A stretch of 64,000 bases of DNA, taken from contig NZ_MRCD01000020.1 of assembly GCF_001904745.1 (NCBI RefSeq), positions 1 through 64,000 on the forward strand, written 5' to 3'. Positions 1 to 64,000 of this stretch are shown here, piece after piece. Both the position numbers and the translations under genes were made by a program. Source of the DNA: Calothrix sp. HK-06 (GTDB lineage Bacteria > Cyanobacteriota > Cyanobacteriia > Cyanobacteriales > Nostocaceae). A model generated the notes under the pieces. The model was not told the DNA's origin. It made no database searches and saw only the letters and a list, made by a program, of their open reading frames with translations. Each line of letters starts with the position of its first letter. Positions within the stretch are counted from its first letter, which is position 1.

Positions 1-26
1 TTTAGCCCTTTATTTGTTCCCTTTGT

Positions 27-48
27 TAAGGTGGTTAATTCCACCTTA
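27..48 (+). terminator. Rho-independent terminator of an upstream gene
   Basis: An 8-bp perfect stem (TAAGGTGG / CCACCTTA) with a 6-nt loop is followed by a T-rich run. It probably ends a gene lying left of the window. The rest of 49-297 holds no gene. It has an imperfect palindrome around 123-151 and is the promoter region of the next gene. Confidence 0.6.
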
Positions 49-297
49 TTTCTTTATTATTTTAAACAAACATTTACATGATATCGCTGATTTTTTTAAA
101 AACATCTACCTATGTAAATACATAGTTTACAAGTAAATCAAACTACTTGATTAAATCAGTGAATAGTCTATTATATTAAAAGACAAATAAGCGCCTTCAC
201 ACGTAGAAGTTGATTTGGCAAAAGCTGTCATACAAACATTGTCGGCTAAAAATAATCTCTGCAATCAAAACACCCACAAGAAGCAACAAATAAAACT

Positions 298-1386
298 ATG
301 CAAGACTTAAAAAAACTAGGTAGCAATCGAACAACTCGCCGTTCAGTATTATTCCTTCTCGGCGCCTGTATGGCATTTTCAACATCACTAGTAGGTTGTG
401 GAACACAAACTTCGCAACCAGACCAAGCAGCTTCACCCACTAGTACAGAAGCAGCAAGTCAAACAACAACAGGTGGTAAAACAATACGTATAGTCCGTTC
501 AAAACAACTTACCGCTCTTGCTTCTTTAGAAAAAAGAGGTAATTTAGAAAAAAAATTAGAGCCTCTAGGCTATAAAGTGCAATGGCTTGAGTTTGCAGCA
601 GGACCACAACAACTAGAAGCTATCAATGCAGGTGGACTGGATATTGCCTCCACAGCAGAATCACCACCAGTATTCGCACAAGCAGCAGGCTCATCTCTTG
701 TTTACTTAGCTGCTAATTCTTCTGATGGTAGGTCTATTTCATTAGTAGTTCCCGCTAACTCTCCTATAAAAAGCGTCAAAGACTTAAAAGGTAAAAAGGT
801 AGCTTTCCAAAAAGCATCGATAGGTCATTACTTACTTGTCAGAGCATTAGAAAAAGAAGGACTAAAACTCAGTGATGTCCAGTCAGTTTTTCTACCACCT
901 CCAGATGCCAACGTTGCATTTAGTCAAAATAGAGTTGACGCTTGGTTTATTTGGGAACCGTTTGTTACCAGAAACGTACAGAAAAAAGTTGGGCGTGTTT
1001 TAATCGATGGTGGTAATGGTTTGCGTGATAGCAACGGCTTTTTCACAACATCGCGCGCTTTCTATGACAATAATCAAGAAGCTATCAAAATCTTCCTTGA
1101 CGAATTCCAAAAAGAGCAAAATTGGGCAAAAAATAACTCTAAACAATTAGCAGAATTACTTGCTCCTGTAACTCAACTTGATGTACCAACCTTAGAAGTT
1201 ATGCACGACAAGTATGATTTTACTTTAGTTCCAATTACAGAGCAAACCATTACTAAACAACAAGAAGTAGCAGACAAATGGTTCAGCTTAGGGTTAATAC
1301 CTAAAAAAGTAGATGTCAGAGAGCAATTTTTAAAACCAGAAGAGTACGCCAAAATAACTCCACAAGAAGTTCTAGCCAAAAAATAA
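298..1386 (+). CDS. ssuA: Aliphatic sulfonate ABC transporter, substrate-binding lipoprotein (first copy)
   Basis: Periplasmic receptor of a sulfonate importer, 362 aa. The N-terminus has a twin Arg near residues 14-15, a hydrophobic stretch and a lipobox L-V-G-C at 31-34, so it is a lipoprotein. The body is an SsuA/NrtA-type periplasmic-binding fold, with IRIVRSKQ at the start of the mature domain, GLDIASTAESPPVFAQAAG, and DLKGKKVAFQKAS in the middle. It is clearly related to the second receptor at 5410-6474. It is followed after 30 bp by a TauD-like dioxygenase, which suggests co-transcription. No clear Shine-Dalgarno precedes this ATG, and I found no good copy of the 26-bp motif upstream. 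Family assignment is firm; the exact sulfonate is unknown. Confidence 0.88.
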   Translation: MQDLKKLGSNRTTRRSVLFLLGACMAFSTSLVGCGTQTSQPDQAASPTSTEAASQTTTGGKTIRIVRSKQLTALASLEKRGNLEKKLEPLGYKVQWLEFAAGPQQLEAINAGGLDIASTAESPPVFAQAAGSSLVYLAANSSDGRSISLVVPANSPIKSVKDLKGKKVAFQKASIGHYLLVRALEKEGLKLSDVQSVFLPPPDANVAFSQNRVDAWFIWEPFVTRNVQKKVGRVLIDGGNGLRDSNGFFTTSRAFYDNNQEAIKIFLDEFQKEQNWAKNNSKQLAELLAPVTQLDVPTLEVMHDKYDFTLVPITEQTITKQQEVADKWFSLGLIPKKVDVREQFLKPEEYAKITPQEVLAKK

Positions 1387-1416
1387 AGATTTCACACAAC
1401 AACATTAGGGAAAACT

Positions 1417-2280
1417 ATGTCTACAGCAACCGCAATAGAATTTAAGATAACTCCTCTCAATGCACCACTAGGTGCCGTTGTAACCGGACTAGATGGAAGT
1501 CAAGCAGTGGCGCCAGAAAAAATTTTGCAGTTAAAACAAGCGCTGCGCGATTACCACATCTTAATATTTAAAGAACAAAAGCTGACTGATGAACAGTTCT
1601 TGAACTTTGCCTTTTACTTTGGCTCACTATTTGTCCCATCAGATGAAACTCCAGTATTAGCATCTCAACCAGGAGTAACTCCAGTAATAATTCCCGTCTC
1701 AAACGTTGATGGAGGTTATACAGGAACTGGTGAACTCACCTTTCATTCAGACCACAAATGGACACCTTATCCTTCGAGTGGTTCATTACTTTATGCCTTA
1801 GAAATACCTTCTGCTGGTGGAAACACTTATTGGTTAAATACCAACTTAGCCTATGAAACTTTAGACGAAACCACCAAAAACCAAATAGCAAATTTACAGT
1901 TAATTACCTACAACCCGTTTTTGCACGACCGTAACGAACCGAGAAAACCTTATCGCTTAGACAACACCATACCCTTAATTAGTCCTGTTTTCCCTCATCC
2001 TTTAGTTAGAACACATCCAGAAAGCGGCAAAAAGCATTTATATTTAGATGCTGCAACTGAAGTTGAAATAGTTGGCTTAGAACCACAAGAAGGCGCCGCA
2101 CTTATTGAACGATTACGTAAACATTTAAATCAGCCACAATTCTATTATCAACATAATTGGTCTGTAGGTGATATTGTTTACTGGGACAATCAAGCCACTT
2201 TGCATTACCGCGAAGCATTTGACCCTTCGGAGCGAAGAGTCTTACATAGAATTAGCCTCGCAGGTAGCCGTCCTTTTTAG
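1417..2280 (+). CDS. TauD/TfdA-family Fe(II)/2-oxoglutarate dioxygenase, probable sulfonate dioxygenase
   Basis: Cytosolic non-haem iron dioxygenase (287 aa; E. coli TauD is 283). Such enzymes hydroxylate the carbon bearing the sulfonate, releasing sulfite and an aldehyde. The metal triad is visible: His110-x-Asp112 in TFHSDHKW and the distal His263 in ATLHYREAF. Arg274, in the RRVLHR segment, is the likely 2-oxoglutarate ligand. An AGGG Shine-Dalgarno lies 7 nt before the ATG. It sits between ssuA and ssuD, so its substrate is probably a sulfonate. Whether taurine, another alkanesulfonate or a sulfate ester is not decidable from the sequence. A hairpin repeat follows the stop. Confidence 0.85.
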   Translation: MSTATAIEFKITPLNAPLGAVVTGLDGSQAVAPEKILQLKQALRDYHILIFKEQKLTDEQFLNFAFYFGSLFVPSDETPVLASQPGVTPVIIPVSNVDGGYTGTGELTFHSDHKWTPYPSSGSLLYALEIPSAGGNTYWLNTNLAYETLDETTKNQIANLQLITYNPFLHDRNEPRKPYRLDNTIPLISPVFPHPLVRTHPESGKKHLYLDAATEVEIVGLEPQEGAALIERLRKHLNQPQFYYQHNWSVGDIVYWDNQATLHYREAFDPSERRVLHRISLAGSRPF

Positions 2281-2294
2281 CGGCTGAAAATAAA

Positions 2295-2330
2295 AATGTA
2301 GAGACAAGGGTTCAATCGCGTCTCTACATT
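2295..2330. repeat. Palindromic interspersed repeat (TGTAGAGAC family)
   Basis: An 11-bp perfect inverted repeat (AATGTAGAGAC / GTCTCTACATT) flanks a 14-nt loop. It belongs to the same family as the copies at 15349-15378, 38827-38848 and 42126-42155. As RNA it could form a hairpin separating the dioxygenase gene from ssuD. Confidence 0.7.
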
Positions 2331-2332
2331 AA

Positions 2333-2358
2333 TACGATTTACCGATAAACATACCGTA
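2333..2358. promoter_or_regulatory. 26-bp sulfonate-regulon motif upstream of ssuD
   Basis: One of four copies of a 26-bp motif: TACnGnw at positions 1-7, a central element containing CrrTmAA, then TACnGTA at 20-26. This copy is TACGATT, 12 nt, TACCGTA. A TATAAT -10-like hexamer overlaps its right end (2357-2362), and the ssuD ATG is 28 nt further on. This suggests an operator covering the core promoter. The regulator is not in the window. Confidence 0.65.
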
Positions 2359-2386
2359 TAATTGAATCAGTTCAAATATAGGGTTT

Positions 2387-3532
2387 ATGCAACTACTTTG
2401 GTTTATTCCCACGCACGGTGACGGACGCTACCTTGGTACAGCAATAGGTGGACGCGCGGCAAATTTTGATTACTGGCGCCAAATAGCGCAAGCTGTAGAT
2501 CAATTAGGATTTACAGGCGCCTTATTACCAACCGGACGTTCATGTGAAGACGCTTGGGTTTTGGCGTCAACTTTGGTAACACATACAAAAAAGATGCGGT
2601 TCTTAGTAGCTATACGTCCAGGGTTAATGTCACCTGGAGTTGCAGCAAGAATGGCAGCAACATTTGACCGAGTTTCTAATGGCAGATTACTAATTAATGT
2701 AGTTACAGGAGGTGACCCTGTAGAATTAGCAGGTGATGGAGTGCATTTGTCTCACGATGACCGCTATAAGCAAACAGATGAATTTTTAACGGTATGGCGC
2801 CAGATAGCAGCAGGAGAGGTAACAAACTTTCAAGGTGATTATCTAAACATAGATGGTGGCAAAATACTATTCCCTCCAGTGCAAAAACCTTATCCACCGT
2901 TGTGGTTTGGTGGGTCTTCACCTATTGCTCAAGAAATAGCAGCGAAACATGTAGATGTATATTTAACTTGGGGCGAACCACCAGAACAGGTAGCTGCAAA
3001 AATAGCTTCGGTGCGCCGACTCGCTGAAGCCGAAGGTAGAACATTACGTTTTGGTATCCGCTTGCATGTCATAGTAAGGGAAACAGAAAGTCAAGCTTGG
3101 GATGCAGCGAACGATTTAATTCGTTATGTAGATGAAGAAGCAATTACTAAAGCTCAACAAGCATATGCACGTATGGACTCAGTTGGGCAAAGTCGAATGA
3201 AAGATTTACATAACGGTAGTAAAGAAGCTTTAGAAATTAGCCCGAATTTGTGGGCAGGAATTGGGTTAGTACGTGGTGGTGCTGGAACTGCTCTAGTTGG
3301 CGCCCCAGACACAGTGCGGAAAAGAATATTGGAGTATGCAGACTTGGGAATTGATAGCTTTATCTTCTCAGGTTATCCACATTTAGAAGAAGCATATCGA
3401 GTAGCTGAACTGCTTTTCCCGCTTTTACCTTTGGAAAATCTTCCAGAAATTGAGCAACAACAAGTATTAAGTCCGTTTGGTGAAGTAGTTGGGAATAGAG
3501 AATTTCCAAAACAGAGAGTAACTGTCGATTAA
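2387..3532 (+). CDS. ssuD: FMNH2-dependent alkanesulfonate monooxygenase SsuD
   Basis: Two-component flavin monooxygenase of the bacterial luciferase superfamily. It uses FMNH2 and O2 to cleave alkanesulfonates to aldehyde and sulfite. At 381 aa it has the same length as E. coli SsuD. Visible family segments are [13 protein letters not shown] at the N-terminus, [44 protein letters not shown], and the [12 protein letters not shown] segment. An AGGG Shine-Dalgarno precedes the ATG. The flavin reductase partner SsuE is not in this window. Together with the TauD-like protein, the cell has two oxygenolytic routes to sulfite at one locus. Confidence 0.93.
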
Positions 3533-3543
3533 AATTGTCTTGT

Positions 3544-3594
3544 GGGGTGGGCATCCTTGCCTGCCCCCTTCAGATGGAAAGCACTCTTCGTGCT
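3544..3594. terminator. Hairpins between convergent ssuD and ssuC
   Basis: Two adjacent hairpins fill the 70-bp gap. The first, 3544-3567, is a GC-rich GGGGTGGGCA / TGCCTGCCCC stem of the dispersed GGCAGG-ATGCC repeat type. The second, about 3578-3594, is AAAGCAC / GTGCTT. No long T-tract is present, so termination in either direction is inferred. Confidence 0.4.
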
Positions 3595-3602
3595 TATTAC
3601 GA

Positions 3603-4445
3603 TTAAGCTTTTGCGTAATTGGGGTTCCACTGTAACCAATGTTGTTCTAGTTTCCGCGCGATAATATCTGCCAACTTCCCAAACAGCGCATACAACAAAA
3701 TACTTAAAACAACAACATCAGTTTGCATAAACTCTCGTGCGTTCATTGCCATATAACCAATACCAGAGTCAGCAGCTATAGTTTCTGCAACAATCAATGT
3801 TAACCACATAATACCTAATGAAAAGCGAACTCCTACCAAGATAGAAGACATTGCTCCTGGTAGGATAACTCGCCAAAATAAACCCCACGCGCTTAAACCA
3901 TAAATTCTGCCCATTTCAATTAGTCCCGCATCTACACTGCGGATACCATGAAATGTATTTAAGTATATAGGAAACATTACACCTAACGATACAAGAAATA
4001 ATCTCGCTTCGTCCCCAATTCCAAACCACAAAATTACCAGCGGTATTAATGCTAAATTCGGAATATTACGCAACATCTGTATTGATGTGTCTAAAAGTTT
4101 TTCTGCTATTGGAGAAATACCATTAATTAAACCTAAACAAAATCCAATTAACCCCCCAAGCAAAAACCCAGATATCGCGCGCGTTGCACTAATCGTAATA
4201 TTTCTAAACAGTTCACCTGTTTGAGCTAACCTGATAGCAGCATCTAATACTCCTAAAGGTGAAGGCAGTATTCGAGTAGGAATTAAACCAATAGAAGAAA
4301 AGAACTGCCAAAACACTAGAATTGATACAGGTACAACCCAAGGGATAATTGCTTGAATAGAGCGATTCTTTAGAAAATCAGATTGAGAAAACTTTGGTTT
4401 TCTGCTCTTTGGTCTTAGGGCTTCATTCGCAGAATGTATTTTCAT
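3603..4445 (-). CDS. ssuC: Aliphatic sulfonate ABC transporter permease SsuC
   Basis: Inner-membrane permease of the sulfonate importer, 280 aa, with about six hydrophobic segments and the BPD_transp_1 fold. The cytoplasmic EAA-type loop reads EMGRIYGLSAWGLFWRVILPGA. It starts 24 bp after the ssuB stop, so the two are co-transcribed. The charged N-terminal 30 residues precede the first membrane segment. It probably works with both SsuA-type receptors in this island, since only one permease/ATPase set is present. Confidence 0.9.
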   Translation of the reverse strand: MKIHSANEALRPKSRKPKFSQSDFLKNRSIQAIIPWVVPVSILVFWQFFSSIGLIPTRILPSPLGVLDAAIRLAQTGELFRNITISATRAISGFLLGGLIGFCLGLINGISPIAEKLLDTSIQMLRNIPNLALIPLVILWFGIGDEARLFLVSLGVMFPIYLNTFHGIRSVDAGLIEMGRIYGLSAWGLFWRVILPGAMSSILVGVRFSLGIMWLTLIVAETIAADSGIGYMAMNAREFMQTDVVVLSILLYALFGKLADIIARKLEQHWLQWNPNYAKA

Positions 4446-4469
4446 AGAAATTAAAAAGTTTAATGTAAG

Positions 4470-5264
4470 CTATGCACTGATTCGACTAGTAAATTGTGTT
4501 TGTAAAGAAGCTTCTGGTCTAGCCATAACTCGGTGTAAAATCTTCTCTACAGTTTGAGCAAGCACAACATCACCTCGAACGCGCGGACGCGGAATATTGA
4601 TTTCTACATCCAAACCAATTTGACCGTTTTCTACCAAAATGACTCGATCTGCTAGTACTACCGCTTCTTCAACATCATGGGTTATTAACAGTGCTGTAAA
4701 TCCTTGTTCTTTCCACAAATTCTCTAATAATTGCTGCATTTCAATTCTAGTTAGTGCGTCTAATGCTCCTAACGGTTCATCCAACAGCAATAACGAAGGT
4801 CTACTCGCTAACGCTCTTGCTAGCGCTACCCTTTGTCGTTGTCCACCAGATAATACAGAAGGCCACTCGTTTGCTCTATCTTCTAAACCGACTGCACCTA
4901 GTACCTGCAACGCCATTTGTTTAGAATAAACCTTCGAGTTGGCGCCAACTAAACCTAATTCAACATTTGATAATACTCTTTCCCACGGTAATAGTCGCGG
5001 GTCTTGAAACATCATCCGAACTGCCGGATTAATCTTTTGATGCGATACTTTTCCATTCAACACCACATTACCACTAGTTGGCACCTCTAACCCTGCAATC
5101 AAACGTAACATTGTGCTTTTACCACAACCACTACGACCGACAATAGCTACAAACTCACCCTTGTCTATATTGATATCAACTCCTCTCAAGACTGTCTTGG
5201 TGCCGAAAGATTTTGTCAAAGAATGAAGTTGTAGCTGCATTCCACGTGCTTCAGTCGTCATCAC
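4470..5264 (-). CDS. ssuB: Aliphatic sulfonate ABC transporter ATP-binding protein SsuB
   Basis: ATPase of the sulfonate importer, 264 aa. Walker A is GRSGCGKST, the Q-loop is [11 protein letters not shown], the signature is [14 protein letters not shown], Walker B is [12 protein letters not shown] and the switch His is in ITHDVEEA. The C-terminal RPRVRGD segment is typical of SsuB. The start is GTG at 5264 or ATG at 5261; an AGAGG Shine-Dalgarno lies just upstream. Its own copy of the 26-bp motif lies at 5337-5362, so ssuBC can be transcribed separately from ssuA2. Confidence 0.92.
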
Positions 5265-5336
5265 GCTAACCTCTTATTTCTCTAAGATTTTACTTATTCA
5301 CCTACCGACTCCGATATCCGTACCCTTAAATTAAAA

Positions 5337-5362
5337 TACGGTTAATCAGTAAAGATACCGTA
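5337..5362. promoter_or_regulatory. 26-bp sulfonate-regulon motif upstream of ssuB
   Basis: Copy of the shared motif: TACGGTT, 12 nt containing AATCAGTAAA, TACCGTA. It lies 72 nt upstream of the ssuB start, in the gap after the ssuA2 stop. Read on the - strand its end runs into a TATTTT -10-like hexamer. Confidence 0.65.
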
Positions 5363-5409
5363 CTTTCTTCAAGTTTGCCATAACTATCAAGAAATTACAA
5401 GCATCAAGA

Positions 5410-6474
5410 TTATGTTTTTGGTGTAAATGCTGCATACTGCTCAGGTGCCAGTGTTGCTTCCTTAATACTGACTTGCTTAGGTAGTAATTTTAACTCATAG
5501 AATTTGTCTGCAACTTGTTGCTGAACTTGAATCAAGTTATTATCTATAGGCACAACACCAAACTGTTTTCTTTGGGTAGCTTTTTTCATCGTGTCTAAAT
5601 CTATACCTAATACAGGAGAAAGAGTTTCAGCAACAGCATCTCGGTTTTGATTTGACCAATCTTCTAAAGCTTTGATTTCTTCTAGTATTGCTTTGATTGT
5701 TGGTTTATTATTAGTTGCGAAATTTCGGGAAGCTAAATAGTACCCTCCCTGTTTATTAAGTCCTTCACCAGTTGCTACAACACGAGCATTAATTGATTTC
5801 TCAGCAGCAGCAAAGAAGGGATCCCAAATTGCCCATGCATCAATACTACCTTTGACTAAAGCCGCGCGCGCGTCTGCTGGTGGTAAAAACATAGGTTGAA
5901 CATCAGTATATTGTAATCCTGCTTTTTCTAGAAGTTGCACGAGCAAGTAATGAGCACTAGAAGCTTTTTGTAAAGCTATTTTTTTACCTTTAAGGTCAGC
6001 AACGGTTTTTACTGGTGAGTTTTGGGGTACAAGAATAGCTTGACTTGCAGGACTAGGTGCAATTCCTGCTATATATATTAATGCTGCTCCTGCTGCTTGA
6101 GCAAAAATTGGTGGTGTTTCTCCTGTATGTCCAAAGTCAATACTGCCTACGTTCAATGCTTCTAGAAGTTGTGGTCCCGCAGGAAACTCTATCCACTGCA
6201 CTTTTACTCCTTCTGGTTGAAGACGTTTTTCTAAAACTCCTTTGCTTTTTAGTAGAATTAATGATTTTTGATAACCAAATCTTACTACCGATGCTTTGGT
6301 CTGGTTTGAATTATTCGCGGACACAGTACTTGTATTGCTTGCATTGTTAGCCGTGCAAGCAGCAAATAACAGGCTAATACATAAACCAGTAACAAAGGCG
6401 CCAAGAAATGGAATAGTTAATAATCTCCACCTTTGTAACAGCGGTGTTAGTCTTTGAAAAAGTTGGTTAATCAT
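5410..6474 (-). CDS. ssuA: Aliphatic sulfonate ABC transporter, substrate-binding lipoprotein (second copy)
   Basis: Second sulfonate receptor, 354 aa from the chosen ATG at 6474. This start is preferred over the upstream one at 6579 because it has an AAGGGGGG Shine-Dalgarno and begins a proper signal peptide. The lipobox is F-A-A-C, followed by an Asn/Ser/Thr-rich linker. The mature domain shows VRFGYQKSLILLKSKG, SIDFGHTGETPPIFAQAAG and DLKGKKIALQKASSAHYLLV, paralogous to the receptor at 298-1386. It lies between the porin and ssuBC on the same strand. Two receptors with one permease/ATPase set suggest a widened substrate range. Confidence 0.9.
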   Translation of the reverse strand: MINQLFQRLTPLLQRWRLLTIPFLGAFVTGLCISLLFAACTANNASNTSTVSANNSNQTKASVVRFGYQKSLILLKSKGVLEKRLQPEGVKVQWIEFPAGPQLLEALNVGSIDFGHTGETPPIFAQAAGAALIYIAGIAPSPASQAILVPQNSPVKTVADLKGKKIALQKASSAHYLLVQLLEKAGLQYTDVQPMFLPPADARAALVKGSIDAWAIWDPFFAAAEKSINARVVATGEGLNKQGGYYLASRNFATNNKPTIKAILEEIKALEDWSNQNRDAVAETLSPVLGIDLDTMKKATQRKQFGVVPIDNNLIQVQQQVADKFYELKLLPKQVSIKEATLAPEQYAAFTPKT

Positions 6475-6503
6475 TTTTATTGCCCCCCTTATTATAGACA
6501 TAA

Positions 6504-6529
6504 TACTGTAAATCGATAAATTTACAGTA
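6504..6529. promoter_or_regulatory. 26-bp sulfonate-regulon motif upstream of ssuA2
   Basis: The most symmetrical copy: TACTGTA, 12 nt containing AATCGATAAA, TACAGTA. It sits inside a perfect 15-bp inverted repeat with a 6-nt spacer (6499-6534). On the - strand a TATTAT hexamer overlaps its end, and the ssuA2 ATG is 29 nt away, almost the same geometry as at ssuD. The inverted repeat could also act as a terminator for the porin gene ending at 6552. Confidence 0.68.
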
Positions 6530-6551
6530 TTATGTTGATAAAAAAATTGGC

Positions 6552-8375
6552 TTAAAATCTGAAGGTAGTACGTAGCCAACCAATCACAGCATCAGGATTG
6601 CTTTCATCAGAGTTGGGAGCAGTAACCCAGATGAAACCTGGTGTAATCGCAATACTATCGGTAAGTTGATACTGATACCATCCCTCAACGTGAAGGGAGG
6701 TATCCTTGTCTGCTTGTCCTCGACCTGCTCCCAAATCTACATTTCTACTAAGAGAAGTTAATTTTGGTGCCATACCAACAAAAAGACCTCCTAAACTACC
6801 TTCTTTACCCAAGTCAGGAAACGATAGTCCAACACCCCAGTTCCAAACATCAGCATCCCCTTGTTCTAAAAAACGGTGTGAAGAATAACCTACAAAACCA
6901 TTGACTGCAAACTTTGGACTCAACTGATAAAAAGCTCCAATGCCATAAAGATTTCCTACTGTTCCTTTATCAACAATCCCATTTGCTGCGTTTTGAATGT
7001 TAGTAGAGATAGTGCTGTTCGCTAAATTACTACCAGCAGCAGGACCAAAGTTAGTTCCACCTTGACCCAGAGTTCCTGGTGGACTGTATGTGTTGGCATA
7101 ACTTAAAGCAAATCGAAAATCTCGACTGGGGGAAAAGTATGTTAACTGTCCAAAGGCAACATATCTACCTGTAAACAAACCATTATTCGGTGTGGGATTA
7201 TCGCCATTAGGGGCACTATAAGATACTCCTAATTCAAACTGTTTATTGAATTTATGCAGTATGGCAATTCCAGGACCAGTATCTCCGTAGTTATACACCA
7301 TGTTCCGGCGTGAGAATCGTGAAATCCCGTTCGCGGCAGACCCTTCAAAATATGGGTTCGTAGGTCCACTTAATCCAATCTCCAAGGCGCCATCCGACTG
7401 AGCAAAAACATTAAATTGAGTGTTTTCAGTAAGTGGGAACCGATAACGAATGCCAGTAAGAGCAAGTTGATTAGGACCAAAAGCTGGACTAGCGTTATCG
7501 GCAGTTCTCCCGTCAAAAGTTCCGAAAATTCCACCAGTCGGATTACTTGTACTTAGGGGATTTGAAAAATTACCTCTAGGGTTAGGAACACCACCCAAAG
7601 ATGTAATATTTCCACCTGACAGTGTTAAGCGTAGTTGGTCTTTACCACTGAAACTACTACTTAATACCAGACGAACCCGGTCTGAAAGTGTAATGGTGCG
7701 CGGTGCTGGTTGCTTAGTAATAACGTTATTACCTGCAAAAACTCCTCCAACCACAAACTGAAATTCACCCGTAAGTTTGGTTGTTGCTGAAAACTGGTTT
7801 GCTTTAACTTCTGCAAGCTTTTGTTCGAGATTATCTATTCTTCCTCTTAATTCACCGAGTTCTGGTTTAAACTCTTCTGTTAGTTTCTTTATAGTGTCTA
7901 AATCTCGCTTCGTCGCCAAATCACTTGTTGATGACGCAATTAATTTCGTCGCTTGCTCTAAGCAAGAATTTAACCCGGCTGCAAACTCATAACGTGTCAA
8001 AGCACGATTGCCACGATAAGTACTATTTGGGTATCCAACAATACACCCATATCGCTCTACTAAAGACTGAAGTGCTTGAAAAGCCCAATCTGTAGGCGCC
8101 ACATCCGAAAGTTTTGATACAGATGTTACAGGAGTTTCATCTATAGTCGATGTATCAGATGGATTTTGAGCAGTTTCTTCAGTAGGCGTCTGTGCTGTAT
8201 TACTCTCAATCTGATTGAAGTCGAGAACAGAATTTTCATCCAATGATACAAGGGCTTCTGTTTCCTCTTCCTTATCCTTCTCCTCTTGGATATCAGCATA
8301 AGCACTCGTTGCTGAGAAAAAAGGTAAAACCAAAACACTGCATACTATTGATAAATTCCAAAAAACTTTTTTCAT
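6552..8375 (-). CDS. SLH-domain OprB-family outer-membrane porin
   Basis: Cyanobacterial porin of the SLH + OprB type, 607 aa from the ATG at 8375. That start begins a clean signal peptide (MKKVFWNLS... cleaved near SAYA). The longer frame upstream adds 31 residues that do not look like a leader. Order: signal peptide, acidic/Thr-rich linker, SLH domain (VAPTDWAFQALQSLVERYGCIVGYP... ALTRYEFAAGLNSCL), a coiled coil (about 30 residues with RGRIDNLEQKLAEVKANQ), then an OprB beta-barrel ending in WLRTTFRF, a C-terminal aromatic as usual for barrels. It carries the 26-bp motif upstream and lies in the sulfonate island, so it may serve sulfonate entry through the outer membrane. The substrate is inferred only from context. 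Confidence 0.88.
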   Translation of the reverse strand: MKKVFWNLSIVCSVLVLPFFSATSAYADIQEEKDKEEETEALVSLDENSVLDFNQIESNTAQTPTEETAQNPSDTSTIDETPVTSVSKLSDVAPTDWAFQALQSLVERYGCIVGYPNSTYRGNRALTRYEFAAGLNSCLEQATKLIASSTSDLATKRDLDTIKKLTEEFKPELGELRGRIDNLEQKLAEVKANQFSATTKLTGEFQFVVGGVFAGNNVITKQPAPRTITLSDRVRLVLSSSFSGKDQLRLTLSGGNITSLGGVPNPRGNFSNPLSTSNPTGGIFGTFDGRTADNASPAFGPNQLALTGIRYRFPLTENTQFNVFAQSDGALEIGLSGPTNPYFEGSAANGISRFSRRNMVYNYGDTGPGIAILHKFNKQFELGVSYSAPNGDNPTPNNGLFTGRYVAFGQLTYFSPSRDFRFALSYANTYSPPGTLGQGGTNFGPAAGSNLANSTISTNIQNAANGIVDKGTVGNLYGIGAFYQLSPKFAVNGFVGYSSHRFLEQGDADVWNWGVGLSFPDLGKEGSLGGLFVGMAPKLTSLSRNVDLGAGRGQADKDTSLHVEGWYQYQLTDSIAITPGFIWVTAPNSDESNPDAVIGWLRTTFRF

Positions 8376-8514
8376 AACTTCACCAACACACCACTTCTTA
8401 ATAGAACAAACTTTTGAACGGATGAACGCTCCTTTGACCATCCGGACTTCCGCAATGGCATCTTGCACAAAACAAAAACTCTAAAACCTCATAAAACACC
8501 CTGAACAATTAATC

Positions 8515-8540
8515 TACTGCATATCGGTCAATTTACTGTA
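8515..8540. promoter_or_regulatory. 26-bp sulfonate-regulon motif upstream of the porin
   Basis: Copy of the shared motif: TACTGCA, 12 nt containing TATCGGTCAA, TACTGTA. It lies 139 nt upstream of the chosen porin start. It is the least symmetrical of the four but keeps all the TAC/GTA positions and the 12-nt spacing. Confidence 0.58.
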
Positions 8541-8654
8541 CTTAGTAACTAAATAGCACGATCTCATAAAAAATTACAAGAGTAAGTGTTTTTCGTTACA
8601 AAAGCATAAAAAAGTCACTCTTAGAGTAAATCTAAGGGTGATAAATCATGTAAA

Positions 8655-8712
8655 ACAGGCGGGACGCCTGTCCTACAGATGAACGGATAGGCATCCCGTC
8701 TATCCTACGGGG
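8655..8712. repeat. Dispersed GC-rich palindromic repeat
   Basis: Two tandem stems of the GGC-GGGA-GCC type (CAGGCGGGACGCCTG, then GGATAGGCATCCCGTCTATCC). Relatives occur at 3544, 23188, 31078, 38039 and 53125, all in gaps between genes. Confidence 0.5.
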
Positions 8713-8734
8713 AAATTTGGGAAATTCTAGCGTC

Positions 8735-9258
8735 TGGTGTAAATTTGGTCGAAGGTGGCGCCATTCTACAACTGCTACAGGTGCATTGATAGAAACGTTG
8801 ACTTGAGGTACTATGTAAGAAGGTAATGTTTTTCCTTGTTTCCTAGCTAAGATGACTTCGTTTCCGTAGGTCAGTGGTACATCACCTTAGTTCTTTTTTT
8901 AGAACGCATCGCTTGCTTCACGCGCGTATGATTGGTAATACTGGAACGTTACGATAAACTTGAGTTATATATTGCTTCGCAGCATCCAGATTACCACCAG
9001 TATGAATTACCGAACCCCACAGTCATAAGAAGTTCCAACGAGCAACACCTAATATTTTTGGATTTGCAGTAATAACTTTGACATCTTTTCTTGTCAAGTC
9101 TTTCCAACCTTGGATTCTTTTTGGATTACCTTCACGGGTTTCAAAAGCTATTACTGAACGAGTTACTATTCCATTATTTGCAAGTTCTTTTTCCCAACCT
9201 GGTTAAATTAAACTAGATTGTCGAGTAATATATCTTGACGAAAGCGTAGATTTGTGTG
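8735..9258 (-). pseudogene. Decayed sulfate-binding protein gene (sbp-type)
   Basis: Reverse translation gives scattered but unmistakable pieces of a periplasmic sulfate-binding protein: FRQDILLDN, WEKELANNGIVTRSVIAFETREGNPK, DVKVITANPKILGVARWNF, LWGSVIHTGGNLDAAKQYITQVYRNVPVLP, REASDAF, YGNEVILARKQGKTLPSYIVPQV and NAPVAVVE. At least two internal stops (after RWNFL, and in the I-P stretch before WEKEL) and several frameshifts separate them. The N-terminal half and the C-terminal end are missing. It lies beside the sulfonate genes, so it is a lost sulfate-uptake component of the same sulfur island. Confidence 0.85.
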
Positions 9259-9290
9259 CTGGTTTCAAAAATTAAATAGGAATTCTATGT

Positions 9291-12005
9291 CTATTTAACT
9301 TTGGCACGGAAGCGCACGAAACCAAAGGAATTAGGAGTCAGATCTCCTATTTGGAAATAGACGGCGCCATCATTGTTAGTACCTTTACAAGTAGATGGGA
9401 AACTAGCGTTACCTTTAGCGTAATAACCACTACCAGACCCACTACCTGAACCATCAACAACAGTGGTTTCTGTTCCAGTATTTAACTTCTGCGTCATTGA
9501 ACCTGGTACATAAGTTTGATTTTCAGGTATGAAGTCACATATATTAACATCTTTTGCCGCTGCGGCTCCATCTGATAAGAAATAAATTGTATACTGCACT
9601 TGGTCTTTGGGCACTGGTAATTCGGATGCTAATATATGACTACTATTAATGGCACCTAATAAATAATTTGTTCCTCCAGCAACGCTCCAAACAGATGCGT
9701 TATCATTTACGTCTGTATCTAAATCATGGTAACTGTTTATAGTTTGTAAATCTTTATAAACGTCAACATCTTCTCCATTTATTTTATCAGTCCGAATATA
9801 TCTACTAGTACCTGTTACTCGTTTAACTAAGCGTAAATTTGGAACTACAGCTACTTTAAATAATGTTGGATCATCATCTGTTTTACTACTTGGATCATTA
9901 CCTGTATTTAAATCGTCATCTTTTTGAACAAATGTGTTTCCAACGGTTGGGGTCTCCGTAGTCCCACCCATTGAGTTAGCATCGGTAACTATTGTACCTA
10001 TAGTAGATGTTGGGTTGTCTGGAGTATTAAAAGTTGCACTTGCCTGATTACTAATTGCGTTACCATTATTGGTACCATTAATTTTAGCGGTAATAGCAAT
10101 GGTAATAGAATCACCAACACGTAAAGTACCTGAATTAGTAAGGGCGCCAGAACCGTTATAATTAGAATTAATAGTGATTGTGTTACCATTCGTCTTGCTC
10201 TTAATTTCTACACTTACAAAAGTTAGTTGTGAAGGTAATGAATCGTTAATGACAAAATTAGTTGCATCACTATTGCCAGGAGCAAGGTTAGAGTAAGTGA
10301 TGCTATATTCTACTGTATCATCTATAGTTACTGAATTGCTTTTATCAGCATCGGTTACGAAACGTACTGATTTAAGACCCTTAACATTTGCCTGATTTGT
10401 TTGAGTAATTACAAGGGAAGTTAAAACTGTTTCACTAGGAAAATACGCCCAAGTATCTATTCCCTTAAAGTCTCCATACAGACTGTTAAAAGTGTTTGCT
10501 CCAAAAGAACTGTTTATCCCCATAGCTGCATTAACAGGGTTACTTATTCCAGGATTATTCAAATTTACTGATGTACCATCTGCTGTTTTATAATTACTAT
10601 TATTGTAATAAACAGTATTTGCTCCTATTTGCTGTCCATTGTTATCTAAAATATTAGGAAAAGCAGTAGGAGGGTTCTCCATTGTAATTCTAAATCCCAA
10701 GGGATTATTTTCCGCATCTAACATCGGAAAGTGATATTCACCTCCTCGAATGGTTACTTGGGTATTGTATGGAGCATTTGCAGCACGAGGTAGTAAGTCT
10801 ACTCCCTGAGCATCTTTACCATCCCATGTCACTACGTTGTTACCTATATATACAGGGTTTTGTAAAACTCGGTCAGTACTAGGGTCATATTTTCCATCAG
10901 TATTGGTGTCAATAATAATTTGATAGGCGCCTGAAGTTGACGAATCAAAGCTAAAATAACCTCCTGCACTTACGGGAGTTTGATTACCGCTCGTTCCAGT
11001 TTTACCTGTAAATTTAAAATTAGTTGGTTTTGCTGGTGCTATAGGTGCCCGAGGAATACCTAATGCATCAAGCGTTAAGCCATCAGGTCGGTTAAAGAAA
11101 ATTAAGTGGGTAATGTCTGTTGCTGTATCAGGTACGTCTGGATTTTGTACTTTAATATTTCCTAAAAATGTTAAGGTATTATCGGCTGCTTTAGCTGAGT
11201 GATATAGTGTGGAATTATTAGTTTTATCAATGAAGCCTCGGCTATTACCAAAAAATATAAAACCGTAGGGGTCAACACCATTCATATCTGTTTCATAGCG
11301 AAACCCATCTTTAGTTTGAATATAAAGTTTTGAGTTAAGAGCTAAGTCTGAAAAGGCGCCACCTGCATTTGCTCCCATATTCATAGCGATATATGTAGTA
11401 AATACTCGCCCTTTTTTGGTATTGCCTGCACTATCTTTAACTGTGATGTCCCAAGCAGCTACCCCAGCTTTTTGAGATGAGTCAGTAGGAAACTGGTCGG
11501 ATGCCTTTTTAGGAGGAGGGTCTGCACTTGTTGCCGGTGCGTGAAATTCTACTTCGTAAATACCAGTTTCTTTAGCAATAAATGTACAAGGATTATAACC
11601 CCCGCTAGATATTCCTGGTCCATTCGTTTCTTTTGCAACTGTATCAATTAAGCCTTCTCCAGTCGCTTTTACGTCGCAAAAACCATTTTGTCCACCAAAA
11701 AGACTACGGTAGACAATATCTTGATTATCGTTAGAACTTGTAATTACGCTGGAACCAAGATTTACAATTTCATCTTTTTGAACAAATACTTTAAGTTTTG
11801 TTCTTCGTACTATACCTGCAGACAGTGTATCTGCCCATTCAATGTAGGGTCTATATCCTCCATCTGAAACTAATTCCTTACTTCCTTCTGCCTGTGCTGG
11901 TTTTACGCAATAACCTAAAGTACATAACAATAAATTGAGACTAACAAGCAAATGTTGATAATTTGGTTTATATCTCTTTTTGTTTTGGTTAATTCTCGTT
12001 TTCAT
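9291..12005 (-). CDS. Secreted DUF11-repeat surface protein
   Basis: 904 aa, last gene of the five-gene surface operon. The N-terminus has a basic stretch and a hydrophobic signal sequence cleaved near PAQA (about residue 39). The body is Thr/Asn/Gly-rich beta-sandwich sequence. One DUF11-like unit (about 560-690) reads DTVEYSITYSNLAPGNSDATNFVINDSLPSQ, and another lies near the C-terminus (VPKDQVQYTIYFLSDGAAAAKDVNICDFIP). A Ca-type DTNTDGKYDPSTDR motif occurs mid-protein. The protein ends VRFRAKVK. Its start overlaps the end of the 1190-aa gene by 17 bp, implying translational coupling. Function unknown; an exported structural or adhesive role is inferred. Confidence 0.75.
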   Translation of the reverse strand: MKTRINQNKKRYKPNYQHLLVSLNLLLCTLGYCVKPAQAEGSKELVSDGGYRPYIEWADTLSAGIVRRTKLKVFVQKDEIVNLGSSVITSSNDNQDIVYRSLFGGQNGFCDVKATGEGLIDTVAKETNGPGISSGGYNPCTFIAKETGIYEVEFHAPATSADPPPKKASDQFPTDSSQKAGVAAWDITVKDSAGNTKKGRVFTTYIAMNMGANAGGAFSDLALNSKLYIQTKDGFRYETDMNGVDPYGFIFFGNSRGFIDKTNNSTLYHSAKAADNTLTFLGNIKVQNPDVPDTATDITHLIFFNRPDGLTLDALGIPRAPIAPAKPTNFKFTGKTGTSGNQTPVSAGGYFSFDSSTSGAYQIIIDTNTDGKYDPSTDRVLQNPVYIGNNVVTWDGKDAQGVDLLPRAANAPYNTQVTIRGGEYHFPMLDAENNPLGFRITMENPPTAFPNILDNNGQQIGANTVYYNNSNYKTADGTSVNLNNPGISNPVNAAMGINSSFGANTFNSLYGDFKGIDTWAYFPSETVLTSLVITQTNQANVKGLKSVRFVTDADKSNSVTIDDTVEYSITYSNLAPGNSDATNFVINDSLPSQLTFVSVEIKSKTNGNTITINSNYNGSGALTNSGTLRVGDSITIAITAKINGTNNGNAISNQASATFNTPDNPTSTIGTIVTDANSMGGTTETPTVGNTFVQKDDDLNTGNDPSSKTDDDPTLFKVAVVPNLRLVKRVTGTSRYIRTDKINGEDVDVYKDLQTINSYHDLDTDVNDNASVWSVAGGTNYLLGAINSSHILASELPVPKDQVQYTIYFLSDGAAAAKDVNICDFIPENQTYVPGSMTQKLNTGTETTVVDGSGSGSGSGYYAKGNASFPSTCKGTNNDGAVYFQIGDLTPNSFGFVRFRAKVK

Positions 12006-15000
12006 TACTGTGTACTCCTCTACTCACTCTTTTTTCAATCTTGGCTTCACGTAATATCTGTACCAGAGATTTTTGTTTTTTTGGCAGCGCCCCAATTGGT
12101 TTTTGTAAGCCAAACCCATCAAATAGTTCGTTCAACTTCAGCGTTATACCAACATACAGTCCACCTGCAGAACGAGTCCCTGAAAAGTCCCGGTCATCAA
12201 CTCGACCAAATACATAACCTCCTGCAAGTCGCAAATTTGGACTTAGGTAATAGCCTAATTCGGCGACAAATCCTGTTTCCAAGAAGTTACCTTGATTTAT
12301 CCAGCGCGCTTCACCAACTAAGTCAGTGCTGTAACCTAATCTGTAAGTCGCGCGCAGTTGAGCAAGATTAACTGTGCTAGTACCTACCAAATCATTCGCT
12401 AAATACGAAGTACTGTTACGCAGTGCATACTTTCCGTAGAATTCCCATTGCCAATTTGGCGCGTATATTGCCTCTGCTGCAAAGGTATGGTCTGTCGCAC
12501 CCGTCCCACTTCCCAACAGAATGGTGTCAGGAATAGTTGAAGGATTTTGTCGGTACTCGTAACGTAGCAAAGCGTTAAATTTATCGTTGTTAGGGTCACG
12601 GTAAGCAAGACCAAGCTTTAAGTTAGCAGTATCAGCGATACCAGATAATTTCAGGTTTGATGAACCTGCTTGCTGGTAGCGTACTAAAGCAGTTAAAGCT
12701 GGAGATATTTTACCTGTAACACCTGCGGAAATTACGGTATTATTTCCACTAGATGAGCTTCGGTGTTGATACCTAGCACTAGCTTGGAAGTTATTGCCAT
12801 CGTTATATTCTAAGCCAACGTTGTAGCTGTCGCCACCTTGAAAACCGAGGGATGAAGCACTTTGTCCAGCAGCATAAGGTTGAATAAACTGTTTTCCGGC
12901 GCCTGTTATACCAAGAAAGTCTCCAAATACATGTTCGTATGCTAAATCTAACTTTAATCCTGGGGTAATTTGCCAGCGTTGGTTTAAACCTACTGCACCT
13001 TGTACAGTCATTCCATTGGCGCCACCAAGAATTCCATAACGTCCAGTTAAACTTGTATCGCTGCCTAATTTATATTCACCGTCCAAGTCTAAACTAGTTA
13101 TAGAGTTTCCAGCAAATTGTCCGCGACTATAGTATTGCTGCCCTAATCTTAAATTGATACCTGGAAATAAACTCCAATTTAAACCGAGTAGAGTGCGGTC
13201 GGGGTAAACAGCATCAGTATTATCCGAAAGCGTTAACTCATTTTGGGCGAGGAATGTTAGTTTTTGAGTTATGGGGAAAGTTAAACGCGAACGAAGTTGA
13301 TCTGATGTACCGCTAGATTGTGTAAGAATTCGGTCGGTTCTGTCACGATGCAATAAATCTACGTCAATTGTAGCTTTACCTAATTGCTGTTGAATACCTG
13401 CTGAAACAGTAGTTAATGAATTATCAACTAGTGCGCCAGGTAATGCTTCAGTGCGAGGTCTAAGTAAATCTTCTAAAGTATTTAATATACGTGGTGCCGT
13501 TCCTTCATTATCTTCATGGTCGTACTGTAACCGGAATCTAGTACTTTGTGAAAGTATTCCAGCAATTTGAGTGCCATAACGAGTTTGTCCAGGTACAAAG
13601 CTAATAGTGGCATTGTTTGCAAATCCTGTATCGGCTTTACGATAATATGCGCGCGCTTGTAAACCCCTAATAATTTCACTATTTGCTTCCAAACGGTAAG
13701 CAGAACCACTGACTTCACCTACTACATCAGAATTATTACGCGAATTAGCGTATTCAGCAATTACATTTGTGCTGGAACCAAGCGATATTAAAGCATCTGC
13801 ACCATACAGTTCAAAGTCGCGCACACCTTGATTTTGATATAAATAAGTGGCGCCTAACCAGCTTTCTTGATTTGGAGTACGGTTAAAATTGTAACGTAAT
13901 CTACCAGCATAAAGATTGCTACTATTATCTTGATTCTCATACTCATAAGATACAACAATGCGACGTACTAATACTTGTCCAACCTGGTCAACATCAGTTC
14001 GTAATAAAGGTTGACGAAACAATAAAGTACCACGGTCATAATCAATTTCGTAATCAGCATTGCGGTTTAATTGAGTACGTGCGATTACAGTACCTGGTCT
14101 ATTAAGTTCTTCCAACTCAATAAAAACATTTTCACTACCACGTACTAACAAGCGACGCGACATAAAATAGAAACCGCTAGTACCATCGGGTGCTATTGTA
14201 TCACGTTGAAAACCCTGCAAATTATTACCATATATTGCCGTAGCTTGCAAGTTACCAAAATTATAATTTGCCTTAAACCCGTGTAACTGACGAGTAGTAG
14301 CAGTAAATTCCTGTGAACGAGTAGCAAATTCCGTAGTATTAAAATCACCCCACATAAACGAATCTACACCACCAAAACCACCAGGTGCAGTACGTTCAAA
14401 CTTTGCGTAAAAGCTATCTAACGAAGGAGTTAAAACTTCAGAAGTGGAACTATCTCCATATACAGGATAATTTTGCTCACAAAACTGGTCATCCCTAAAC
14501 AAACGAGTTGTATTATCGCAAGTCTGATTTAACGGACGCGCGCTATTAAAGGCGCCAGTAAATAACCATCCTCCCACATTACCCGTTGCAAACACAGCCG
14601 AATTAACATCAAACTGAGTTTGATTATTCTGATCAGGGGGAATAAAATCGCGGAAATTTTTATAAAAGTCAGTTCCTCGCTTACCCAAACGTAAATCTAC
14701 AACACCCGTTACCAAAGAAGAACGCAAATCAGTTTCAGTAACTAACTGCGTAAAAGTTTCAACATCACCTAACTTAGCTTGAATTCTAATAGTCTGTGCC
14801 TGCAAAGTGGAACGTAAATTAGCCCGAAACACACCCTGCCGTGCTTTAACTTGAAAACCGGGCTGTTCAGAACTAGCATCTTGGTCAACAAACTCTCCAA
14901 CAGTTGCCTTTAAAGTTACCAAAGCATCTTGATTCGATCTATTTCCATTACTATCAAGTAACTCACCTTCAACAGTAGCTGTAGAACGACCATTAGCAGG

Positions 15001-15561
15001 AATCCGAGTCTCTAAAGTTCGTAAACTAATTTGCTTTGGAGTACCTCTTAAAACCACCTTCACCTCGGCAGTCTCAGCAACCGCACCATTTACAATAGTT
15101 TGAGCAGTAATTGTATTTTCACCGTCTTTTAATCCAACCCCATACCAAATTTGTGTAACAGAATTAGTTTTGCTATTAGTTTCAGTGCGACCAATTGACT
15201 TAGAATCAACTAATACCCCGTTAACACGTAACTCTACCTGCGACCCCTTAGTAAACTGTAACTTTACTGAAGTTGCAGGCACATCAATTACAGCATTCGG
15301 CACCGGGTCAAGAATAGTTAAAGGAGTGCTGAGTGCTGAGTGCTGAGTTGTAGAGACGTGACATGTCACGTCTCTACAGGAGTTAGGAATTGTCTTTTTC
15401 TTTTCTTCCTTTGTGTCTTTTGTGTCCTTTGCGGTTAAATCAAAAACAGTTTTAGCATCATTAATAGGCGCCACTTCACCATAAGCAGTTCCACTAATTA
15501 ACGCAACACTAATCAACTGCACACCAAACCAGAAAACAGGTTTAACAGATTTTAAACTCAT
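11989..15561 (-). CDS. Large Ig-domain / beta-barrel outer-membrane protein
   Basis: 1190 aa with a signal peptide (cleavage near GTAYG). A low-complexity segment at residues 41-80 is encoded by repeat DNA. Next come two Ig/invasin-like domains (about 82-280; PANGRSTATVEGELLDSNGN), then a long series of alternating amphipathic strands with aromatic ends typical of a large outer-membrane barrel (for example DYEIDYDRGTLLFRQP, LRYNFNRTPNQESWLGATYLYQ, LGYYLSPNLRLAGGYVFG). The last barrel-like strand, GGLYVGITLKLNEL, is followed by a charged tail of about 45 residues. It overlaps the preceding gene by 4 bp and the following gene by 17 bp. I infer an outer-membrane anchor or conduit for the DUF11 proteins; no usher, TonB-box or POTRA signature was recognised. 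Confidence 0.72.
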   Translation of the reverse strand: MSLKSVKPVFWFGVQLISVALISGTAYGEVAPINDAKTVFDLTAKDTKDTKEEKKKTIPNSCRDVTCHVSTTQHSALSTPLTILDPVPNAVIDVPATSVKLQFTKGSQVELRVNGVLVDSKSIGRTETNSKTNSVTQIWYGVGLKDGENTITAQTIVNGAVAETAEVKVVLRGTPKQISLRTLETRIPANGRSTATVEGELLDSNGNRSNQDALVTLKATVGEFVDQDASSEQPGFQVKARQGVFRANLRSTLQAQTIRIQAKLGDVETFTQLVTETDLRSSLVTGVVDLRLGKRGTDFYKNFRDFIPPDQNNQTQFDVNSAVFATGNVGGWLFTGAFNSARPLNQTCDNTTRLFRDDQFCEQNYPVYGDSSTSEVLTPSLDSFYAKFERTAPGGFGGVDSFMWGDFNTTEFATRSQEFTATTRQLHGFKANYNFGNLQATAIYGNNLQGFQRDTIAPDGTSGFYFMSRRLLVRGSENVFIELEELNRPGTVIARTQLNRNADYEIDYDRGTLLFRQPLLRTDVDQVGQVLVRRIVVSYEYENQDNSSNLYAGRLRYNFNRTPNQESWLGATYLYQNQGVRDFELYGADALISLGSSTNVIAEYANSRNNSDVVGEVSGSAYRLEANSEIIRGLQARAYYRKADTGFANNATISFVPGQTRYGTQIAGILSQSTRFRLQYDHEDNEGTAPRILNTLEDLLRPRTEALPGALVDNSLTTVSAGIQQQLGKATIDVDLLHRDRTDRILTQSSGTSDQLRSRLTFPITQKLTFLAQNELTLSDNTDAVYPDRTLLGLNWSLFPGINLRLGQQYYSRGQFAGNSITSLDLDGEYKLGSDTSLTGRYGILGGANGMTVQGAVGLNQRWQITPGLKLDLAYEHVFGDFLGITGAGKQFIQPYAAGQSASSLGFQGGDSYNVGLEYNDGNNFQASARYQHRSSSSGNNTVISAGVTGKISPALTALVRYQQAGSSNLKLSGIADTANLKLGLAYRDPNNDKFNALLRYEYRQNPSTIPDTILLGSGTGATDHTFAAEAIYAPNWQWEFYGKYALRNSTSYLANDLVGTSTVNLAQLRATYRLGYSTDLVGEARWINQGNFLETGFVAELGYYLSPNLRLAGGYVFGRVDDRDFSGTRSAGGLYVGITLKLNELFDGFGLQKPIGALPKKQKSLVQILREAKIEKRVSRGVHSNENEN
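15326..15346. repeat. Heptanucleotide tandem repeat inside a coding region
   Basis: Three perfect copies of GTGCTGA, of the short tandem repeat type usual between cyanobacterial genes. Here they lie in the reading frame of the 1190-aa gene and encode its QHSALST stretch. Confidence 0.75.
15349..15378. repeat. 30-bp perfect palindrome inside a coding region
   Basis: A perfect palindrome, half-site TGTAGAGACGTGACA, and a full member of the interspersed family seen in gaps at 38827 and 42126. It encodes residues of the 1190-aa protein just after its signal peptide. It is flanked by the heptamer repeat and by a third intergenic-type sequence at about 15395-15440. Confidence 0.85.
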
Positions 15562-17018
15562 GGCTGCATCTCCCCGTTCTTAACTGAATTTTCTTGTACA
15601 GGAACAACGCCAAAATTCATCCTTGCAAGTCCACCAGGTTCCAACCGTACTAAACGAGATTGACTTCTGCGTTCCTTAAACTTGCGGTTACGCGCGATAT
15701 CATACCCAGGTACACTAGTTAAATCCAACACACCAGTGCGGCTACCAGAAATTACATTAGCAACAGAAAACAAACCAGTTACATCAGTAGTAATACGATT
15801 ACCGTCGTCTAAAATGATAACTGCATTGGGAATACCAGGTTCTCCCGTTTGCTGCTCTCCGTCAAAGTTTTTGTCGTAAAACACTCGACCAATCAGAGTA
15901 CCGCAATCAGAAATAATTCCAGAACGAATTCTGAGACGATAACGAGAAGGTCCATCGCGCAACAATGCGTTATTATCATTACGACGCGCGCTGACACTAG
16001 CTAAATTTTCACCCGAACCACGTAAAGCATCAGGTGTGAGTTTCACAGCATAAGCAACTGTAACAGAACCTTCACTAGGTATAGATTCAGCAAGATTAAA
16101 AGTTAAACTAGAACTACTAGTCAAAGCATCAACGCTAATCGACCGACCATTTAACTCAGCGCGCGCAGATTTATTTATATAACCAAATCCAACAGGTAGT
16201 ACATCAGATATAAAAACTTCCTTTGCTGGAACAGTATTTAAATTCTTAATTAGCAAACGATAAATAACAGTATCACCAGGTTCAGCAGCAGCTCTATCAG
16301 CGGTTTTAGTAATTTGTAGAGGTTGTGCAACACCTACACAAATAGGACGATCAAGTAAACTAATCGTCGAAAGTATCAAACCCGTTGTTGCAGCATCTTG
16401 AATTGGAACCGTAGTGCTAAAAGAATTTGGGTCTCCATCTTGACTAATACCCTTACCATCGAGTGCAGTAGCAATGTAAGAGACAGTCTTCGCAACATCA
16501 TTACGTGCGCTAATAATAATTCTGATTTGCCGTTGACTATATTGTCTGGCGCCAGCGGGTGGATTTATGACTAAAATATAGCGTCTACCGATATCAAGCT
16601 GACCATTAGTGCGGTTGAGCAAGAAATTAAAACTACCTTTCGGCTCATCATTAGCCAAAAGATAAGGATTATTATTTTGAATATTGGGAGGAAGACCAGT
16701 AAAAGTAGTACCAGGGCCTGTTTGAGTTAGAGGAACAACCGTGCGTAAACTATCATCAGCACCTGCTTCATATAGCCCAATACTAAAACCAATATAATCA
16801 GGTAAAACTTCGCCACCGCAACCGCGAATTCTGCCAAACGGGTCAATAAGTTCTTGCTGAAGTTGATTACTTATACCTGAAATAGAATCATTATTAGGAC
16901 TTTTAAAAGTATAGCTTGCAGTATTTTGGATTTTGCCAGCTTGAGCAGAAGGAATAGTTAATAGATAAGTTATTAAAACTGCCGGGATTAATCGACGTTT
17001 ATTTTTAAGTGAATACAT
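15558..17018 (-). CDS. Secreted protein with DUF11 and SdrD/CnaB-like domains
   Basis: 486 aa. The signal peptide ends at PSAQA. Residues about 30-230 form a beta-rich N-terminal domain. A DUF11 unit follows (about 238-345: LQITKTADRAAAEPGDTVIYRLLIKNLNTVPAKEVFISDVLP). Then comes an SdrD-B/CnaB-like domain (about 375-440) with GRVFYDKNFDGEQQTGEPGIPNAVIILDDG, including an EF-hand-like D-x-N-x-D-G Ca site, and TTDVTGLFSVANV. It overlaps the 1190-aa gene by 4 bp (ATGA type). The domain pattern is that of surface-exposed rod-like adhesins. It lacks LPXTG, as expected for a Gram-negative envelope. Confidence 0.78.
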   Translation of the reverse strand: MYSLKNKRRLIPAVLITYLLTIPSAQAGKIQNTASYTFKSPNNDSISGISNQLQQELIDPFGRIRGCGGEVLPDYIGFSIGLYEAGADDSLRTVVPLTQTGPGTTFTGLPPNIQNNNPYLLANDEPKGSFNFLLNRTNGQLDIGRRYILVINPPAGARQYSQRQIRIIISARNDVAKTVSYIATALDGKGISQDGDPNSFSTTVPIQDAATTGLILSTISLLDRPICVGVAQPLQITKTADRAAAEPGDTVIYRLLIKNLNTVPAKEVFISDVLPVGFGYINKSARAELNGRSISVDALTSSSSLTFNLAESIPSEGSVTVAYAVKLTPDALRGSGENLASVSARRNDNNALLRDGPSRYRLRIRSGIISDCGTLIGRVFYDKNFDGEQQTGEPGIPNAVIILDDGNRITTDVTGLFSVANVISGSRTGVLDLTSVPGYDIARNRKFKERRSQSRLVRLEPGGLARMNFGVVPVQENSVKNGEMQP

Positions 17019-17061
17019 ATTAAATTATCTCGTTATGCGGAAAAAAGCTTCGTGCTTACTA

Positions 17062-17628
17062 CTAACGCACCTTCACTAGGTATGCAGCTTGTACAGAAGT
17101 ATTCGGCGCCAATTCTTGAGCAAAACTCCAACGTACATGAGTATAAGCTTCTGCAGGTGCTGGACGTTCTTCAACTTTGCCGTTCGCCAAAGTCACTTTC
17201 ACTGTTGGACTAGGCACAAACGTCTTACCTCGGTCAATACTGTAAGTAATAGTGGCGCCTGATGCAGTTGCAGAATTAAGTGAATACACCATACCTTGTG
17301 CAACCTTTTGGGTAAAAGCCAAATTCTTGGCAGCTTTGTTTCCTTCGTTTTTACCTGTCACCGTAAACCGTATTACATCTGCTGGTTTTACAAGAGTTTT
17401 CTCATCAAGCGCTTTCCAGGTAACAACCTCTTTACCTTGAGCGTCTTTTTGTACTTGTTTTTGCTGTGCAACCAAATTCAAATTAACTTTTGGCTGATGC
17501 AAAATGTTATTTGCAATTTCAGTACCTGCATTAACTAACTTCGCTATTGCTGGAATGTTATCAATAGGTAACAGGGAAAGCACTACTGCTACAACTCCAA
17601 ATCCCGCAATGTACAAACGTTTGTTCAT
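17062..17628 (-). CDS. Small secreted DUF11-like protein
   Basis: 188 aa, a single-domain member of the surface operon. A signal-type N-terminus (MNKRLYIAGFGVVAVVLSLLP) is followed by one beta-sandwich unit (LVKPADVIRFTVTGKNEGNKAAKNLAFTQKV). The C-terminus ends in the strand VQAAYLVKVR, like the KVK/KIK ends of its two larger neighbours. Gaps are 43 bp to the next gene and about 110 bp from the previous one. It may be a minor subunit or assembly partner; this is inference. Confidence 0.7.
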   Translation of the reverse strand: MNKRLYIAGFGVVAVVLSLLPIDNIPAIAKLVNAGTEIANNILHQPKVNLNLVAQQKQVQKDAQGKEVVTWKALDEKTLVKPADVIRFTVTGKNEGNKAAKNLAFTQKVAQGMVYSLNSATASGATITYSIDRGKTFVPSPTVKVTLANGKVEERPAPAEAYTHVRWSFAQELAPNTSVQAAYLVKVR

Positions 17629-17738
17629 GTTTTTTGTCCTTTGAATAAGTTATAAGTGGATATGTGGTGTGGTAGATAAGAAAATTAGAAAAAATTTATA
17701 CAGAAATTTATCTGTTATTATTCCCACTTTCTTCCGAA

Positions 17739-20267
17739 TTATTTGATTTTGCGCTGAAAAATAAATGTGCCACTGGCGCCAGGGTTTACAACAGCTTCAG
17801 TATATTCATATACTTGAATATCGCCATTGATAACAGTAACGGTTGTCTTATTTGCATTATCTGCACTTCCTTTAGGTTGTGCAGGATATTTCGGGTCTAC
17901 GGTAATACCAAACCATGTATTTGGTGCTGTGGCACCGTCTTCTTTAATCTTCAAATCATTAGCTGGTAGAATTACGTTGTCAGTTCCACCACTCGAAGAA
18001 ATATTTTTGTAAGTAATGCGGTACTCGATGATACGACCGATGGTCGCGGCAGCAGATAATTTAGCTTGGTCGGTTGTATAAGCTTCGACTTCTGTTGTTC
18101 CATCTGCTTCTAATATGCGCGCTTCTTTAAGCAAGCTCAGATAATTTGTGTATAAGCGGTCAATTGTCTTGTTACCAGGTTCATTATTATCAGACTGACC
18201 GTTATTATCAAGATCGATAAACGCATTAATTATTACTGGGAATGGTTTTAATTGTTCCACGTCACCAGGTAAATCTACTGTTACGGTATAGTTTGCATTA
18301 CTATTTGCTGGAACTGTTATTTTTACGGGAGTTCCACTTGTAAAGTCAAATCTACCACCATCAGAGTTTAGAGTATATGTTGCAGTCGTAGTAGTGCTAG
18401 TTGCTGGGTTGGTAAAAGTAATTGTTACTTTTGTTTTGTCTGGCAAATCAGATAAACTGCCAAATTCCGGTAGCAACGAAATTTCTTGCGAACTACCACT
18501 AGTATTTTGAACTGTGTTGTTAAAGGTAACTGCCACCGTATCCGCATCCGTCAATAGAGCAGTAGGAGATTTTCCAGCAGGTACAACAATAGATTTATTT
18601 GTAAAGTCATCGTTATTGTCAGTTGGACCAACTGCCGCAGGTTTATCTTTTGGACCATTAAGCAGAGTACCTGGAAATGTGACAATAGTGTCTTCACCAC
18701 CCTTTGGTTTCGTGCCGGCGCCTAGACCGACAACATCATTACCATTATTTGTAGTGTTTGTATCTGTCGGATCTTTACCTGTTCCTGGGACAGTACCATC
18801 TGCTACTGGGTCTGCTTTTCCGTTGTTGATACCACCATCTTGCGTTGTAGTTCCACCTGTTGTTGAATCTGGGTTGTCACCATTCAAACCGTTATTAGAA
18901 GTTTGGTCACCAGATTCATCGTAAACGATTTGAGTTGCTGTACCTGGTTTTGATTCTCCTGGTTGTGATTGACCAAAGACCTGAGCGATGTTAGCAACTT
19001 GCCCACCTGTAAAACCATTTTCTGGTGTAACTTTGAAACTAAAGCCAGTAATTGTATTACCTGTACCAGCATTTCCTTTAGATAATGGTGTAAATGGCGC
19101 CACCGTACCAGTCTCGTATATAAAACCAACGCGCGTGATTTTGCCAGAAGGACGTGCTTTGAACCAATTTGCTTTATGAGCATTAGTTGTCAATGGGTCT
19201 GTTGTATAAACCACTTGCCATCCAGATGGTGCTTCTGGAGTTGTAGTAGTGTCAAGCTCCATTTTATCTGGAATCGCATCGGACACTAGAACATAAGATT
19301 TGGTGGCATCGCCCTCTACATTAATTGCAGTACCATACAAGTCGGAATTTATAAATCCTGTTGGTGCTGGTGATGGGTTCTCTACCCGCATTGCTAATTT
19401 GTAAGTCAGAACGTCATCAGTAAAAGAGTTAGGATTGGCGCCTGAACTGTAATCAGATACTGCTTTTAAGACTGTTGCAAAAGCTTGTAAGCGCGCGCCA
19501 ACCGTAATTTCAGCACTTGTTGCCATTGCTTCACGCACACCGTTACTAGGTGCTGTTGCGTTAGTTTCACCACCAACACCGTCGGGATTATCTTTGGTGT
19601 AAACATCATTTGGGTTGTCTACACGAGTAACGTTTTGGTCGTTTTGTGAACTAGTATTACCCAAAGAAACTTTTAACGTATCTCCCGAAACTGCAATGTT
19701 ACCGTTAACCTTTATTGGTACACGGACTTTAATTTTTCCACTGGCGCCAGTACCAGGATATGGAACAATCGAACCGTTGTTAGGGTTTGTTATGTCCGTG
19801 CCTAACAAGTCACCTGTAAAACCACCATTAGTTTTATCAACATTTATCGGTGTGATTGGATTACCATTAACCTCTATAATTTGAATATCCCCATTCTGTT
19901 CAAATGTTCCAGCTTTGCTGGAAGTAAGCGTTGCAGTCCCAGGAATAAAGAACTGTGTTCGGTCATTACCTATATTGGTAATAGTGAATTCTACAAATAA
20001 TGTGTCATTCCCATTTGGAGATGAGTTACTAGGTGTTTCAGCAGTAATGGTAATACCTGCAACTTCAGCAACGTTAATTACAACTTCATTTGATGTCGAA
20101 TTATATGAGTTTCCGTCGCCATCTTTAAAGGTTGCTGTCGCAGTGTTTTTAATTTCTTGCCCTGCTGCTGTGTCTGCTAATACTGGTGTTATCATTCCCA
20201 GACTACTACTTACTGCAAGCGTAGCCGCTAAAAGTTGTTTGAAATGTTTATTTTTACGTGGTTTCAT
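17739..20267 (-). CDS. Large secreted DUF11-like repeat protein, first gene of surface operon
   Basis: 842 aa with a signal peptide (MKPRKNKHFKQLLAATLAVSSS... cleaved near PVLA). The mature protein opens with GQEIKNTATATFKDGDGNSYNS, matching the opening motif of the 486-aa neighbour (AGKIQNTASYTF). Several beta-sandwich units follow, then a Gly/Asn/Thr-rich acidic linker at about 445-545, and a Ca-type DLDNNGQSDNNEPGN motif near 695. The last unit contains GRIIEYRITYKNISSSGG. It ends FIFQRKIK. It is the promoter-proximal and probably most expressed member. Function unknown; a surface layer or fibre subunit is a guess from composition and context. Confidence 0.72.
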   Translation of the reverse strand: MKPRKNKHFKQLLAATLAVSSSLGMITPVLADTAAGQEIKNTATATFKDGDGNSYNSTSNEVVINVAEVAGITITAETPSNSSPNGNDTLFVEFTITNIGNDRTQFFIPGTATLTSSKAGTFEQNGDIQIIEVNGNPITPINVDKTNGGFTGDLLGTDITNPNNGSIVPYPGTGASGKIKVRVPIKVNGNIAVSGDTLKVSLGNTSSQNDQNVTRVDNPNDVYTKDNPDGVGGETNATAPSNGVREAMATSAEITVGARLQAFATVLKAVSDYSSGANPNSFTDDVLTYKLAMRVENPSPAPTGFINSDLYGTAINVEGDATKSYVLVSDAIPDKMELDTTTTPEAPSGWQVVYTTDPLTTNAHKANWFKARPSGKITRVGFIYETGTVAPFTPLSKGNAGTGNTITGFSFKVTPENGFTGGQVANIAQVFGQSQPGESKPGTATQIVYDESGDQTSNNGLNGDNPDSTTGGTTTQDGGINNGKADPVADGTVPGTGKDPTDTNTTNNGNDVVGLGAGTKPKGGEDTIVTFPGTLLNGPKDKPAAVGPTDNNDDFTNKSIVVPAGKSPTALLTDADTVAVTFNNTVQNTSGSSQEISLLPEFGSLSDLPDKTKVTITFTNPATSTTTTATYTLNSDGGRFDFTSGTPVKITVPANSNANYTVTVDLPGDVEQLKPFPVIINAFIDLDNNGQSDNNEPGNKTIDRLYTNYLSLLKEARILEADGTTEVEAYTTDQAKLSAAATIGRIIEYRITYKNISSSGGTDNVILPANDLKIKEDGATAPNTWFGITVDPKYPAQPKGSADNANKTTVTVINGDIQVYEYTEAVVNPGASGTFIFQRKIK

Positions 20268-20736
20268 GTTCAGAACAGCCTATAATTAATAAAAAATGCA
20301 ATACAAAACCGAGGCTGATGTTGTGCAACTAGCCAAACTTTAAATTTGTTATCTTGTATAATGAATTCAGTTATTTTTGATATTTATTGTGCGAATTACA
20401 TTTACTAAGGATTGATATATAAAGTAGAAGATTGGCTTTTAAATAACTTTATAGGGAATTAACCAAAACAAACAAGCTTCGGATTTACTCATTATTATAG
20501 TTAACTATGCGTCACTGTTCTCTTTATAAATGAATTTAGTACTCTGGTTGATAAATTAAATTCGCGCTTTAGTAGGAATTTATTCTATCTAATTTTTAGT
20601 ATTCCCAAAGTTTGCCTCGATCTATCATACAAACTTCATAAGTCTGTATGTACAGAAGTAGAATTACCCAGTTTAACGATGATTACAAGCTTATATAATA
20701 TTAATAGCGTTTGTCATCAGCATTTTCTCTGATAAA

Positions 20737-20765
20737 GTAGAAACGCCATATAATAACGTTTCTAC
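20737..20765. repeat. Inverted repeat, 9-bp stem
   Basis: GTAGAAACG and CGTTTCTAC separated by 11 nt. It resembles the TGTAGAGACG palindrome family but is diverged. Confidence 0.45.
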
Positions 20766-20882
20766 CATGAAACATAGCTTTAACTTACATAAATTCAGTT
20801 CATAAAAGTATACACTCTTTAGACGTTGACTTGGCGCCTATAACAAAGTTGTGACAAGATGACACGCACCATACACATAAAA

Positions 20883-20910
20883 ATAGAGACCGAATATATT
20901 CAGTCTCTAT
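20883..20910 (-). terminator. Rho-independent terminator of ssb
   Basis: A long stem (ATAGAGAC-x-GAATA / TATTC-x-GTCTCTAT, one mismatch) is followed on the - strand by a short T-run. It lies 47 bp past the ssb stop. Confidence 0.65.
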
Positions 20911-20956
20911 AATCAAAATTTAATTAAAATTTTATACTTGAGTATAATCAAGCCTG

Positions 20957-21547
20957 TTAAAAAGGAATGTCATCTTCGTCTGTATCTGCTTCTTGCTGCG
21001 CTGGGTAAGTACTTGGCTCATAATTTTTAGTAGTAGCAGACTGTGTTGTGTATTGCTTGGATTCTTCTGGCATAACTCCGACATTACTTTTCTTTGCAGC
21101 AGGAGTTCTTGCTGGCGCCTCATCATAGCTAGAAGGATCACTAGAAGCACTACTCGCAGCTTGGCGATTCGAGTTATTACTACTTGTTTTAGTACTGGTG
21201 GCAACAGGTGTTCTTTCCACTGCTGGAGCTGAACTCATAGGCGCCGAACCATCGAGTGAATGTATCTTTTGTAATGTTAACTCTGCGCGTTTTTCTTTAA
21301 ATCCCTCTGGACGGTCAATGGTATTCATTCCCAAACGTCCCTCTAAAAGTACACGGTCACCTTGATGGTAATTTTGGTGAACTTCTTTGGCTAAATCTCT
21401 CCAAGATACTACACGCAACATTGATGGTGGGTCATCTTGTCTCGACGCAGGAAACTGCACCATCATCTCTGATATTTCTAAACCGTCTTGTGTGTGACGC
21501 AGTTGAGGCTCACTGATGATTTCTGCCATTAAGATAAAGTTGTTCAT
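20957..21547 (-). CDS. ssb: Single-stranded DNA-binding protein
   Basis: 196 aa. The N-terminal OB fold (residues about 1-100) has MNNFILMAEIISEPQLR, SMLRVVSWRDLAKEVHQNYHQGDRVLLEGRL and AELTLQKIHSL. A Ser/Thr/Ala-rich linker follows, then the acidic tip ending DEDDIPF that recruits replication and repair partners. It binds ssDNA during replication and repair. The gene is monocistronic, followed by a terminator, with a purine-rich Shine-Dalgarno region just upstream. Confidence 0.92.
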   Translation of the reverse strand: MNNFILMAEIISEPQLRHTQDGLEISEMMVQFPASRQDDPPSMLRVVSWRDLAKEVHQNYHQGDRVLLEGRLGMNTIDRPEGFKEKRAELTLQKIHSLDGSAPMSSAPAVERTPVATSTKTSSNNSNRQAASSASSDPSSYDEAPARTPAAKKSNVGVMPEESKQYTTQSATTKNYEPSTYPAQQEADTDEDDIPF

Positions 21548-21820
21548 GTTTTTTCCTCTTTGTTAGTATTTTTGTTAAATTTGTTTGTAATAATTCTTAA
21601 TCAACTCCATATTTGCTATGCTTGGCATACTCGTACTGTTTTAGCATAAAAGTCAAGCAACATTCGCGGTTGTAAATATATTAGTAATATTGTACCAAAA
21701 AGGCAAGCGTTTAGCGAGGATAAACAGTAAATAATGATAAAGCTATTTTTAAACTTTTCTTCATAGGGCTGTTACGTGTATGATGAGCGCTGAATTATTA
21801 TTTGACAATTACTATAAGCT

Positions 21821-23128
21821 GTGGCACAAGTTATTTTAGAAAACGTTTACAAAAGTTTCCCCCACCGTAAAGGGGAGGCGCCTGCACAAGTCAAGGACAA
21901 TATAGATAGTGGTGATGCTGCACGTTCGGAAGGTGTAAGTATTTTACGACGGATAAACTTAACGGTCGCAGACGGTGAGTTTATGGTGTTGGTGGGACCT
22001 TCGGGTTGTGGCAAAAGTACGCTTTTACGCTTGATAGCTGGTTTGGAAAGTATGACTGGTGGGAATATTTCGGTGGGTGACAAACTTGTTAACGAACTTC
22101 CCCCTAAAGAGCGTGATATTGCGATGGTGTTTCAAAGTTATGCGCTTTACCCGCATATGACAGTTTACGATAACATCGCCTTTGGATTACGGCGCCGTTC
22201 GTTAGATAATTTAGTTGATGGGGAAACTAATTCCAGCTTTATCGAAAACTTTCTTGTTAGTGCCACAAGAAAATTACCCAAAGGACTAAGGTATTTATCA
22301 GAGAAAGAAAAATCGATTGACCAACAGGTAAAAAACGTAGCACAATTACTGCGAATCGAAGCATTACTAAAACGATTACCCAAACAGTTGTCAGGGGGAC
22401 AAAGACAGCGTGTTGCATTAGGACGAGCAATAGCACGTAACCCGCAGGTATTTCTAATGGACGAACCTCTATCAAACTTAGACGCGAAATTACGTGCAGA
22501 AACGCGCGCACAAATCGTCAAATTACAGCGTCAACTTGGAACAACCACAATTTACGTCACCCACGACCAAACCGAAGCAATGACAATGGGGGACAGAATA
22601 GCCATTTTAAACCAAGGTCAACTCCAACAAGTGGCGCCTCCGTTAGAACTTTACAACCGTCCAGCAAATCGTTTCGTCGCAGAATTTATTGGTTCACCAC
22701 CAATGAACTTTATTCCCGTCAAATTTCAAGCACCACAAATCATTACAAACGGTGACTTTCGTATGACCCTACCAGAAATTTGGGGCGCCACACTACAAAA
22801 GTACGACGGCAAAACAGTAATATTAGGAATAAGACCCGAACATTTAATTGTAGGTGTACCTGCAACAAGAAACTTACCCGTACAAGTTGATTTAGTCGAA
22901 AACTTAGGTAATGACACTTACTTATCAACACAACTAATAATACCAGGGTTCCAACGACAATCTTTCTCTGACTCATCATTACAAGTCAGAATACCACCCG
23001 ACCGCACCGTTAAAATGGGCGAACAAATTTGGTTATCATTAACACCAGAGAAACTACACTTCTTTGACCCAGAAACCGAAATAGCCATCTACCCCAAAAC
23101 ATCCCCAACACTACCATTTGAAAAATAA
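21821..23128 (+). CDS. MalK/UgpC-type ABC transporter ATP-binding protein
   Basis: 435 aa from a GTG start. ATPase of a carbohydrate-type (CUT1) importer: Walker A GPSGCGKST, Q-loop MVFQSYALYPHMTVYDNIAFGL, signature [14 protein letters not shown], Walker B VFLMDEPLSNLD, switch THDQTEAMTM, then a C-terminal TOBE-type regulatory domain (RPEHL motif). It is longer than the roughly 360-370 aa usual for the family. About 20 extra residues lie before Walker A, and a charged insert of about 40 residues lies between Q-loop and signature (about 127-168). No permease or binding protein is adjacent, so it may be a shared ATPase. Confidence 0.87.
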   Translation: MAQVILENVYKSFPHRKGEAPAQVKDNIDSGDAARSEGVSILRRINLTVADGEFMVLVGPSGCGKSTLLRLIAGLESMTGGNISVGDKLVNELPPKERDIAMVFQSYALYPHMTVYDNIAFGLRRRSLDNLVDGETNSSFIENFLVSATRKLPKGLRYLSEKEKSIDQQVKNVAQLLRIEALLKRLPKQLSGGQRQRVALGRAIARNPQVFLMDEPLSNLDAKLRAETRAQIVKLQRQLGTTTIYVTHDQTEAMTMGDRIAILNQGQLQQVAPPLELYNRPANRFVAEFIGSPPMNFIPVKFQAPQIITNGDFRMTLPEIWGATLQKYDGKTVILGIRPEHLIVGVPATRNLPVQVDLVENLGNDTYLSTQLIIPGFQRQSFSDSSLQVRIPPDRTVKMGEQIWLSLTPEKLHFFDPETEIAIYPKTSPTLPFEK

Positions 23129-23150
23129 TATATTCTAATATTATATTCCT

Positions 23151-23190
23151 GTGGAATCAAACTCTTGTAGAATCAAACTCTTGTGGAACG
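23151..23190. repeat. 16-bp tandem repeat, about 2.5 copies
   Basis: Unit GTGGAATCAAACTCTT, second copy with one change, third copy partial, running into the adjacent hairpin. Intergenic between convergent genes. Confidence 0.6.
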
Positions 23191-23205
23191 GGCATCCCTG
23201 CCCGT
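23188..23205. terminator. Hairpin between convergent genes
   Basis: ACGGGCA / TGCCCGT, 7-bp stem with a 4-nt loop, immediately after the stop of the HEAT lipoprotein gene. A member of the dispersed GGGCA-TGCCC repeat family that may also terminate transcription. Confidence 0.45.
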
Positions 23206-23207
23206 CC

Positions 23208-24242
23208 TTAAAAAGCACCCCACTTAACTGCTGATTGCTCTTTCCTAGCTGTCTTAATAACTTTATACCCTTTACTTTGTGCCCAATTATAAGCAGCTTT
23301 TTCCAAAGTAGGTTCCTCACAATTAAGATAAGTTAAAGCAAGATTCTTATTACCCTGCTCCTTCAGCACATTCACTAGCGTCTGTGTTGTATCTTTGCCA
23401 CCAATGCCAATAAACGAATAAAGCGCATAATCAATAGTTCTTGGGTCATTTGATGCCAAATCCTTGAGCAAAATGCTTTTTGTCATTTCCCAATTATTGC
23501 GTAACTCATCTCCTTTTCTTTTAGCTATTAAAAAATGTACTTTATCCGCTTCCGATACTGGTTGCCAGTTAAGTTTTTCTAAAGCTAAACCAACCATTGG
23601 ACTAGATGCTAAATCAGTTAAATTCTTAGTTAATGGTTCAATAGCTTTTTGGTCTCCAATATCATATAAAACACTCGCAGCATTCGTTCTCATTCTCGCA
23701 TCTGGTTCTTTTAAAGCAGCCAACATCGGTTCTAGCGCTGGCTTCCCAATTGCACCCAAAGCAGCAACCGCATTAGCATCATCTTTTTTAAAGTCAACTA
23801 GCAACTGATTGATAATCTTAGGATTGGCGCCAGCAATATCCTTTAATCCTGTTTTTGCAGCAGTTGCAATTGCACGATTTGGGTGTTTAACATTAGCCAC
23901 TAAAGCTTTAACAGCACGAGTGTCTTTTAATTTTCCCAGTGCAAGCGCTGCCGCAGCATGAGTTTTAATTTCAGCAGAAGATGCAGAAGAGTTAATAGAA
24001 GTATTTAACAAAGTCACTAAAGGTTCAACGGCTTGCTTATCTCCTAAATTTCCTAGTGCTTCGGCTGCTTGGTCTGTGCCAAACGTTGCAGGCTTTTTGA
24101 TATAATTATCAACTAGCCCTTGCACATCTTTCTCGGCAGCTAAACGTTGAACTTGAGAATCTTTTACTTTGTCTAGGTTACAGGCGCCTAGAGTCAAAGT
24201 TAATAAGCTAACTATAATGATGTAGTGCTTACCCATAGTCAA
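23208..24242 (-). CDS. HEAT-repeat lipoprotein
   Basis: 344 aa. Lipoprotein signal with lipobox L-G-A-C (residues about 18-21), then at least five HEAT/PBS-lyase-type helical repeats such as AAEALGNLGDKQAVEPLVTLL, AAALALGKLKDTRAVKALV and AASVLYDIGDQKAIEPL. A C-terminal region of about 120 residues lacks clear repeats. HEAT repeats serve protein-protein binding; being outside the cytoplasm, it is more likely a scaffold than a phycobilin lyase. Monocistronic. Confidence 0.8.
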   Translation of the reverse strand: MTMGKHYIIIVSLLTLTLGACNLDKVKDSQVQRLAAEKDVQGLVDNYIKKPATFGTDQAAEALGNLGDKQAVEPLVTLLNTSINSSASSAEIKTHAAAALALGKLKDTRAVKALVANVKHPNRAIATAAKTGLKDIAGANPKIINQLLVDFKKDDANAVAALGAIGKPALEPMLAALKEPDARMRTNAASVLYDIGDQKAIEPLTKNLTDLASSPMVGLALEKLNWQPVSEADKVHFLIAKRKGDELRNNWEMTKSILLKDLASNDPRTIDYALYSFIGIGGKDTTQTLVNVLKEQGNKNLALTYLNCEEPTLEKAAYNWAQSKGYKVIKTARKEQSAVKWGAF

Positions 24243-24450
24243 TTTACTTGTTTTTATACATAAAATTCTGTGTTCTTATATTTTCGTTGATAACAAAATT
24301 AAATTGTTAAGTTATATTCAGGTGTATTTTCAGGTTCTTAAAATTACAAGCTTTAATGCGATTAAGTTAAATTCAGGTAAATTCAGGTGGTAGTCTGTGT
24401 CTCTATGGTAAAAATAAACACCACCATAATTAATTACATCAAACACCAAT

Positions 24451-24478
24451 CAAAATGTGAACCGTGGTTCACATTTTG
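24451..24478. repeat. 28-bp inverted repeat downstream of the GST gene
   Basis: CAAAATGTGAACC and its exact complement separated by 2 nt. No T-tract follows on either strand, so it looks more like a binding site or mobile palindrome than a terminator. Confidence 0.55.
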
Positions 24479-24521
24479 AGTTTTGATGACCCAATGCACA
24501 AGCGCTTTGGCTTATGCTACG

Positions 24522-25559
24522 TTATTTTTGGCGGTTATGTGGCTCCAGTAAACTTGTAATATCCGGCCCAGACGGAATTATTCCACCTGGGTTAAGTGGA
24601 AACAAGTTACCATAATAATCGCGCTTAACACTTTCTACGTCACAAGTCTCAGCAACTCCCGGAATTTGATACAAGTCTCGTAAATAGGCACCTAAGTTCT
24701 GATAATCTTGAATACGGCGCCGATTACACTTAAATAACCCGTAATAAACTGCATCAAATCTAAATAAAGTTGTAAATAAGCGCACATCAGTAAGCGTTAC
24801 AGTATCTCCACATAAATAACGAGTTTTTTCTAACGCTGCATCAATTTCATCTAGGGCTGTAAATAATTCGTTACAAGCTTGTTCGTATGCTTCTTGTGTT
24901 TGAGCAAACCCACAACGATATACACCATTATTTACAGCATGATAAATTTTATCATTCCAAGCATCTATACTCGCACGCAACTCAACAGGATATAAATCAA
25001 GCTCTGAATTTATGGCAAACTCGTTAAACTGCGAGTTTAATATAACGATAATTTCTGCACTCTCATTATTTACTATCGTTTTTGTGTGCGTATCCCATAA
25101 AATTGGAACAGTACTGCGTCCTTTATAACCAGGTTGTGCCAAGTTATATAATTCTGGTACAGTTTGGCAACCTTCTTCTTCTTCGTTAAAAACCCAAGCT
25201 CCTGTATCTCCATTAGGTGCAACTATTGATACTTGTATTGCTGACTCTAATCCTTTAATTGCGCGCGTAACTATTGTACGATGTGCCCAAGGACATCCTA
25301 AACCAACGTATAATTTATATCGCCCTGCTTCGGGTTTATACTTGCCGTCATTACTTACCGTATCTCGAAACTGGCTTTCTGGTCGAACATATGCACCAGA
25401 TTTACTACGTGGCGCCAGTTGTGACATCATTATATGCCACATCGTTGACCAAACAAATTTGCCAAAGCGAATAATAAACCCACTAGGTAGAGATTTTCCT
25501 TTCTTGGGTCGTGGAGTTGCTGGTGTAACAGGAGTTGGTGGGGAGATAGTTTTAGTCAT
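24522..25559 (-). CDS. Glutathionyl-hydroquinone reductase (Xi-class GST, YqjG/ECM4 type)
   Basis: 345 aa. Reduces glutathionyl-hydroquinones using glutathione through a catalytic Cys. The defining GCPWAHRTIV motif is present near residues 89-98, then a thioredoxin-like domain with STVPILWD and NNESAEI, and an all-helical C-terminal GST domain (ALEKTRYLCGDTVTLTDVRLFTTLFRFD). The first 40 residues are a Pro/Lys-rich extension. Monocistronic, cytosolic. Confidence 0.9.
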   Translation of the reverse strand: MTKTISPPTPVTPATPRPKKGKSLPSGFIIRFGKFVWSTMWHIMMSQLAPRSKSGAYVRPESQFRDTVSNDGKYKPEAGRYKLYVGLGCPWAHRTIVTRAIKGLESAIQVSIVAPNGDTGAWVFNEEEEGCQTVPELYNLAQPGYKGRSTVPILWDTHTKTIVNNESAEIIVILNSQFNEFAINSELDLYPVELRASIDAWNDKIYHAVNNGVYRCGFAQTQEAYEQACNELFTALDEIDAALEKTRYLCGDTVTLTDVRLFTTLFRFDAVYYGLFKCNRRRIQDYQNLGAYLRDLYQIPGVAETCDVESVKRDYYGNLFPLNPGGIIPSGPDITSLLEPHNRQK

Positions 25560-25700
25560 AAGGTTACATGTGTGTGAAATAAAGATGGAGTATTGATATC
25601 TATCTATATAACTAACTTAATTTTGGAAAATAATAATAGATCGAGTTTTGGCTAAATTAGAAGAAATACAAAAGGCTAAAGAAACAGATAAGGAGGAATA

Positions 25701-25931
25701 ATGAATTATCTATACAGTATGATGATTCAATGGTCTGATGAAGATAGATGCTATCTGGTACACTTGCCAGAATTTCCTTGGCAACAGTATCACAAGCATG
25801 GTGAAACCTATGAAGAAGCAGCGAGACATGTACAAGAAGTAATCGAGTCGCTAATTGAGTGGTATCAAGAGCAAGGAAAACCACTTCCTGAACCAATCGC
25901 TTTATCTAAGAAACCATTAGAAGTAGCTTAA
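25701..25931 (+). CDS. HicB-family antitoxin-like protein
   Basis: 76 aa. HicB-like fold: YSMMIQWSDEDRCYLVHLPEFP, then GETYEEAARHVQEVIESLIEWYQEQGKPLPEP. A strong AAGGAGGAA Shine-Dalgarno lies just before the ATG. There is no HicA toxin beside it. About 70 bp upstream is a short open frame (about 20 codons, LAKLEEIQKAKETDKEE) with no good start, perhaps a remnant partner. The function could be antitoxin or a solitary HicB-like protein. Confidence 0.72.
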   Translation: MNYLYSMMIQWSDEDRCYLVHLPEFPWQQYHKHGETYEEAARHVQEVIESLIEWYQEQGKPLPEPIALSKKPLEVA

Positions 25932-25995
25932 ATGAAAAGTCTAGAACAGTGCCTATAACTTATTTTAAATATTCCTGCTCAAACAATTGTTGTTG

Positions 25996-26220
25996 TTAAC
26001 GGCGCATTTTGTCTAGTATAACTTCTTCTGAAGCATCTAAACCATCTGCATACGCATTATTAATACTATGTAATAACTTTTGATTTTTACGACGCTGTAT
26101 ATACTTTTCAATTGCAATGACGAGTAACTCATCTTGAGATAGATTCATTTTTTCAGCTAAAGCACATACTTGATCGTAAACTGAGTCTTTAATAAAAATA
26201 TTCGTGCTTATTATTGGCAT
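25996..26220 (-). CDS. Ribbon-helix-helix-like antitoxin
   Basis: 74 aa. N-terminal strand-helix-helix pattern (ISTNIFIKDSVYDQVCALAEKMNLSQDELLVIAIEKYIQRRK) like CopG/RHH antitoxins, and a C-terminal charged tail. No toxin gene follows; the 65 bp downstream are non-coding. Orphan antitoxin or small DNA-binding regulator. Confidence 0.6.
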   Translation of the reverse strand: MPIISTNIFIKDSVYDQVCALAEKMNLSQDELLVIAIEKYIQRRKNQKLLHSINNAYADGLDASEEVILDKMRR

Positions 26221-26286
26221 AATGTTTAAATATTATTTATGCCTTCTAATTTTAGCTTAATTTCACGATGCATTTAAAATATTCCT

Positions 26287-26754
26287 ATGGATGACTTAGA
26301 ATTTAGATGCTTAAATGTCTTACTACAAAATTCTTGTGCGTTAGTAGAAAGGTTTAAACGAGCGTTTGACTCAATTGAGCCAAATTTATGTGAAAATTTT
26401 GAATTGACTCCAAATTTGGCACCAGAAAAGGGTTATTTAGTGATTTCATACTTACTGGAGTTCGCATGTGAATGTCAAAACATGCTCAACATTGAGTTAG
26501 GACGTGCGGGTCTTTTATCACTTCCTCAGCATTGGTTATTGCAAAATATTAAGGAAGTGATACAAAGAGTTTTAAATTTAGATGACGAATGGGAGTATCG
26601 TCGTTTGCTTGAGGTTCTTTGGAAAATTGATAAAGAATTAGTTCGTGAATTTACTGTTTACGGTCTCAACAGTCATAATGTTGAAGTTATAGAAGCTGCT
26701 ACAGATTCATTACACGAACTTAACATAAGTGAGGCGCCTCTGGATTGCGTGTAA
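26287..26754 (+). CDS. Hypothetical helical protein
   Basis: 155 aa, not recognised. Predicted mostly helical, acidic, cysteine-containing (six Cys), no signal peptide or membrane segment. The motif LPQHWLLQNIKEVIQRVLNLDDEWEYRRLLEVL suggests a helical-bundle protein. Starts at an ATG 66 bp from the divergent RHH gene, so the two may share a regulatory region. Codon use looks like that of the neighbours. Confidence 0.55.
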   Translation: MDDLEFRCLNVLLQNSCALVERFKRAFDSIEPNLCENFELTPNLAPEKGYLVISYLLEFACECQNMLNIELGRAGLLSLPQHWLLQNIKEVIQRVLNLDDEWEYRRLLEVLWKIDKELVREFTVYGLNSHNVEVIEAATDSLHELNISEAPLDCV

Positions 26755-26878
26755 TGCAGTAACTGATATTATTTTCCCATGTAATCAATCAATATTTATT
26801 CTTTGCATAATTTTATTACATGATGGTACCTAATAACTTTTATAAATTTGGAAAGTACTAAATTAAATGTTTAAAAAA

Positions 26879-26951
26879 TCCCCCCTAGCCCTAATAAGGG
26901 GGGGAAAGAGAGGTATTTTTAGCTCTCCTTATTAAGCGGGGTTGGGGGGAT
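26879..26951. repeat. Small MITE-like inverted-repeat element
   Basis: About 73 bp with imperfect terminal inverted repeats of about 27 bp (AATCCCCCCTAGCCC... / ...GGGGTTGGGGGGATC). It is inserted just past the mnmA stop. No coding capacity, so it must be mobilised in trans if mobile. Confidence 0.6.
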
Positions 26952-26963
26952 CAAATCCATAAT

Positions 26964-28049
26964 TTACGATGAAAACTGTTCGATTATTCCACCACCTAGA
27001 ACTTTTTCTCCGTTGTACCAGACTGCTGCTTGTCCTGGTGTAATACTAAATTGAGGTTCGTCGAAGACAATTTTTGCACGCGCTCCTTCTAATGGTATTA
27101 CTGTAACAGGTACAGGTGCCGAGCGGTATCTTACTTGTACTTCTGCACGGATGGGGGTAGATGGTTCTGCTATTGATACCCAGTTGACTCGATGTATTGT
27201 ACATTCGGGTTTTGTGGCTTTGGTTCTGTCACCAACTATTACACGGTTATTAATTGCGTCTATAGAAATAACATACAGTGGTTCGGCGGCTGCGATACCC
27301 AAACCTTTACGTTGTCCGATGGTGTAGTGGTGTGTACCATCGTGTTTGCCAAGTACTTTCCCGTCGATGTCTACTATATCTCCTTCTTTTGGCGCCAGAT
27401 ATTTATCTAGGAATGCACGCATTGAACCGTTGCTTTCCACTAAGCATAAATCTTGACTTTCGGGTTTGTCGGCAGTTTCAAGTTCGTGTTCTGCAGCAAT
27501 ACGACGAGTATCGGTTTTTTGTAATTCTCCTAATGGGAAAATAACCGATGCGAGAATATCTTGCTCTAAGTCATAGAGAAAATACGTTTGGTCTTTGTTT
27601 CTATCTAACGCACGCAGAAGTTCGTGGCGCCCGGTATCTGGGTTAAAATTGATGCGCGCATAATGCCCAGTAGATATTTTATCGCAGTCTAAATTTTCTT
27701 TTGCATAATGAAGCATCGGGCCAAACTTCACACTTTTGTTGCACTGCGAACAAGGTAACGGTGTAATACCCGCACTATAACCAGTCACCAAGTAATCAAC
27801 AATATACGTTTGAAAAACATCACGAATATCCACAACGTGATGGGGAACCCCTAGCTGTTCACATATTTTTGCCGCGTCAAGCATTCCCTCAGAGCAACAT
27901 TGACCTTTCCCCTTCATTAGCCAAAGGGTAAGACCAATCACATCATAGCCCTGATTGTGTAAAAGTGCGGCGGCAGTCGAACTGTCAACGCCGCCAGAAA
28001 GACCAACGACGACTTTTTTCATATAAGGTAAATTAGCTATGGCTACCAT
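26964..28049 (-). CDS. mnmA: tRNA-specific 2-thiouridylase MnmA
   Basis: 361 aa. Thiolates U34 of tRNA Lys, Glu and Gln using ATP and a persulfide relay. The PP-loop [16 protein letters not shown] is near the N-terminus. One catalytic Cys is in [14 protein letters not shown] and the other in QDLCLVES. Further family segments are GQRKGLGIA and the C-terminal [19 protein letters not shown]. The first ATG is used here; an internal ATG at 28022 would give [11 protein letters not shown], the commoner form of the N-terminus. No operon partner. Confidence 0.93.
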
Positions 28050-28237
28050 CTCTAAATTAACACTAAATAGTTGGGCACAGTATAAAACTCTGCGTCACTT
28101 CTTGTTTCCTCCTAACTCTGTGTTCTCTGTGACTCTATGGTAAATTTTATAACACAGTCTCTTTTTCCAATCTCCACTTTCTAAGCCAATCAGAAATATA
28201 TTTGCTACAACAGATACCAACCAACAATCAAAAGCTT

Positions 28238-29065
28238 ATGTTAAGTGCATTACTACGTCAATTTCAGCCAGCATTGAGTTTACAACTAGTGATGTTGTCT
28301 GGGTTGCTGTTATCCATACCAGTAAAAGCAGAACATCCAAGTAACTTATTACTAGCACAGTTACCAATGCTTCAAAATGAGCCGTTGCCACCACTGCCAA
28401 TTAACCAAGACTCTTATACTGTACCTCCTGTCAATAATGGAACTGGGCAAGTTTTTGAATTTCAAGCTCCACCTCAAAATCCCCAGTACCAACAGGTGCC
28501 CATACCGCAATACAATCAAGCATACGAGCGTTATTCGGTTCTAGTTGACGCAAATGGTTATAGTGGACAATTATTACAACAAGTAAAACGAGTAGAACCA
28601 TCAGCTTACATCCGTAATATTAACGGACGTTCAGTAATTCAAGCAGGAGTTTTTAGCCGACAGCAGAACGCGGTACTAAGAATACAACAGCTAGTAGCCA
28701 ATGGCATAAACTTTTATAACGTTAGATTATTCAACGCAACAAATGGGCAAGAAATAGCAATTACACCTGATGGAGGTGGTATGGGTGGTAGTATAGGCAA
28801 CAGTCCAGGAGATGTTAATCAAAATAACTCCAGCTATTATTACGTTGCAATCCCCACTCGTCCCGAAGACTTTACTCAAATTGAACAAACAGTGTGGCGC
28901 AGCTTAGGACAATATGCAAATAATATTGGAGTTCAGCGTCGTAACCAACCGCGTGGCGCCCATATAGCAGTAGGACCCTTTACCCAACGTGGTCAAGCAG
29001 AACAATGGAACGCAGTATTAAAAAATGCGGGGTTAGGAAACGCAAGAGTTTATTACGGCAGATAG
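28238..29065 (+). CDS. Secreted SPOR-like repeat protein
   Basis: 275 aa from the ATG at 28238; a TTG 36 bp upstream would extend it without adding a better signal. The signal peptide ends near PVKAE. A Pro/Gln-rich linker (about 30-105) is followed by a SPOR-like region with two repeats: YIRNINGRSVIQAGVFSRQQNAVLRIQQLVANGI and HIAVGPFTQRGQAEQWNAVLKNAGLGNARVYYG. SPOR domains bind denuded septal peptidoglycan. It precedes the nnr gene on the same strand by 76 bp. Confidence 0.72.
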   Translation: MLSALLRQFQPALSLQLVMLSGLLLSIPVKAEHPSNLLLAQLPMLQNEPLPPLPINQDSYTVPPVNNGTGQVFEFQAPPQNPQYQQVPIPQYNQAYERYSVLVDANGYSGQLLQQVKRVEPSAYIRNINGRSVIQAGVFSRQQNAVLRIQQLVANGINFYNVRLFNATNGQEIAITPDGGGMGGSIGNSPGDVNQNNSSYYYVAIPTRPEDFTQIEQTVWRSLGQYANNIGVQRRNQPRGAHIAVGPFTQRGQAEQWNAVLKNAGLGNARVYYGR

Positions 29066-29141
29066 ATTACCGTAGGGGCGGGTTAACCCATAACCTAAAA
29101 CTAATATTACCATCTTCAAAACCCGCCCCCTTTCCTTTCCC

Positions 29142-30689
29142 ATGCAAAGACAACAATACATATCCCAAACAATCGTAACAGCAGCACAAATGCGCGAAAT
29201 CGAAGCGCGCATATTTGCAGCAGGAATGCCAGTCGCAGCATTAATGGAAAAAGTTGCAGGACTCATCACCCATAAAATTAGCCAAATAATAAAAAGCAAA
29301 CATAATCAAATAGGCATCCTAGTAGGTCCCGGTCACAACGGAGGAGACGCCCTCGTAGTAGCGCGCGAACTATTCCTACAAGGTCATAAAATAACCATAT
29401 ACAGCCCCTTTGAAAAACTAAAAGAACTAACCTCACAGCACTTGCGCTACGTTCAAAGCTTAGGAATAAATATTTCCAACTCCATCGGTGCCTTACAAAA
29501 CTCTGATTACTTAATAGATGGCCTATTTGGTTTTGGCTTAGAGCGTAACCTAACAGAACCCATCGCATCAGCCATCAACACTATAAACGAATGGTCAAAA
29601 CCAACCATTAGTATAGACATCCCATCTGGAATACACACAGACACCGGGGAAGTACTAGGAACAGCAATATGCGCCACACACACACTGTGTCTAGGATTAT
29701 GGAAACTAGGATTATTACAAGACCGAGCATTAGAATATATAGGAACTTCCGAACTAATAGACTTCGACATTCCGCGCGCTGACATCGAAGCCGTACTATC
29801 TAATACTAAAATTCATCGCATAACTAAACATACAGCCCTTTCAGCAATACCTTTACCACGCCCCGCCGTCACCCACAAGTATAAAGAAGGACATTTATTA
29901 CTAATATGTGGCTCACAAAGGTACGCAGGAGGAGCAATATTAACAGGGTTAGGCGCCCGTGCCAGTGGTGTAGGAATGTTATCAATAGCAGTGCCAGAAT
30001 ATTTAAAACCATTATTAGTAGCCCAACTACCCGAAGCATTAATTATCGGGTGTCCCGAAACACAAACAGGTGCCATAGCTCAATTAAAACTACCAGCCAA
30101 CACACGCTTAGACTCATTTAGCACCATCGCCATAGGCCCTGGTATCACAACTGAAGCGGCGCCAATAGTCGAGCAAGTCCTAGAAAGTACCGACCCATTA
30201 GTAATAGATGCCGATGGTTTGAATATATTAGCAACAATGGGAGCAGTAAAAACGCTACAAAAAAGAAAGGCACCTACAGTACTAACACCCCACACCGGAG
30301 AATTCAAACGTTTATTCCCCGACATACCCGATGCACAAAACAATAGAATAGAAGCAGTACAAACAGCCGCGAAACAAAGTGGCGCCATAATCTTATTAAA
30401 AGGCGCCCGTACAGCCATCGCCAATCCACAAGGCAATATCTGGATAAACCCCGACAGTACCCCCGCACTCGCACGTGGTGGCAGTGGTGACGTATTAACA
30501 GGATTGCTAGCAGGTCTACTAGCACAAGGAATAAATAAATCAACACCTATCGAGCAGACCGTAGCCACCGCAGCATGGTGGCACGCTCAAGCTGGGATAA
30601 TTGGCGCTAGAGAACGTACTGAACTAGGTGTAGACGCACACACGCTTACTCAATATCTACCACTTGTAATAAGCGTTGAACATACTTAA
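29142..30689 (+). CDS. nnr: Bifunctional NAD(P)H-hydrate repair enzyme (epimerase + dehydratase)
   Basis: 515 aa, a fusion of the epimerase (YjeF N-terminal, about 1-220) and the ADP-dependent (S)-NAD(P)H-hydrate dehydratase (about 230-515). Visible motifs are VGPGHNGGDALVVARELF and SIDIPSGIHTDTGEVLG in the first half, then HKYKEGHLLLICGS, VIDADGLNIL, TPHTGEFKRL and the catalytic/ATP segment ARGGSGDVLTGLLAGLLAQG. It repairs damaged nicotinamide cofactors in the cytosol. Confidence 0.93.
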   Translation: MQRQQYISQTIVTAAQMREIEARIFAAGMPVAALMEKVAGLITHKISQIIKSKHNQIGILVGPGHNGGDALVVARELFLQGHKITIYSPFEKLKELTSQHLRYVQSLGINISNSIGALQNSDYLIDGLFGFGLERNLTEPIASAINTINEWSKPTISIDIPSGIHTDTGEVLGTAICATHTLCLGLWKLGLLQDRALEYIGTSELIDFDIPRADIEAVLSNTKIHRITKHTALSAIPLPRPAVTHKYKEGHLLLICGSQRYAGGAILTGLGARASGVGMLSIAVPEYLKPLLVAQLPEALIIGCPETQTGAIAQLKLPANTRLDSFSTIAIGPGITTEAAPIVEQVLESTDPLVIDADGLNILATMGAVKTLQKRKAPTVLTPHTGEFKRLFPDIPDAQNNRIEAVQTAAKQSGAIILLKGARTAIANPQGNIWINPDSTPALARGGSGDVLTGLLAGLLAQGINKSTPIEQTVATAAWWHAQAGIIGARERTELGVDAHTLTQYLPLVISVEHT

Positions 30690-30719
30690 AAAACTTAATA
30701 CAATTTATACTAAAAATAA

Positions 30720-30780
30720 AGCTGTCATTCTGAGCGTTATGCGAAGCATCTCCCGTAGGGTAGCGAAGAATCTCTGATTT
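30720..30780. repeat. Interspersed repeat (TGTCATTCTGAGCG type)
   Basis: Sequence of the widespread TCATTCTGA-x-CG ... GAAGAATC kind; a second, longer member is at 55475-55576. It supplies the last codons and stop of the truncated DUF262 frame. Confidence 0.6.
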
Positions 30781-31057
30781 GCACAAATTTTTCTGGTTCT
30801 TTTCTATTTTTAGCAGCTTTATCAAACTTACACAAACCAAGAAATTTAGTATTTTTGGATAGTTCGTCAACTAACTCTTGTAAAGAACCGCGTAGTATAC
30901 CTCTACGCTTCTCCATATCATTTAACTTAAGACTACCCGAATTAATTCTTTCAAATAAATCTCTTCTGACTTCTTCGTCTGCATTTTCTGAAAGTTGAAT
31001 CATCCGAATACTAGTTCGTTTAAAACGTCTCTGATTTCTCCTCTCTGCTTCTGTCAC
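30737..31057 (-). pseudogene. Fragment of a DUF262 (GmrSD N-terminal domain) gene
   Basis: 106-codon open frame whose core matches part of a DUF262 domain: SIRMIQLSENADEEVRRDLFERINSGSLKLNDMEKRRG, then LRGSLQELVDELSKNTKFL. Intact DUF262 proteins are several hundred residues long. This piece lacks the N-terminal nucleotide-binding part and the rest of the C-terminus. The tail DSSLPYGRCFA comes from the adjacent repeat. It is probably the residue of a modification-dependent restriction or related gene. Confidence 0.7.
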
Positions 31058-31190
31058 TATATGGTAAATATAATTACATGCATTACACAGGCGAGATGCC
31101 TGTGCTACAATCCACCAAAACGTAAGACATGAAGTACTAAGTATATACGCTCACCCTATATTTACCGCTTGTAGTAGCACAAAAAGCGGT

Positions 31191-32093
31191 TTAAATAAGT
31201 AAAAAAATAGATAAATCCTGTTGTTTCTCTTTTACACTTTGAATATGCCGAATAATAACCGCAATCGGATTAATCCCATATAAAATTAGTAATATCATCC
31301 AACAAATTAACTTAATGCTGCTAAAAATCGTAGTTCGAGTTAACCACTCATGAATTGCAATGCGAGCTTCATCTAAAAACCCGTCATATTCTTGTTTATT
31401 TAACGACTCATGAAAAACGTCTGCCTTAATTCCATGAATACCGCTCACCATATACTTACCCATTTGAATACGCTTTAGCTGCGCTACTTCAAGGTGGCAT
31501 AAATCGTGATAATGGATACAGACATTTCGGATTCTAATATGTTCATTTTGAATTTTAATAGGAATAAGACTTATACAGCCAAATCTTTTTTTTAGATTAA
31601 TTACTAAAGGATGATTAGTACATACAGCCAAGCACAATTTTGCCCAAGTAAGATGATATCTAAATCGTAGTTTACTAATATCAAATTTAACAGGTACCTC
31701 TAATACTTCTGTTTTTATAATTACTTTTGTATTCTTTTGATAATGTATATTATTCAAGCTAGCAACGTCTATATCTGTGTAGTAAAGCTCTTTTAAAAAT
31801 ATAAATAAATAGTTGGGAATGAATTTATAATTATAATTTACTAATTGTAGATATTCTTTGAGTCTAAATTTAAAATCGCATTTATAATTATATAACTTTT
31901 CTGCCTCAAGTTGATGGCGCCGCTTGTAGATAACGTAGGCACGTAGTAATAATAACTTTAGTCTCTGCTGTTTGACTTTATCCTTGCTTTTAATAGCTTC
32001 TTTTCCTAAAAAAGCCATTGTCAAAGCTTGTGCTTGTTGGTGAGAAAACTGCTTAAAGTTGGGATTCTGAAATACATCATGTTTAATTAGCAT
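31191..32093 (-). CDS. Hypothetical Lys-rich protein with C-terminal membrane segment
   Basis: 300 aa from the ATG at 32093; the open frame extends 45 codons upstream to 32228, but MLIKHDVFQNPNFKQ looks like the natural start. Basic, AT-rich in base composition, with HQQAQALTMAFLGKEAIKSKDKVKQQRLKLLLLRAYVIYKRR near the N-terminus. One clear hydrophobic segment lies near the end (SIKLICWMILLILYGINPIAVII). Possibly a tail-anchored protein. Family not recognised. It sits in a decayed region, so recent acquisition is possible. Confidence 0.5.
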   Translation of the reverse strand: MLIKHDVFQNPNFKQFSHQQAQALTMAFLGKEAIKSKDKVKQQRLKLLLLRAYVIYKRRHQLEAEKLYNYKCDFKFRLKEYLQLVNYNYKFIPNYLFIFLKELYYTDIDVASLNNIHYQKNTKVIIKTEVLEVPVKFDISKLRFRYHLTWAKLCLAVCTNHPLVINLKKRFGCISLIPIKIQNEHIRIRNVCIHYHDLCHLEVAQLKRIQMGKYMVSGIHGIKADVFHESLNKQEYDGFLDEARIAIHEWLTRTTIFSSIKLICWMILLILYGINPIAVIIRHIQSVKEKQQDLSIFLLI

Positions 32094-32225
32094 TTTTTGG
32101 TTTTGATAATAAATATTGATAATTAAGCTAACGGATATTACAGTATAAACACGTATTTCAAGTCGAAATGTTGCCCACTTTAAGAAAAATTTATAAATCT
32201 TAGCTATTTTTAAAGAAATATTAGT

Positions 32226-32366
32226 CAATTTGTTACTATTAGCTTGGGAATAGCTACTGTAATCCCAACTAGCAACATTTCTCTAGCAAGCTTAATTGCT
32301 ACCGCAGACAAAGCGCTTTATGAAGCAAAGCGACAGGGACGCGACCATTACGTACACGCGCTCTAA
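32226..32366 (+). pseudogene. 3' remnant of a GGDEF (diguanylate cyclase) gene
   Basis: 47 codons with no start read FVTISLGIATVIP...SLASLIATADKALYEAKRQGRDHYV and then a stop. This is the C-terminal end of a GGDEF domain (the SLGIA and ADKALYEAKRQGR signatures). Everything upstream, including the GGDEF loop itself, is gone and replaced by the 5' region of the divergent hypothetical gene. Confidence 0.8.
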
Positions 32367-32468
32367 GTCGATAAAAAAATTCAACCATCAGGTATACAAA
32401 TTAATTAGAAAGTACACTCATTATTTATAGAAGTAAGAGGTTTTATATTTTTGAAGTAAGTAGGATAC

Positions 32469-33230
32469 ATGATGTTTCCGCTCTGGTTAAAAGCAGGTTT
32501 TTGGGGTTTAGTTGGCGGTTCTGCGCTGCTACTAGGTTCGGCAGTGGGTTATTACGCTAAGATCCCTCAACGCGCGATTGCTGCAATTATGGCTTTTGGT
32601 GCTGGTGTTTTAATTTCGGCGCTTTCGTTTGAGTTGATGGACGAAGCTTACAAGCGTGGTGGCTTTGACTCAACATCAATAGGATTTATAGGTGGTGCTG
32701 TGGTATACACAGTAGCAAATTGGTTTCTAGCGAATCTTGGCGCCAAGCATCGTAAGCGCTCTGGCAATCATCAGCCATCAGAGGAGGAAAACAATGGAAG
32801 TGGATTAGCAATTGCAGTTGGTGCATTACTAGATGGTATTCCTGAGTCTATTGTAATTGGTGTGAGTATGATTCAAGGAGGAGTTGTTAGTTGGGTAACT
32901 GTAGCGGCTGTTTTTTTATCTAATGTTCCTGAAGGACTTTCTAGCGCTGCTGGTATGAAAAAAGCAGGACGTTCAACTGGCTATATCTTTGGGGTTTGGG
33001 GAGGTATTGCTATTATCTCTGGCGTGGCAGCACTTCTGGGCTATGCTTTGTTCAGTCGCTTTTCAGAAGAAGTTATTGCCGCAACCACTGCTGTAGCAGC
33101 AGGCGCTATTTTGGCGATGCTTACAGATACTATGATTCCAGAAGCGTTTGAGCAAGCTCATGATTTTGCTGGGTTGATTACCGTTTTGGGGTTTCTCGCT
33201 GCTTTTGTTCTTAGTAAGCTTGCTGTTTAA
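32469..33230 (+). CDS. ZIP-family metal transporter
   Basis: 253 aa inner-membrane protein with about eight hydrophobic segments. The two signature metal-site helices are present: ALLDGIPESIVIGVSM (TM4) and FLSNVPEGLSSAAGMKKAG (TM5). In place of the usual first His of TM4 there is an Asp (LLDGIPES). Between TM3 and TM4 lies the variable loop KHRKRSGNHQPSEEENNGS, which is hydrophilic with only one or two His. Probably imports zinc or another divalent metal; not in an operon. Confidence 0.85.
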   Translation: MMFPLWLKAGFWGLVGGSALLLGSAVGYYAKIPQRAIAAIMAFGAGVLISALSFELMDEAYKRGGFDSTSIGFIGGAVVYTVANWFLANLGAKHRKRSGNHQPSEEENNGSGLAIAVGALLDGIPESIVIGVSMIQGGVVSWVTVAAVFLSNVPEGLSSAAGMKKAGRSTGYIFGVWGGIAIISGVAALLGYALFSRFSEEVIAATTAVAAGAILAMLTDTMIPEAFEQAHDFAGLITVLGFLAAFVLSKLAV

Positions 33231-33293
33231 GTTAAATATTTTGATATTTTTTTAAGTTGGGTTATGCTTCGCTATACCCAACCTACGTCTTGT

Positions 33294-33869
33294 TTAAAGT
33301 CTTTTTTGTGCCATTACTATAAGTTGTTGCGCTTCAGGGTAAGAAGTTGTTCCGGATTTGACTGTTCTTAGTTGGTTGATTATATCATGTATTTCGGCTT
33401 TGAATTGCTGAGTATCAGACGGCGCCGATACAATTAACCTTTTTATATCTCGGTTTGCTGCTTCGAGTATTTGTTTTGCTTCAGTTTCATAGCGTTGTCT
33501 GCTTTGGATAGTTCCTAAGTTTGTCTGATATTGGGCAATTAGTTTTTGTGCTTCGACGTAACCCGCTTCTTTGACGTCTATATTTTTAAGTTGCTGAATG
33601 GCATTGTTCCATTGTTCTGCTATTTGTTCCCATTTGTCTGCGGGGTGTGGTGGGTTTTGCGATGCTTTTGCTGCTTCGATGGCATATTGTTTTGCTGCTT
33701 CTATATAATTGTTGCTACCTGAGTTATCTATGGTTCGGTATTTAGCTTGCACTGATGCTAGTATTTGTTGTGCTTCGAGGAAGCGAGGGTTCTCTTTAGG
33801 AATTTCATTGAGTCTGTTAATTGCTTGTTGCCATAGTTCTGAGGCAGTTTGTGGTTGTTTCGGTTGCAT
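33294..33869 (-). pseudogene. 5'-truncated helical-repeat protein gene
   Basis: The frame from the only ATG encodes 191 aa, but it stays open upstream for 34 more codons (IQIKAYKQELQDAQTATLIAAAQQFDIEAQK) to a stop near 33960 with no start codon. The sequence there matches the style of the body, so the true N-terminus seems lost at the junction with the haemagglutinin fragment. The body has three related units of about 75 residues (ELWQQAINRLNEIPKENPRFLEAQQILASVQAKY; EQWNNAIQQLKNIDVKEAGYVEAQKLIAQYQTNL). If ATG 33869 is used, a short protein could still be made. Confidence 0.6.
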
Positions 33870-33961
33870 TTTTTGCGCTTCGATGTCAAATTGTTGTGCA
33901 GCAGCAATAAGTGTAGCTGTTTGAGCATCTTGTAGTTCTTGTTTGTAAGCTTTGATTTGTA

Positions 33962-34294
33962 TTGGGAGACGCTAGTAGCGTTACAATTAATACGAGTTCT
34001 TTAAAAATGAGTAATTATGCAGGTGTGAGCGTTGATAACTTTGGTAATGTCGGAGGAGCAGGTAAACTTACAATTAATGCTAACTCTCTACAATTGAGTG
34101 ATAAAAGCAGTATTGGCGCCTCAAGCATCTCCAGTAAAGAAGGTAATATTACTATACAAGCAGATAATCTACAAATGCGGCACCAAAGTCAAATTACTAC
34201 AAATGCCAGTGGTACAGGTAACGGTGGTAATATTAATATAGATGCGAATACGAATATTAACTTAGAAAACAGTGATATCACAGCAAATATCGCT
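33962..34294 (+). pseudogene. Fragment of a haemagglutinin-type (two-partner secretion exoprotein) gene
   Basis: Beta-helix repeats typical of cyanobacterial filamentous-haemagglutinin-like proteins: SSVTINTSSLKMSNYAGVSVDN, AGKLTINANSLQLSDKSSI, GNITIQADNLQMRHQSQITTNASGTGNGGNINIDA, ENSDITAN. There is no signal peptide or TPS domain, and the frame departs from the repeat pattern after about 34290. Both ends are missing. Confidence 0.75.
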
Positions 34295-34564
34295 AAAGAG
34301 ATAATGCCCTATTTTACAGATATTTTGATGACTCAAGCCACAGTCACTTTTGGGATTTTTATAATTTCTGCACAGACTACTACATGATTAGCAACTTCCC
34401 TTAGTGGTATCACGTCTCAAATGCTTGGGCTTCTTGGGTTAGCTTTTACCGAGCCTTTTTGCAGATGACGTTAAAAGTCGAATATATAACTGAGGATAGT
34501 TACAAAGCAGAGTAAATATTGCTAAAATTTGTAAAGTAAATTACAAAATTTTATATTTATTATA

Positions 34565-35341
34565 ATGACAACAGCTTTAATTACTGGTGCTTCTGGCGGG
34601 ATTGGTAAAGCTTTTGCTGAGGAACTCGCTGCTCGTAATAACAATTTAGTACTTGTCGCGCGCTCTGAAGAGAAGCTTCATCAGTTAGCATCAGACTTGC
34701 AAGCTAAACATGATATTGAAATTGATGTTATTGTCAAAGACCTATCGGAAGCTGGTTCGACGGAACATGTCTTGGATTATACAAGGAACCAAGGAATTAC
34801 CATTGATACGCTAATCAATAACGCTGGTTTTGGAGACTATGGAGACTTTGCCGAGCGTGATGGTGAGCGGCAAATGCAAATTATTCAATTAAATGTCTTG
34901 GCACTTGTTGATTTAACACATAAATATTTACCCTTGATGCGGCAGCGACGCAGTGGTGATATTATTAATATTGCATCAATAGCAGCATTCCAACCGATAC
35001 CTTATATGTCAGTGTATGCCGCAAGTAAGGCGTTTGTACTAAGCTTTAGCGAGTCGCTATGGGCAGAGAATCGCGCGCTTGGTATACGTGTTTTGTGTGT
35101 TTGTCCTGGCCCAATAGACACGAACTTTTTCACTGCGGCAAAATTTCCACCCACTATTGCGGCAAAAAATACTCAAATCACCAAAGTTGAAACAGTTGTT
35201 CGAGACACTCTCCAGGGTTTAGAAAGAGGTGAATCAGTAGTTGTCAGTGGTGGTTTGACTAGTCATTTGATACCGAAACTATCACGACTTGTACCACGTC
35301 GAACTTTGGTAAGTGTGTTAGAAAAGCAGTTTAAAGCGTAG
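34565..35341 (+). CDS. Short-chain dehydrogenase/reductase
   Basis: 258 aa, NAD(P)-dependent oxidoreductase of the classical SDR type. Cofactor motif TGASGGIGKAF, NNAGFGDYG, catalytic Ser in NIASIAAFQP and the YAASK catalytic pair. The substrate is unknown; the subtype resembles the DltE/YqjQ-like group (LVARSEEKLHQLASDL). Monocistronic. Confidence 0.88.
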   Translation: MTTALITGASGGIGKAFAEELAARNNNLVLVARSEEKLHQLASDLQAKHDIEIDVIVKDLSEAGSTEHVLDYTRNQGITIDTLINNAGFGDYGDFAERDGERQMQIIQLNVLALVDLTHKYLPLMRQRRSGDIINIASIAAFQPIPYMSVYAASKAFVLSFSESLWAENRALGIRVLCVCPGPIDTNFFTAAKFPPTIAAKNTQITKVETVVRDTLQGLERGESVVVSGGLTSHLIPKLSRLVPRRTLVSVLEKQFKA

Positions 35342-35370
35342 TGTCTGGATGTTACTTGCATTTTATTAAT

Positions 35371-36060
35371 TTATTGCCTTTGTCTTAACCTTTGTAATTT
35401 CAGCATGGTGATACATATGGTTAGCCATAAAAAACCTACTCCATAACCAGCTATTATATCTGTAGGCCAGTGAACACCTAAGTACAAGCGGCTTAAACCA
35501 ATGGCGCCTATTAAAATGATTGCTATAAAATAAATAATTTTAGAATATTTAGAGTAGCGATTTGCTAATAGATAAGCTATAAAGCCATACAGTACCATTG
35601 AGCCTAGTGCGTGGCCACTTGGAAAACTATAAGATGTCTCTACAATTAATTGTTTCCACAACTGTGGACGAACTTTAGAGAAAAATAGCTTTAATCCTGT
35701 ATTTAAAATAAATGCACCCAAGCAAGTTAATACAAATATCATTGCCTCTAATCTATAACGGCGCCACAAAAGCGTTAATATAGTTATTCCGGCAAGAATT
35801 ACTACTACACTTGAATTTCCTAGTTGGGTTATAAATAACATTAAATTATCAAGACTAGGGTTCGCGTAAGAGCGTATCCATAATAATATAGACTTATCGA
35901 ATGCAAAAGATTCTCGTTCTAAAACCTCTTCGGCTAGCTTTGCTAAAACGAATAGAATCACTAAACAAACAGCTAATCCACCAATGCCAAGGGCGCCAAT
36001 TAAGGTAATTAATCTTGGGTGTATATAATGTAACCAAAATCTAGAAATTTTTATGACCAT
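35371..36060 (-). CDS. PAP2-family membrane phosphatase
   Basis: 229 aa from the ATG at 36060; a TTG further upstream is less likely. Integral membrane protein with about six segments. All three PAP2 motifs are present: KLFFSKVRPQLW, YSFPSGHALGS and SRLYLGVHWPTDIIAG. Likely substrates are phosphatidic acid, undecaprenyl pyrophosphate or another lipid phosphate. It follows the histidine kinase gene with a 37-bp gap on the same strand and may belong to the same operon. Confidence 0.87.
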   Translation of the reverse strand: MVIKISRFWLHYIHPRLITLIGALGIGGLAVCLVILFVLAKLAEEVLERESFAFDKSILLWIRSYANPSLDNLMLFITQLGNSSVVVILAGITILTLLWRRYRLEAMIFVLTCLGAFILNTGLKLFFSKVRPQLWKQLIVETSYSFPSGHALGSMVLYGFIAYLLANRYSKYSKIIYFIAIILIGAIGLSRLYLGVHWPTDIIAGYGVGFLWLTICITMLKLQRLRQRQ

Positions 36061-36096
36061 AATTAATTGTATATAGCTTAGGTGCAAGATATGAAT

Positions 36097-37338
36097 TTAG
36101 GAACGATGCATTGGCAAACTTACGGTGAAACAACTGCCAATATTAAGTTGACTTGTAACTGTAATATTTCCACTATGATTTTTTACAAAACTTTTCACAA
36201 TAGCTAATCCTAAACCAAAACCTCCTGCACGGTAAGACCTAGCTTCTGATGCACGCCAAAATCTTTCAAAAATTTGCTCAAGCTGTTCAGGTGTCATTCC
36301 TATACCTGTATCTTTCACTTTTACACAAACTTGCTGACCGTTACGCACTGCATTTATTTCTACGGCACCGCATAGGGGTGTATACTGTAAAGCATTTTCA
36401 ATTAAGTTGGCAAAAACTCTTGTAAGTTGTACATTATCTCCTAATACATATAAGCTTTCTGCTATATTAACTTTAAAATTAATTTTTTTATGATTAGCTT
36501 GAAGCTCATAAAGTTCTAATAAGTTATAAAGTATTTCTTCTATATTTACAGCTTCGTATCTAGGTTTTTCAACTTGGTCGCTGCGAGCCAAAAGTAATAA
36601 ATCTTCAACAAGACAAGTCATTTGGTCAGTTGCTGAAGCAATAGCTTTAAATTTTTTAATATCTTTTGGACGAAATTCTTCAGGGTTTTCTAGTGCTACT
36701 TCTACGTTTGCTGTTATTGCCATTAAAGGACTACGGAGTTCGTGAGATGCATCTGCTGTAAACTGTTTAAGCTTAAGAAAACTTTCTTCAATTGGTTGCA
36801 TCGCTTTGCGAGTTAAAAACACTCCACCAATACAACTTAATGCTAAAGTAATTACAACGCCACAGCCTAACCCTATATCAAGTCTAGCTATTGTTTCGTC
36901 AAAGTCTTCTAAAGATTGGCTAACTCTTACATAACCAATTAAACGATTATTTTCATAAGAATTTATAGGTAAAGTTACACTCTGTAAACGAATACCTTTT
37001 ACTCGCTGTTGTTGTACCTTTTGCTCAGGGTTAATAGGCAAACTTAATACATATTCTCCTTGTTGTAATACTAATTTACACTGACTATCAAACCACTGTA
37101 AAGCTTGGTGACGCGCAATGAATTCTCTAACTGGAAAGTCACTGTCTATATTCAGTTTTTCGTCGTCAAACTCTGAACTAATGGCAGCATTACGTCCTAA
37201 TATAGTCAAATTTTCTATGAGCTTTTCTTTTAAACTGTGACTAAATACAAACCGAACGGCTAATGCAAAAGTTGCAAGTAACGCTGTAAAAATAACTATA
37301 TATGATAATAAAAATTTGTACTGAGTTTTCTGAAACAC
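36097..37338 (-). CDS. Two-component sensor histidine kinase
   Basis: 413 aa. An N-terminal membrane segment (about 10-30), a periplasmic sensor of about 120 residues, a second membrane segment (about 150-175: LGCGVVITLALSCIGGVFL), then HisKA with H-box DASHELRSPLMAI, N-box NLIENALQYTP, G1 DTGIGMTPEQ and G2 GGFGLGLAIV. It follows the regulator gene by 12 bp. The cyanobacterial layout resembles RppA/RppB or NrsR/S-type pairs; the signal is unknown. Confidence 0.9.
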   Translation of the reverse strand: MFQKTQYKFLLSYIVIFTALLATFALAVRFVFSHSLKEKLIENLTILGRNAAISSEFDDEKLNIDSDFPVREFIARHQALQWFDSQCKLVLQQGEYVLSLPINPEQKVQQQRVKGIRLQSVTLPINSYENNRLIGYVRVSQSLEDFDETIARLDIGLGCGVVITLALSCIGGVFLTRKAMQPIEESFLKLKQFTADASHELRSPLMAITANVEVALENPEEFRPKDIKKFKAIASATDQMTCLVEDLLLLARSDQVEKPRYEAVNIEEILYNLLELYELQANHKKINFKVNIAESLYVLGDNVQLTRVFANLIENALQYTPLCGAVEINAVRNGQQVCVKVKDTGIGMTPEQLEQIFERFWRASEARSYRAGGFGLGLAIVKSFVKNHSGNITVTSQLNIGSCFTVSLPMHRS

Positions 37339-37349
37339 ATTATGATTTT

Positions 37350-38027
37350 TTACTTAAAAGTACCTAGGCGATAACCAATTCCATGTATATTTTCTATTGC
37401 TTCTGACTCACAACCTGCTGCTTTAAGCTTACGTCGCAAGTTTTTTAAATGTGTTTTTACTGTTTCTTCTCCTGATATATCATTACATTCCCAAAGTTTA
37501 TCTAATAATTCTGAGCGAGTAAATACGCGCGTTGGACTTTTTAAAAATACTTCTAAAAGCATATATTCTTTTGGTGTTAAATTTAGCAGTTTCTCGGCGA
37601 ATGTTACTTGATAACTGGTTGTATTCAATTTTAATCTACCAAATTCTAGTATTGATGGTAATATTTCGGTGCCGCGTCGTGATAATGCCCGAATTCTCGC
37701 TGCTAGTTCCTGAAGTTTAAAGGGCTTAACTAAATAATCATCGGCGCCTGCATCGAGTCCAATAACTTTATCAGTGGTTGTGTCTTTTGCAGTTAGCATT
37801 AGTATCATACCTTTGTAGCTAGAAGAACGTAGACGTTGACACAGAGAAATTCCATCTAAACCTGGCAACATTAAATCTAGTAATATTAGGTCGTAAGAAA
37901 AACTTTGGGATAGTTCCCAACCTGAAATTCCATCTTGGGCTGAGTCTACGACGTAATATTGATTTTTTAAGTGTTCAACTAATGGTTCGGCTATCCGGTC
38001 GTCGTCTTCGATTAATAGAATTCTCAT
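37350..38027 (-). CDS. OmpR/PhoB-family response regulator
   Basis: 225 aa. Receiver domain with acidic pocket IEDDDR and phosphoacceptor Asp51 in LILLDLMLPGLDG, conserved Lys in DYLVKPFK, then a winged-helix DNA-binding domain (LLDKLWECNDISGEETVKTHLKNLRRKLK). It pairs with the histidine kinase 12 bp downstream. Upstream is a PepSY protein gene, separated by a short gap containing a repeat hairpin. Confidence 0.93.
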   Translation of the reverse strand: MRILLIEDDDRIAEPLVEHLKNQYYVVDSAQDGISGWELSQSFSYDLILLDLMLPGLDGISLCQRLRSSSYKGMILMLTAKDTTTDKVIGLDAGADDYLVKPFKLQELAARIRALSRRGTEILPSILEFGRLKLNTTSYQVTFAEKLLNLTPKEYMLLEVFLKSPTRVFTRSELLDKLWECNDISGEETVKTHLKNLRRKLKAAGCESEAIENIHGIGYRLGTFK

Positions 38028-38038
38028 GATTTACATAT

Positions 38039-38059
38039 GGGCAGGCAGGATGCCTACCC
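38039..38059. repeat. Dispersed GGCAGG-ATGCC hairpin repeat
   Basis: GGGCAGGCAGGATGCCTACCC, lying in the 39-bp gap between the PepSY gene and the response regulator gene. It could reduce read-through from the PepSY gene into the regulator. Confidence 0.5.
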
Positions 38060-38066
38060 TACGGTT

Positions 38067-38513
38067 TTAATTTGCTGTTCTCGGAACTTGTATACTGCTA
38101 CGAGGACGTGCGGCTTCAGTAGCATCATCGTACTCTTCGCCAATTTTTTCAGTGTAAAGAATTTTAGCATTACCTGCATCCACAGCGACTTCTATGTGAC
38201 CAATTGTAACTTCGTATACTAAGTTTCCATTGTCATTTTCTAGTTCGACTTCTTTAGCTTTACCTTTTAAATGGTCTTCAGCTGCTTTTTGAGCTTGTTG
38301 TGGTGTGATTTTAGCTAGTTTTTGCACTTTTTCAGCTTCTTGTCTTTCTTTTACATCGTCATCATCCCAAGCTTCCGCTATTTGAAATTTAGGACTGGTA
38401 ACAATTGCAGCATCTGGGTTTGATTGGTTTGCGTAAACGCTTTTTGCTAATACTCCTAGTCCTAAAGTGCCTAGTAACGCAGTAGCTAGTACTAATTTGG
38501 TTGATGTTTTCAT
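38067..38513 (-). CDS. Secreted PepSY-domain protein
   Basis: 148 aa. Signal peptide MKTSTKLVLATALLGTLGLGVLAKSVYA, an acidic DDDD stretch near residues 51-54, then one PepSY domain (KITPQQAQKAAEDHLKGKAKEVELENDNGNLVYEVTIGHIEVAVDAGNAKIL). GGAG Shine-Dalgarno before the ATG. PepSY domains bind or inhibit peptidases or sense ligands outside the membrane. Placed directly before a response regulator and kinase, it may be an accessory sensor or a target. Confidence 0.85.
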   Translation of the reverse strand: MKTSTKLVLATALLGTLGLGVLAKSVYANQSNPDAAIVTSPKFQIAEAWDDDDVKERQEAEKVQKLAKITPQQAQKAAEDHLKGKAKEVELENDNGNLVYEVTIGHIEVAVDAGNAKILYTEKIGEEYDDATEAARPRSSIQVPRTAN

Positions 38514-38866
38514 TGGGGAAACTCCTTTAGTTTTGTCTATGGTTTCACTGTAAAAAACAAAAGGGAAGAATTAGGGAACATCTATTTTTCTTTGTAAACT
38601 GACATCTTGCATCTCTACGTATAAATTCTCGATTTTAAATAAGCGTGTTTTAAATATTACTAATAGAGACAGTCCATTTTAATGAACTTCTGCTACTAGC
38701 CTATGGACTTTCAGTCCTAGGCGGGTATGATCGTAGTTATAAATTTAGTAATTAATATTACATATAAAAATCTAGCTGCAAGATATAAGTAAATTAATTA
38801 CGTATTGGCGAAAATTGACGATTTTGGAGACGTGACATGTCACGTCTCTACATTTGGTTGTTAAAA
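38514..38866. other. Intergenic region between cyclophilin and PepSY genes
   Basis: About 350 bp. Contains the 22-bp perfect palindrome at 38827-38848 next to the cyclophilin stop. The remainder is AT-rich DNA that must carry the PepSY/regulator promoter. No small gene was seen. Confidence 0.5.
38827..38848. repeat. 22-bp perfect palindrome of the TGTAGAGACGT family
   Basis: GAGACGTGACA and its complement, identical to the core of the copy inside the 1190-aa gene. It lies just after the cyclophilin stop and could act as a transcript-end hairpin. Confidence 0.75.
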
Positions 38867-39607
38867 TTACGGCGCCTTTTTCAGGTTTTCTATTCCTTTG
38901 ACTACTGTTGCCGTTTGAATTTTGTCTCCTTGTTTTATTTTGTCTACCACGTTCATTCCTTTGGTGACGTATCCGAATACTGCGTAGTTACCGTCTAAAA
39001 ATGCCAGGTCGGTTAGAGCAAAATAAAATTGTGAAGATGCTGAGTTTGGTTCGCTGGAACGTGCCATTGCTACTGCACCACGTTTATGACGCAATATTGG
39101 CGCTTTGGAAATTTTCGCGTCTTCTAAAGTTTGTCCATATATAGGTTGTTGGGCACCTGTGGGTTTTATTTCTAAAGGAACGTAACGAGCTTTCTTTGTT
39201 GCTGGGTCTATCCACGAACCTGTTCCTAACCTTTCTACAGGAAATTTAGGGTCTTTGCTTTGTGGATCTCCACCTTGCACTACAAATGGTTGTGGTTCTC
39301 GAACTACCCGATGAAATACTAGTCCGTCGTATACTTTTCTTTGTACTAAATCTACAAAGTTACCTGCACTAATTGGGGCATTAGTACCATCTAATTCAAT
39401 GGTGATGGGTTGGTTGTTGACTTTTATGACTACAGTTGCTTTGCCTATTAGTCGTGGTAAGTTTTTAATTTGGGATGGGGCAGGCACCTGAGCTATTTTT
39501 AAATTACCTGCTGCTACTGGTTGCTGTATTACGTTGTATGCTGTCAGCGAGAGCGTAATTATGGCAGCAATTCTGGCTACTTGGATGTGGAAATTTTTAT
39601 CGAGCAT
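38867..39607 (-). CDS. Secreted cyclophilin-type peptidyl-prolyl isomerase
   Basis: 246 aa. Signal-type N-terminus (about 1-33), then a cyclophilin domain: FVDLVQRKVYDGLVFHRVVREPQPFVVQGGDPQ, GAVAMARSSEPNSASSQFYFALTDLAFLDGNYAVFGYV. It catalyses proline cis-trans isomerisation of exported or lumenal proteins. A cyanobacterial loop insert of about 40 residues lies between the two motifs. Confidence 0.9.
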   Translation of the reverse strand: MLDKNFHIQVARIAAIITLSLTAYNVIQQPVAAGNLKIAQVPAPSQIKNLPRLIGKATVVIKVNNQPITIELDGTNAPISAGNFVDLVQRKVYDGLVFHRVVREPQPFVVQGGDPQSKDPKFPVERLGTGSWIDPATKKARYVPLEIKPTGAQQPIYGQTLEDAKISKAPILRHKRGAVAMARSSEPNSASSQFYFALTDLAFLDGNYAVFGYVTKGMNVVDKIKQGDKIQTATVVKGIENLKKAP

Positions 39608-39679
39608 TTATTTGTTTGTTTCTAGATGTATGGTAGGCATTGCCCACCTTACTACTGGGTAAGTTGGGCGTTGCCCAAC

Positions 39680-40459
39680 CTACACGTACCTCGTTAACTG
39701 TACGCGGTACCTATCTTTTTTTGTTACCGCAATTTCACCTATTTCTAGGCGCCCTTTGCCACGTATAGAAACTAAATCACCTGTTTTAAGTTGTGCGGAA
39801 GGACTAGTGGTGTCTTTCCAATTTACGCGAACGTCACCTGAATCAATAAATTCAACCATTTTGCTGCGTGACATTCCAAACCCTGCTGATGCAACTGCAT
39901 CTAGTCGCAGTGATGCTTCGACGGTGGTAAGTTCTTTTTTCTTTGGTTCGCGAATTTTTAATTCACTTAATTCTATACGTCGAGTATTAACTGGTACTGA
40001 ACGTACTTGTTTAAGGTGTGTTTCTAAATAGTCTCCTAATTCAGGCACTACAATTACCTGGGCGCCTCGTTCTCCTAAAACAATCACGTCACCTGTTTTG
40101 TCGCGCACTATACCACAACCTAGCATGGCACCGAGAAAATCTCTGTGTGTTGCAGTATCGAATAAAAAATTACCTGCAATATCAAGCGCAACGAGTTCTA
40201 CTTGTGACTCGTCTAAGGGAAGTTCGGAACGTGCTATAGCAACCCTAGTACGTTCTGCTTGTGGATACCCACCCCAGGCAACTAAATGAATTTCTGTAAG
40301 ACGACTAAAAGACCTTTGAACTTCTGCCAACTCTGGAGGTGAAAGAAAATCTGTCATCACAACTTCCCAAGTTTTAATGGCTTTTTCCGCTTGGTCGATG
40401 ACACGGGCAACTTCATCTCTATTTTCAACACCCTTCAAAAGTTCTTCTCGTGGCAGCAT
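39680..40459 (-). CDS. Photosystem II S4-domain protein
   Basis: 259 aa. YlmH-like fold followed by a C-terminal S4 RNA-binding domain (LRLDAVASAGFGMSRSKMVEFIDSGDVRVNWKDTTSPSAQLKTGDLVSIRGKG). The N-terminus MLPREELLKGVENRDEVARVIDQAEKA is typical of the cyanobacterial and plastid protein linked to photosystem II. Probably RNA- or ribosome-associated. It is 23 bp from the GNAT gene. Confidence 0.9.
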   Translation of the reverse strand: MLPREELLKGVENRDEVARVIDQAEKAIKTWEVVMTDFLSPPELAEVQRSFSRLTEIHLVAWGGYPQAERTRVAIARSELPLDESQVELVALDIAGNFLFDTATHRDFLGAMLGCGIVRDKTGDVIVLGERGAQVIVVPELGDYLETHLKQVRSVPVNTRRIELSELKIREPKKKELTTVEASLRLDAVASAGFGMSRSKMVEFIDSGDVRVNWKDTTSPSAQLKTGDLVSIRGKGRLEIGEIAVTKKDRYRVQLTRYV

Positions 40460-40482
40460 GTGGATAAATAATGATATTTCTA

Positions 40483-41031
40483 CTAGCTATTTCTTGATTC
40501 TAACGTCAACTCCCACTTATATACCTCTAACCCAGGTGTATCTGTCCCTTTCATTTTTTCTACATTCTGCATTCCTAATTTTTCTAATACCCGAATTGAG
40601 GCAGCATTATTTGTAGGAGTATATGCAATAATTTCCTTTGCTGCTAGTTGCGTAAAAGCAAAGTCTATAAGCGCTTCCACTGCTTCGGTCGCGTAACCTT
40701 CGTTACGATAAGCAGCTAAAATTTCGTAACCTATTTCTAACGTCTCGTTGTCTGACTTTCCCCCAAACCCTAAATCTCCAATTAACGTAGAATCATCGGT
40801 ACGAATTATTAACCATACTCCATACCCCAATTGTGAAGGGTCAGATTTTAGTAGATCTATATACTTCGGTAAGAAAGCTTGAACTTCTGTGTTGTACCAA
40901 TCGTCTGGTATATAAGCAGTTAAAAGTTTTTCTAGCAAAGGTTTGTTTTTTGCTAGAGTAGCTTGAGCTACTTCCAATGAACAAGGTAGTAACTCAAGAC
41001 GCTGTGTATCGATGTATAAAATTTGTTCCAT
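40483..41031 (-). CDS. GNAT-family N-acetyltransferase (RimJ/RimL type)
   Basis: 182 aa. Starts with TQRLELLPCSLE. Acetyl-CoA-site region EIGYEILAAYRNEGYATEAVEALIDFAF, and C-terminal TNNAASIRVLEKLGM. Substrate unknown (ribosomal protein N-terminus, antibiotic or other amine). It lies 9 bp after the next upstream gene, so the three genes from 41547 to 39680 may be one transcript. Confidence 0.88.
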   Translation of the reverse strand: MEQILYIDTQRLELLPCSLEVAQATLAKNKPLLEKLLTAYIPDDWYNTEVQAFLPKYIDLLKSDPSQLGYGVWLIIRTDDSTLIGDLGFGGKSDNETLEIGYEILAAYRNEGYATEAVEALIDFAFTQLAAKEIIAYTPTNNAASIRVLEKLGMQNVEKMKGTDTPGLEVYKWELTLESRNS

Positions 41032-41040
41032 CTAAAATTA

Positions 41041-41547
41041 TTAAACAGTTGATGTATCAGCATAACCCTGAAGATTCTCCGGGTCAAACCGACGTAATAT
41101 CCTAGTTGCTTCGCGGGTTTGACTTTCTTGACCTTGAACTACAACTAGGTATTTTCCAGCATCAAGACGATTACGATATGGTAATGCATCACCACTACCT
41201 GTAATCATCCCGACTCCTCCTCCTACAAAGATACTACCTAATGCGCCACTAGCAGCACCTAGAAGTCCTCCGATAAGTTGATTACCAATTCTACCAGCCC
41301 AAGCAAAAGTATCTAAACCAGTAACTAAGTTAAATGTAGCACCAGCAAAAAAACCGAATGGTATCAACCATATCGCCATAAACTTTGTTTGCTTCACCGC
41401 TTGCTCTTTAGGGTCAATTAAGCCAAACTCATCAGCAGTTTTGTAACCCCTACCTAGGATAGTACTATTTATACCTTCTTTTTCTAATTCTAGGTAAGCA
41501 GCTTCGGCTTGAAAACGGTCGGCTAATACAGCAACTAGGTAATTCAT
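41041..41547 (-). CDS. Small membrane protein with Gly-rich central segments
   Basis: 168 aa. N-terminal soluble part (NYLVAVLADRFQAEAAYLELEKEGI) resembling general-stress/DUF1269-like folds. Two hydrophobic Gly/Ala-rich segments lie at about 58-78 and 90-118, then DAGKYLVVVQGQESQTREATRILRRFDPENLQGY. Likely a membrane stress protein found across cyanobacteria; the precise function is unknown. Confidence 0.65.
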   Translation of the reverse strand: MNYLVAVLADRFQAEAAYLELEKEGINSTILGRGYKTADEFGLIDPKEQAVKQTKFMAIWLIPFGFFAGATFNLVTGLDTFAWAGRIGNQLIGGLLGAASGALGSIFVGGGVGMITGSGDALPYRNRLDAGKYLVVVQGQESQTREATRILRRFDPENLQGYADTSTV

Positions 41548-41650
41548 TGATTATAAAATTCGTTGTTTAATCAGATTTGCTCTCATTTTAATAGCGTAGC
41601 AGCCTGAGAAACATCAAATGAATACCAAATAAACTGTAATCGATATGACT

Positions 41651-42028
41651 TCACTTTAATGAATCAAATGGTTCACAGAAATTATCGATGCCTTGCTTCA
41701 TAACGTACATTAGAACAGGCGCCGCCAAAATGCTAGGGAATGTGGGCATAGTTCTAATATGTTGCATCATCTCTTGAATAGAACCATCTTGTAAGTTGCT
41801 ACGAAATTCTTGCTGGCAAATCACAGCACGCCATTTTCTAGCTAATGCGTCTAACCATTCCGAGTTAGCACGCTCAGGTTGTTGTCCAACACGAATTGCC
41901 AGCGTCATCGCAGCATCTTCCAAATCTCCCTCACAGTCCTCGATAGCGTCGAGTGCTTTTAACGCAAGGGGGTCTTCTGAAAGTTGCGAGCGAAATTGAG
42001 CTATTTCTTTTAATGTAACTGTTGTCAT
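41651..42028 (-). CDS. Conserved cyanobacterial hypothetical protein
   Basis: 125 aa from the ATG at 42028; the longer frame begins at a TTG. N-terminal acidic helical region (LSEDPLALKALDAIEDCEGDLEDAAMTLAIRVGQQ), then EWLDALARKWRAVICQQEFRSNL and a hydrophobic C-terminal helix (FPSILAAPVLMYVMKQG). It is recognised only as a type common in cyanobacteria. No function assigned. Confidence 0.65.
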   Translation of the reverse strand: MTTVTLKEIAQFRSQLSEDPLALKALDAIEDCEGDLEDAAMTLAIRVGQQPERANSEWLDALARKWRAVICQQEFRSNLQDGSIQEMMQHIRTMPTFPSILAAPVLMYVMKQGIDNFCEPFDSLK

Positions 42029-42125
42029 GCGGTTTTTGATGAGCAAAGTAGCTACGATTCAGCTATGTTATGAGCTTTTTCATCAATTGTAAAATTTTCC
42101 ACCGATTTTTAGATCAAATTACAAA

Positions 42126-42155
42126 TGTAGAGACGTTACATGTAACGTCTCTACA
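42126..42155. repeat. 30-bp perfect palindrome of the TGTAGAGACGT family
   Basis: Half-site TGTAGAGACGTTACA, an exact palindrome. It lies 26 bp after the stop of the TolC-type gene and could serve as its transcript end. Confidence 0.8.
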
Positions 42156-42180
42156 ATTTGGGAATAATTGTCTTGTTTCG

Positions 42181-44172
42181 TTAGCGCACACCTCTGGCCG
42201 TAACAGCACGCTGTATAGTCGCTAAAGCACGGTTATAACTCAAAATTGCTGTGACTCTATTACCTTCAGATTGTGTAAGTCGGTTTTGAGCATTAATTAC
42301 GTCGGTTTGCGTCCCAACTCCTGCTTGGAAACGTAAACGTGCCAGTCGCAGTGCTTCGCGAGCTTGTTCAAGCGCTGTATTTGCTGTTTGAATATTTTCT
42401 AGGTTTGATTGCAATTGCAAAAAAGCCTGTTCAACTTGGAACCTAATTTGATTACGTTGTTCGGCAAATTGTGTTTCTGCAATACTAATAGCTCTTTCTG
42501 CTTGTGATGCACGAGCGCGCGCGGCGCCTCCTTCAAATAAGCTAATACTAGCTTGCACTCCCACAGAATAACCATCAACGACAGATATTTGGTCTTGAAA
42601 TTGGTCAAGCAAGTTGTATTGAGCAACTAAACTAATTTGTGGTCCAAGTGCAGAAAGTGCCTGTCGTCTTTGCTGTTCACCAATATTACGTTGAGCTAGT
42701 TGCTGTTGTAATTCCGGTCGATTTTGCAGTGCTTGCACAATGCTTGTTTCGAGTGTTTGGTTCCACAAACCAGCAATTGCTACAGGGTCAGCAGCACTCA
42801 AATTGACTGATTGCGGTACGCTTAATGTTGCTGCTAACTGTCGCTGTGCAATTTGCTGTTGCGAAATGGCATTTGTTAGCTGTTGTTGTGAGTTGGCTAA
42901 GTCTACTTGGAATTGTAGTACATCAAAACGAGTCCCGACTCCAGCCCGTTCAAGTGCGAGCGCGTCGCGTAAAGATGCTTGTGCGTTTACTACTGCCGAC
43001 TGGTTAATTCGTACACTTTCGTCTGCTTGTTGCAAATCGTAATATTGATTTGTAACGTTAAGACGAATTGTTTCTGATTGAACTTCCAGGTTAAACTCGT
43101 CTGACCTTAGCTGTTCTTCTGCTTGCCGAATAGTAGCTTGGCGCCTTCCCGATGTGTAAAGGTCATAATTAAATTGAGCATTACCTGAAAATCCTGTACT
43201 TTCTTGGGCGCCTTGAATTTGGTCAGCTAAAGCTGGGTTTTCCCGAATTTGCGCTTCCGAACCTAATTTACTCGATGCTGAACGCTGACGAGTTACACTC
43301 GCATTCAAACCCAAGGTTGGAAATAACGCTGCTTGTGCTTCCCTAACAGCAGCTTGACTGCGTTGAACCTGAAGTATTGCTATTTGTAACTGCTGGTTAT
43401 TACGACGTGCAGCTTCTAATGCTTGATTTAATGTAATCGGTTGCGTTCCTTCTAACCGAACTTCTTCGGGTCTTGTTGGAAATTGCAGCGGATTTGGGTT
43501 TGCATTCAGGTAGCTAGGAATTTCTCCTGTTCCACCTGATGGAACTATTAGAGTTGGTGTTGCTGGTCTTGGTGGTGGCACATTTTGTTGCCTGTTTTGG
43601 GCAATTTGATTCTGTACTGGTGTTGGTGTTTCTATTAGTGCCTTGGCGCCTAGTTTTTTTGACGGTGCTTGTGCTACTGTCATAATTTCACTAGTTGCAT
43701 CTTTCTTTTGAACTAAATCCTTAATGTTTAGATTTAAGATATCTAAATTATTTAAGGTTAATTCTTTTGGCTTCTCATCATAAAATTCCACTAATGTCAA
43801 TAGCAAATTCGCATGACTTTCTATGGTTGATTTTGCTATTAAGTTTTTGCTAGTTGCTTCAATCCAAGGAATGCCATTTGAGGCAATCAACTGGCTTGAT
43901 ATTGTGCTGCTAGCATTGTTTACAGCACGTATTTCGTCAAACTGAAATGGCGCCTGTAAATTAATAGTTTTTGTAACGAATGTATTGTCAAATACAATTT
44001 GCGGGTGCAAAATGTTGGATTTGAATACAGGTGTAGAATCGAAAATGTTAATCCCAGAGGCAACCAATGTAGGTTCACCTATTTTTACAGTATTGGCATA
44101 GCTCGGATGAGAAGCTAACACTGCTAATGTTACTCCGGGCAATAAGCTATAAAATAGTTCTTTTCCGTTCAC
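42181..44172 (-). CDS. TolC-family outer-membrane efflux protein
   Basis: 663 aa from the GTG at 44172, chosen for the GAGGGA Shine-Dalgarno 5-6 nt before it; another GTG lies 12 bp upstream. Signal sequence, then an N-terminal extension of about 200 residues of unrecognised fold and a Pro-rich linker (NVPPPRPATPTLIVPSGG). Two OEP repeats follow: ITLNQALEAARRNNQQLQIAILQVQRSQAAVREAQAALFPTLGL and RPELQQQLAQRNIGEQQRRQALSALGPQISLVAQ. Forms the trimeric outer-membrane channel for type I secretion or RND/ABC efflux. No membrane-fusion protein is adjacent. Confidence 0.88.
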   Translation of the reverse strand: MNGKELFYSLLPGVTLAVLASHPSYANTVKIGEPTLVASGINIFDSTPVFKSNILHPQIVFDNTFVTKTINLQAPFQFDEIRAVNNASSTISSQLIASNGIPWIEATSKNLIAKSTIESHANLLLTLVEFYDEKPKELTLNNLDILNLNIKDLVQKKDATSEIMTVAQAPSKKLGAKALIETPTPVQNQIAQNRQQNVPPPRPATPTLIVPSGGTGEIPSYLNANPNPLQFPTRPEEVRLEGTQPITLNQALEAARRNNQQLQIAILQVQRSQAAVREAQAALFPTLGLNASVTRQRSASSKLGSEAQIRENPALADQIQGAQESTGFSGNAQFNYDLYTSGRRQATIRQAEEQLRSDEFNLEVQSETIRLNVTNQYYDLQQADESVRINQSAVVNAQASLRDALALERAGVGTRFDVLQFQVDLANSQQQLTNAISQQQIAQRQLAATLSVPQSVNLSAADPVAIAGLWNQTLETSIVQALQNRPELQQQLAQRNIGEQQRRQALSALGPQISLVAQYNLLDQFQDQISVVDGYSVGVQASISLFEGGAARARASQAERAISIAETQFAEQRNQIRFQVEQAFLQLQSNLENIQTANTALEQAREALRLARLRFQAGVGTQTDVINAQNRLTQSEGNRVTAILSYNRALATIQRAVTARGVR

Positions 44173-44244
44173 CGCGTCCCTCACACAAAAAATGACATCG
44201 GCTTAAACCGTTTCCCACGCATAGAAATATAACACGATAATAGC

Positions 44245-45807
44245 TTAAGTATCAGGGCTTTCTTTTGGTTGAAATCCTCTAACGATGCGCGATAATTCTG
44301 CCTTTTCATCCGAGACAACCCTAGAAGGAGAACCGCTGACGATTCGCTCGTAATTGCGGAAAGAGTCTTTAATATCAGGTCCATCAGCAGTAATGTTGTA
44401 TTCACGAATACCTTTATCATGCCAAGACCCGCGCATTTTGAATACATTAATTGCACGTGCCATCTCGCCCCGAATCTCAACGTACTGCAACATTAAGATT
44501 GTGTCGGTAATTGTTGATATATGTGAATCGGTAATGGAGTGCGACCCCATAAACTGGTCGGTTGTATTCGTGAAGAAACCTGTAATTTCTTCTTGTTTTG
44601 CATAACCTGTTACACCAATTACAAATTGTCGGAAAGTATTATTTGTAACTCCTCTTGCCAAAGCGGAAAGTGAGTCAATCGCAATTCGCGCTGGTTTAAA
44701 TTCTGCAATTTCTGATTTTATTATTTGTAAATGGTCTTCCAAACCTGTAGATTCAGGATAAGTACAAATAATTTTCAATAATCCTCGTCGCTCTAATTCT
44801 TCAAAGTCAATACCCCATGAGGAAGCATTTCTTGACAACTGCGCGCGCGATTCTTCATAAGCAAATAATATTGCTCGTTCACCGTTGTTACAAGCTTCTT
44901 GTATAAATTGGCTCACTAGTAATGTTTTTCCTGTACCAGTGGCGCCTGTTGCTAAAATAATTGAATCTTTGAAAAAACCACCACCACACATCTGATCTAA
45001 AGTTTTGACACCAGAAGAAACACGCACGTTCGAGGAACGCTGTGTCAAGCGCATTGCTCCCAAAGGAAAGATATTAACACCATCGTTAGTAATTGTAAAA
45101 GGGTATTCTCCTTTCATATGCGTAGTCCCACGCAGTTTAAGGATTTCTATCGTCCGGCGCCGACGTTCCCCTTCTAATACGTTACGCACAATTACCACGT
45201 TATCAGAAACAAACTCTTCAACTCCAAAAGACGCAACCGGGCCGTATTCCTCACCACGCTCTGTAGTAATAATTGTTGTCACGTTGAGCAACTTTAAACG
45301 TGCTACTAAACGAAAAATTTCTCGACGAACAACTCCGACAGCTTCATACTGCTGAAAAACTGCCGTAATTGAATCGATAGATACCCGTCGCGCTTTATAC
45401 TTACGAATTGCGTACTGCAATCGCTCAATCAGCGCACTCAAGTCAAAATTACCTACAATGTCTTGTCCTTCAGGGTCAGGAGATGCGTCGAGTATAAACA
45501 ACTTTCCCTCTTCGATTAGACGTTGTAAATCCCAACCAAATATATAAGCATTCTTTATAATATCGCTCGGTGACTCCTCAAAAGTGACAAAAACACCTGG
45601 TTCATTAAAAAAATGAATCCCATTGAATAAAAACTGGAGAGAGAATAATGTCTTGCCAGTTCCAGATGTACCGCTGAAAAGGGTAGTTCTACCAATGGGT
45701 AATCCCCCATGACTAATGTCGTCGAACCCCTCTATCATCGTGCGTATTTTATCTACACCTCCAATTTTAGGTGTGTTTTTTTGCCCTGGCAGGTCGTTAT
45801 CACTCAT
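44245..45807 (-). CDS. kaiC: Circadian clock protein KaiC
   Basis: 520 aa, dual RecA-like ATPase (CI and CII) of the clock oscillator; Synechococcus KaiC is 519 aa. Walker A motifs SGTSGTGKTL (CI) and GATGTGKTL (CII), catalytic Glu pairs in FVTFEES and LFAYEES. The phosphorylation pair Ser-Thr (about 431/432) lies in SITDSHISTITDT. The C-terminal A-loop/tail region runs through GSPSRVVSDEKAELSRIVRGF. All active residues appear intact. It is last in kaiA-kaiB-kaiC order; the gap to kaiB is 59 bp. Confidence 0.96.
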   Translation of the reverse strand: MSDNDLPGQKNTPKIGGVDKIRTMIEGFDDISHGGLPIGRTTLFSGTSGTGKTLFSLQFLFNGIHFFNEPGVFVTFEESPSDIIKNAYIFGWDLQRLIEEGKLFILDASPDPEGQDIVGNFDLSALIERLQYAIRKYKARRVSIDSITAVFQQYEAVGVVRREIFRLVARLKLLNVTTIITTERGEEYGPVASFGVEEFVSDNVVIVRNVLEGERRRRTIEILKLRGTTHMKGEYPFTITNDGVNIFPLGAMRLTQRSSNVRVSSGVKTLDQMCGGGFFKDSIILATGATGTGKTLLVSQFIQEACNNGERAILFAYEESRAQLSRNASSWGIDFEELERRGLLKIICTYPESTGLEDHLQIIKSEIAEFKPARIAIDSLSALARGVTNNTFRQFVIGVTGYAKQEEITGFFTNTTDQFMGSHSITDSHISTITDTILMLQYVEIRGEMARAINVFKMRGSWHDKGIREYNITADGPDIKDSFRNYERIVSGSPSRVVSDEKAELSRIVRGFQPKESPDT

Positions 45808-45866
45808 TTTTATGCCACTTTTTCTATGAACTCAGCTCGATATTGTATATTTTTATCTCTATTTTT

Positions 45867-46184
45867 CTATTCTTCAAATAAATCTTCTTCTTTTAGTTCT
45901 TCATACAGCAAATCTAACCCTATCAACACTCGTTCACGGTCTGACAAATCTCCTATAATTTTACGAACTGGTGGCGGCAAAATTTTTGATAAAGTCGGTG
46001 TCGCTAATATTTTGTCTTCTTCTGCTAACTGCGGATTTTTCATCACGTCTATGACTTTCAAAGCGTATATACCCTGAAACTCTTGCTCCAGTATGTTTTT
46101 GAGCGTTTTTAATGCCCGCACTGAGTTGGGTGTATTACCTGCTACATATAGCTTCAGGACGTAAGTTTTTCTGACTTTATTCAT
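45867..46184 (-). CDS. kaiB: Circadian clock protein KaiB
   Basis: 105 aa from the ATG at 46184, which gives the usual [21 protein letters not shown] opening; the longer frame to 46229 overlaps kaiA and adds unconserved residues. Thioredoxin-like fold-switching protein that binds KaiC CI and sequesters Kai[24 protein letters not shown] and the acidic C-terminal tail are typical. It starts 12 bp after the kaiA stop. Confidence 0.95.
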
Positions 46185-46195
46185 ATAAGTATTGC

Positions 46196-46543
46196 TTACT
46201 TGGGTAGCGAACCTCGATACGCTTCGCACAAATGAGCAAGAATATCGATGAGTGTCAAGCGGTAATCAAGCAGTGCTTCATCGCTTCGCCCTTCTAATTT
46301 TAACTGTTTGGAAAACTCATCTATAAGTTCCATATGCATTTCAATAATTTGCGGCACAGGAATATTAGCACAAAACAGCGCGTTAATAAATTTGTCTATC
46401 AAGTCTTGCAGTGTTTCCTCTTGAATAAAGTAATTAATCAGAATCACTCGATACTGTGATTTTAATTGCTCTAACGCTGCTCGCTGGTCGCCTATCGTCA
46501 TTTGTGATAAGTGCTTGACGTTTGTTATCGGTTCTCCTATCAT
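46196..46543 (-). CDS. kaiA: Circadian clock protein KaiA, short form
   Basis: 115 aa, only the C-terminal KaiC-binding four-helix domain: [61 protein letters not shown] and [20 protein letters not shown]. The N-terminal pseudo-receiver domain of Synechococcus KaiA is absent. This is the known short form of many filamentous cyanobacteria, so it is not a truncation artefact. It promotes KaiC autophosphorylation and is first in the kai operon. Confidence 0.93.
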
Positions 46544-47180
46544 GCTGTTTTTTTTGCGTAATATCTACCTAGGGGCAGATACATATCTATAAATCTAATG
46601 ACTGTGGTTACTATAGGCGCCTCCCTAATTAGTTATTTTACTATTGACAAAAATCAAATAATGCCGCTGATATATAGTTAATTTCCACTCACAAGCGCGA
46701 CTTTAATATCATTGACATCGTAAATAATCTGTAACATTGCTTCGCAATTTCACAAGTTGCTAAGACACTTGGACTCATATAAAAAATGTCTCATTCTAAA
46801 TCATTATAATTCCTAAAGGTTGTTATTGCTATTTTCAAGCCATAATTGTCATAGCAGTTGTTATTAGGAGTTCCTGCACGCCCAGTAATTTTTGTAACAA
46901 TACATTACAGAACGCTTGCACAACTTCTGTACCATTGTTTGAGCAAACTTATCCGTCTTGTTTACAAGGGTGCCTTGTGTCAAATTTTAATAACCGTGTT
47001 ATTGTAAACCTGTTTTACGCGCACATGTTTTACTTGTATAACTTAACCTAAATCTCTTTAAGTTTAAATTTTCGACAAGCGTTTAAGCGTAGTCTTTCAC
47101 ACCGTTGGCATTTCAAGGACGCCGAGGGTGTTATTTGCAACAGTTTTAGCTTGCGAAATCAAAATGACGAGAGCAAAAAA
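46544..47180. other. Divergent promoter region between kaiA and the sensor kinase
   Basis: About 640 bp between divergently oriented genes. It holds the kaiABC promoter on - and the kinase promoter on +. I could not fix -10/-35 boxes with confidence and saw no small gene or long inverted repeat. Its length is compatible with extended clock-controlled regulation. Confidence 0.5.
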
Positions 47181-50100
47181 ATGCCAATGCTAGAATATCC
47201 GCTTGATGAGTTTATTATAACCGTTCCTATCTGCTGGCAATCCACAACTCTGGCGGATGCATTGTCCATCTTTGAATCTGAAAATTGCGAACAGCTAGTT
47301 GTTGTCTCAGAGCTTGGCGTGCCTACAGGAATTGTACATATGTCCAGTTTGTTGCCGCAAGTACTAGCTGTAACACAAGGTCAGTCCGCCGAAAATTTGC
47401 AGCACCAAGTTCTCACATTCAATCATGCCATTAAATCGATACGTTTAGTATCTATAGAAGCAACTATTCAAGAATTTAGTCAAGTTTTATATTTACCAAC
47501 CGATGGTGATACATCTATAGTTGTAACAGATTCCTATGGAAAATATGCGGGATTGGTTGATACAACTCGATTGCTCAAGCATTTGAACAAGTTAATAGTT
47601 AATAATAGTTTCAATAGTAGTAATAAAACGAAAAAGCAATCGTCAGCACGCACAAGTAAGAAAAATCCTGCTCCCAAACCATCACAACCATCAAGTCTCA
47701 CGTTAAATAGTTCTTTAAAAGCAAGAGAAAAATCTCAACAATATCAATCGTTAGTACAATTACTCGAACGTTTACCTTGGCCTTTAATGTTGCAAACGAG
47801 TGCTGGTGATATTGTGGCGCAAAACCCAGCATGGTGGCAGCAGTTAGGAGTATTAAAAGACCCAGATGGAGTACGGCAAGAAGTCGAGACAATTTTGTCA
47901 GATGGAATAAAAGCACGTACTACGAGTCGTAACACACAATCAACTTCAAGTAAAAGACGTAATAAAGCCAAAAATAATCGTTGTGTCCTTGATAGTCAAC
48001 TAGGAACTTGCACTTGTGTAGTTGAAGTGCAAAGTGGTCAAGAACGGGTATGGCAGTTTGCAAAAATTCCTCTTGATAGTCCTGAAATTAAGGTATTGGA
48101 GGAATCCCTTTCAACGGAAACCGAAATTGCCGCAAATAATATTAGACAAAGTTATGTAAACACATCTGAGGATATCCAGTTCTCAAACGGTTCAACTTAC
48201 GAAGTTCCTTCCCGACATTTTGTTTCATTACTTGATGGTCATCAATTAAATTCAATTATTAGTTACGGTGGTGAATTATGGTTGGTCTTGGCAACAGATG
48301 TTACCGAACAGCAGCAGCTGAGTAAAGAACTCGCGGCAAAAAACGCTGACTTAATTCAGATGAACCGTTTGAAGGACGAGTTTTTGGCATGTATTAGTCA
48401 TGAACTCAAAACTCCTTTAACGGCAGTCCTTGGGTTATCTCGACTTTTAATTGACCAACAATTAGGTGAATTAAACGAACGGCAAGCACGTTATGCTGGA
48501 CTTATTCATCAAAGCGGGCGCCATTTAATGAGTGTAGTTAATGATATTCTTGATTTGACCCGAATGGAAACCGGGCAAATGGAGTTATTATTAGGCTCTG
48601 TCAAAATTCAAACAGTATGTGACCTAGCTTTAACAGAAAGCAAAACGATTCATGCCTCATCGGGTAAAGTACAATCAGAAAAAAACCACGAATTTAGTTT
48701 ATTTATAGAACCAGGTTTAGACGAAATTATTGCTGATGAACAGCGGTTGCGGCAAATGCTCGTCCACTTGCTTTCCAACGCTTTCAAATTTACCGAAGGT
48801 GGTGGCAAAATTGGTTTGCGTGTAAATTATTGGGAAGGCTGGGTTGCCTTCACTGTTTGGGACACAGGAATTGGTATACCTGAACACCAACAACATTTAA
48901 TTTTTCAGAAATTTTAACAGTTAGAAAATCCATTAACCCGTCAGTATGAGGGTACGGGGTTAGGACTTGTATTAACTCGTGCTTTAGCGAGACTTCACGG
49001 AGGTGATGTTAGCTTTATATCACGAGAAGGTAAAGGTAGTCAGTTTACGCTTTTGCTTCCTCCAAGTCCTCCCAAAGCAGATTTTACAGAAAACTCGCTC
49101 GATCCTCATGGACGTAAAGAGCTTGCCACAGAAAAATTGCAAGATAAAATATACAGCTACCAGCAAGATATTAACTTAAAACGTCAATCATTTTTTGATG
49201 CAGTACCGTCTACAAAAAATAATTTTGAGACAACAGGTAATGTTAGAGGGCGTCATGATTCCTCACAAAGATTAATATTATTAGTCGAAGCAGTAGGTAG
49301 ATATATAGAGGAGTTAACAGAGCACCTAACTGGAATGGGGTATCGTGTAGCTATTGCACGTTCTGGATGTGAAGCAGTCGAAAAAGCGCGTAGGTTACAA
49401 CCTAAAGCAATATTTCTCAACCCTCTGCTACCATTATTATCTGGTTGGGATGTACTAACATTACTCAAATCAGAAGATGCGACACGTCATATTCCTGTAA
49501 TTGTAACTGCGACAGCTGCCGAGAAAGAACAAGCTTTTGCAAATCGTGCGGATGGATTTTTACGTTTACCTGTACAGCATCAAATGCTAGCGCCATTATT
49601 AGACAGTTTATCAGTTTCACCCGAAGTCAAAAAACAAACCGGAGAAAATATAGAGTTAATTTCCTCTAATGTTCCATTACGTATTTTGCGACTTGTAAAT
49701 CCTGATATCGTTAGTAACCAACCTTCACTACCTGACCATCGTGTTATCGAAGTTGACGACCTTGAACAAGCGGAGTTGCTAGCACGAGTTTGGCAATTCG
49801 ATGTTATGCTCCTAGATGCTCCGATTGAAACAGCTAAAAAATATCTTGACACCATAAGTCAACATCCTCGTTTAGCAACTTTACCACTGGTAACATGTAA
49901 CGTTGAAACTGCTCAAGTTGCTTCCCAAATTTCGGGACTTTCAGTGTTTCCCTGTTTAAGTTCCTTGAGTAACGAGGAAAATAATACTTTTAATATCAAC
50001 ACACTACTTTCAGTGTTGCAAATAGCCGCAGGAATATCTTGCCCACCTAATATACTAGTAGTCGATTTCGCTATATTGCCAGATTTACCAGAAGCGCGCA

Positions 50101-50540
50101 ATACACATTTACGTAATCATCGCGTCCAAAAACATTTAGGAAATCTAAGTGATAACATTAATATACCACGTGCTTCGGAATGGATGCAGGCCTTAATTCA
50201 GTATTTACAAACAGGTGGCTTTAAAACAGCACCTTGTCGCTCATGGTCTGAATTATTACAGCAAATTCGCCATCGTAGTATTGACTTAATGGTAATTTGT
50301 TTGGAAGAATCGGCGCCAGAAAAGCAAGTAATTTCTACACTTAAAACCTTAGAAAAATTACCTTTTAATTTACCACCAATGTTAATACTTGACCGACGTG
50401 TAAACACTGACGAGAAGCAAGAAAGCTTAATCTCGATAGTATCAACTCATACGTCAGCAAATTCAACCGCTAAAACCTTACCTCGTTCTATTTCTATGGA
50501 AGATTTACTACATGAAATTCATAAAATTTTAAAATCTTAG
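47181..50540 (+). pseudogene. CBS-domain hybrid histidine kinase with pseudo-receivers, interrupted by one stop codon
   Basis: One open frame of 1120 codons from ATG 47181 (GAGAG upstream) broken only by TAA at 48915-48917. Order: CBS pair (about 1-140), Ser/Lys linker, PAS-like region (about 195-385), HisKA with H-box ACISHELKTPLTAVLG, N-box HLLSNAFKFTEGGG, G1 DTGIGIP, F-box IFQKF. Then comes the stop, and the frame resumes without shift at QLENPLTRQYEGTGLGLVLTRALARLHGGDVSF, which carries the G2 box. A receiver-like domain follows whose phospho-Asp position is Asn (FLNPLLPLLSGWD) and whose acidic pair is missing (LVEAV). Two weaker receiver-like stretches come after it. The downstream part has no good start of its own. 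The premature stop would remove the G2 box and all output domains. Possible read-through or a sequencing error is not excluded. Confidence 0.82.
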
Positions 50541-50553
50541 AAACCCGGTTTCT

Positions 50554-52305
50554 TTACTTCTTTGCGACCCGTGCTAATCGATAGGCGCCGCTATCACCTA
50601 AAACCTTATAATCAGTTGGCTGTAAGCCCATTTCCGCGAATTTTTTAGGTTGTGTTAAAACTAATACCGATGAAGAACTATTTTTAACAGTTTTATTTAG
50701 TATATACTGGCTTGCAGCTTCATTCGTCCTAATGTAATTAATATGGCGTTGAGTGTAAAAAGCTACGGTAGGTTTTTTGAAGCCAACCATAATAAGTTCT
50801 TCTTGAGGTTGGATATTTTGGACGGCAACAGCAGATAATTTACGTAAAGGTAATTGTCTTTCACCGTCTAGAACAAATAATGTTGGTGTTAAAGCAAACA
50901 CTAAAAATAAAGCGAATGCAATTAAATTAGTACCTATCAAAGAAACCCAGTATTTTCTCAATACTAAAAACGCTAACACTATTGCACAAACAAGCCAAAT
51001 TATACCACTGATAACCGTAATATTTGAGTGTTGTATAGTTTGAGCAATATTTGGTGCAGCAGGGTCATAACCAAGTAGTTTAGGAACATAGAACAAGGCA
51101 GCAGAACAAGCGGAGACAAAAATTACGTTAACCCAAGCACTGAAGCGAAATCCAGGAGTAGGGGACTTAGTTAGAACATCAGCCCATAATATCCCCACAA
51201 GTATAGTAGAAGCAGGCATTAAAGGTAAAACATAGCTAGGAAGTTTTGTAACAGAAATAGTAAAAAAGCCAAATACGCACAAAAACCACATGAACGCGAA
51301 TAAGCTAAGTTGTTCAACTCTGGGTTTATAGCGCCAGTTTTCTCGTTGCCAAAACTTTAGGTTGAGCATAGCACTCGGTAAATAAACAGAATATGGTGCA
51401 AAACCGAGTAAAACCACAAGAAAATAGAAAAACCAAGGCGCCTGATGTCCATTTACAACTTCAGTAAAGCGTTCAACGTTATGATAGCCAAAAAATGAAT
51501 CTATATAATCATTATTGCGCCAAATCACAAGCATATACCAAGGCGCCGATAACCCAAAAATAATTAACAAACCCGGAATAAGACGTATTTCTTGCAGCAC
51601 CTCAAAAAAGTTACCAAGATAAAATAAAAAAGCCGCAATCACTAACCCTGGTAACACTATACCAACAGGTCCCTTAGTTAAAATAGCACCTGCTACTAAA
51701 ACATAAAAAGCAAAATACCAACCACTACTTGCTTCTCCTTCTTGCTGTTTCGCATAGCCAAGAAAAAAGCAAAGTAAAGACGAAGCTATACAACCAGTAA
51801 GCAACATATCAGAAACACCCGTTCTACCCCAAACGAGCATCGACGCATTAAAAGCCATCATTGCTGCTGCTAAAGAAGGAATAAACCAGCGACGAGTAGG
51901 CAATGTAACACCTTCTAACGCATCTCGCTTTAAAAAATACCACTGTAAAGTATAAAAAGATAAACCTATCGTAGCCATTGCCGCAACAGCACTAGGAATA
52001 CGCACCGCCCATTCATTTACACCTATAATTAAATATCCAATAGCTTGAAACCAGTAAACCAAAGCAGGCTTATCAAATCGTGTTTCATCATTAAAAAAAG
52101 GCGTTATCCAATCATTACGCACTATCATTTGCCGTGAAGCCTCAGCAAACAAAGGTTCAGTTTCATCAATCAAACCGATACTACCCAAATGCCAAAAAAA
52201 CGCTAACCCACAAACCAAGACCACCCATAACACAGAATAAGTCACAGCAAGGGCTGGACGTTTATTAATATACTGGTACCAATCATCTAATGCACGATTA
52301 ATCAT
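50554..52305 (-). CDS. GT39/ArnT-like membrane glycosyltransferase
   Basis: 583 aa integral membrane protein with about 11-12 hydrophobic segments. The first outer loop carries the catalytic Asp-Glu pair in GLIDETEPLFAEASRQM, as in PMT/ArnT-type enzymes. DKPALVYWFQAIGYLIIGVNEWAVRIPSAVAAM is the other family signature. It transfers a sugar from a polyprenyl-phosphate donor to a lipid or protein at the periplasmic face. The acceptor is unknown. Confidence 0.88.
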   Translation of the reverse strand: MINRALDDWYQYINKRPALAVTYSVLWVVLVCGLAFFWHLGSIGLIDETEPLFAEASRQMIVRNDWITPFFNDETRFDKPALVYWFQAIGYLIIGVNEWAVRIPSAVAAMATIGLSFYTLQWYFLKRDALEGVTLPTRRWFIPSLAAAMMAFNASMLVWGRTGVSDMLLTGCIASSLLCFFLGYAKQQEGEASSGWYFAFYVLVAGAILTKGPVGIVLPGLVIAAFLFYLGNFFEVLQEIRLIPGLLIIFGLSAPWYMLVIWRNNDYIDSFFGYHNVERFTEVVNGHQAPWFFYFLVVLLGFAPYSVYLPSAMLNLKFWQRENWRYKPRVEQLSLFAFMWFLCVFGFFTISVTKLPSYVLPLMPASTILVGILWADVLTKSPTPGFRFSAWVNVIFVSACSAALFYVPKLLGYDPAAPNIAQTIQHSNITVISGIIWLVCAIVLAFLVLRKYWVSLIGTNLIAFALFLVFALTPTLFVLDGERQLPLRKLSAVAVQNIQPQEELIMVGFKKPTVAFYTQRHINYIRTNEAASQYILNKTVKNSSSSVLVLTQPKKFAEMGLQPTDYKVLGDSGAYRLARVAKK

Positions 52306-52532
52306 TATTCTATATATTCAATAGTCAGGAGTTTATAATTAAATAAGTGAGTAGTAAGCCTTAGTAAACCTGAATAGCTAACTGCTAATAGTCAATATTC
52401 ACACTTTATAAGTCAATAGTCGCAAACTACATAATAATAGTTGCTGATTCACTAATTAAATAATTAGCTATATAGTGATAAATTGTTTATTATACAAGAT
52501 ATACTATATAAAAAATCGCGGCAAACAATATT

Positions 52533-52739
52533 ATGATTACATTATTGCAAAGCCTTGTAAGCTCTGACCCTGAAGTCATGGGCGGCACACTAGTATTTAA
52601 AAATACAAGAGTTCCTGCTCAATCGCTTCTAGAATATTTGGACGATGGATTTTCGCTAGATGAGTTCTTAGAAAATTTTCCATCAGTAAATCGCGCAGAT
52701 GCAGTTAATTTTCTAAAATTAGCTCGTGAATATACTTAA
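52533..52739 (+). CDS. DUF433 antitoxin
   Basis: 68 aa. Typical DUF433 sequence: LVSSDPEVMGGTLVFKNTRVPAQSLLEYLDDGFSLDEFLENFPSVNRADAVNFLKLARE. Antitoxin partner of DUF5615 PIN-like toxins. Intact here, but its toxin partner, beginning 1 bp after its stop, is destroyed. Confidence 0.87.
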   Translation: MITLLQSLVSSDPEVMGGTLVFKNTRVPAQSLLEYLDDGFSLDEFLENFPSVNRADAVNFLKLAREYT

Positions 52740-52740
52740 G

Positions 52741-53054
52741 ATGAAAATTATTCTAGATTAAAATTTGCCAAAACCTTTAAAGCGTTACTTGTCAGCTTAC
52801 GATGTAACAACCGTTCAGGAGCAAGATGGGCAGGTGTCAAAAATGGTGAACTGATGGCGAGGATAGAAGGATTGTATGATATTTTTATTACATCAGATAA
52901 AAACATAAAATATCAGCAAAACTTAACTGGAAGAACAATTGCGATTCTTGAGCTTCCTACAAATCGTTTAAAAGTCTTAGAAACTCTTATTAATAAAATT
53001 TTAGTAGAGGTTGAAAGTATATCACCAGGCGTATACGTACAAATCTTTGAGTAA
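52741..53054 (+). pseudogene. Decayed DUF5615 PIN-like toxin
   Basis: Begins MKIILD, then TAA at the position of the conserved Glu, then NLPKPLKRYLSAYDVTTVQEQ. After that a one-base frame change restores WAGVKNGELMARIEGLYDIFITSDKNIKYQQNLTGRTIAILELPTNRLKVLETLINKI. At least one nonsense and one frameshift therefore inactivate it. The conserved acidic NxxP/SDxN region is still readable. Confidence 0.88.
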
Positions 53055-53124
53055 ATTTGTTATGGGCAATAGTTGTAGGTTGGGTGGAGCGACAGCAGAA
53101 CCCAAGATAAATCTTGTTAATATA

Positions 53125-53147
53125 GGGCAGGCAGGGATGCCTACCCC
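53125..53147. repeat. Dispersed GGCAGG-ATGCC hairpin repeat
   Basis: GGGCAGGCAGGGATGCC plus TACCCC, between the convergent toxin pseudogene and the metallophosphoesterase gene. Confidence 0.5.
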
Positions 53148-53157
53148 ACAAGAAAAA

Positions 53158-54801
53158 TTAAATTAATTTAAACTCATCAAACTTAATAACTTCACTATTT
53201 GGCTTACGGGTATCAAATCGATAACTGCTTATTGTAGATGTTTCAGTATCAAAAATACTAAGCACAGTAATTTCATTACTTGAAATATAAGGCATTTTGG
53301 CGCCGTCTTCACTTAACATCGGCGCCAGTGTAGGTATAACAGGTTCTAAACCGTTAGGGTCTCCCATTTCAATATAATCATTGCTACCCATAATAGGCAC
53401 ATTACCACGCTTACGGTTGCCAAAAGCGGCGCCGTAAGAATTACCGACATTAGAAGTTTCAATAAAATGCATTCCCGATGCACTCGTAAAACGGTTCCAC
53501 AAATGCGAATGTCCAAAAAATACAAGTTGTACTTTTGCTGCTTCGAGTAACGGTATTACATCACGCATTAAATAATCTGCATTTTTAGGATATTCATATC
53601 GCACATCTTTAATATTACCGTTATCATCGTGTTCGATAATTTGTACTGGGTCAGTGTAAGCAGGAACAATATTATCACCGAGCGTATGGGGTGGATGGTG
53701 CAGCATCACTACTTTATATTTAGCTTGTTGAAATTCTAAACTGTTTAATTCTGCTTCTAACCAGTTATACTGTGTACTTCCTTTTGCTATCGGTTCATAA
53801 ATAATTTGCCCATAACCCCAATTTTCTGGGTTTTCTAAATCATCTTTTGGTTCTCCATACTTACCTTTGCGTCCATCTTCGGTTGTTACAAACCGCCACA
53901 GATTTGTAGCATACAGTACTACTAAACGTATATCACCAAAGGTAGTAGCATAATAAGTTTTGCCTCCGGTTTCGCTTTCAGGCAAAGTAAAAATTTCTTC
54001 GTATGTATCGGTGTTGAAGGAATTATCTTTTAAATATTCTTCTCCATATAACTTACGCGCGACATCACGAGGAATAGTATCGTCAAATTCTTTGTTCAAA
54101 CTATCTTCACGTGCAAACCGTCCCATTAATTCATGATTTCCAATACAGGTAAACATGGGTGCATGTTGTATAATTCGTCCACCCGTATAAGTTATTTTGG
54201 TTCCATCCCAGTGCATTTCATAATTACCGCGTCCTTGTAAACAAGGGAAAAAAGCATTACCTTGGGTATTATCAAACCATTCGCTCGCTCGATCAGGGAT
54301 GTTAACTAAGTCACCAGCAAACCATACTGCATCAACTCGTCCAATCGCTTCTGTAACTTTTTGTAAATTTGCCGCGACCATTGGCTTGATTTGGTGGTCA
54401 GAAGTAAGCAGAATTTTGAGTGGGGTATTAGGAAGTGGGAGAGGCGCCAATGTAAATATATCGCTGGTTATACTGGCGCCGTTATCAGTACTAGTAACGC
54501 GATAGTTTACTCGTACACCGGGAGTTAAATTGGTAATTTTGGCTTCGTGGCGCCAAATATCGCGGGTAACGGGTTGTTTGTAAATTTTTCCGTCTTCGTT
54601 TTGGTTGCCAACTCGTGAATTTTGGTCTTCGCGGGTACGAGTGAGTTTGGTTGTGGTTGCGCCTGTGCTTAGATGAAGATTTTCACCGTAATATACTGTA
54701 TGTTGTGAACCAGCAAACTCTGTAAACCAAACAACATTTATTCCTGTTGTAGTTGGAAGTTGCAGGTAGGGGTCGGTTAGTAGTTTTAAGGTAGATGACA
54801 T
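53158..54801 (-). CDS. Metallophosphoesterase (purple-acid-phosphatase-like)
   Basis: 547 aa. An N-terminal fibronectin-like domain (about 1-120) precedes a calcineurin-type metallophosphoesterase core. Metal-site motifs in order: LLTSDHQIK, WFAGDLVN, CIGNHELMG, VMLHHPPHT and FFGHSHLWNR. No signal peptide is visible, so it may be cytosolic or use non-classical export. It hydrolyses phosphomono- or diesters; the substrate is unknown. Monocistronic. Confidence 0.87.
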   Translation of the reverse strand: MSSTLKLLTDPYLQLPTTTGINVVWFTEFAGSQHTVYYGENLHLSTGATTTKLTRTREDQNSRVGNQNEDGKIYKQPVTRDIWRHEAKITNLTPGVRVNYRVTSTDNGASITSDIFTLAPLPLPNTPLKILLTSDHQIKPMVAANLQKVTEAIGRVDAVWFAGDLVNIPDRASEWFDNTQGNAFFPCLQGRGNYEMHWDGTKITYTGGRIIQHAPMFTCIGNHELMGRFAREDSLNKEFDDTIPRDVARKLYGEEYLKDNSFNTDTYEEIFTLPESETGGKTYYATTFGDIRLVVLYATNLWRFVTTEDGRKGKYGEPKDDLENPENWGYGQIIYEPIAKGSTQYNWLEAELNSLEFQQAKYKVVMLHHPPHTLGDNIVPAYTDPVQIIEHDDNGNIKDVRYEYPKNADYLMRDVIPLLEAAKVQLVFFGHSHLWNRFTSASGMHFIETSNVGNSYGAAFGNRKRGNVPIMGSNDYIEMGDPNGLEPVIPTLAPMLSEDGAKMPYISSNEITVLSIFDTETSTISSYRFDTRKPNSEVIKFDEFKLI

Positions 54802-54892
54802 ATATTAGATGTATATATTTTTATCACGTAGGCACAAAGAACACAGAGTAGAGACGCAATTCATTGCATCTGTACACAGAATCCTTGAGATT

Positions 54893-55450
54893 TTACTTTA
54901 GCAACCACCCAAATAAATCTGCCACTGTTAATGTAAATTGGTTTGCAAAAGCTGGTACGGGTAAGTGCTGTTGAGGTTCATCAAATAGTTGTACTGTTTC
55001 TCCTATATAAACAAATGCAGTTTGCTCCTCTAGGTCAATCAGCCAACCTATCTGTGTACTATGTTTAAGGCAATGTAGAATATTTTTTATTACTTTTGTT
55101 TGACTTTGTTCAGGGGATAATATTTTAATAGTCCAATCTGGAGCATCAAGAAATATATTCGCAATTTCTCCATTCGCATCGCACGGTATTCGCTCCCAGG
55201 TAAAAACAGCTATATCAGGTACAACTGAACGACCACCAAATATACAACGTAGTTCAAGGAATGCTCTTGCGATACGTGGCGCCTTAACTACAGCATTAAT
55301 AGCAGTAACACATTCACCCTGAATAGCACTATGTTTTCCTAGCGGCATTGGCTTTTGAATAATTTTGCCATCAATATATTCACTAGCAGGTTTAGTTTCT
55401 GGTAGTTTTAGAAAATCTTCTAATGTCAAAGGTTTAGATGTGTGTACCAT
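54893..55450 (-). CDS. Uma2-family (DUF820) putative endonuclease
   Basis: 185 aa from the ATG at 55450. PD-(D/E)XK-like fold widespread in cyanobacteria: LTLEDFLKLPETKPASEYIDGKIIQKPMP, LRCIFGGRSVVPDIAVFTWERIP and a C-terminal WLIDLEEQTAFVYIGE. Expanded family of unknown target, thought to include mobile-element-linked nucleases. No partner gene. Confidence 0.85.
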   Translation of the reverse strand: MVHTSKPLTLEDFLKLPETKPASEYIDGKIIQKPMPLGKHSAIQGECVTAINAVVKAPRIARAFLELRCIFGGRSVVPDIAVFTWERIPCDANGEIANIFLDAPDWTIKILSPEQSQTKVIKNILHCLKHSTQIGWLIDLEEQTAFVYIGETVQLFDEPQQHLPVPAFANQFTLTVADLFGWLLK

Positions 55451-55474
55451 AACGTGCAGCGTAATAACATAGTT

Positions 55475-55576
55475 TGTCATTCTGAACGGAGTGAAGAATC
55501 TTAAAGATTTTGAGATTTTGATAGATGCTACCCTTCGGGAAATCCTTCGGATTACACTGCGTTCAGCATGACAGTT
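55475..55576. repeat. Interspersed inverted-repeat element (TGTCATTCTGAACG type)
   Basis: About 100 bp with terminal inverted repeats (TTGTCATTCTGAACG... / ...CGTTCAGCATGACAG). A partial relative is at 30720-30780. A short third arm (TTCAGCATGACAG) follows at about 55589-55602. It lies between the Uma2 and helicase genes. Confidence 0.6.
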
Positions 55577-55609
55577 TTTTAGTGATTGTTCAGCATGACA
55601 GTTTTGAGA

Positions 55610-57964
55610 TTAATTGAGTTTTTGTAGCTGTGCTACTCTGGGGTCGATGATTTTTGTGCCTAAGTTGGAAAATTTGATAGCTACAGAGGTTTTGTGGTTT
55701 GGGTCAAATACGTGGGTAATTTCACCCTCTCCGAAAGTTTTATGTAGTACTATATCGCCAACTTCCCATTTTGTTACTGTGGTTCCTGTACTGGTGCCAC
55801 TTCGGTCACTTCTAATATTACTTGTACTAGTTCTAACATTAGCTTGGCGCGGACCTTGTTGTGTTGCTATTAATTCGGTAGGTAGCTCATCGAGAAACTG
55901 TGAACGAATAGCTGGTTCTCTACTACCGTATAATCTACGTTCGCGTGCGTGGCTAATAAATAATCTTTCTTGCGCGCGGGTAATACCAACGTAGCATAGG
56001 CGCCGTTCTTCTTCTAAAGCAGCAGGGTCTTGCATTGAACGGTAGTTAGGAAATAATCCTTGCTCTAAACCCACTAAAAAAACAATCGGAAATTCCAACC
56101 CTTTTGATGCATGTAATGTCATCAAAGATACTGCAGCTTCACCTTCTTTCAAATTATCTAAATCGGAACTAAGGGAAGTTTTTTCCAAGTAACCTTGTAA
56201 AGTGCCGCTATCTTCGTTTTCTTCTTGAAACTCTAATACGCCATTATAAAGCGCTTGAATGTTTTCGATTCTGTCTTGGGCTTCGTCGGTTCCCGATGTA
56301 TGTAAATCTTGGACGTAACCAGAATCTTCAATTATACCCTGCACAAGTTCGGCAACTGGAAGCGTGTCAATTTGTTCTTGCCACTTTTTAATAATATTGG
56401 CAAACCCATTGACAGATTTTGCCGCACGTCCAGCTAAGGTATTAACAGATGTTTCATCGCTCAGTACTTCCCATAAAGTAGTGCCTAACTCTTGGGCAGC
56501 ACGCGATAATGTATCAAGCGTTGACTTACCAATACCTCGTCTAGGAGTATTAATAACGCGCAGTATATTAACACTATCGGCAGGATTAACAACAGCTTTG
56601 AGGTAAGCCAAAATATCCTTAATTTCTTTGCGGTCGTAGAATCTAAACCCACCAACAACCGTATAGGGAATTTGATATTTTACTAACAAATCCTCAAAGG
56701 GACGTGACTGAGCGTTAGTGCGATACAGTATAGAAAAACTTCCCCAATCTATATCAGGGTTTTCACGTTCAAGCCTACGAATTTGGTTAATAACAAAATC
56801 AGCTTCTACAACTTCATCGTCAGCTTTAAACAAATAAATTTTCTCACCCGCAGAACGAGTTGGTTTAAGAACTTTATCAATACGTTCTGTATTATTTTCA
56901 ATTAAAGAATTCGCAGCTTCTAAAATATTCTCACACGAACGATAATTTTCTTCTAACTTTACCATCGTACTGGTATCGTCATCATCTAAACCATCACCAA
57001 AATCGCCTTGAAAACCCATTAAAATGGTAAAGTCAGCCATTCTAAATGAGTAAATTGATTGATCCGCATCACCCACCACGAAGGTAGAACGGTCATTCCA
57101 ATTCCAATTACTTTTATCAGTTTCACCATTAGTAGATAGCAAGCGAATTAAATCATACTGTGTTCGATTAGTGTCTTGATACTCATCAACTAAAATATGA
57201 TGAAACTTGCTATGCCAGTAATTTAAGATTTGTTTATTTTGTTGAAATAATCTTGTTGGTATCAAAATTAAATCGTCAAAGTCAAGCGCGTTGTTTTCCG
57301 CTAACCTATCTTGATAGCAACTGTAAACTTGAGAAATTATCCGACCACGATAATTAGGCTGTTCACGCTCAAACTCTTTGGGTGATAAACCTTGGTTCTT
57401 GGCGTTACTAATAGCATACCGTACTGAACGGGGTTCAAACTTTTTATCATCAAGGTCGAGTTGCTTTGTAACAATCTCCTTAATCATCGAGTTGACATCA
57501 GAGTCATCAAATATCGAGAAGTTTTTGTTCCATTTGCGGCCGTTTTCATCCTGGTATTTATCTATATCTAACCGGAGGATGCGCGAAAACAAACTGTGGA
57601 AAGTACCGCACCACATATTTTTGATAACATTCTTATAAACGCGCGAACGTAACTTCACCTGGTCATACTCAGGTAATAAATCATACTTTTCTCCATATTC
57701 TTGCATCGCCATGTGGTCGGCGAAAAGTTTCTGGATACGTTCTTTCATTTCGCGCGCGGCTTTATTGGTAAAAGTAACCGCTAAAATATTCTCTGGCTCA
57801 ACATTGTGTTCGAGAATTAAATTAGCGATACGATAAGTCAGAGCGCGTGTTTTGCCAGAACCGGCGCCTGCCACAACAAGCAAAGGTCCGCAGTAATGTT
57901 CGACGGCACGGCGTTGACTGGGGTTGAGGTGACTAAGGAAATTAGAAGTTGTCGTCATGGACAT
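55610..57964 (-). CDS. pcrA: UvrD/PcrA-type DNA helicase
   Basis: 784 aa, superfamily 1A 3'-5' helicase for repair and replication restart. Walker A VVAGAGSGKTRALTYR, Ia TFTNKAAREMKERI, II LVDEYQDTNRTQYDL, III VGDADQSIYSFRMAD, IV ENYRSCENIL, V SLMTLHASKGLEFPIVFL, VI CYVGITRAQERLF. The C-terminal Tudor-like tail, GDIVLHKTFGEGEITHVF, is typical of PcrA. Monocistronic. Confidence 0.94.
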   Translation of the reverse strand: MSMTTTSNFLSHLNPSQRRAVEHYCGPLLVVAGAGSGKTRALTYRIANLILEHNVEPENILAVTFTNKAAREMKERIQKLFADHMAMQEYGEKYDLLPEYDQVKLRSRVYKNVIKNMWCGTFHSLFSRILRLDIDKYQDENGRKWNKNFSIFDDSDVNSMIKEIVTKQLDLDDKKFEPRSVRYAISNAKNQGLSPKEFEREQPNYRGRIISQVYSCYQDRLAENNALDFDDLILIPTRLFQQNKQILNYWHSKFHHILVDEYQDTNRTQYDLIRLLSTNGETDKSNWNWNDRSTFVVGDADQSIYSFRMADFTILMGFQGDFGDGLDDDDTSTMVKLEENYRSCENILEAANSLIENNTERIDKVLKPTRSAGEKIYLFKADDEVVEADFVINQIRRLERENPDIDWGSFSILYRTNAQSRPFEDLLVKYQIPYTVVGGFRFYDRKEIKDILAYLKAVVNPADSVNILRVINTPRRGIGKSTLDTLSRAAQELGTTLWEVLSDETSVNTLAGRAAKSVNGFANIIKKWQEQIDTLPVAELVQGIIEDSGYVQDLHTSGTDEAQDRIENIQALYNGVLEFQEENEDSGTLQGYLEKTSLSSDLDNLKEGEAAVSLMTLHASKGLEFPIVFLVGLEQGLFPNYRSMQDPAALEEERRLCYVGITRAQERLFISHARERRLYGSREPAIRSQFLDELPTELIATQQGPRQANVRTSTSNIRSDRSGTSTGTTVTKWEVGDIVLHKTFGEGEITHVFDPNHKTSVAIKFSNLGTKIIDPRVAQLQKLN

Positions 57965-58718
57965 AGTGCAATGTGTTGAGCAGACGTAGCCTCACATTAA
58001 TATATAACTATAGCTATCGGCTACACTACACTATCCTACCGGATTTTAGTTATAAGTATTATGTTGTATGGGTGCCTGTCGTGAGATACCCGAATTAATT
58101 AAATATTGCGTAGGTTGGGTGGAGGCTTTGTGGAACCCAACATAAAACAATAATCAACTTAATAAAGGTTCCTTGTAAGTACCATTCGCCTCTAAAATGT
58201 GAAATAGCCCAATTGATATTGTAAAAGGATAAAAAAATGACACTAAAGCAATTAGAAAACTGGGCACAAGCATAAATTTACAACACCGCAAAAGCTGAAG
58301 TAAGACCAAATATTGGGATTTCGATACTGGTAATTAAGAAATTGCGCCGCGTTTTTTTTAAGTCATAAATTCCTTTACGAGGTTCTCTCGTCTGTCTGAA
58401 TATTCGTTAATAAAAATAATTTAGGAAATAAAAGTCCAGAACGTTAATTGATAGCATTTTTTGTTTTCATATCAGGCGCCAGTCGCTACAATGTTTATGC
58501 TAGCGTACAGGAACTAGCTCCTTAATATATTAATGGTGCGTGAAAGCACTTGAATTTTGCGTTACATTGCTTGATAGTAACAGCTTTTACGCACCCTACC
58601 TTAATGCGCGTTGGCGCCGACAAATGTTTAAGGGGCGTGCTATTCCACCCTATTGATACTTCAACCTATGGAATGATTACCTCGTCAGTGTTTTAGTTTT
58701 ATTATTTAGCAGTAAAGA
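57965..58718. other. Intergenic region with gene scars
   Basis: About 750 bp with no credible gene. A 12-codon frame at 58237 (MTLKQLENWAQA, then stop) with AAAAGGATAA upstream looks like the start of a lost gene. An intergenic-type sequence (GTAGGTTGGGTGGAGGC) occurs near 58110. The rest is AT-rich. Confidence 0.45.
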
Positions 58719-58967
58719 GTGAAAAGCAGTTTATCTGTTTTTGAGGTTATGGATATCAGATATAGATGGAAAAACGGCGCCGCACCAAGTCGAGACCAAG
58801 CTGCACACGAACAGCATTTGCTCGATGAAAGTCAATTCAGTAATGAACAAGATAAAAAAATTGCTGAGGACACAGCCAGGAAAAAACTTGGTGTACCTTT
58901 GGTAACAGAGGATGAGGCGCGCTCCGTATTACCAAAAGCAGCTCCCTCAGATTCACAAATACAATAA
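58719..58967 (+). CDS. Small hydrophilic hypothetical protein
   Basis: 82 aa from a GTG; an ATG at 58749 would give 72 aa. Charged and rich in Ala/Glu/Lys, with YRWKNGAAPSRDQAAHEQHLLDES and KKIAEDTARKKLGVPLVTEDEARSVLP. No signal or membrane segment. A clear terminator follows, which supports a real gene. Function unknown. Confidence 0.5.
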   Translation: MKSSLSVFEVMDIRYRWKNGAAPSRDQAAHEQHLLDESQFSNEQDKKIAEDTARKKLGVPLVTEDEARSVLPKAAPSDSQIQ

Positions 58968-58990
58968 ACATCTACAAAAATATTAATAAA

Positions 58991-59010
58991 AAGCCTGCGT
59001 AGGCAGGCTT
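58991..59010 (+). terminator. Rho-independent terminator
   Basis: AAGCCTGC / GCAGGCTT stem with a 4-nt loop, 24 bp after the stop of the 82-aa gene, preceded by A's and followed by a short T-run. Confidence 0.65.
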
Positions 59011-59037
59011 TGCTCGTATAGCCCAGGCTTTAGCCTT

Positions 59038-59085
59038 GGGGTTTGAGGTTTGGGGTTGGGGGTTTGGGATTTGAGGTTTGAGTTT
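59038..59085. repeat. G/T-rich short degenerate repeat
   Basis: Repeats of GGTTTGRGG / GGGATTTGAGG, about seven degenerate units of 7 bp, just before the stop of the antiporter gene. Typical cyanobacterial STRR-like DNA. Confidence 0.5.
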
Positions 59086-59089
59086 TAAA

Positions 59090-60427
59090 TTAAATTAAAA
59101 ACCTAAAAAATACATACAAAGCCGAAGTAATTAATTGTAGCATCATCACCGGAATACCATAACGCAAAAACGTTTTGAATGAAATACGGCATCCATGTTG
59201 TTCGGATACACCTGCTGCGACTATATTTGATGATGCTCCTACTAATGTACCATTACCTCCTAATGTGGCGCCGAACATCATTGCATAAAATAGAGGTAGT
59301 ACTTCTAGAGGAAATTGTCCGTTAAAATTTGCTTGGAGAACTTCAGCAGGTGCCAATCCAACATTAACTACATACTGTTTAAGTAGGGGTACCATCGCTA
59401 CCACTAACGGAATGTTAGGCACAACACTCGATAATAATCCAACGAAAAAGATTAAAAATATTGAACCTAAAGCAATATTTTTTCCCAATACTGCCGCCAA
59501 TACTCCAGATAAGTTATTAATTACTCCTGTTTTTTCTAATCCTCCTATTAACACAAAGATACTCATAAAAAATATCAGTGTACTCCAATCAACATCACGA
59601 AGAATATTATTCACCGTATCTATTTTACTATTGTGTGCAAGTAGCATTGCTAATCCGGCGCCTAAAAGAGCTACGGCAGCAGGTGAAACTGGTACTGGTA
59701 ACCCTTCACCTATAACAAAAAATAGTAAAACTAGAGCTACTATTAACCCTCCTAATGCTAAAACACGTGGATGATTAATTTTAGGGTGCGGTAGTTCTTG
59801 TAAAGTATAAAGTTTTGTATTCCAAATTTTACGAAATAAAAATGGTAAGGTGGCAGTAACCGTCAAAATAGCAATTGCTCCACCGAAACTTAAGCGATAT
59901 AAGTAATCGATAAAACTTAGATTTATGGCATCGCCAACTATATATGTAGCTGGGTCGCCAACTATTGTTAATAGTCCTGCACTATTTGCAACAAATACTA
60001 GTAATAAAAGTAATGGTACAAAATTTACTCCTAATTCTTCCGCCATTGGAGGAATTAATGGTGCCAGTAACATAACTGTAGTCGCATTAGGTAAGACAGC
60101 ACAAATTGGGGTTGTAATTATGACAATACCTAAAAGCAACCGTTTACCTTCACCTTTGGCTAAAATTACTAGTTGTGTAGCTAAATACTCAAAAATTTTA
60201 GTTGGTTCAAATGCTCGAACTAGAACCATTACACCAAAAAATAGCGCTAAAGTCCCGTGACTGTTACCAATGTAACCAACAGCGTCTTTCAAAGTCATGA
60301 CATTTGTAAACACAAGCAATAATGCACCTAATAAAGTTGCAATTGTCAAGTGTACCCACTCAGTCATTATTAAAAAAATAACGCACAGAAATGTGATAAT
60401 GCTAACCAGCGCTTGCCAATTCTCCAC
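59090..60427 (-). CDS. ArsB/NhaD-family ion transporter
   Basis: 445 aa, about 11-12 hydrophobic segments. Ion-transporter-superfamily signatures: VMVLVRAFEPTKIFEYLATQLV, NATTVMLLAPLIPPMAEELGV, VANSAGLLTIVGDPATYIVGDAINLSFIDYLYRLSF, SVVPNIPLVVAMVPLLKQYVV, and MMFGATLGGNGTLVGASSNIVAAGVSEQHG. Probably a Na+/H+ antiporter (NhaD-like) or an oxyanion exporter (ArsB-like). It lies after a strong terminator, so it is not co-transcribed with the ABC genes upstream. Confidence 0.83.
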   Translation of the reverse strand: MENWQALVSIITFLCVIFLIMTEWVHLTIATLLGALLLVFTNVMTLKDAVGYIGNSHGTLALFFGVMVLVRAFEPTKIFEYLATQLVILAKGEGKRLLLGIVIITTPICAVLPNATTVMLLAPLIPPMAEELGVNFVPLLLLLVFVANSAGLLTIVGDPATYIVGDAINLSFIDYLYRLSFGGAIAILTVTATLPFLFRKIWNTKLYTLQELPHPKINHPRVLALGGLIVALVLLFFVIGEGLPVPVSPAAVALLGAGLAMLLAHNSKIDTVNNILRDVDWSTLIFFMSIFVLIGGLEKTGVINNLSGVLAAVLGKNIALGSIFLIFFVGLLSSVVPNIPLVVAMVPLLKQYVVNVGLAPAEVLQANFNGQFPLEVLPLFYAMMFGATLGGNGTLVGASSNIVAAGVSEQHGCRISFKTFLRYGIPVMMLQLITSALYVFFRFLI

Positions 60428-60496
60428 ACTTGGTACCCCTAATGATATGAAATTTTTGAGAATGTCTCATAAGATAGTCGCATATTAGCGAAAAAA

Positions 60497-60517
60497 AGCC
60501 ACCTTCAATCGGTGGCT
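60497..60517 (-). terminator. Strong rho-independent terminator of the ABC transporter operon
   Basis: AGCCACC / GGTGGCT, 7-bp stem with a 7-nt loop, followed on the - strand by seven T's (60491-60497). It lies 44 bp after the ATPase stop. Confidence 0.85.
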
Positions 60518-60560
60518 AGTTTATAATATTTTGCATTTTTTTTAATTTTTGTAAGTGGAA

Positions 60561-61397
60561 CTAATCTTCGGCAGTAAAGTTACGTTCAAGGAAATTAAGA
60601 GCATAGTTACGAAGTTCGTAATACTCTTTTGAATTTCGCATTTCGGCTAGATTTCTCGGATGAGAGAAGGGTACATCTAAAATTTCACCAATATTAGCTG
60701 AAGGTCCATTGGTCATTAGAACGATGCGGTCTGACATGTAAATGGCTTCATCAACATCATGAGTAATCATCATTACCGCTTGTTTATGATTTTCCCAAAT
60801 ATCCAAAACTTGACGCTGTAATTTACCACGTGTTAGTGCATCTAGCGCACCAAATGGTTCATCCATTAACAACATTTTAGGGCGAATTGCTAATGCGCGT
60901 GCGATACCGACACGCTGTTTCATCCCTCCAGATAATTCATCAGGGTACTTATCGGCAGCAGAGGTCAAATTTACCATTGCCAAATGCTCGTTAACAATAC
61001 TGACTTTCTCCGCACGATTGGCATCTTTTAATACCTCATCGATTGCTAAACGGATATTTTCCCGCACCGTCAACCAAGGTAATAATGAGTATTGTTGAAA
61101 TACCATCATCCTCTCGGCGCCGGGTTTACGAATTTCTTTGCCATCAAGTAGCACCTTTCCGGAAGTAGCTCTTTCTAAACCTGCCACAATTTTAAGAAGT
61201 GTAGATTTACCACATCCAGAATGTCCAATTACAGAAATATATTCATTCTCGCTAATCGTGAGATTGACATTATCTAGAACCACAAACTCGCTGCCATCTT
61301 GCTTGGGATATGACTTACGCAAATTAATAACTTCTAAAAATTCACGACGGTTCAAATTTGGCTCCTCGTAACTCGTGTTCGTTATGGTAGATTTCAT
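60561..61397 (-). CDS. Nitrate/bicarbonate/cyanate-type ABC transporter ATP-binding protein (NrtD/CmpD-like)
   Basis: 278 aa. Walker A GHSGCGKST, Q-loop MVFQQYSLLPWLTV, signature LSGGMKQRVGIARA, Walker B MLLMDEPFGALD, switch ITHDVDEAIYMSDRI. The tail NSKEYYELRNYALNFLERNF is typical of the NrtD/CmpD/CynD group. There is no NrtC-like gene fused to a regulatory solute-binding domain, so this is a simple A-B-D system. It is last in the operon and followed by a strong terminator. Confidence 0.88.
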   Translation of the reverse strand: MKSTITNTSYEEPNLNRREFLEVINLRKSYPKQDGSEFVVLDNVNLTISENEYISVIGHSGCGKSTLLKIVAGLERATSGKVLLDGKEIRKPGAERMMVFQQYSLLPWLTVRENIRLAIDEVLKDANRAEKVSIVNEHLAMVNLTSAADKYPDELSGGMKQRVGIARALAIRPKMLLMDEPFGALDALTRGKLQRQVLDIWENHKQAVMMITHDVDEAIYMSDRIVLMTNGPSANIGEILDVPFSHPRNLAEMRNSKEYYELRNYALNFLERNFTAED

Positions 61398-61499
61398 TTT
61401 ATACCTCTAAGTATGGAAAAAATAGAAAAGGTCGCAACTAAGTACTCTCTTAATACTGCATAGGCTTTGAATAGGTGGAAGCTATTTCAAGTAAACTCT

Positions 61500-62909
61500 C
61501 TAGGACATAAAGAAGGACTGGGGAGCATTTGCGCGAATTTTAAAACTCTTGAGATAGCCTATGGGGTCACTAGGGTCAAATGCTTTTTTGTCAATAAAAG
61601 ATTCCGTAAGCTCGATTTTATAATCCTCTTTTGGAGACTGAATACCCATTTCAGCAGCGATTTCACGATACAGGTCTGTTCGCCATGCTTTACGTGCTAG
61701 CTGTTCGGCATTTTTGGGAAACTCTTTATTTTGTCCCCACCTTGTTGCTTGCGTCATCAGCCACAAACTTTCAGACTGCCACAAAAATGTTGAATGGTCA
61801 TTGGGTATACGAGCTAAATTTGGTGGTAAATCAAAGAATATTGTTGTTTCTGGTGATGATACTACTCGCTTCTTTCCATCAAAACCGCCATAATCATATT
61901 CTCCGACGATTGCCGGACGAGTTAACTTTGGTTTGGCACCTGTAAAGGAACGATTAGAGATAATTTTGGCAACTTCTTCACGGTTTTTGGGGTTGCTACA
62001 GTACTGACAAGCTTCAATCATTGCCTTAACTAATGAGCGATAGGTTTTAGGGTTTTCTGTGATGAAAGATTCCATCACCGCAAGTAACCTATCAGGGTGT
62101 CCTTCCCATATTTCGCGTCCTTGGGCAAAGGTAAAACCGATACCATCGTTACCAGTAATCGCTCGTGTATTCCAAGGCTCTGCGACCATATAACCTTGCA
62201 TTGCCCCAATTCGCATATTGACCACCATCTGCGGTGGAGGAATTATCACAATCCGAAATTCCTTATCAGGCGCCACTCCTGCTGCGGCTGTTAAGTAACG
62301 AATAAAGTACTCGTATATTGAAGAACTAAGTACAACCGCCCATACACGATTTTCTCGAGGTAGTTTCCCGAAATAATTACGAAAATCACGTCCAAAAGCT
62401 TCTAAATCTCCGTTGTAATCAAGCCAGGGTCGCAACCCAGATTTCCACATCGCCTTATTCATAGTTAAGGCATTACCATGACGGTGAATCGTCATCGCTG
62501 CACATAATGGGGCATGACGGGCGCCTTCAGCACCTGTACGAGCGTTTGTTACTGCACCGCATACTACAGGTGCAGCATCTAAGCGTCCAAAAATAACTCC
62601 ATCTCGCGACGTGCCCCAGCTAGCTTCACGATTAAGGGTTACATTCAATCCATACTTGCGGAAAAATCCTTTTTCCCACGCAATAGCAAATGGCGCACAA
62701 TCGTTTACTGGTACATAACCAACAGTAAGGTTGGGTTTTTCGAGAGTTTTGGGGTTGACAACCTGTTCAATTTCTAATGCCTGCTTCGATAAACCGCGTG
62801 GCGATCGGTTCGCGTTGACAGCACAGGAAGACAATACGCTAGTCGCTGCGGTTGCTCCTATACCTTGGATAAAATGGCGCCGCGTCCAATTATTATTTGT
62901 GTTACTCAT
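61500..62909 (-). CDS. NrtA/CmpA-family substrate-binding lipoprotein
   Basis: 469 aa. N-terminal Tat-like motif (WTRRHFIQGIG) and a lipobox-like L-S-S-C at about 26-29. Mature NrtA-type domain: TVGYVPVNDCAPFAIAWEKGFFRKYGL, GRLDAAPVVCGAVTNA, MVAEPWNTRAITGNDGIGF, GHPDRLLAVMESFITENPKTY. Nitrate, nitrite, bicarbonate or cyanate binders share this fold; I cannot tell which from the sequence. Gaps are 35 bp from the permease gene and 102 bp to the ATPase gene. The order permease, receptor, ATPase differs from the classical nrtA-B-C-D. Confidence 0.88.
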   Translation of the reverse strand: MSNTNNNWTRRHFIQGIGATAATSVLSSCAVNANRSPRGLSKQALEIEQVVNPKTLEKPNLTVGYVPVNDCAPFAIAWEKGFFRKYGLNVTLNREASWGTSRDGVIFGRLDAAPVVCGAVTNARTGAEGARHAPLCAAMTIHRHGNALTMNKAMWKSGLRPWLDYNGDLEAFGRDFRNYFGKLPRENRVWAVVLSSSIYEYFIRYLTAAAGVAPDKEFRIVIIPPPQMVVNMRIGAMQGYMVAEPWNTRAITGNDGIGFTFAQGREIWEGHPDRLLAVMESFITENPKTYRSLVKAMIEACQYCSNPKNREEVAKIISNRSFTGAKPKLTRPAIVGEYDYGGFDGKKRVVSSPETTIFFDLPPNLARIPNDHSTFLWQSESLWLMTQATRWGQNKEFPKNAEQLARKAWRTDLYREIAAEMGIQSPKEDYKIELTESFIDKKAFDPSDPIGYLKSFKIRANAPQSFFMS

Positions 62910-62944
62910 CGTCTTATTAGAATGTATGGTTCAGAAGAAAGGAT

Positions 62945-63784
62945 CTATTTACGATGGGTAACAAATTCTTGGAGTTTGCCAACAGCGTAATCGAGTAATA
63001 GTCCAGTCAAACCTATTACAAACACTGCCAGAAAAACTGAGTTTAAGTTAAGCCGACTCCACTCGTCCCAGACAAAAAACCCAATACCCACACCACCTGT
63101 TAACATTTCTACTGCCACAATTACAAGCCAAGCGATCCCCAGGCTAATTCGTAAACCCGTAAAAATGTAAGGTAAACTTGCAGGTAAGATAATTTTGACA
63201 ATTTGGCGCCAGCGAGGCATTTCTATAACTCGCGCGACATCGAGGTAGTCTTTGGGAACACTCGACACTCCCAAAGCTGTATTAATAATAGTAGGCCAGA
63301 GCGAAGTAATGAAAATTACGAAAATCGCTGATGGGTCTGCAAGATTGAAAATAGCTAAAGCAATTGGTAGCCAAGCTAAAGGTGATACAGGTTTGAAGAT
63401 TTGAATGACAGGATTAAGTGCCATCATTGCTTGCTTAGACATACCAACTAGAAACCCGACGGGGATCGCAACTAAGGCACCTAAGCCAAATCCAATCAAC
63501 ACGCGACGTAAACTAGCTATTAGTAACCAACCAATCCCTAAGTTACCGGGTCCCCGTTCAAAAAACGGATTCATTATATAGTCTAGATTTGCAACTAGTG
63601 CCTCTGCTGGAGTTGGCATCAGTTGAGGATTTAAAATTGCAATTAGCCACCACAGCAAAATTACCCCCAAAAACCCCGCACAAGGAAGCAAAAAACTATC
63701 GCGTAGAATAAAGGGCTTAGAACGGCGCCATACCGCTTGCCCAGCAACCGCCGCAATTGCTGCTAAATTTAATTGGAATATCAC
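62945..63784 (-). CDS. NrtB/CmpB-type ABC transporter permease
   Basis: 279 aa. About six hydrophobic segments. NrtB-type PQLMPTPAEALVANLDY loop, EAA-type loop DYLDVARVIEMPRWRQIVKIILPASLPYIFTGLRISLG, C-terminal LLDYAVGKLQEFV. The start is at the window-proximal end of the operon; a promoter must lie in 63785-64000, where I could not fix boxes. More genes may lie beyond the window. Confidence 0.9.
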   Translation of the reverse strand: MIFQLNLAAIAAVAGQAVWRRSKPFILRDSFLLPCAGFLGVILLWWLIAILNPQLMPTPAEALVANLDYIMNPFFERGPGNLGIGWLLIASLRRVLIGFGLGALVAIPVGFLVGMSKQAMMALNPVIQIFKPVSPLAWLPIALAIFNLADPSAIFVIFITSLWPTIINTALGVSSVPKDYLDVARVIEMPRWRQIVKIILPASLPYIFTGLRISLGIAWLVIVAVEMLTGGVGIGFFVWDEWSRLNLNSVFLAVFVIGLTGLLLDYAVGKLQEFVTHRK

Positions 63785-64000
63785 AGAGTAACCTCAACAG
63801 ATTTTAGTAGGTACAAAAAATCCGAGCAGTACCAGCCGAGGATATCTGAATTAAGATTGCAACAGTAAAATTAATATAGTGCTATCTTTTCAGTTTCCTC
63901 TCAATGCCTACGAAGTTAGCTGACGGGCTAGAGTTGAGAGATACTCCTCTTTCTACTTTCAAAAGATACGCCCCAAAAGTGGTTCCTCCGTTCCGACAAT

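Follow-up and report, generated by a model that had tools for sequence, protein, structure and literature searches.

CymR of B. subtilis and S. aureus is a repressor of cysteine metabolism that works with CysK, and the C-terminal isoleucine tail of CymR-type proteins is linked to CysK docking. IscR and NsrR belong to the same Rrf2 family: their operators are palindromes of about 25 bp, they have three cysteines in the loop after the wing, and they serve Fe-S and NO genes. Cyanobacteria have a described regulator of another family: CysR, a Crp/Fnr-type protein, regulates sulfate assimilation in S. elongatus (PMC12016511). Among the open-licence papers listed on these subjects, no title or opening line of an abstract deals with the 26-bp motif described below or with a cyanobacterial sulfur regulator of the CymR type.

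The locus in question is a sulfonate island of Calothrix sp. HK-06 (the window, that is, the whole stretch of DNA that was analysed, comprises 64,000 nucleotides), in which a 26-bp near-palindrome (consensus TACGGTAAnTCGATnnATTTACCGTA) lies upstream of four genes. The reading preferred here, and probably the right one, is that this element is the operator of a sulfur-limitation regulon and that it is bound by an Rrf2-family, CymR-like repressor, P0001. Four things can be read directly from sequence: there is a motif, it is conserved, it stands before sulfur genes of the home genome, and one group of Rrf2 genes has it in their promoters. The features of the island are these:

298-1386, plus strand: ssuA1, sulfonate-binding protein (TIGR01728 above cut-off); no operator found
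1417-2280, plus strand: TauD-family dioxygenase (gene model and profile search); no operator found
2333-2358, plus strand: predicted operator copy upstream of ssuD, TACGATTTACCGATAAACATACCGTA (leave-one-out matrix score)
2357-2362, plus strand: TATAAT, -10-like hexamer on the end of the ssuD site, 24 nt from the start codon
2387-3532, plus strand: ssuD, FMNH2-dependent alkanesulfonate monooxygenase (TIGR03565, 616.7 bits; cut-off 518.2)
3603-4445, minus strand: ssuC permease (NF008470 above cut-off)
4470-5264, minus strand: ssuB ATPase (best model NF008420, below its cut-off)
5337-5362, minus strand: predicted operator copy upstream of ssuB(C) (leave-one-out matrix score)
5410-6474, minus strand: ssuA2, sulfonate-binding protein (NF008588 and TIGR01728 above cut-off)
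6498-6535, no strand: inverted repeat with perfect 16-bp arms, the ssuA2 site extended
6500-6505, minus strand: TATTAT, -10-like hexamer on the end of the ssuA2 site (from sequence)
6504-6529, minus strand: predicted operator copy upstream of ssuA2 (leave-one-out and genome matrix scan)
6552-8375, minus strand: outer-membrane porin, SLH and OprB (NCBIfam "iron uptake porin" NF033921)
8515-8540, minus strand: predicted operator copy upstream of the porin (leave-one-out matrix score)

The original prediction had placed four copies with 14 fixed letters before ssuD, ssuB, ssuA2 and the porin. A direct check of the window finds them there, each with all 14 letters and without gaps; gene models and a profile search agree with the gene order that had been proposed, and the sequence also bears out the claim that a hexamer runs over the end of the site at ssuD and at ssuA2, with start codons 28 and 29 nt away, respectively. 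(The ssuB site lies 72 nt from its start codon; the porin site lies 139 nt from the ATG at 8375, or 46 nt from an upstream GTG.) The island's first unit, ssuA1-tauD (298-2280), is without any 26-bp site in a scan of the window. Self-palindromy extends to 14, 14, 22 and 16 of 26 positions for the sites at 2333, 5337, 6504 and 8515, in that order.

Are these operators? When a symmetrised matrix made from three of the sites is used to score the fourth across the window, the left-out site always ranks fourth, immediately after the three used for training. It scores 17.3-27.8 bits; no unrelated place exceeds 9.7-11.0 bits, and each left-out site stands at least 6 bits above the rest. The four look like real operators. 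The 14-letter pattern with up to three mismatches finds 13 places in the window against 10.3 expected, which is not significant alone; it was derived from the same four sites, and the case is carried by the whole genome and by relatives. TATAAT and TATTAT may be -10 elements. Of 35 different ssuD promoters, 15 have TAnnnT where the site ends, approximately the chance level for a fixed TA, and the -10 box is therefore not used as general evidence.

The strict pattern occurs at 17 places in the 10-Mb home genome (none for a control pattern) and 157 times in 194 cyanobacterial genomes (seven for the control). A matrix trained on 64 sites, seven of them from the home genome itself, finds at least 30 distinct places there at E ≤1, a lower bound in that 150 of 6791 first-look candidates were scored; the ssuA2 site, at 24.6 bits, is second best among the places listed. 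Among the genes that these sites precede are cysK and the genes of a sulfatase, a sulfatase-maturation factor, TauD, TauE, SsuA and SfnB-like and DmoA-like enzymes, as well as those of a porin and of a phycocyanin with hardly any Met or Cys. Further sites had been expected before other sulfur genes, and here they are; with the orthologous promoters, they support the earlier notion of one regulon under one factor that acts over the core promoter and answers to sulfur status. They also widen it: the regulon appears to be genome-wide rather than confined to four genes, and to extend beyond uptake to sulfur-poor phycocyanin. Binding by a factor, and its response to sulfur status, are what the gene content suggests.

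The expectation that orthologous promoters keep the site was borne out, most strongly at ssuD. With a matrix from the four window sites only, and counting matches that begin by residue 60 and lie at least 150 nt from the locus end, a site precedes ssuD in 42 of 43 orthologues (ssuD identity ≥80%) and porin homologues in 4 of 6 (few loci); elsewhere on the island conservation is patchy or absent, with a site at ssuA2 in 6/24, ssuB in 3/42 and ssuC in 1/39. At ssuD, the position of the site is kept while the flanks have diverged.

Which protein binds the element? The likely candidate is P0001 (home contig C230), whose own promoter carries the 26-bp site. The home genome has four Rrf2 genes, with three MYYI-type paralogues, one of them immediately before cysK. 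P0001 and P0002 match the Rrf2 profile PF02082 at 111.9 and 122.8 bits (cut-off 30), and for both the nearest solved structures are 4cic, then CymR 2y75 (E=5.5e-19 for P0001), then IscR entries. The C-terminal tail is MYYI in 83 of 85 Rrf2 rows and MFYI in one; 3t8r (S. aureus CymR, MFYI), 3lwf and 4cic likewise end in MYYI or MFYI. P0001 thus shares the sequence family of CymR, and its group shares the Y-I tail, cysK as neighbour or target, and a sulfur-supply regulon. The differences are that CymR belongs to Firmicutes while P0001 is cyanobacterial, with its paralogues, and that the predicted P0001 regulon takes in the scavenging of sulfonate, taurine and sulfate esters, along with a porin and a sulfur-poor phycocyanin. 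Long palindromic operators are common ground with IscR and NsrR; the site-bearing Rrf2 proteins, however, have no loop cysteine in 19 of 21 rows and one in the other two (no Fe-S-type cluster), and sulfur-supply genes rather than Fe-S/NO genes lie behind the 26-bp site.

(A technical note: P0002 was the first candidate regulator, on the strength of a 33-bit site. That site, however, lies 22 nt before a divergent ORF, at a distance of 244 nt from P0002; L190-L195, six orthologues of P0002, are without a site of ≥10 bits. P0001 therefore replaced it.)

In a tree of 85 rows and 144 columns, which leaves out G048, G115 (48% rows), G169, G175 and lower-ranking ones among the matches listed, 61 rows form one cysK-linked clade (support 94/96, slightly below the tool's own mark). 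Promoter sites of ≥10 bits occur in 2 of these 61 rows versus 19 of the other 23 MYYI-type rows (four are without), a group defined as lying outside the clade and not itself a supported clade; 11 of the 19 begin exactly 70 nt before the start codon. A cysK-like gene follows within 1.3 kb for 48 of the 61 clade rows and for 10 of the other 23. The promoters of the sister Rrf2-cysK operons have a 26-bp near-palindrome of another kind; 36 of 48 score ≥20 bits with it, in the set on which the EM itself was trained, and each Rrf2 group thus seems to own its operator. Among the matches listed, at least two strict sites are found in 18 of 23 genomes with the site-bearing Rrf2 group versus 8 of 171 without (p=4e-15); the same test inside the family, among the Rrf2 matches listed, gives 15/17 versus 2/9 (p=0.0016). 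Some genomes depart from this association: G008, G033 and G042, with CysR and 3-4 strict sites each, show no Rrf2 other than the cysK-linked kind among the matches listed; G091 and G089, with two sites and one, show no MYYI-type Rrf2 there; G005, G044 and G066 have 2-3 strict sites and, in the matches listed, neither the Rrf2 group nor a full-length CysR; G062 and G014 have an Rrf2 gene of the site-bearing group and no strict site in the genome. The 46 kb of the S. elongatus plasmid pANL score highest, with 10.1 bits, at a place that stops 35 nt short of the Rrf2 gene. Two of five plasmid stretches (Pseudanabaena ABRG5-3 and Kovacikia) have a site beside a related Rrf2 gene; the other three (Calothrix NIES-4105, Nostoc UHCC 0302, Aulosira NIES-50) have none of ≥9 bits there.

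Might the element instead be the site of CysR, with the Rrf2 gene merely one CysR target? That is the main rival reading, though an unlikely one; CysR keeps close company with the sites. Its gene often adjoins the Rrf2 gene of the site-bearing group, and a CysR-like Crp gene is present in 23 of 23 genomes with that group, which is never seen without CysR in this sample; the sites associate with both. CysR-like genes are also found in the three genomes noted above that have sites and no site-bearing Rrf2 group (G008, G033, G042), and 23 of 31 rows have a cysR promoter with a site of ≥10 bits (three of the 23 lie >200 nt away and may belong to a neighbour gene); G040, G033, G042 and G191, which are without the Rrf2 group, have a site there too. 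The described role of CysR in cyanobacterial sulfur limitation speaks for it too. Geometry speaks against it: Crp-type dimers contact DNA approximately 4-8 bp from the dyad, while the strongest motif columns lie 11-13 bp out (columns at 3-4 and 7-9 bp are conserved too, in a count over sites chosen by a score that favours the fixed ends of the seed). The Rrf2 promoter site also stays where cysR is elsewhere (G147, G121, G143, G149, G185, G072, G054, G179), and the sister Rrf2 clade goes with an operator of its own, likewise 26 bp long. G089 (one site) and G091 (two) have CysR, no MYYI-type Rrf2 among the matches listed and no site in the cysR promoter, a weak point because G008, G014, G030, G062, G093 and G179, with MYYI-type Rrf2, also lack a 10-bit cysR site.

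Activation, by a factor that recruits RNA polymerase in sulfur-starved cells, is quite improbable. Sulfur-scavenging genes are activated in several bacteria, for example by CysB and Cbl, and activator sites often occur in multiples, as in some ssuD promoters, where two or three follow one another at intervals of about 77-93 bp. Yet 23 of 37 hand-listed sites sit within 50 nt of the start codon, some at 5-9 nt (reckoned to the first possible start codon after the site, which shortens distances): too near for usual activation, favouring repression. Sites that end 5 nt (sulfurtransferase-like), 7 nt (sulfatase) or 28 nt (ssuD) before start codons as called in this analysis would overlap or pass the transcription start, and two of the four window sites share letters with a -10-like hexamer. 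A dispersed repeat, or a motif that arises by chance in AT-rich DNA, is a scarcely credible explanation: the loose pattern does not exceed expectation within the window, but the strict pattern far outnumbers its control, ssuD promoters keep the site amid diverged flanks, and the sites stand before genes of one pathway.

The phycocyanin target calls to mind cpc3, the sulfur-depleted phycocyanin of Calothrix/Tolypothrix PCC 7601 (Mazel and Marliere, 1989, as cited in PMC4424289). The home-genome cpcBA at C205 is similarly poor in sulfur (beta, one Met and two Cys; alpha, one Met and one Cys), and its composition suggests that it may be cpc3 itself. In a survey of 30 phycocyanin loci, with Met/Cys counts for all except L273, L287-L292 and L295 (8 loci), the eight best-scoring all carry the site; among L275-L296 (22 loci), 9 encode a beta subunit with one Met and two Cys yet have no site of ≥12 bits, so that a low content of sulfur is not in itself a predictor of the site.

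How might repression by P0001 work? While cysteine is ample, a P0001 dimer would cover the core promoter and bar RNA polymerase; by analogy with CymR, its C-terminal MYYI would dock into the cysteine synthase CysK, and in sulfur shortage a rise in O-acetylserine would break the CysK-repressor complex and open the genes. These would be the genes for scavenging sulfonates, taurine, sulfate esters and sulfones, the uptake porin, an extra cysK and, in this clade, the phycocyanin nearly free of Met and Cys; cysR would itself be a target. The larger proposition, for and against which the balance is even, is that one cysteine-sensing repressor of the CymR/CysK type ties sulfur scavenging to antenna remodelling, through an operator that spans sulfonate and sulfate-ester uptake, the porin, a chaperonin operon and sulfur-depleted phycocyanin, while housekeeping cysK is kept apart from the starvation regulon by sister Rrf2 proteins whose operators have diverged.

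Organosulfur use by cyanobacteria gains from this a concrete switch and a testable candidate regulator, and there is now a direct hypothesis for how starvation could switch on the sulfur-sparing phycocyanin described in 1989. If the proposition is true, the CymR-CysK logic of the Firmicutes would extend to a photosynthetic phylum, with paralogues of diverged operators.

The four 26-bp sites, upstream of ssuD, ssuB, ssuA2 and the porin gene, lie where the original prediction placed them and carry every letter claimed; with leave-one-out scoring, the left-out site ranks right behind the other three, at least 6 bits over the rest of the 64-kb window. The gene identities given with them also stand: SsuD (TIGR03565), SsuC, SsuB, two SsuA proteins and a cyanobacterial SLH-OprB porin. 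The window's ssuA1-tauD unit is without a site. The porin gene is followed, at 8720-9250 on the minus strand, by a broken gene with a stop and a frame change; one of its frames presumably resembles a piece of a sulfate-binding protein (family named by eye).

The motif extends well beyond the window, which begins contig C112 of a 9.99-Mb, 243-contig genome. Its 14-letter pattern occurs exactly at 8 places (4 outside the window) and, with at most one mismatch, at 26, versus 8 for the reversed control. A stricter palindromic pattern, derived from the sites of relatives, is found at 17 places in this genome (control: 0) and at 157 places, in 37 genomes, among 194 sampled cyanobacterial genomes (control: 7, summed by eye). 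A 64-site profile (7 training sites from this genome; 150 of 6791 candidates scored) gives at least 30 distinct places here at E ≤1. Further sites had been expected before sulfur genes, and there they are:

Genes behind sites of at least 18.5 bits in fetched stretches of the Calothrix genome, by contig (site upstream in each case)
C218: cysK, two sites; SsuA-family binding protein
C111: PALP-family cysK-like gene
C140: sulfatase, site 7 nt upstream
C17: sulfatase-maturation factor
C22: TauE; chaperonin operon groES-groEL (L254:3868; GroEL by Pfam, groES by eye), 28-bit site directly upstream
C192: TauD; two DmoA/NtaA-type monooxygenases; methyltransferase and reductase
C243: SfnB/DszC-like oxygenase (family models below cut-off); glutathione transferase; sulfurtransferase-like protein (model match below cut-off)
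C96: glutathione transferase
C132: aminotransferase
C230: Crp-type regulator gene and Rrf2 gene
C205: cpcBA (L250:3941-5087), 28.3-bit site ending 45 nt upstream

These stretches were picked by their sites, so the list cannot serve as a blind test of enrichment; one site is a misfit, upstream of a phage-integrase-family gene (C220), and several others precede genes without assigned identity.

Is the site also kept before orthologous ssu genes, as predicted? When the matrix is built exclusively from the window's four sites (threshold 12 bits, distance up to 220 nt; 3.2% of 3000 random 200-nt draws from the same loci, true sites included, reach 12 bits), the site appears before 42 of 43 ssuD orthologues of at least 80% identity and before none of 14 at 60-80% identity; in 40 of these 42 promoters it ends 19-50 nt upstream of the start. 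Counts elsewhere, paralogues included, are lower: porin 4/6, ssuA2 6/24, ssuA1 9/66, ssuB 3/42, ssuC 1/39, tauD 0/28. Strong conservation is thus limited to ssuD. In many ssuD promoters (upstream regions of L031-L088) the site is doubled or tripled, with spacings of ~92 and 77 bp.

Which protein binds? Three of the four Rrf2 proteins of this genome end in MYYI: P0002, with genes resembling metX and metY nearby; one encoded directly 5' of cysK; and P0001, whose gene adjoins a Crp gene and what we take, by eye, to be a sulfate-type transporter. In an 85-row tree of 84 proteins with MYYI or MFYI at the C-terminus, taken from the 194 genomes, plus the fourth Rrf2 of this genome, cysK-linked and P0002-type genes form one clade of 61 (94/96), with a promoter site of at least 10 bits in 2; among the 23 other rows, P0001 included, 19 have one. 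At least two strict sites occur in 18 of the 23 genomes with this P0001-type group, versus 8 of 171 without. The cysK-linked clade has in its own promoters a different 26-bp near-palindrome (CAAACCCCAGTGGAGAACCGGAGTAT and similar), reaching at least 20 bits in 36 of 48 and at least 15 bits in 40 of 48, as scored on the promoters to which it was fitted, many from near relatives. This element of Rrf2-cysK operons across cyanobacteria (e.g., L105:1495-2980) is apparently a second, housekeeping operator. The best evidence for an Rrf2 protein as the predicted binder is just this: the promoters of each group contain a long near-palindrome peculiar to that group.

The site might instead be bound by the CysR-like Crp protein, whose gene is a frequent neighbour of the site-bearing Rrf2 gene, occurs in every one of the 23 genomes with the P0001-type group and is itself preceded by a site in 23 of 31 rows. 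Moreover, three genomes (G008, G033, G042) with CysR and a cysK-linked Rrf2 have 3-4 strict sites each and no member of the P0001-type group; G005, G044, G066 and G091, likewise lacking the group, have 2-3. Co-occurrence therefore cannot tell Rrf2 from CysR. What speaks for Rrf2 is the geometry of the site, the sister clade's possession of its own operator, and the retention of Rrf2 promoter sites where cysR lies elsewhere.

Related Rrf2 genes also lie on plasmids. A Pseudanabaena ABRG5-3 plasmid stretch has sites (13.9-23.4 bits) upstream of cysA, a cysK-cysE-Rrf2 operon, ssuC and a porin gene, a set resembling the window's although the cyanobacterium is distant. Three of five sites on plasmid ABRG53c (L320) share a variant centre containing CATGTA, perhaps a lineage-specific operator. 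On S. elongatus pANL (L317, 24420-38624) an MFYI-ending Rrf2 gene, which may encode an overlooked regulator, lies amid genes for CysK, serine acetyltransferase and the encapsulin SrpI, and is preceded by the plasmid's best match, a weak one (10.1 bits); genes for carbonic anhydrase and catalase adjoin this Rrf2 gene too. No sites turned up on three further plasmid stretches that carry related Rrf2 genes.

The cpcBA genes on C205 encode a beta chain with two Cys and a single Met, the initiator, and an alpha chain with one Met and one Cys, the composition expected for cpc3 phycocyanin, known from Calothrix/Tolypothrix PCC 7601 and reportedly described as sulfur-poor by Mazel and Marliere in 1989. 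In that strain low sulfate elicits antenna proteins with few sulfur-containing amino acids (PMC4424289). We retrieved 30 cpcBA loci, the top matches from 118 genomes. A site of at least 25 bits precedes every one of the eight best-matching loci (L267-L274, 88-100% identical), and the remaining 22 have none of at least 12 bits; low-sulfur composition is also seen in 9 of these 22. Also near the C205 cpcBA are rhodanese and YeeE-type genes, as judged by eye, and a divergently oriented gene for an acyl-CoA-dehydrogenase-like protein.

Some sites end just 5-9 nt upstream of the start codon (by our own start calls), so close that binding is predicted to block polymerase. The MYYI tail of the cyanobacterial Rrf2 proteins is of the C-terminal isoleucine type usual among CysK partners; CymR with CysK represses cysteine-supply genes (PMC4961446 and PMC2869319 for both statements). 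If, as we infer by analogy, CymR-CysK logic applies to the cyanobacterial Rrf2 regulon, ample cysteine would favor a CysK-Rrf2 complex that keeps these genes repressed; when sulfur runs low, rising O-acetylserine would make the complex fall apart and open them.
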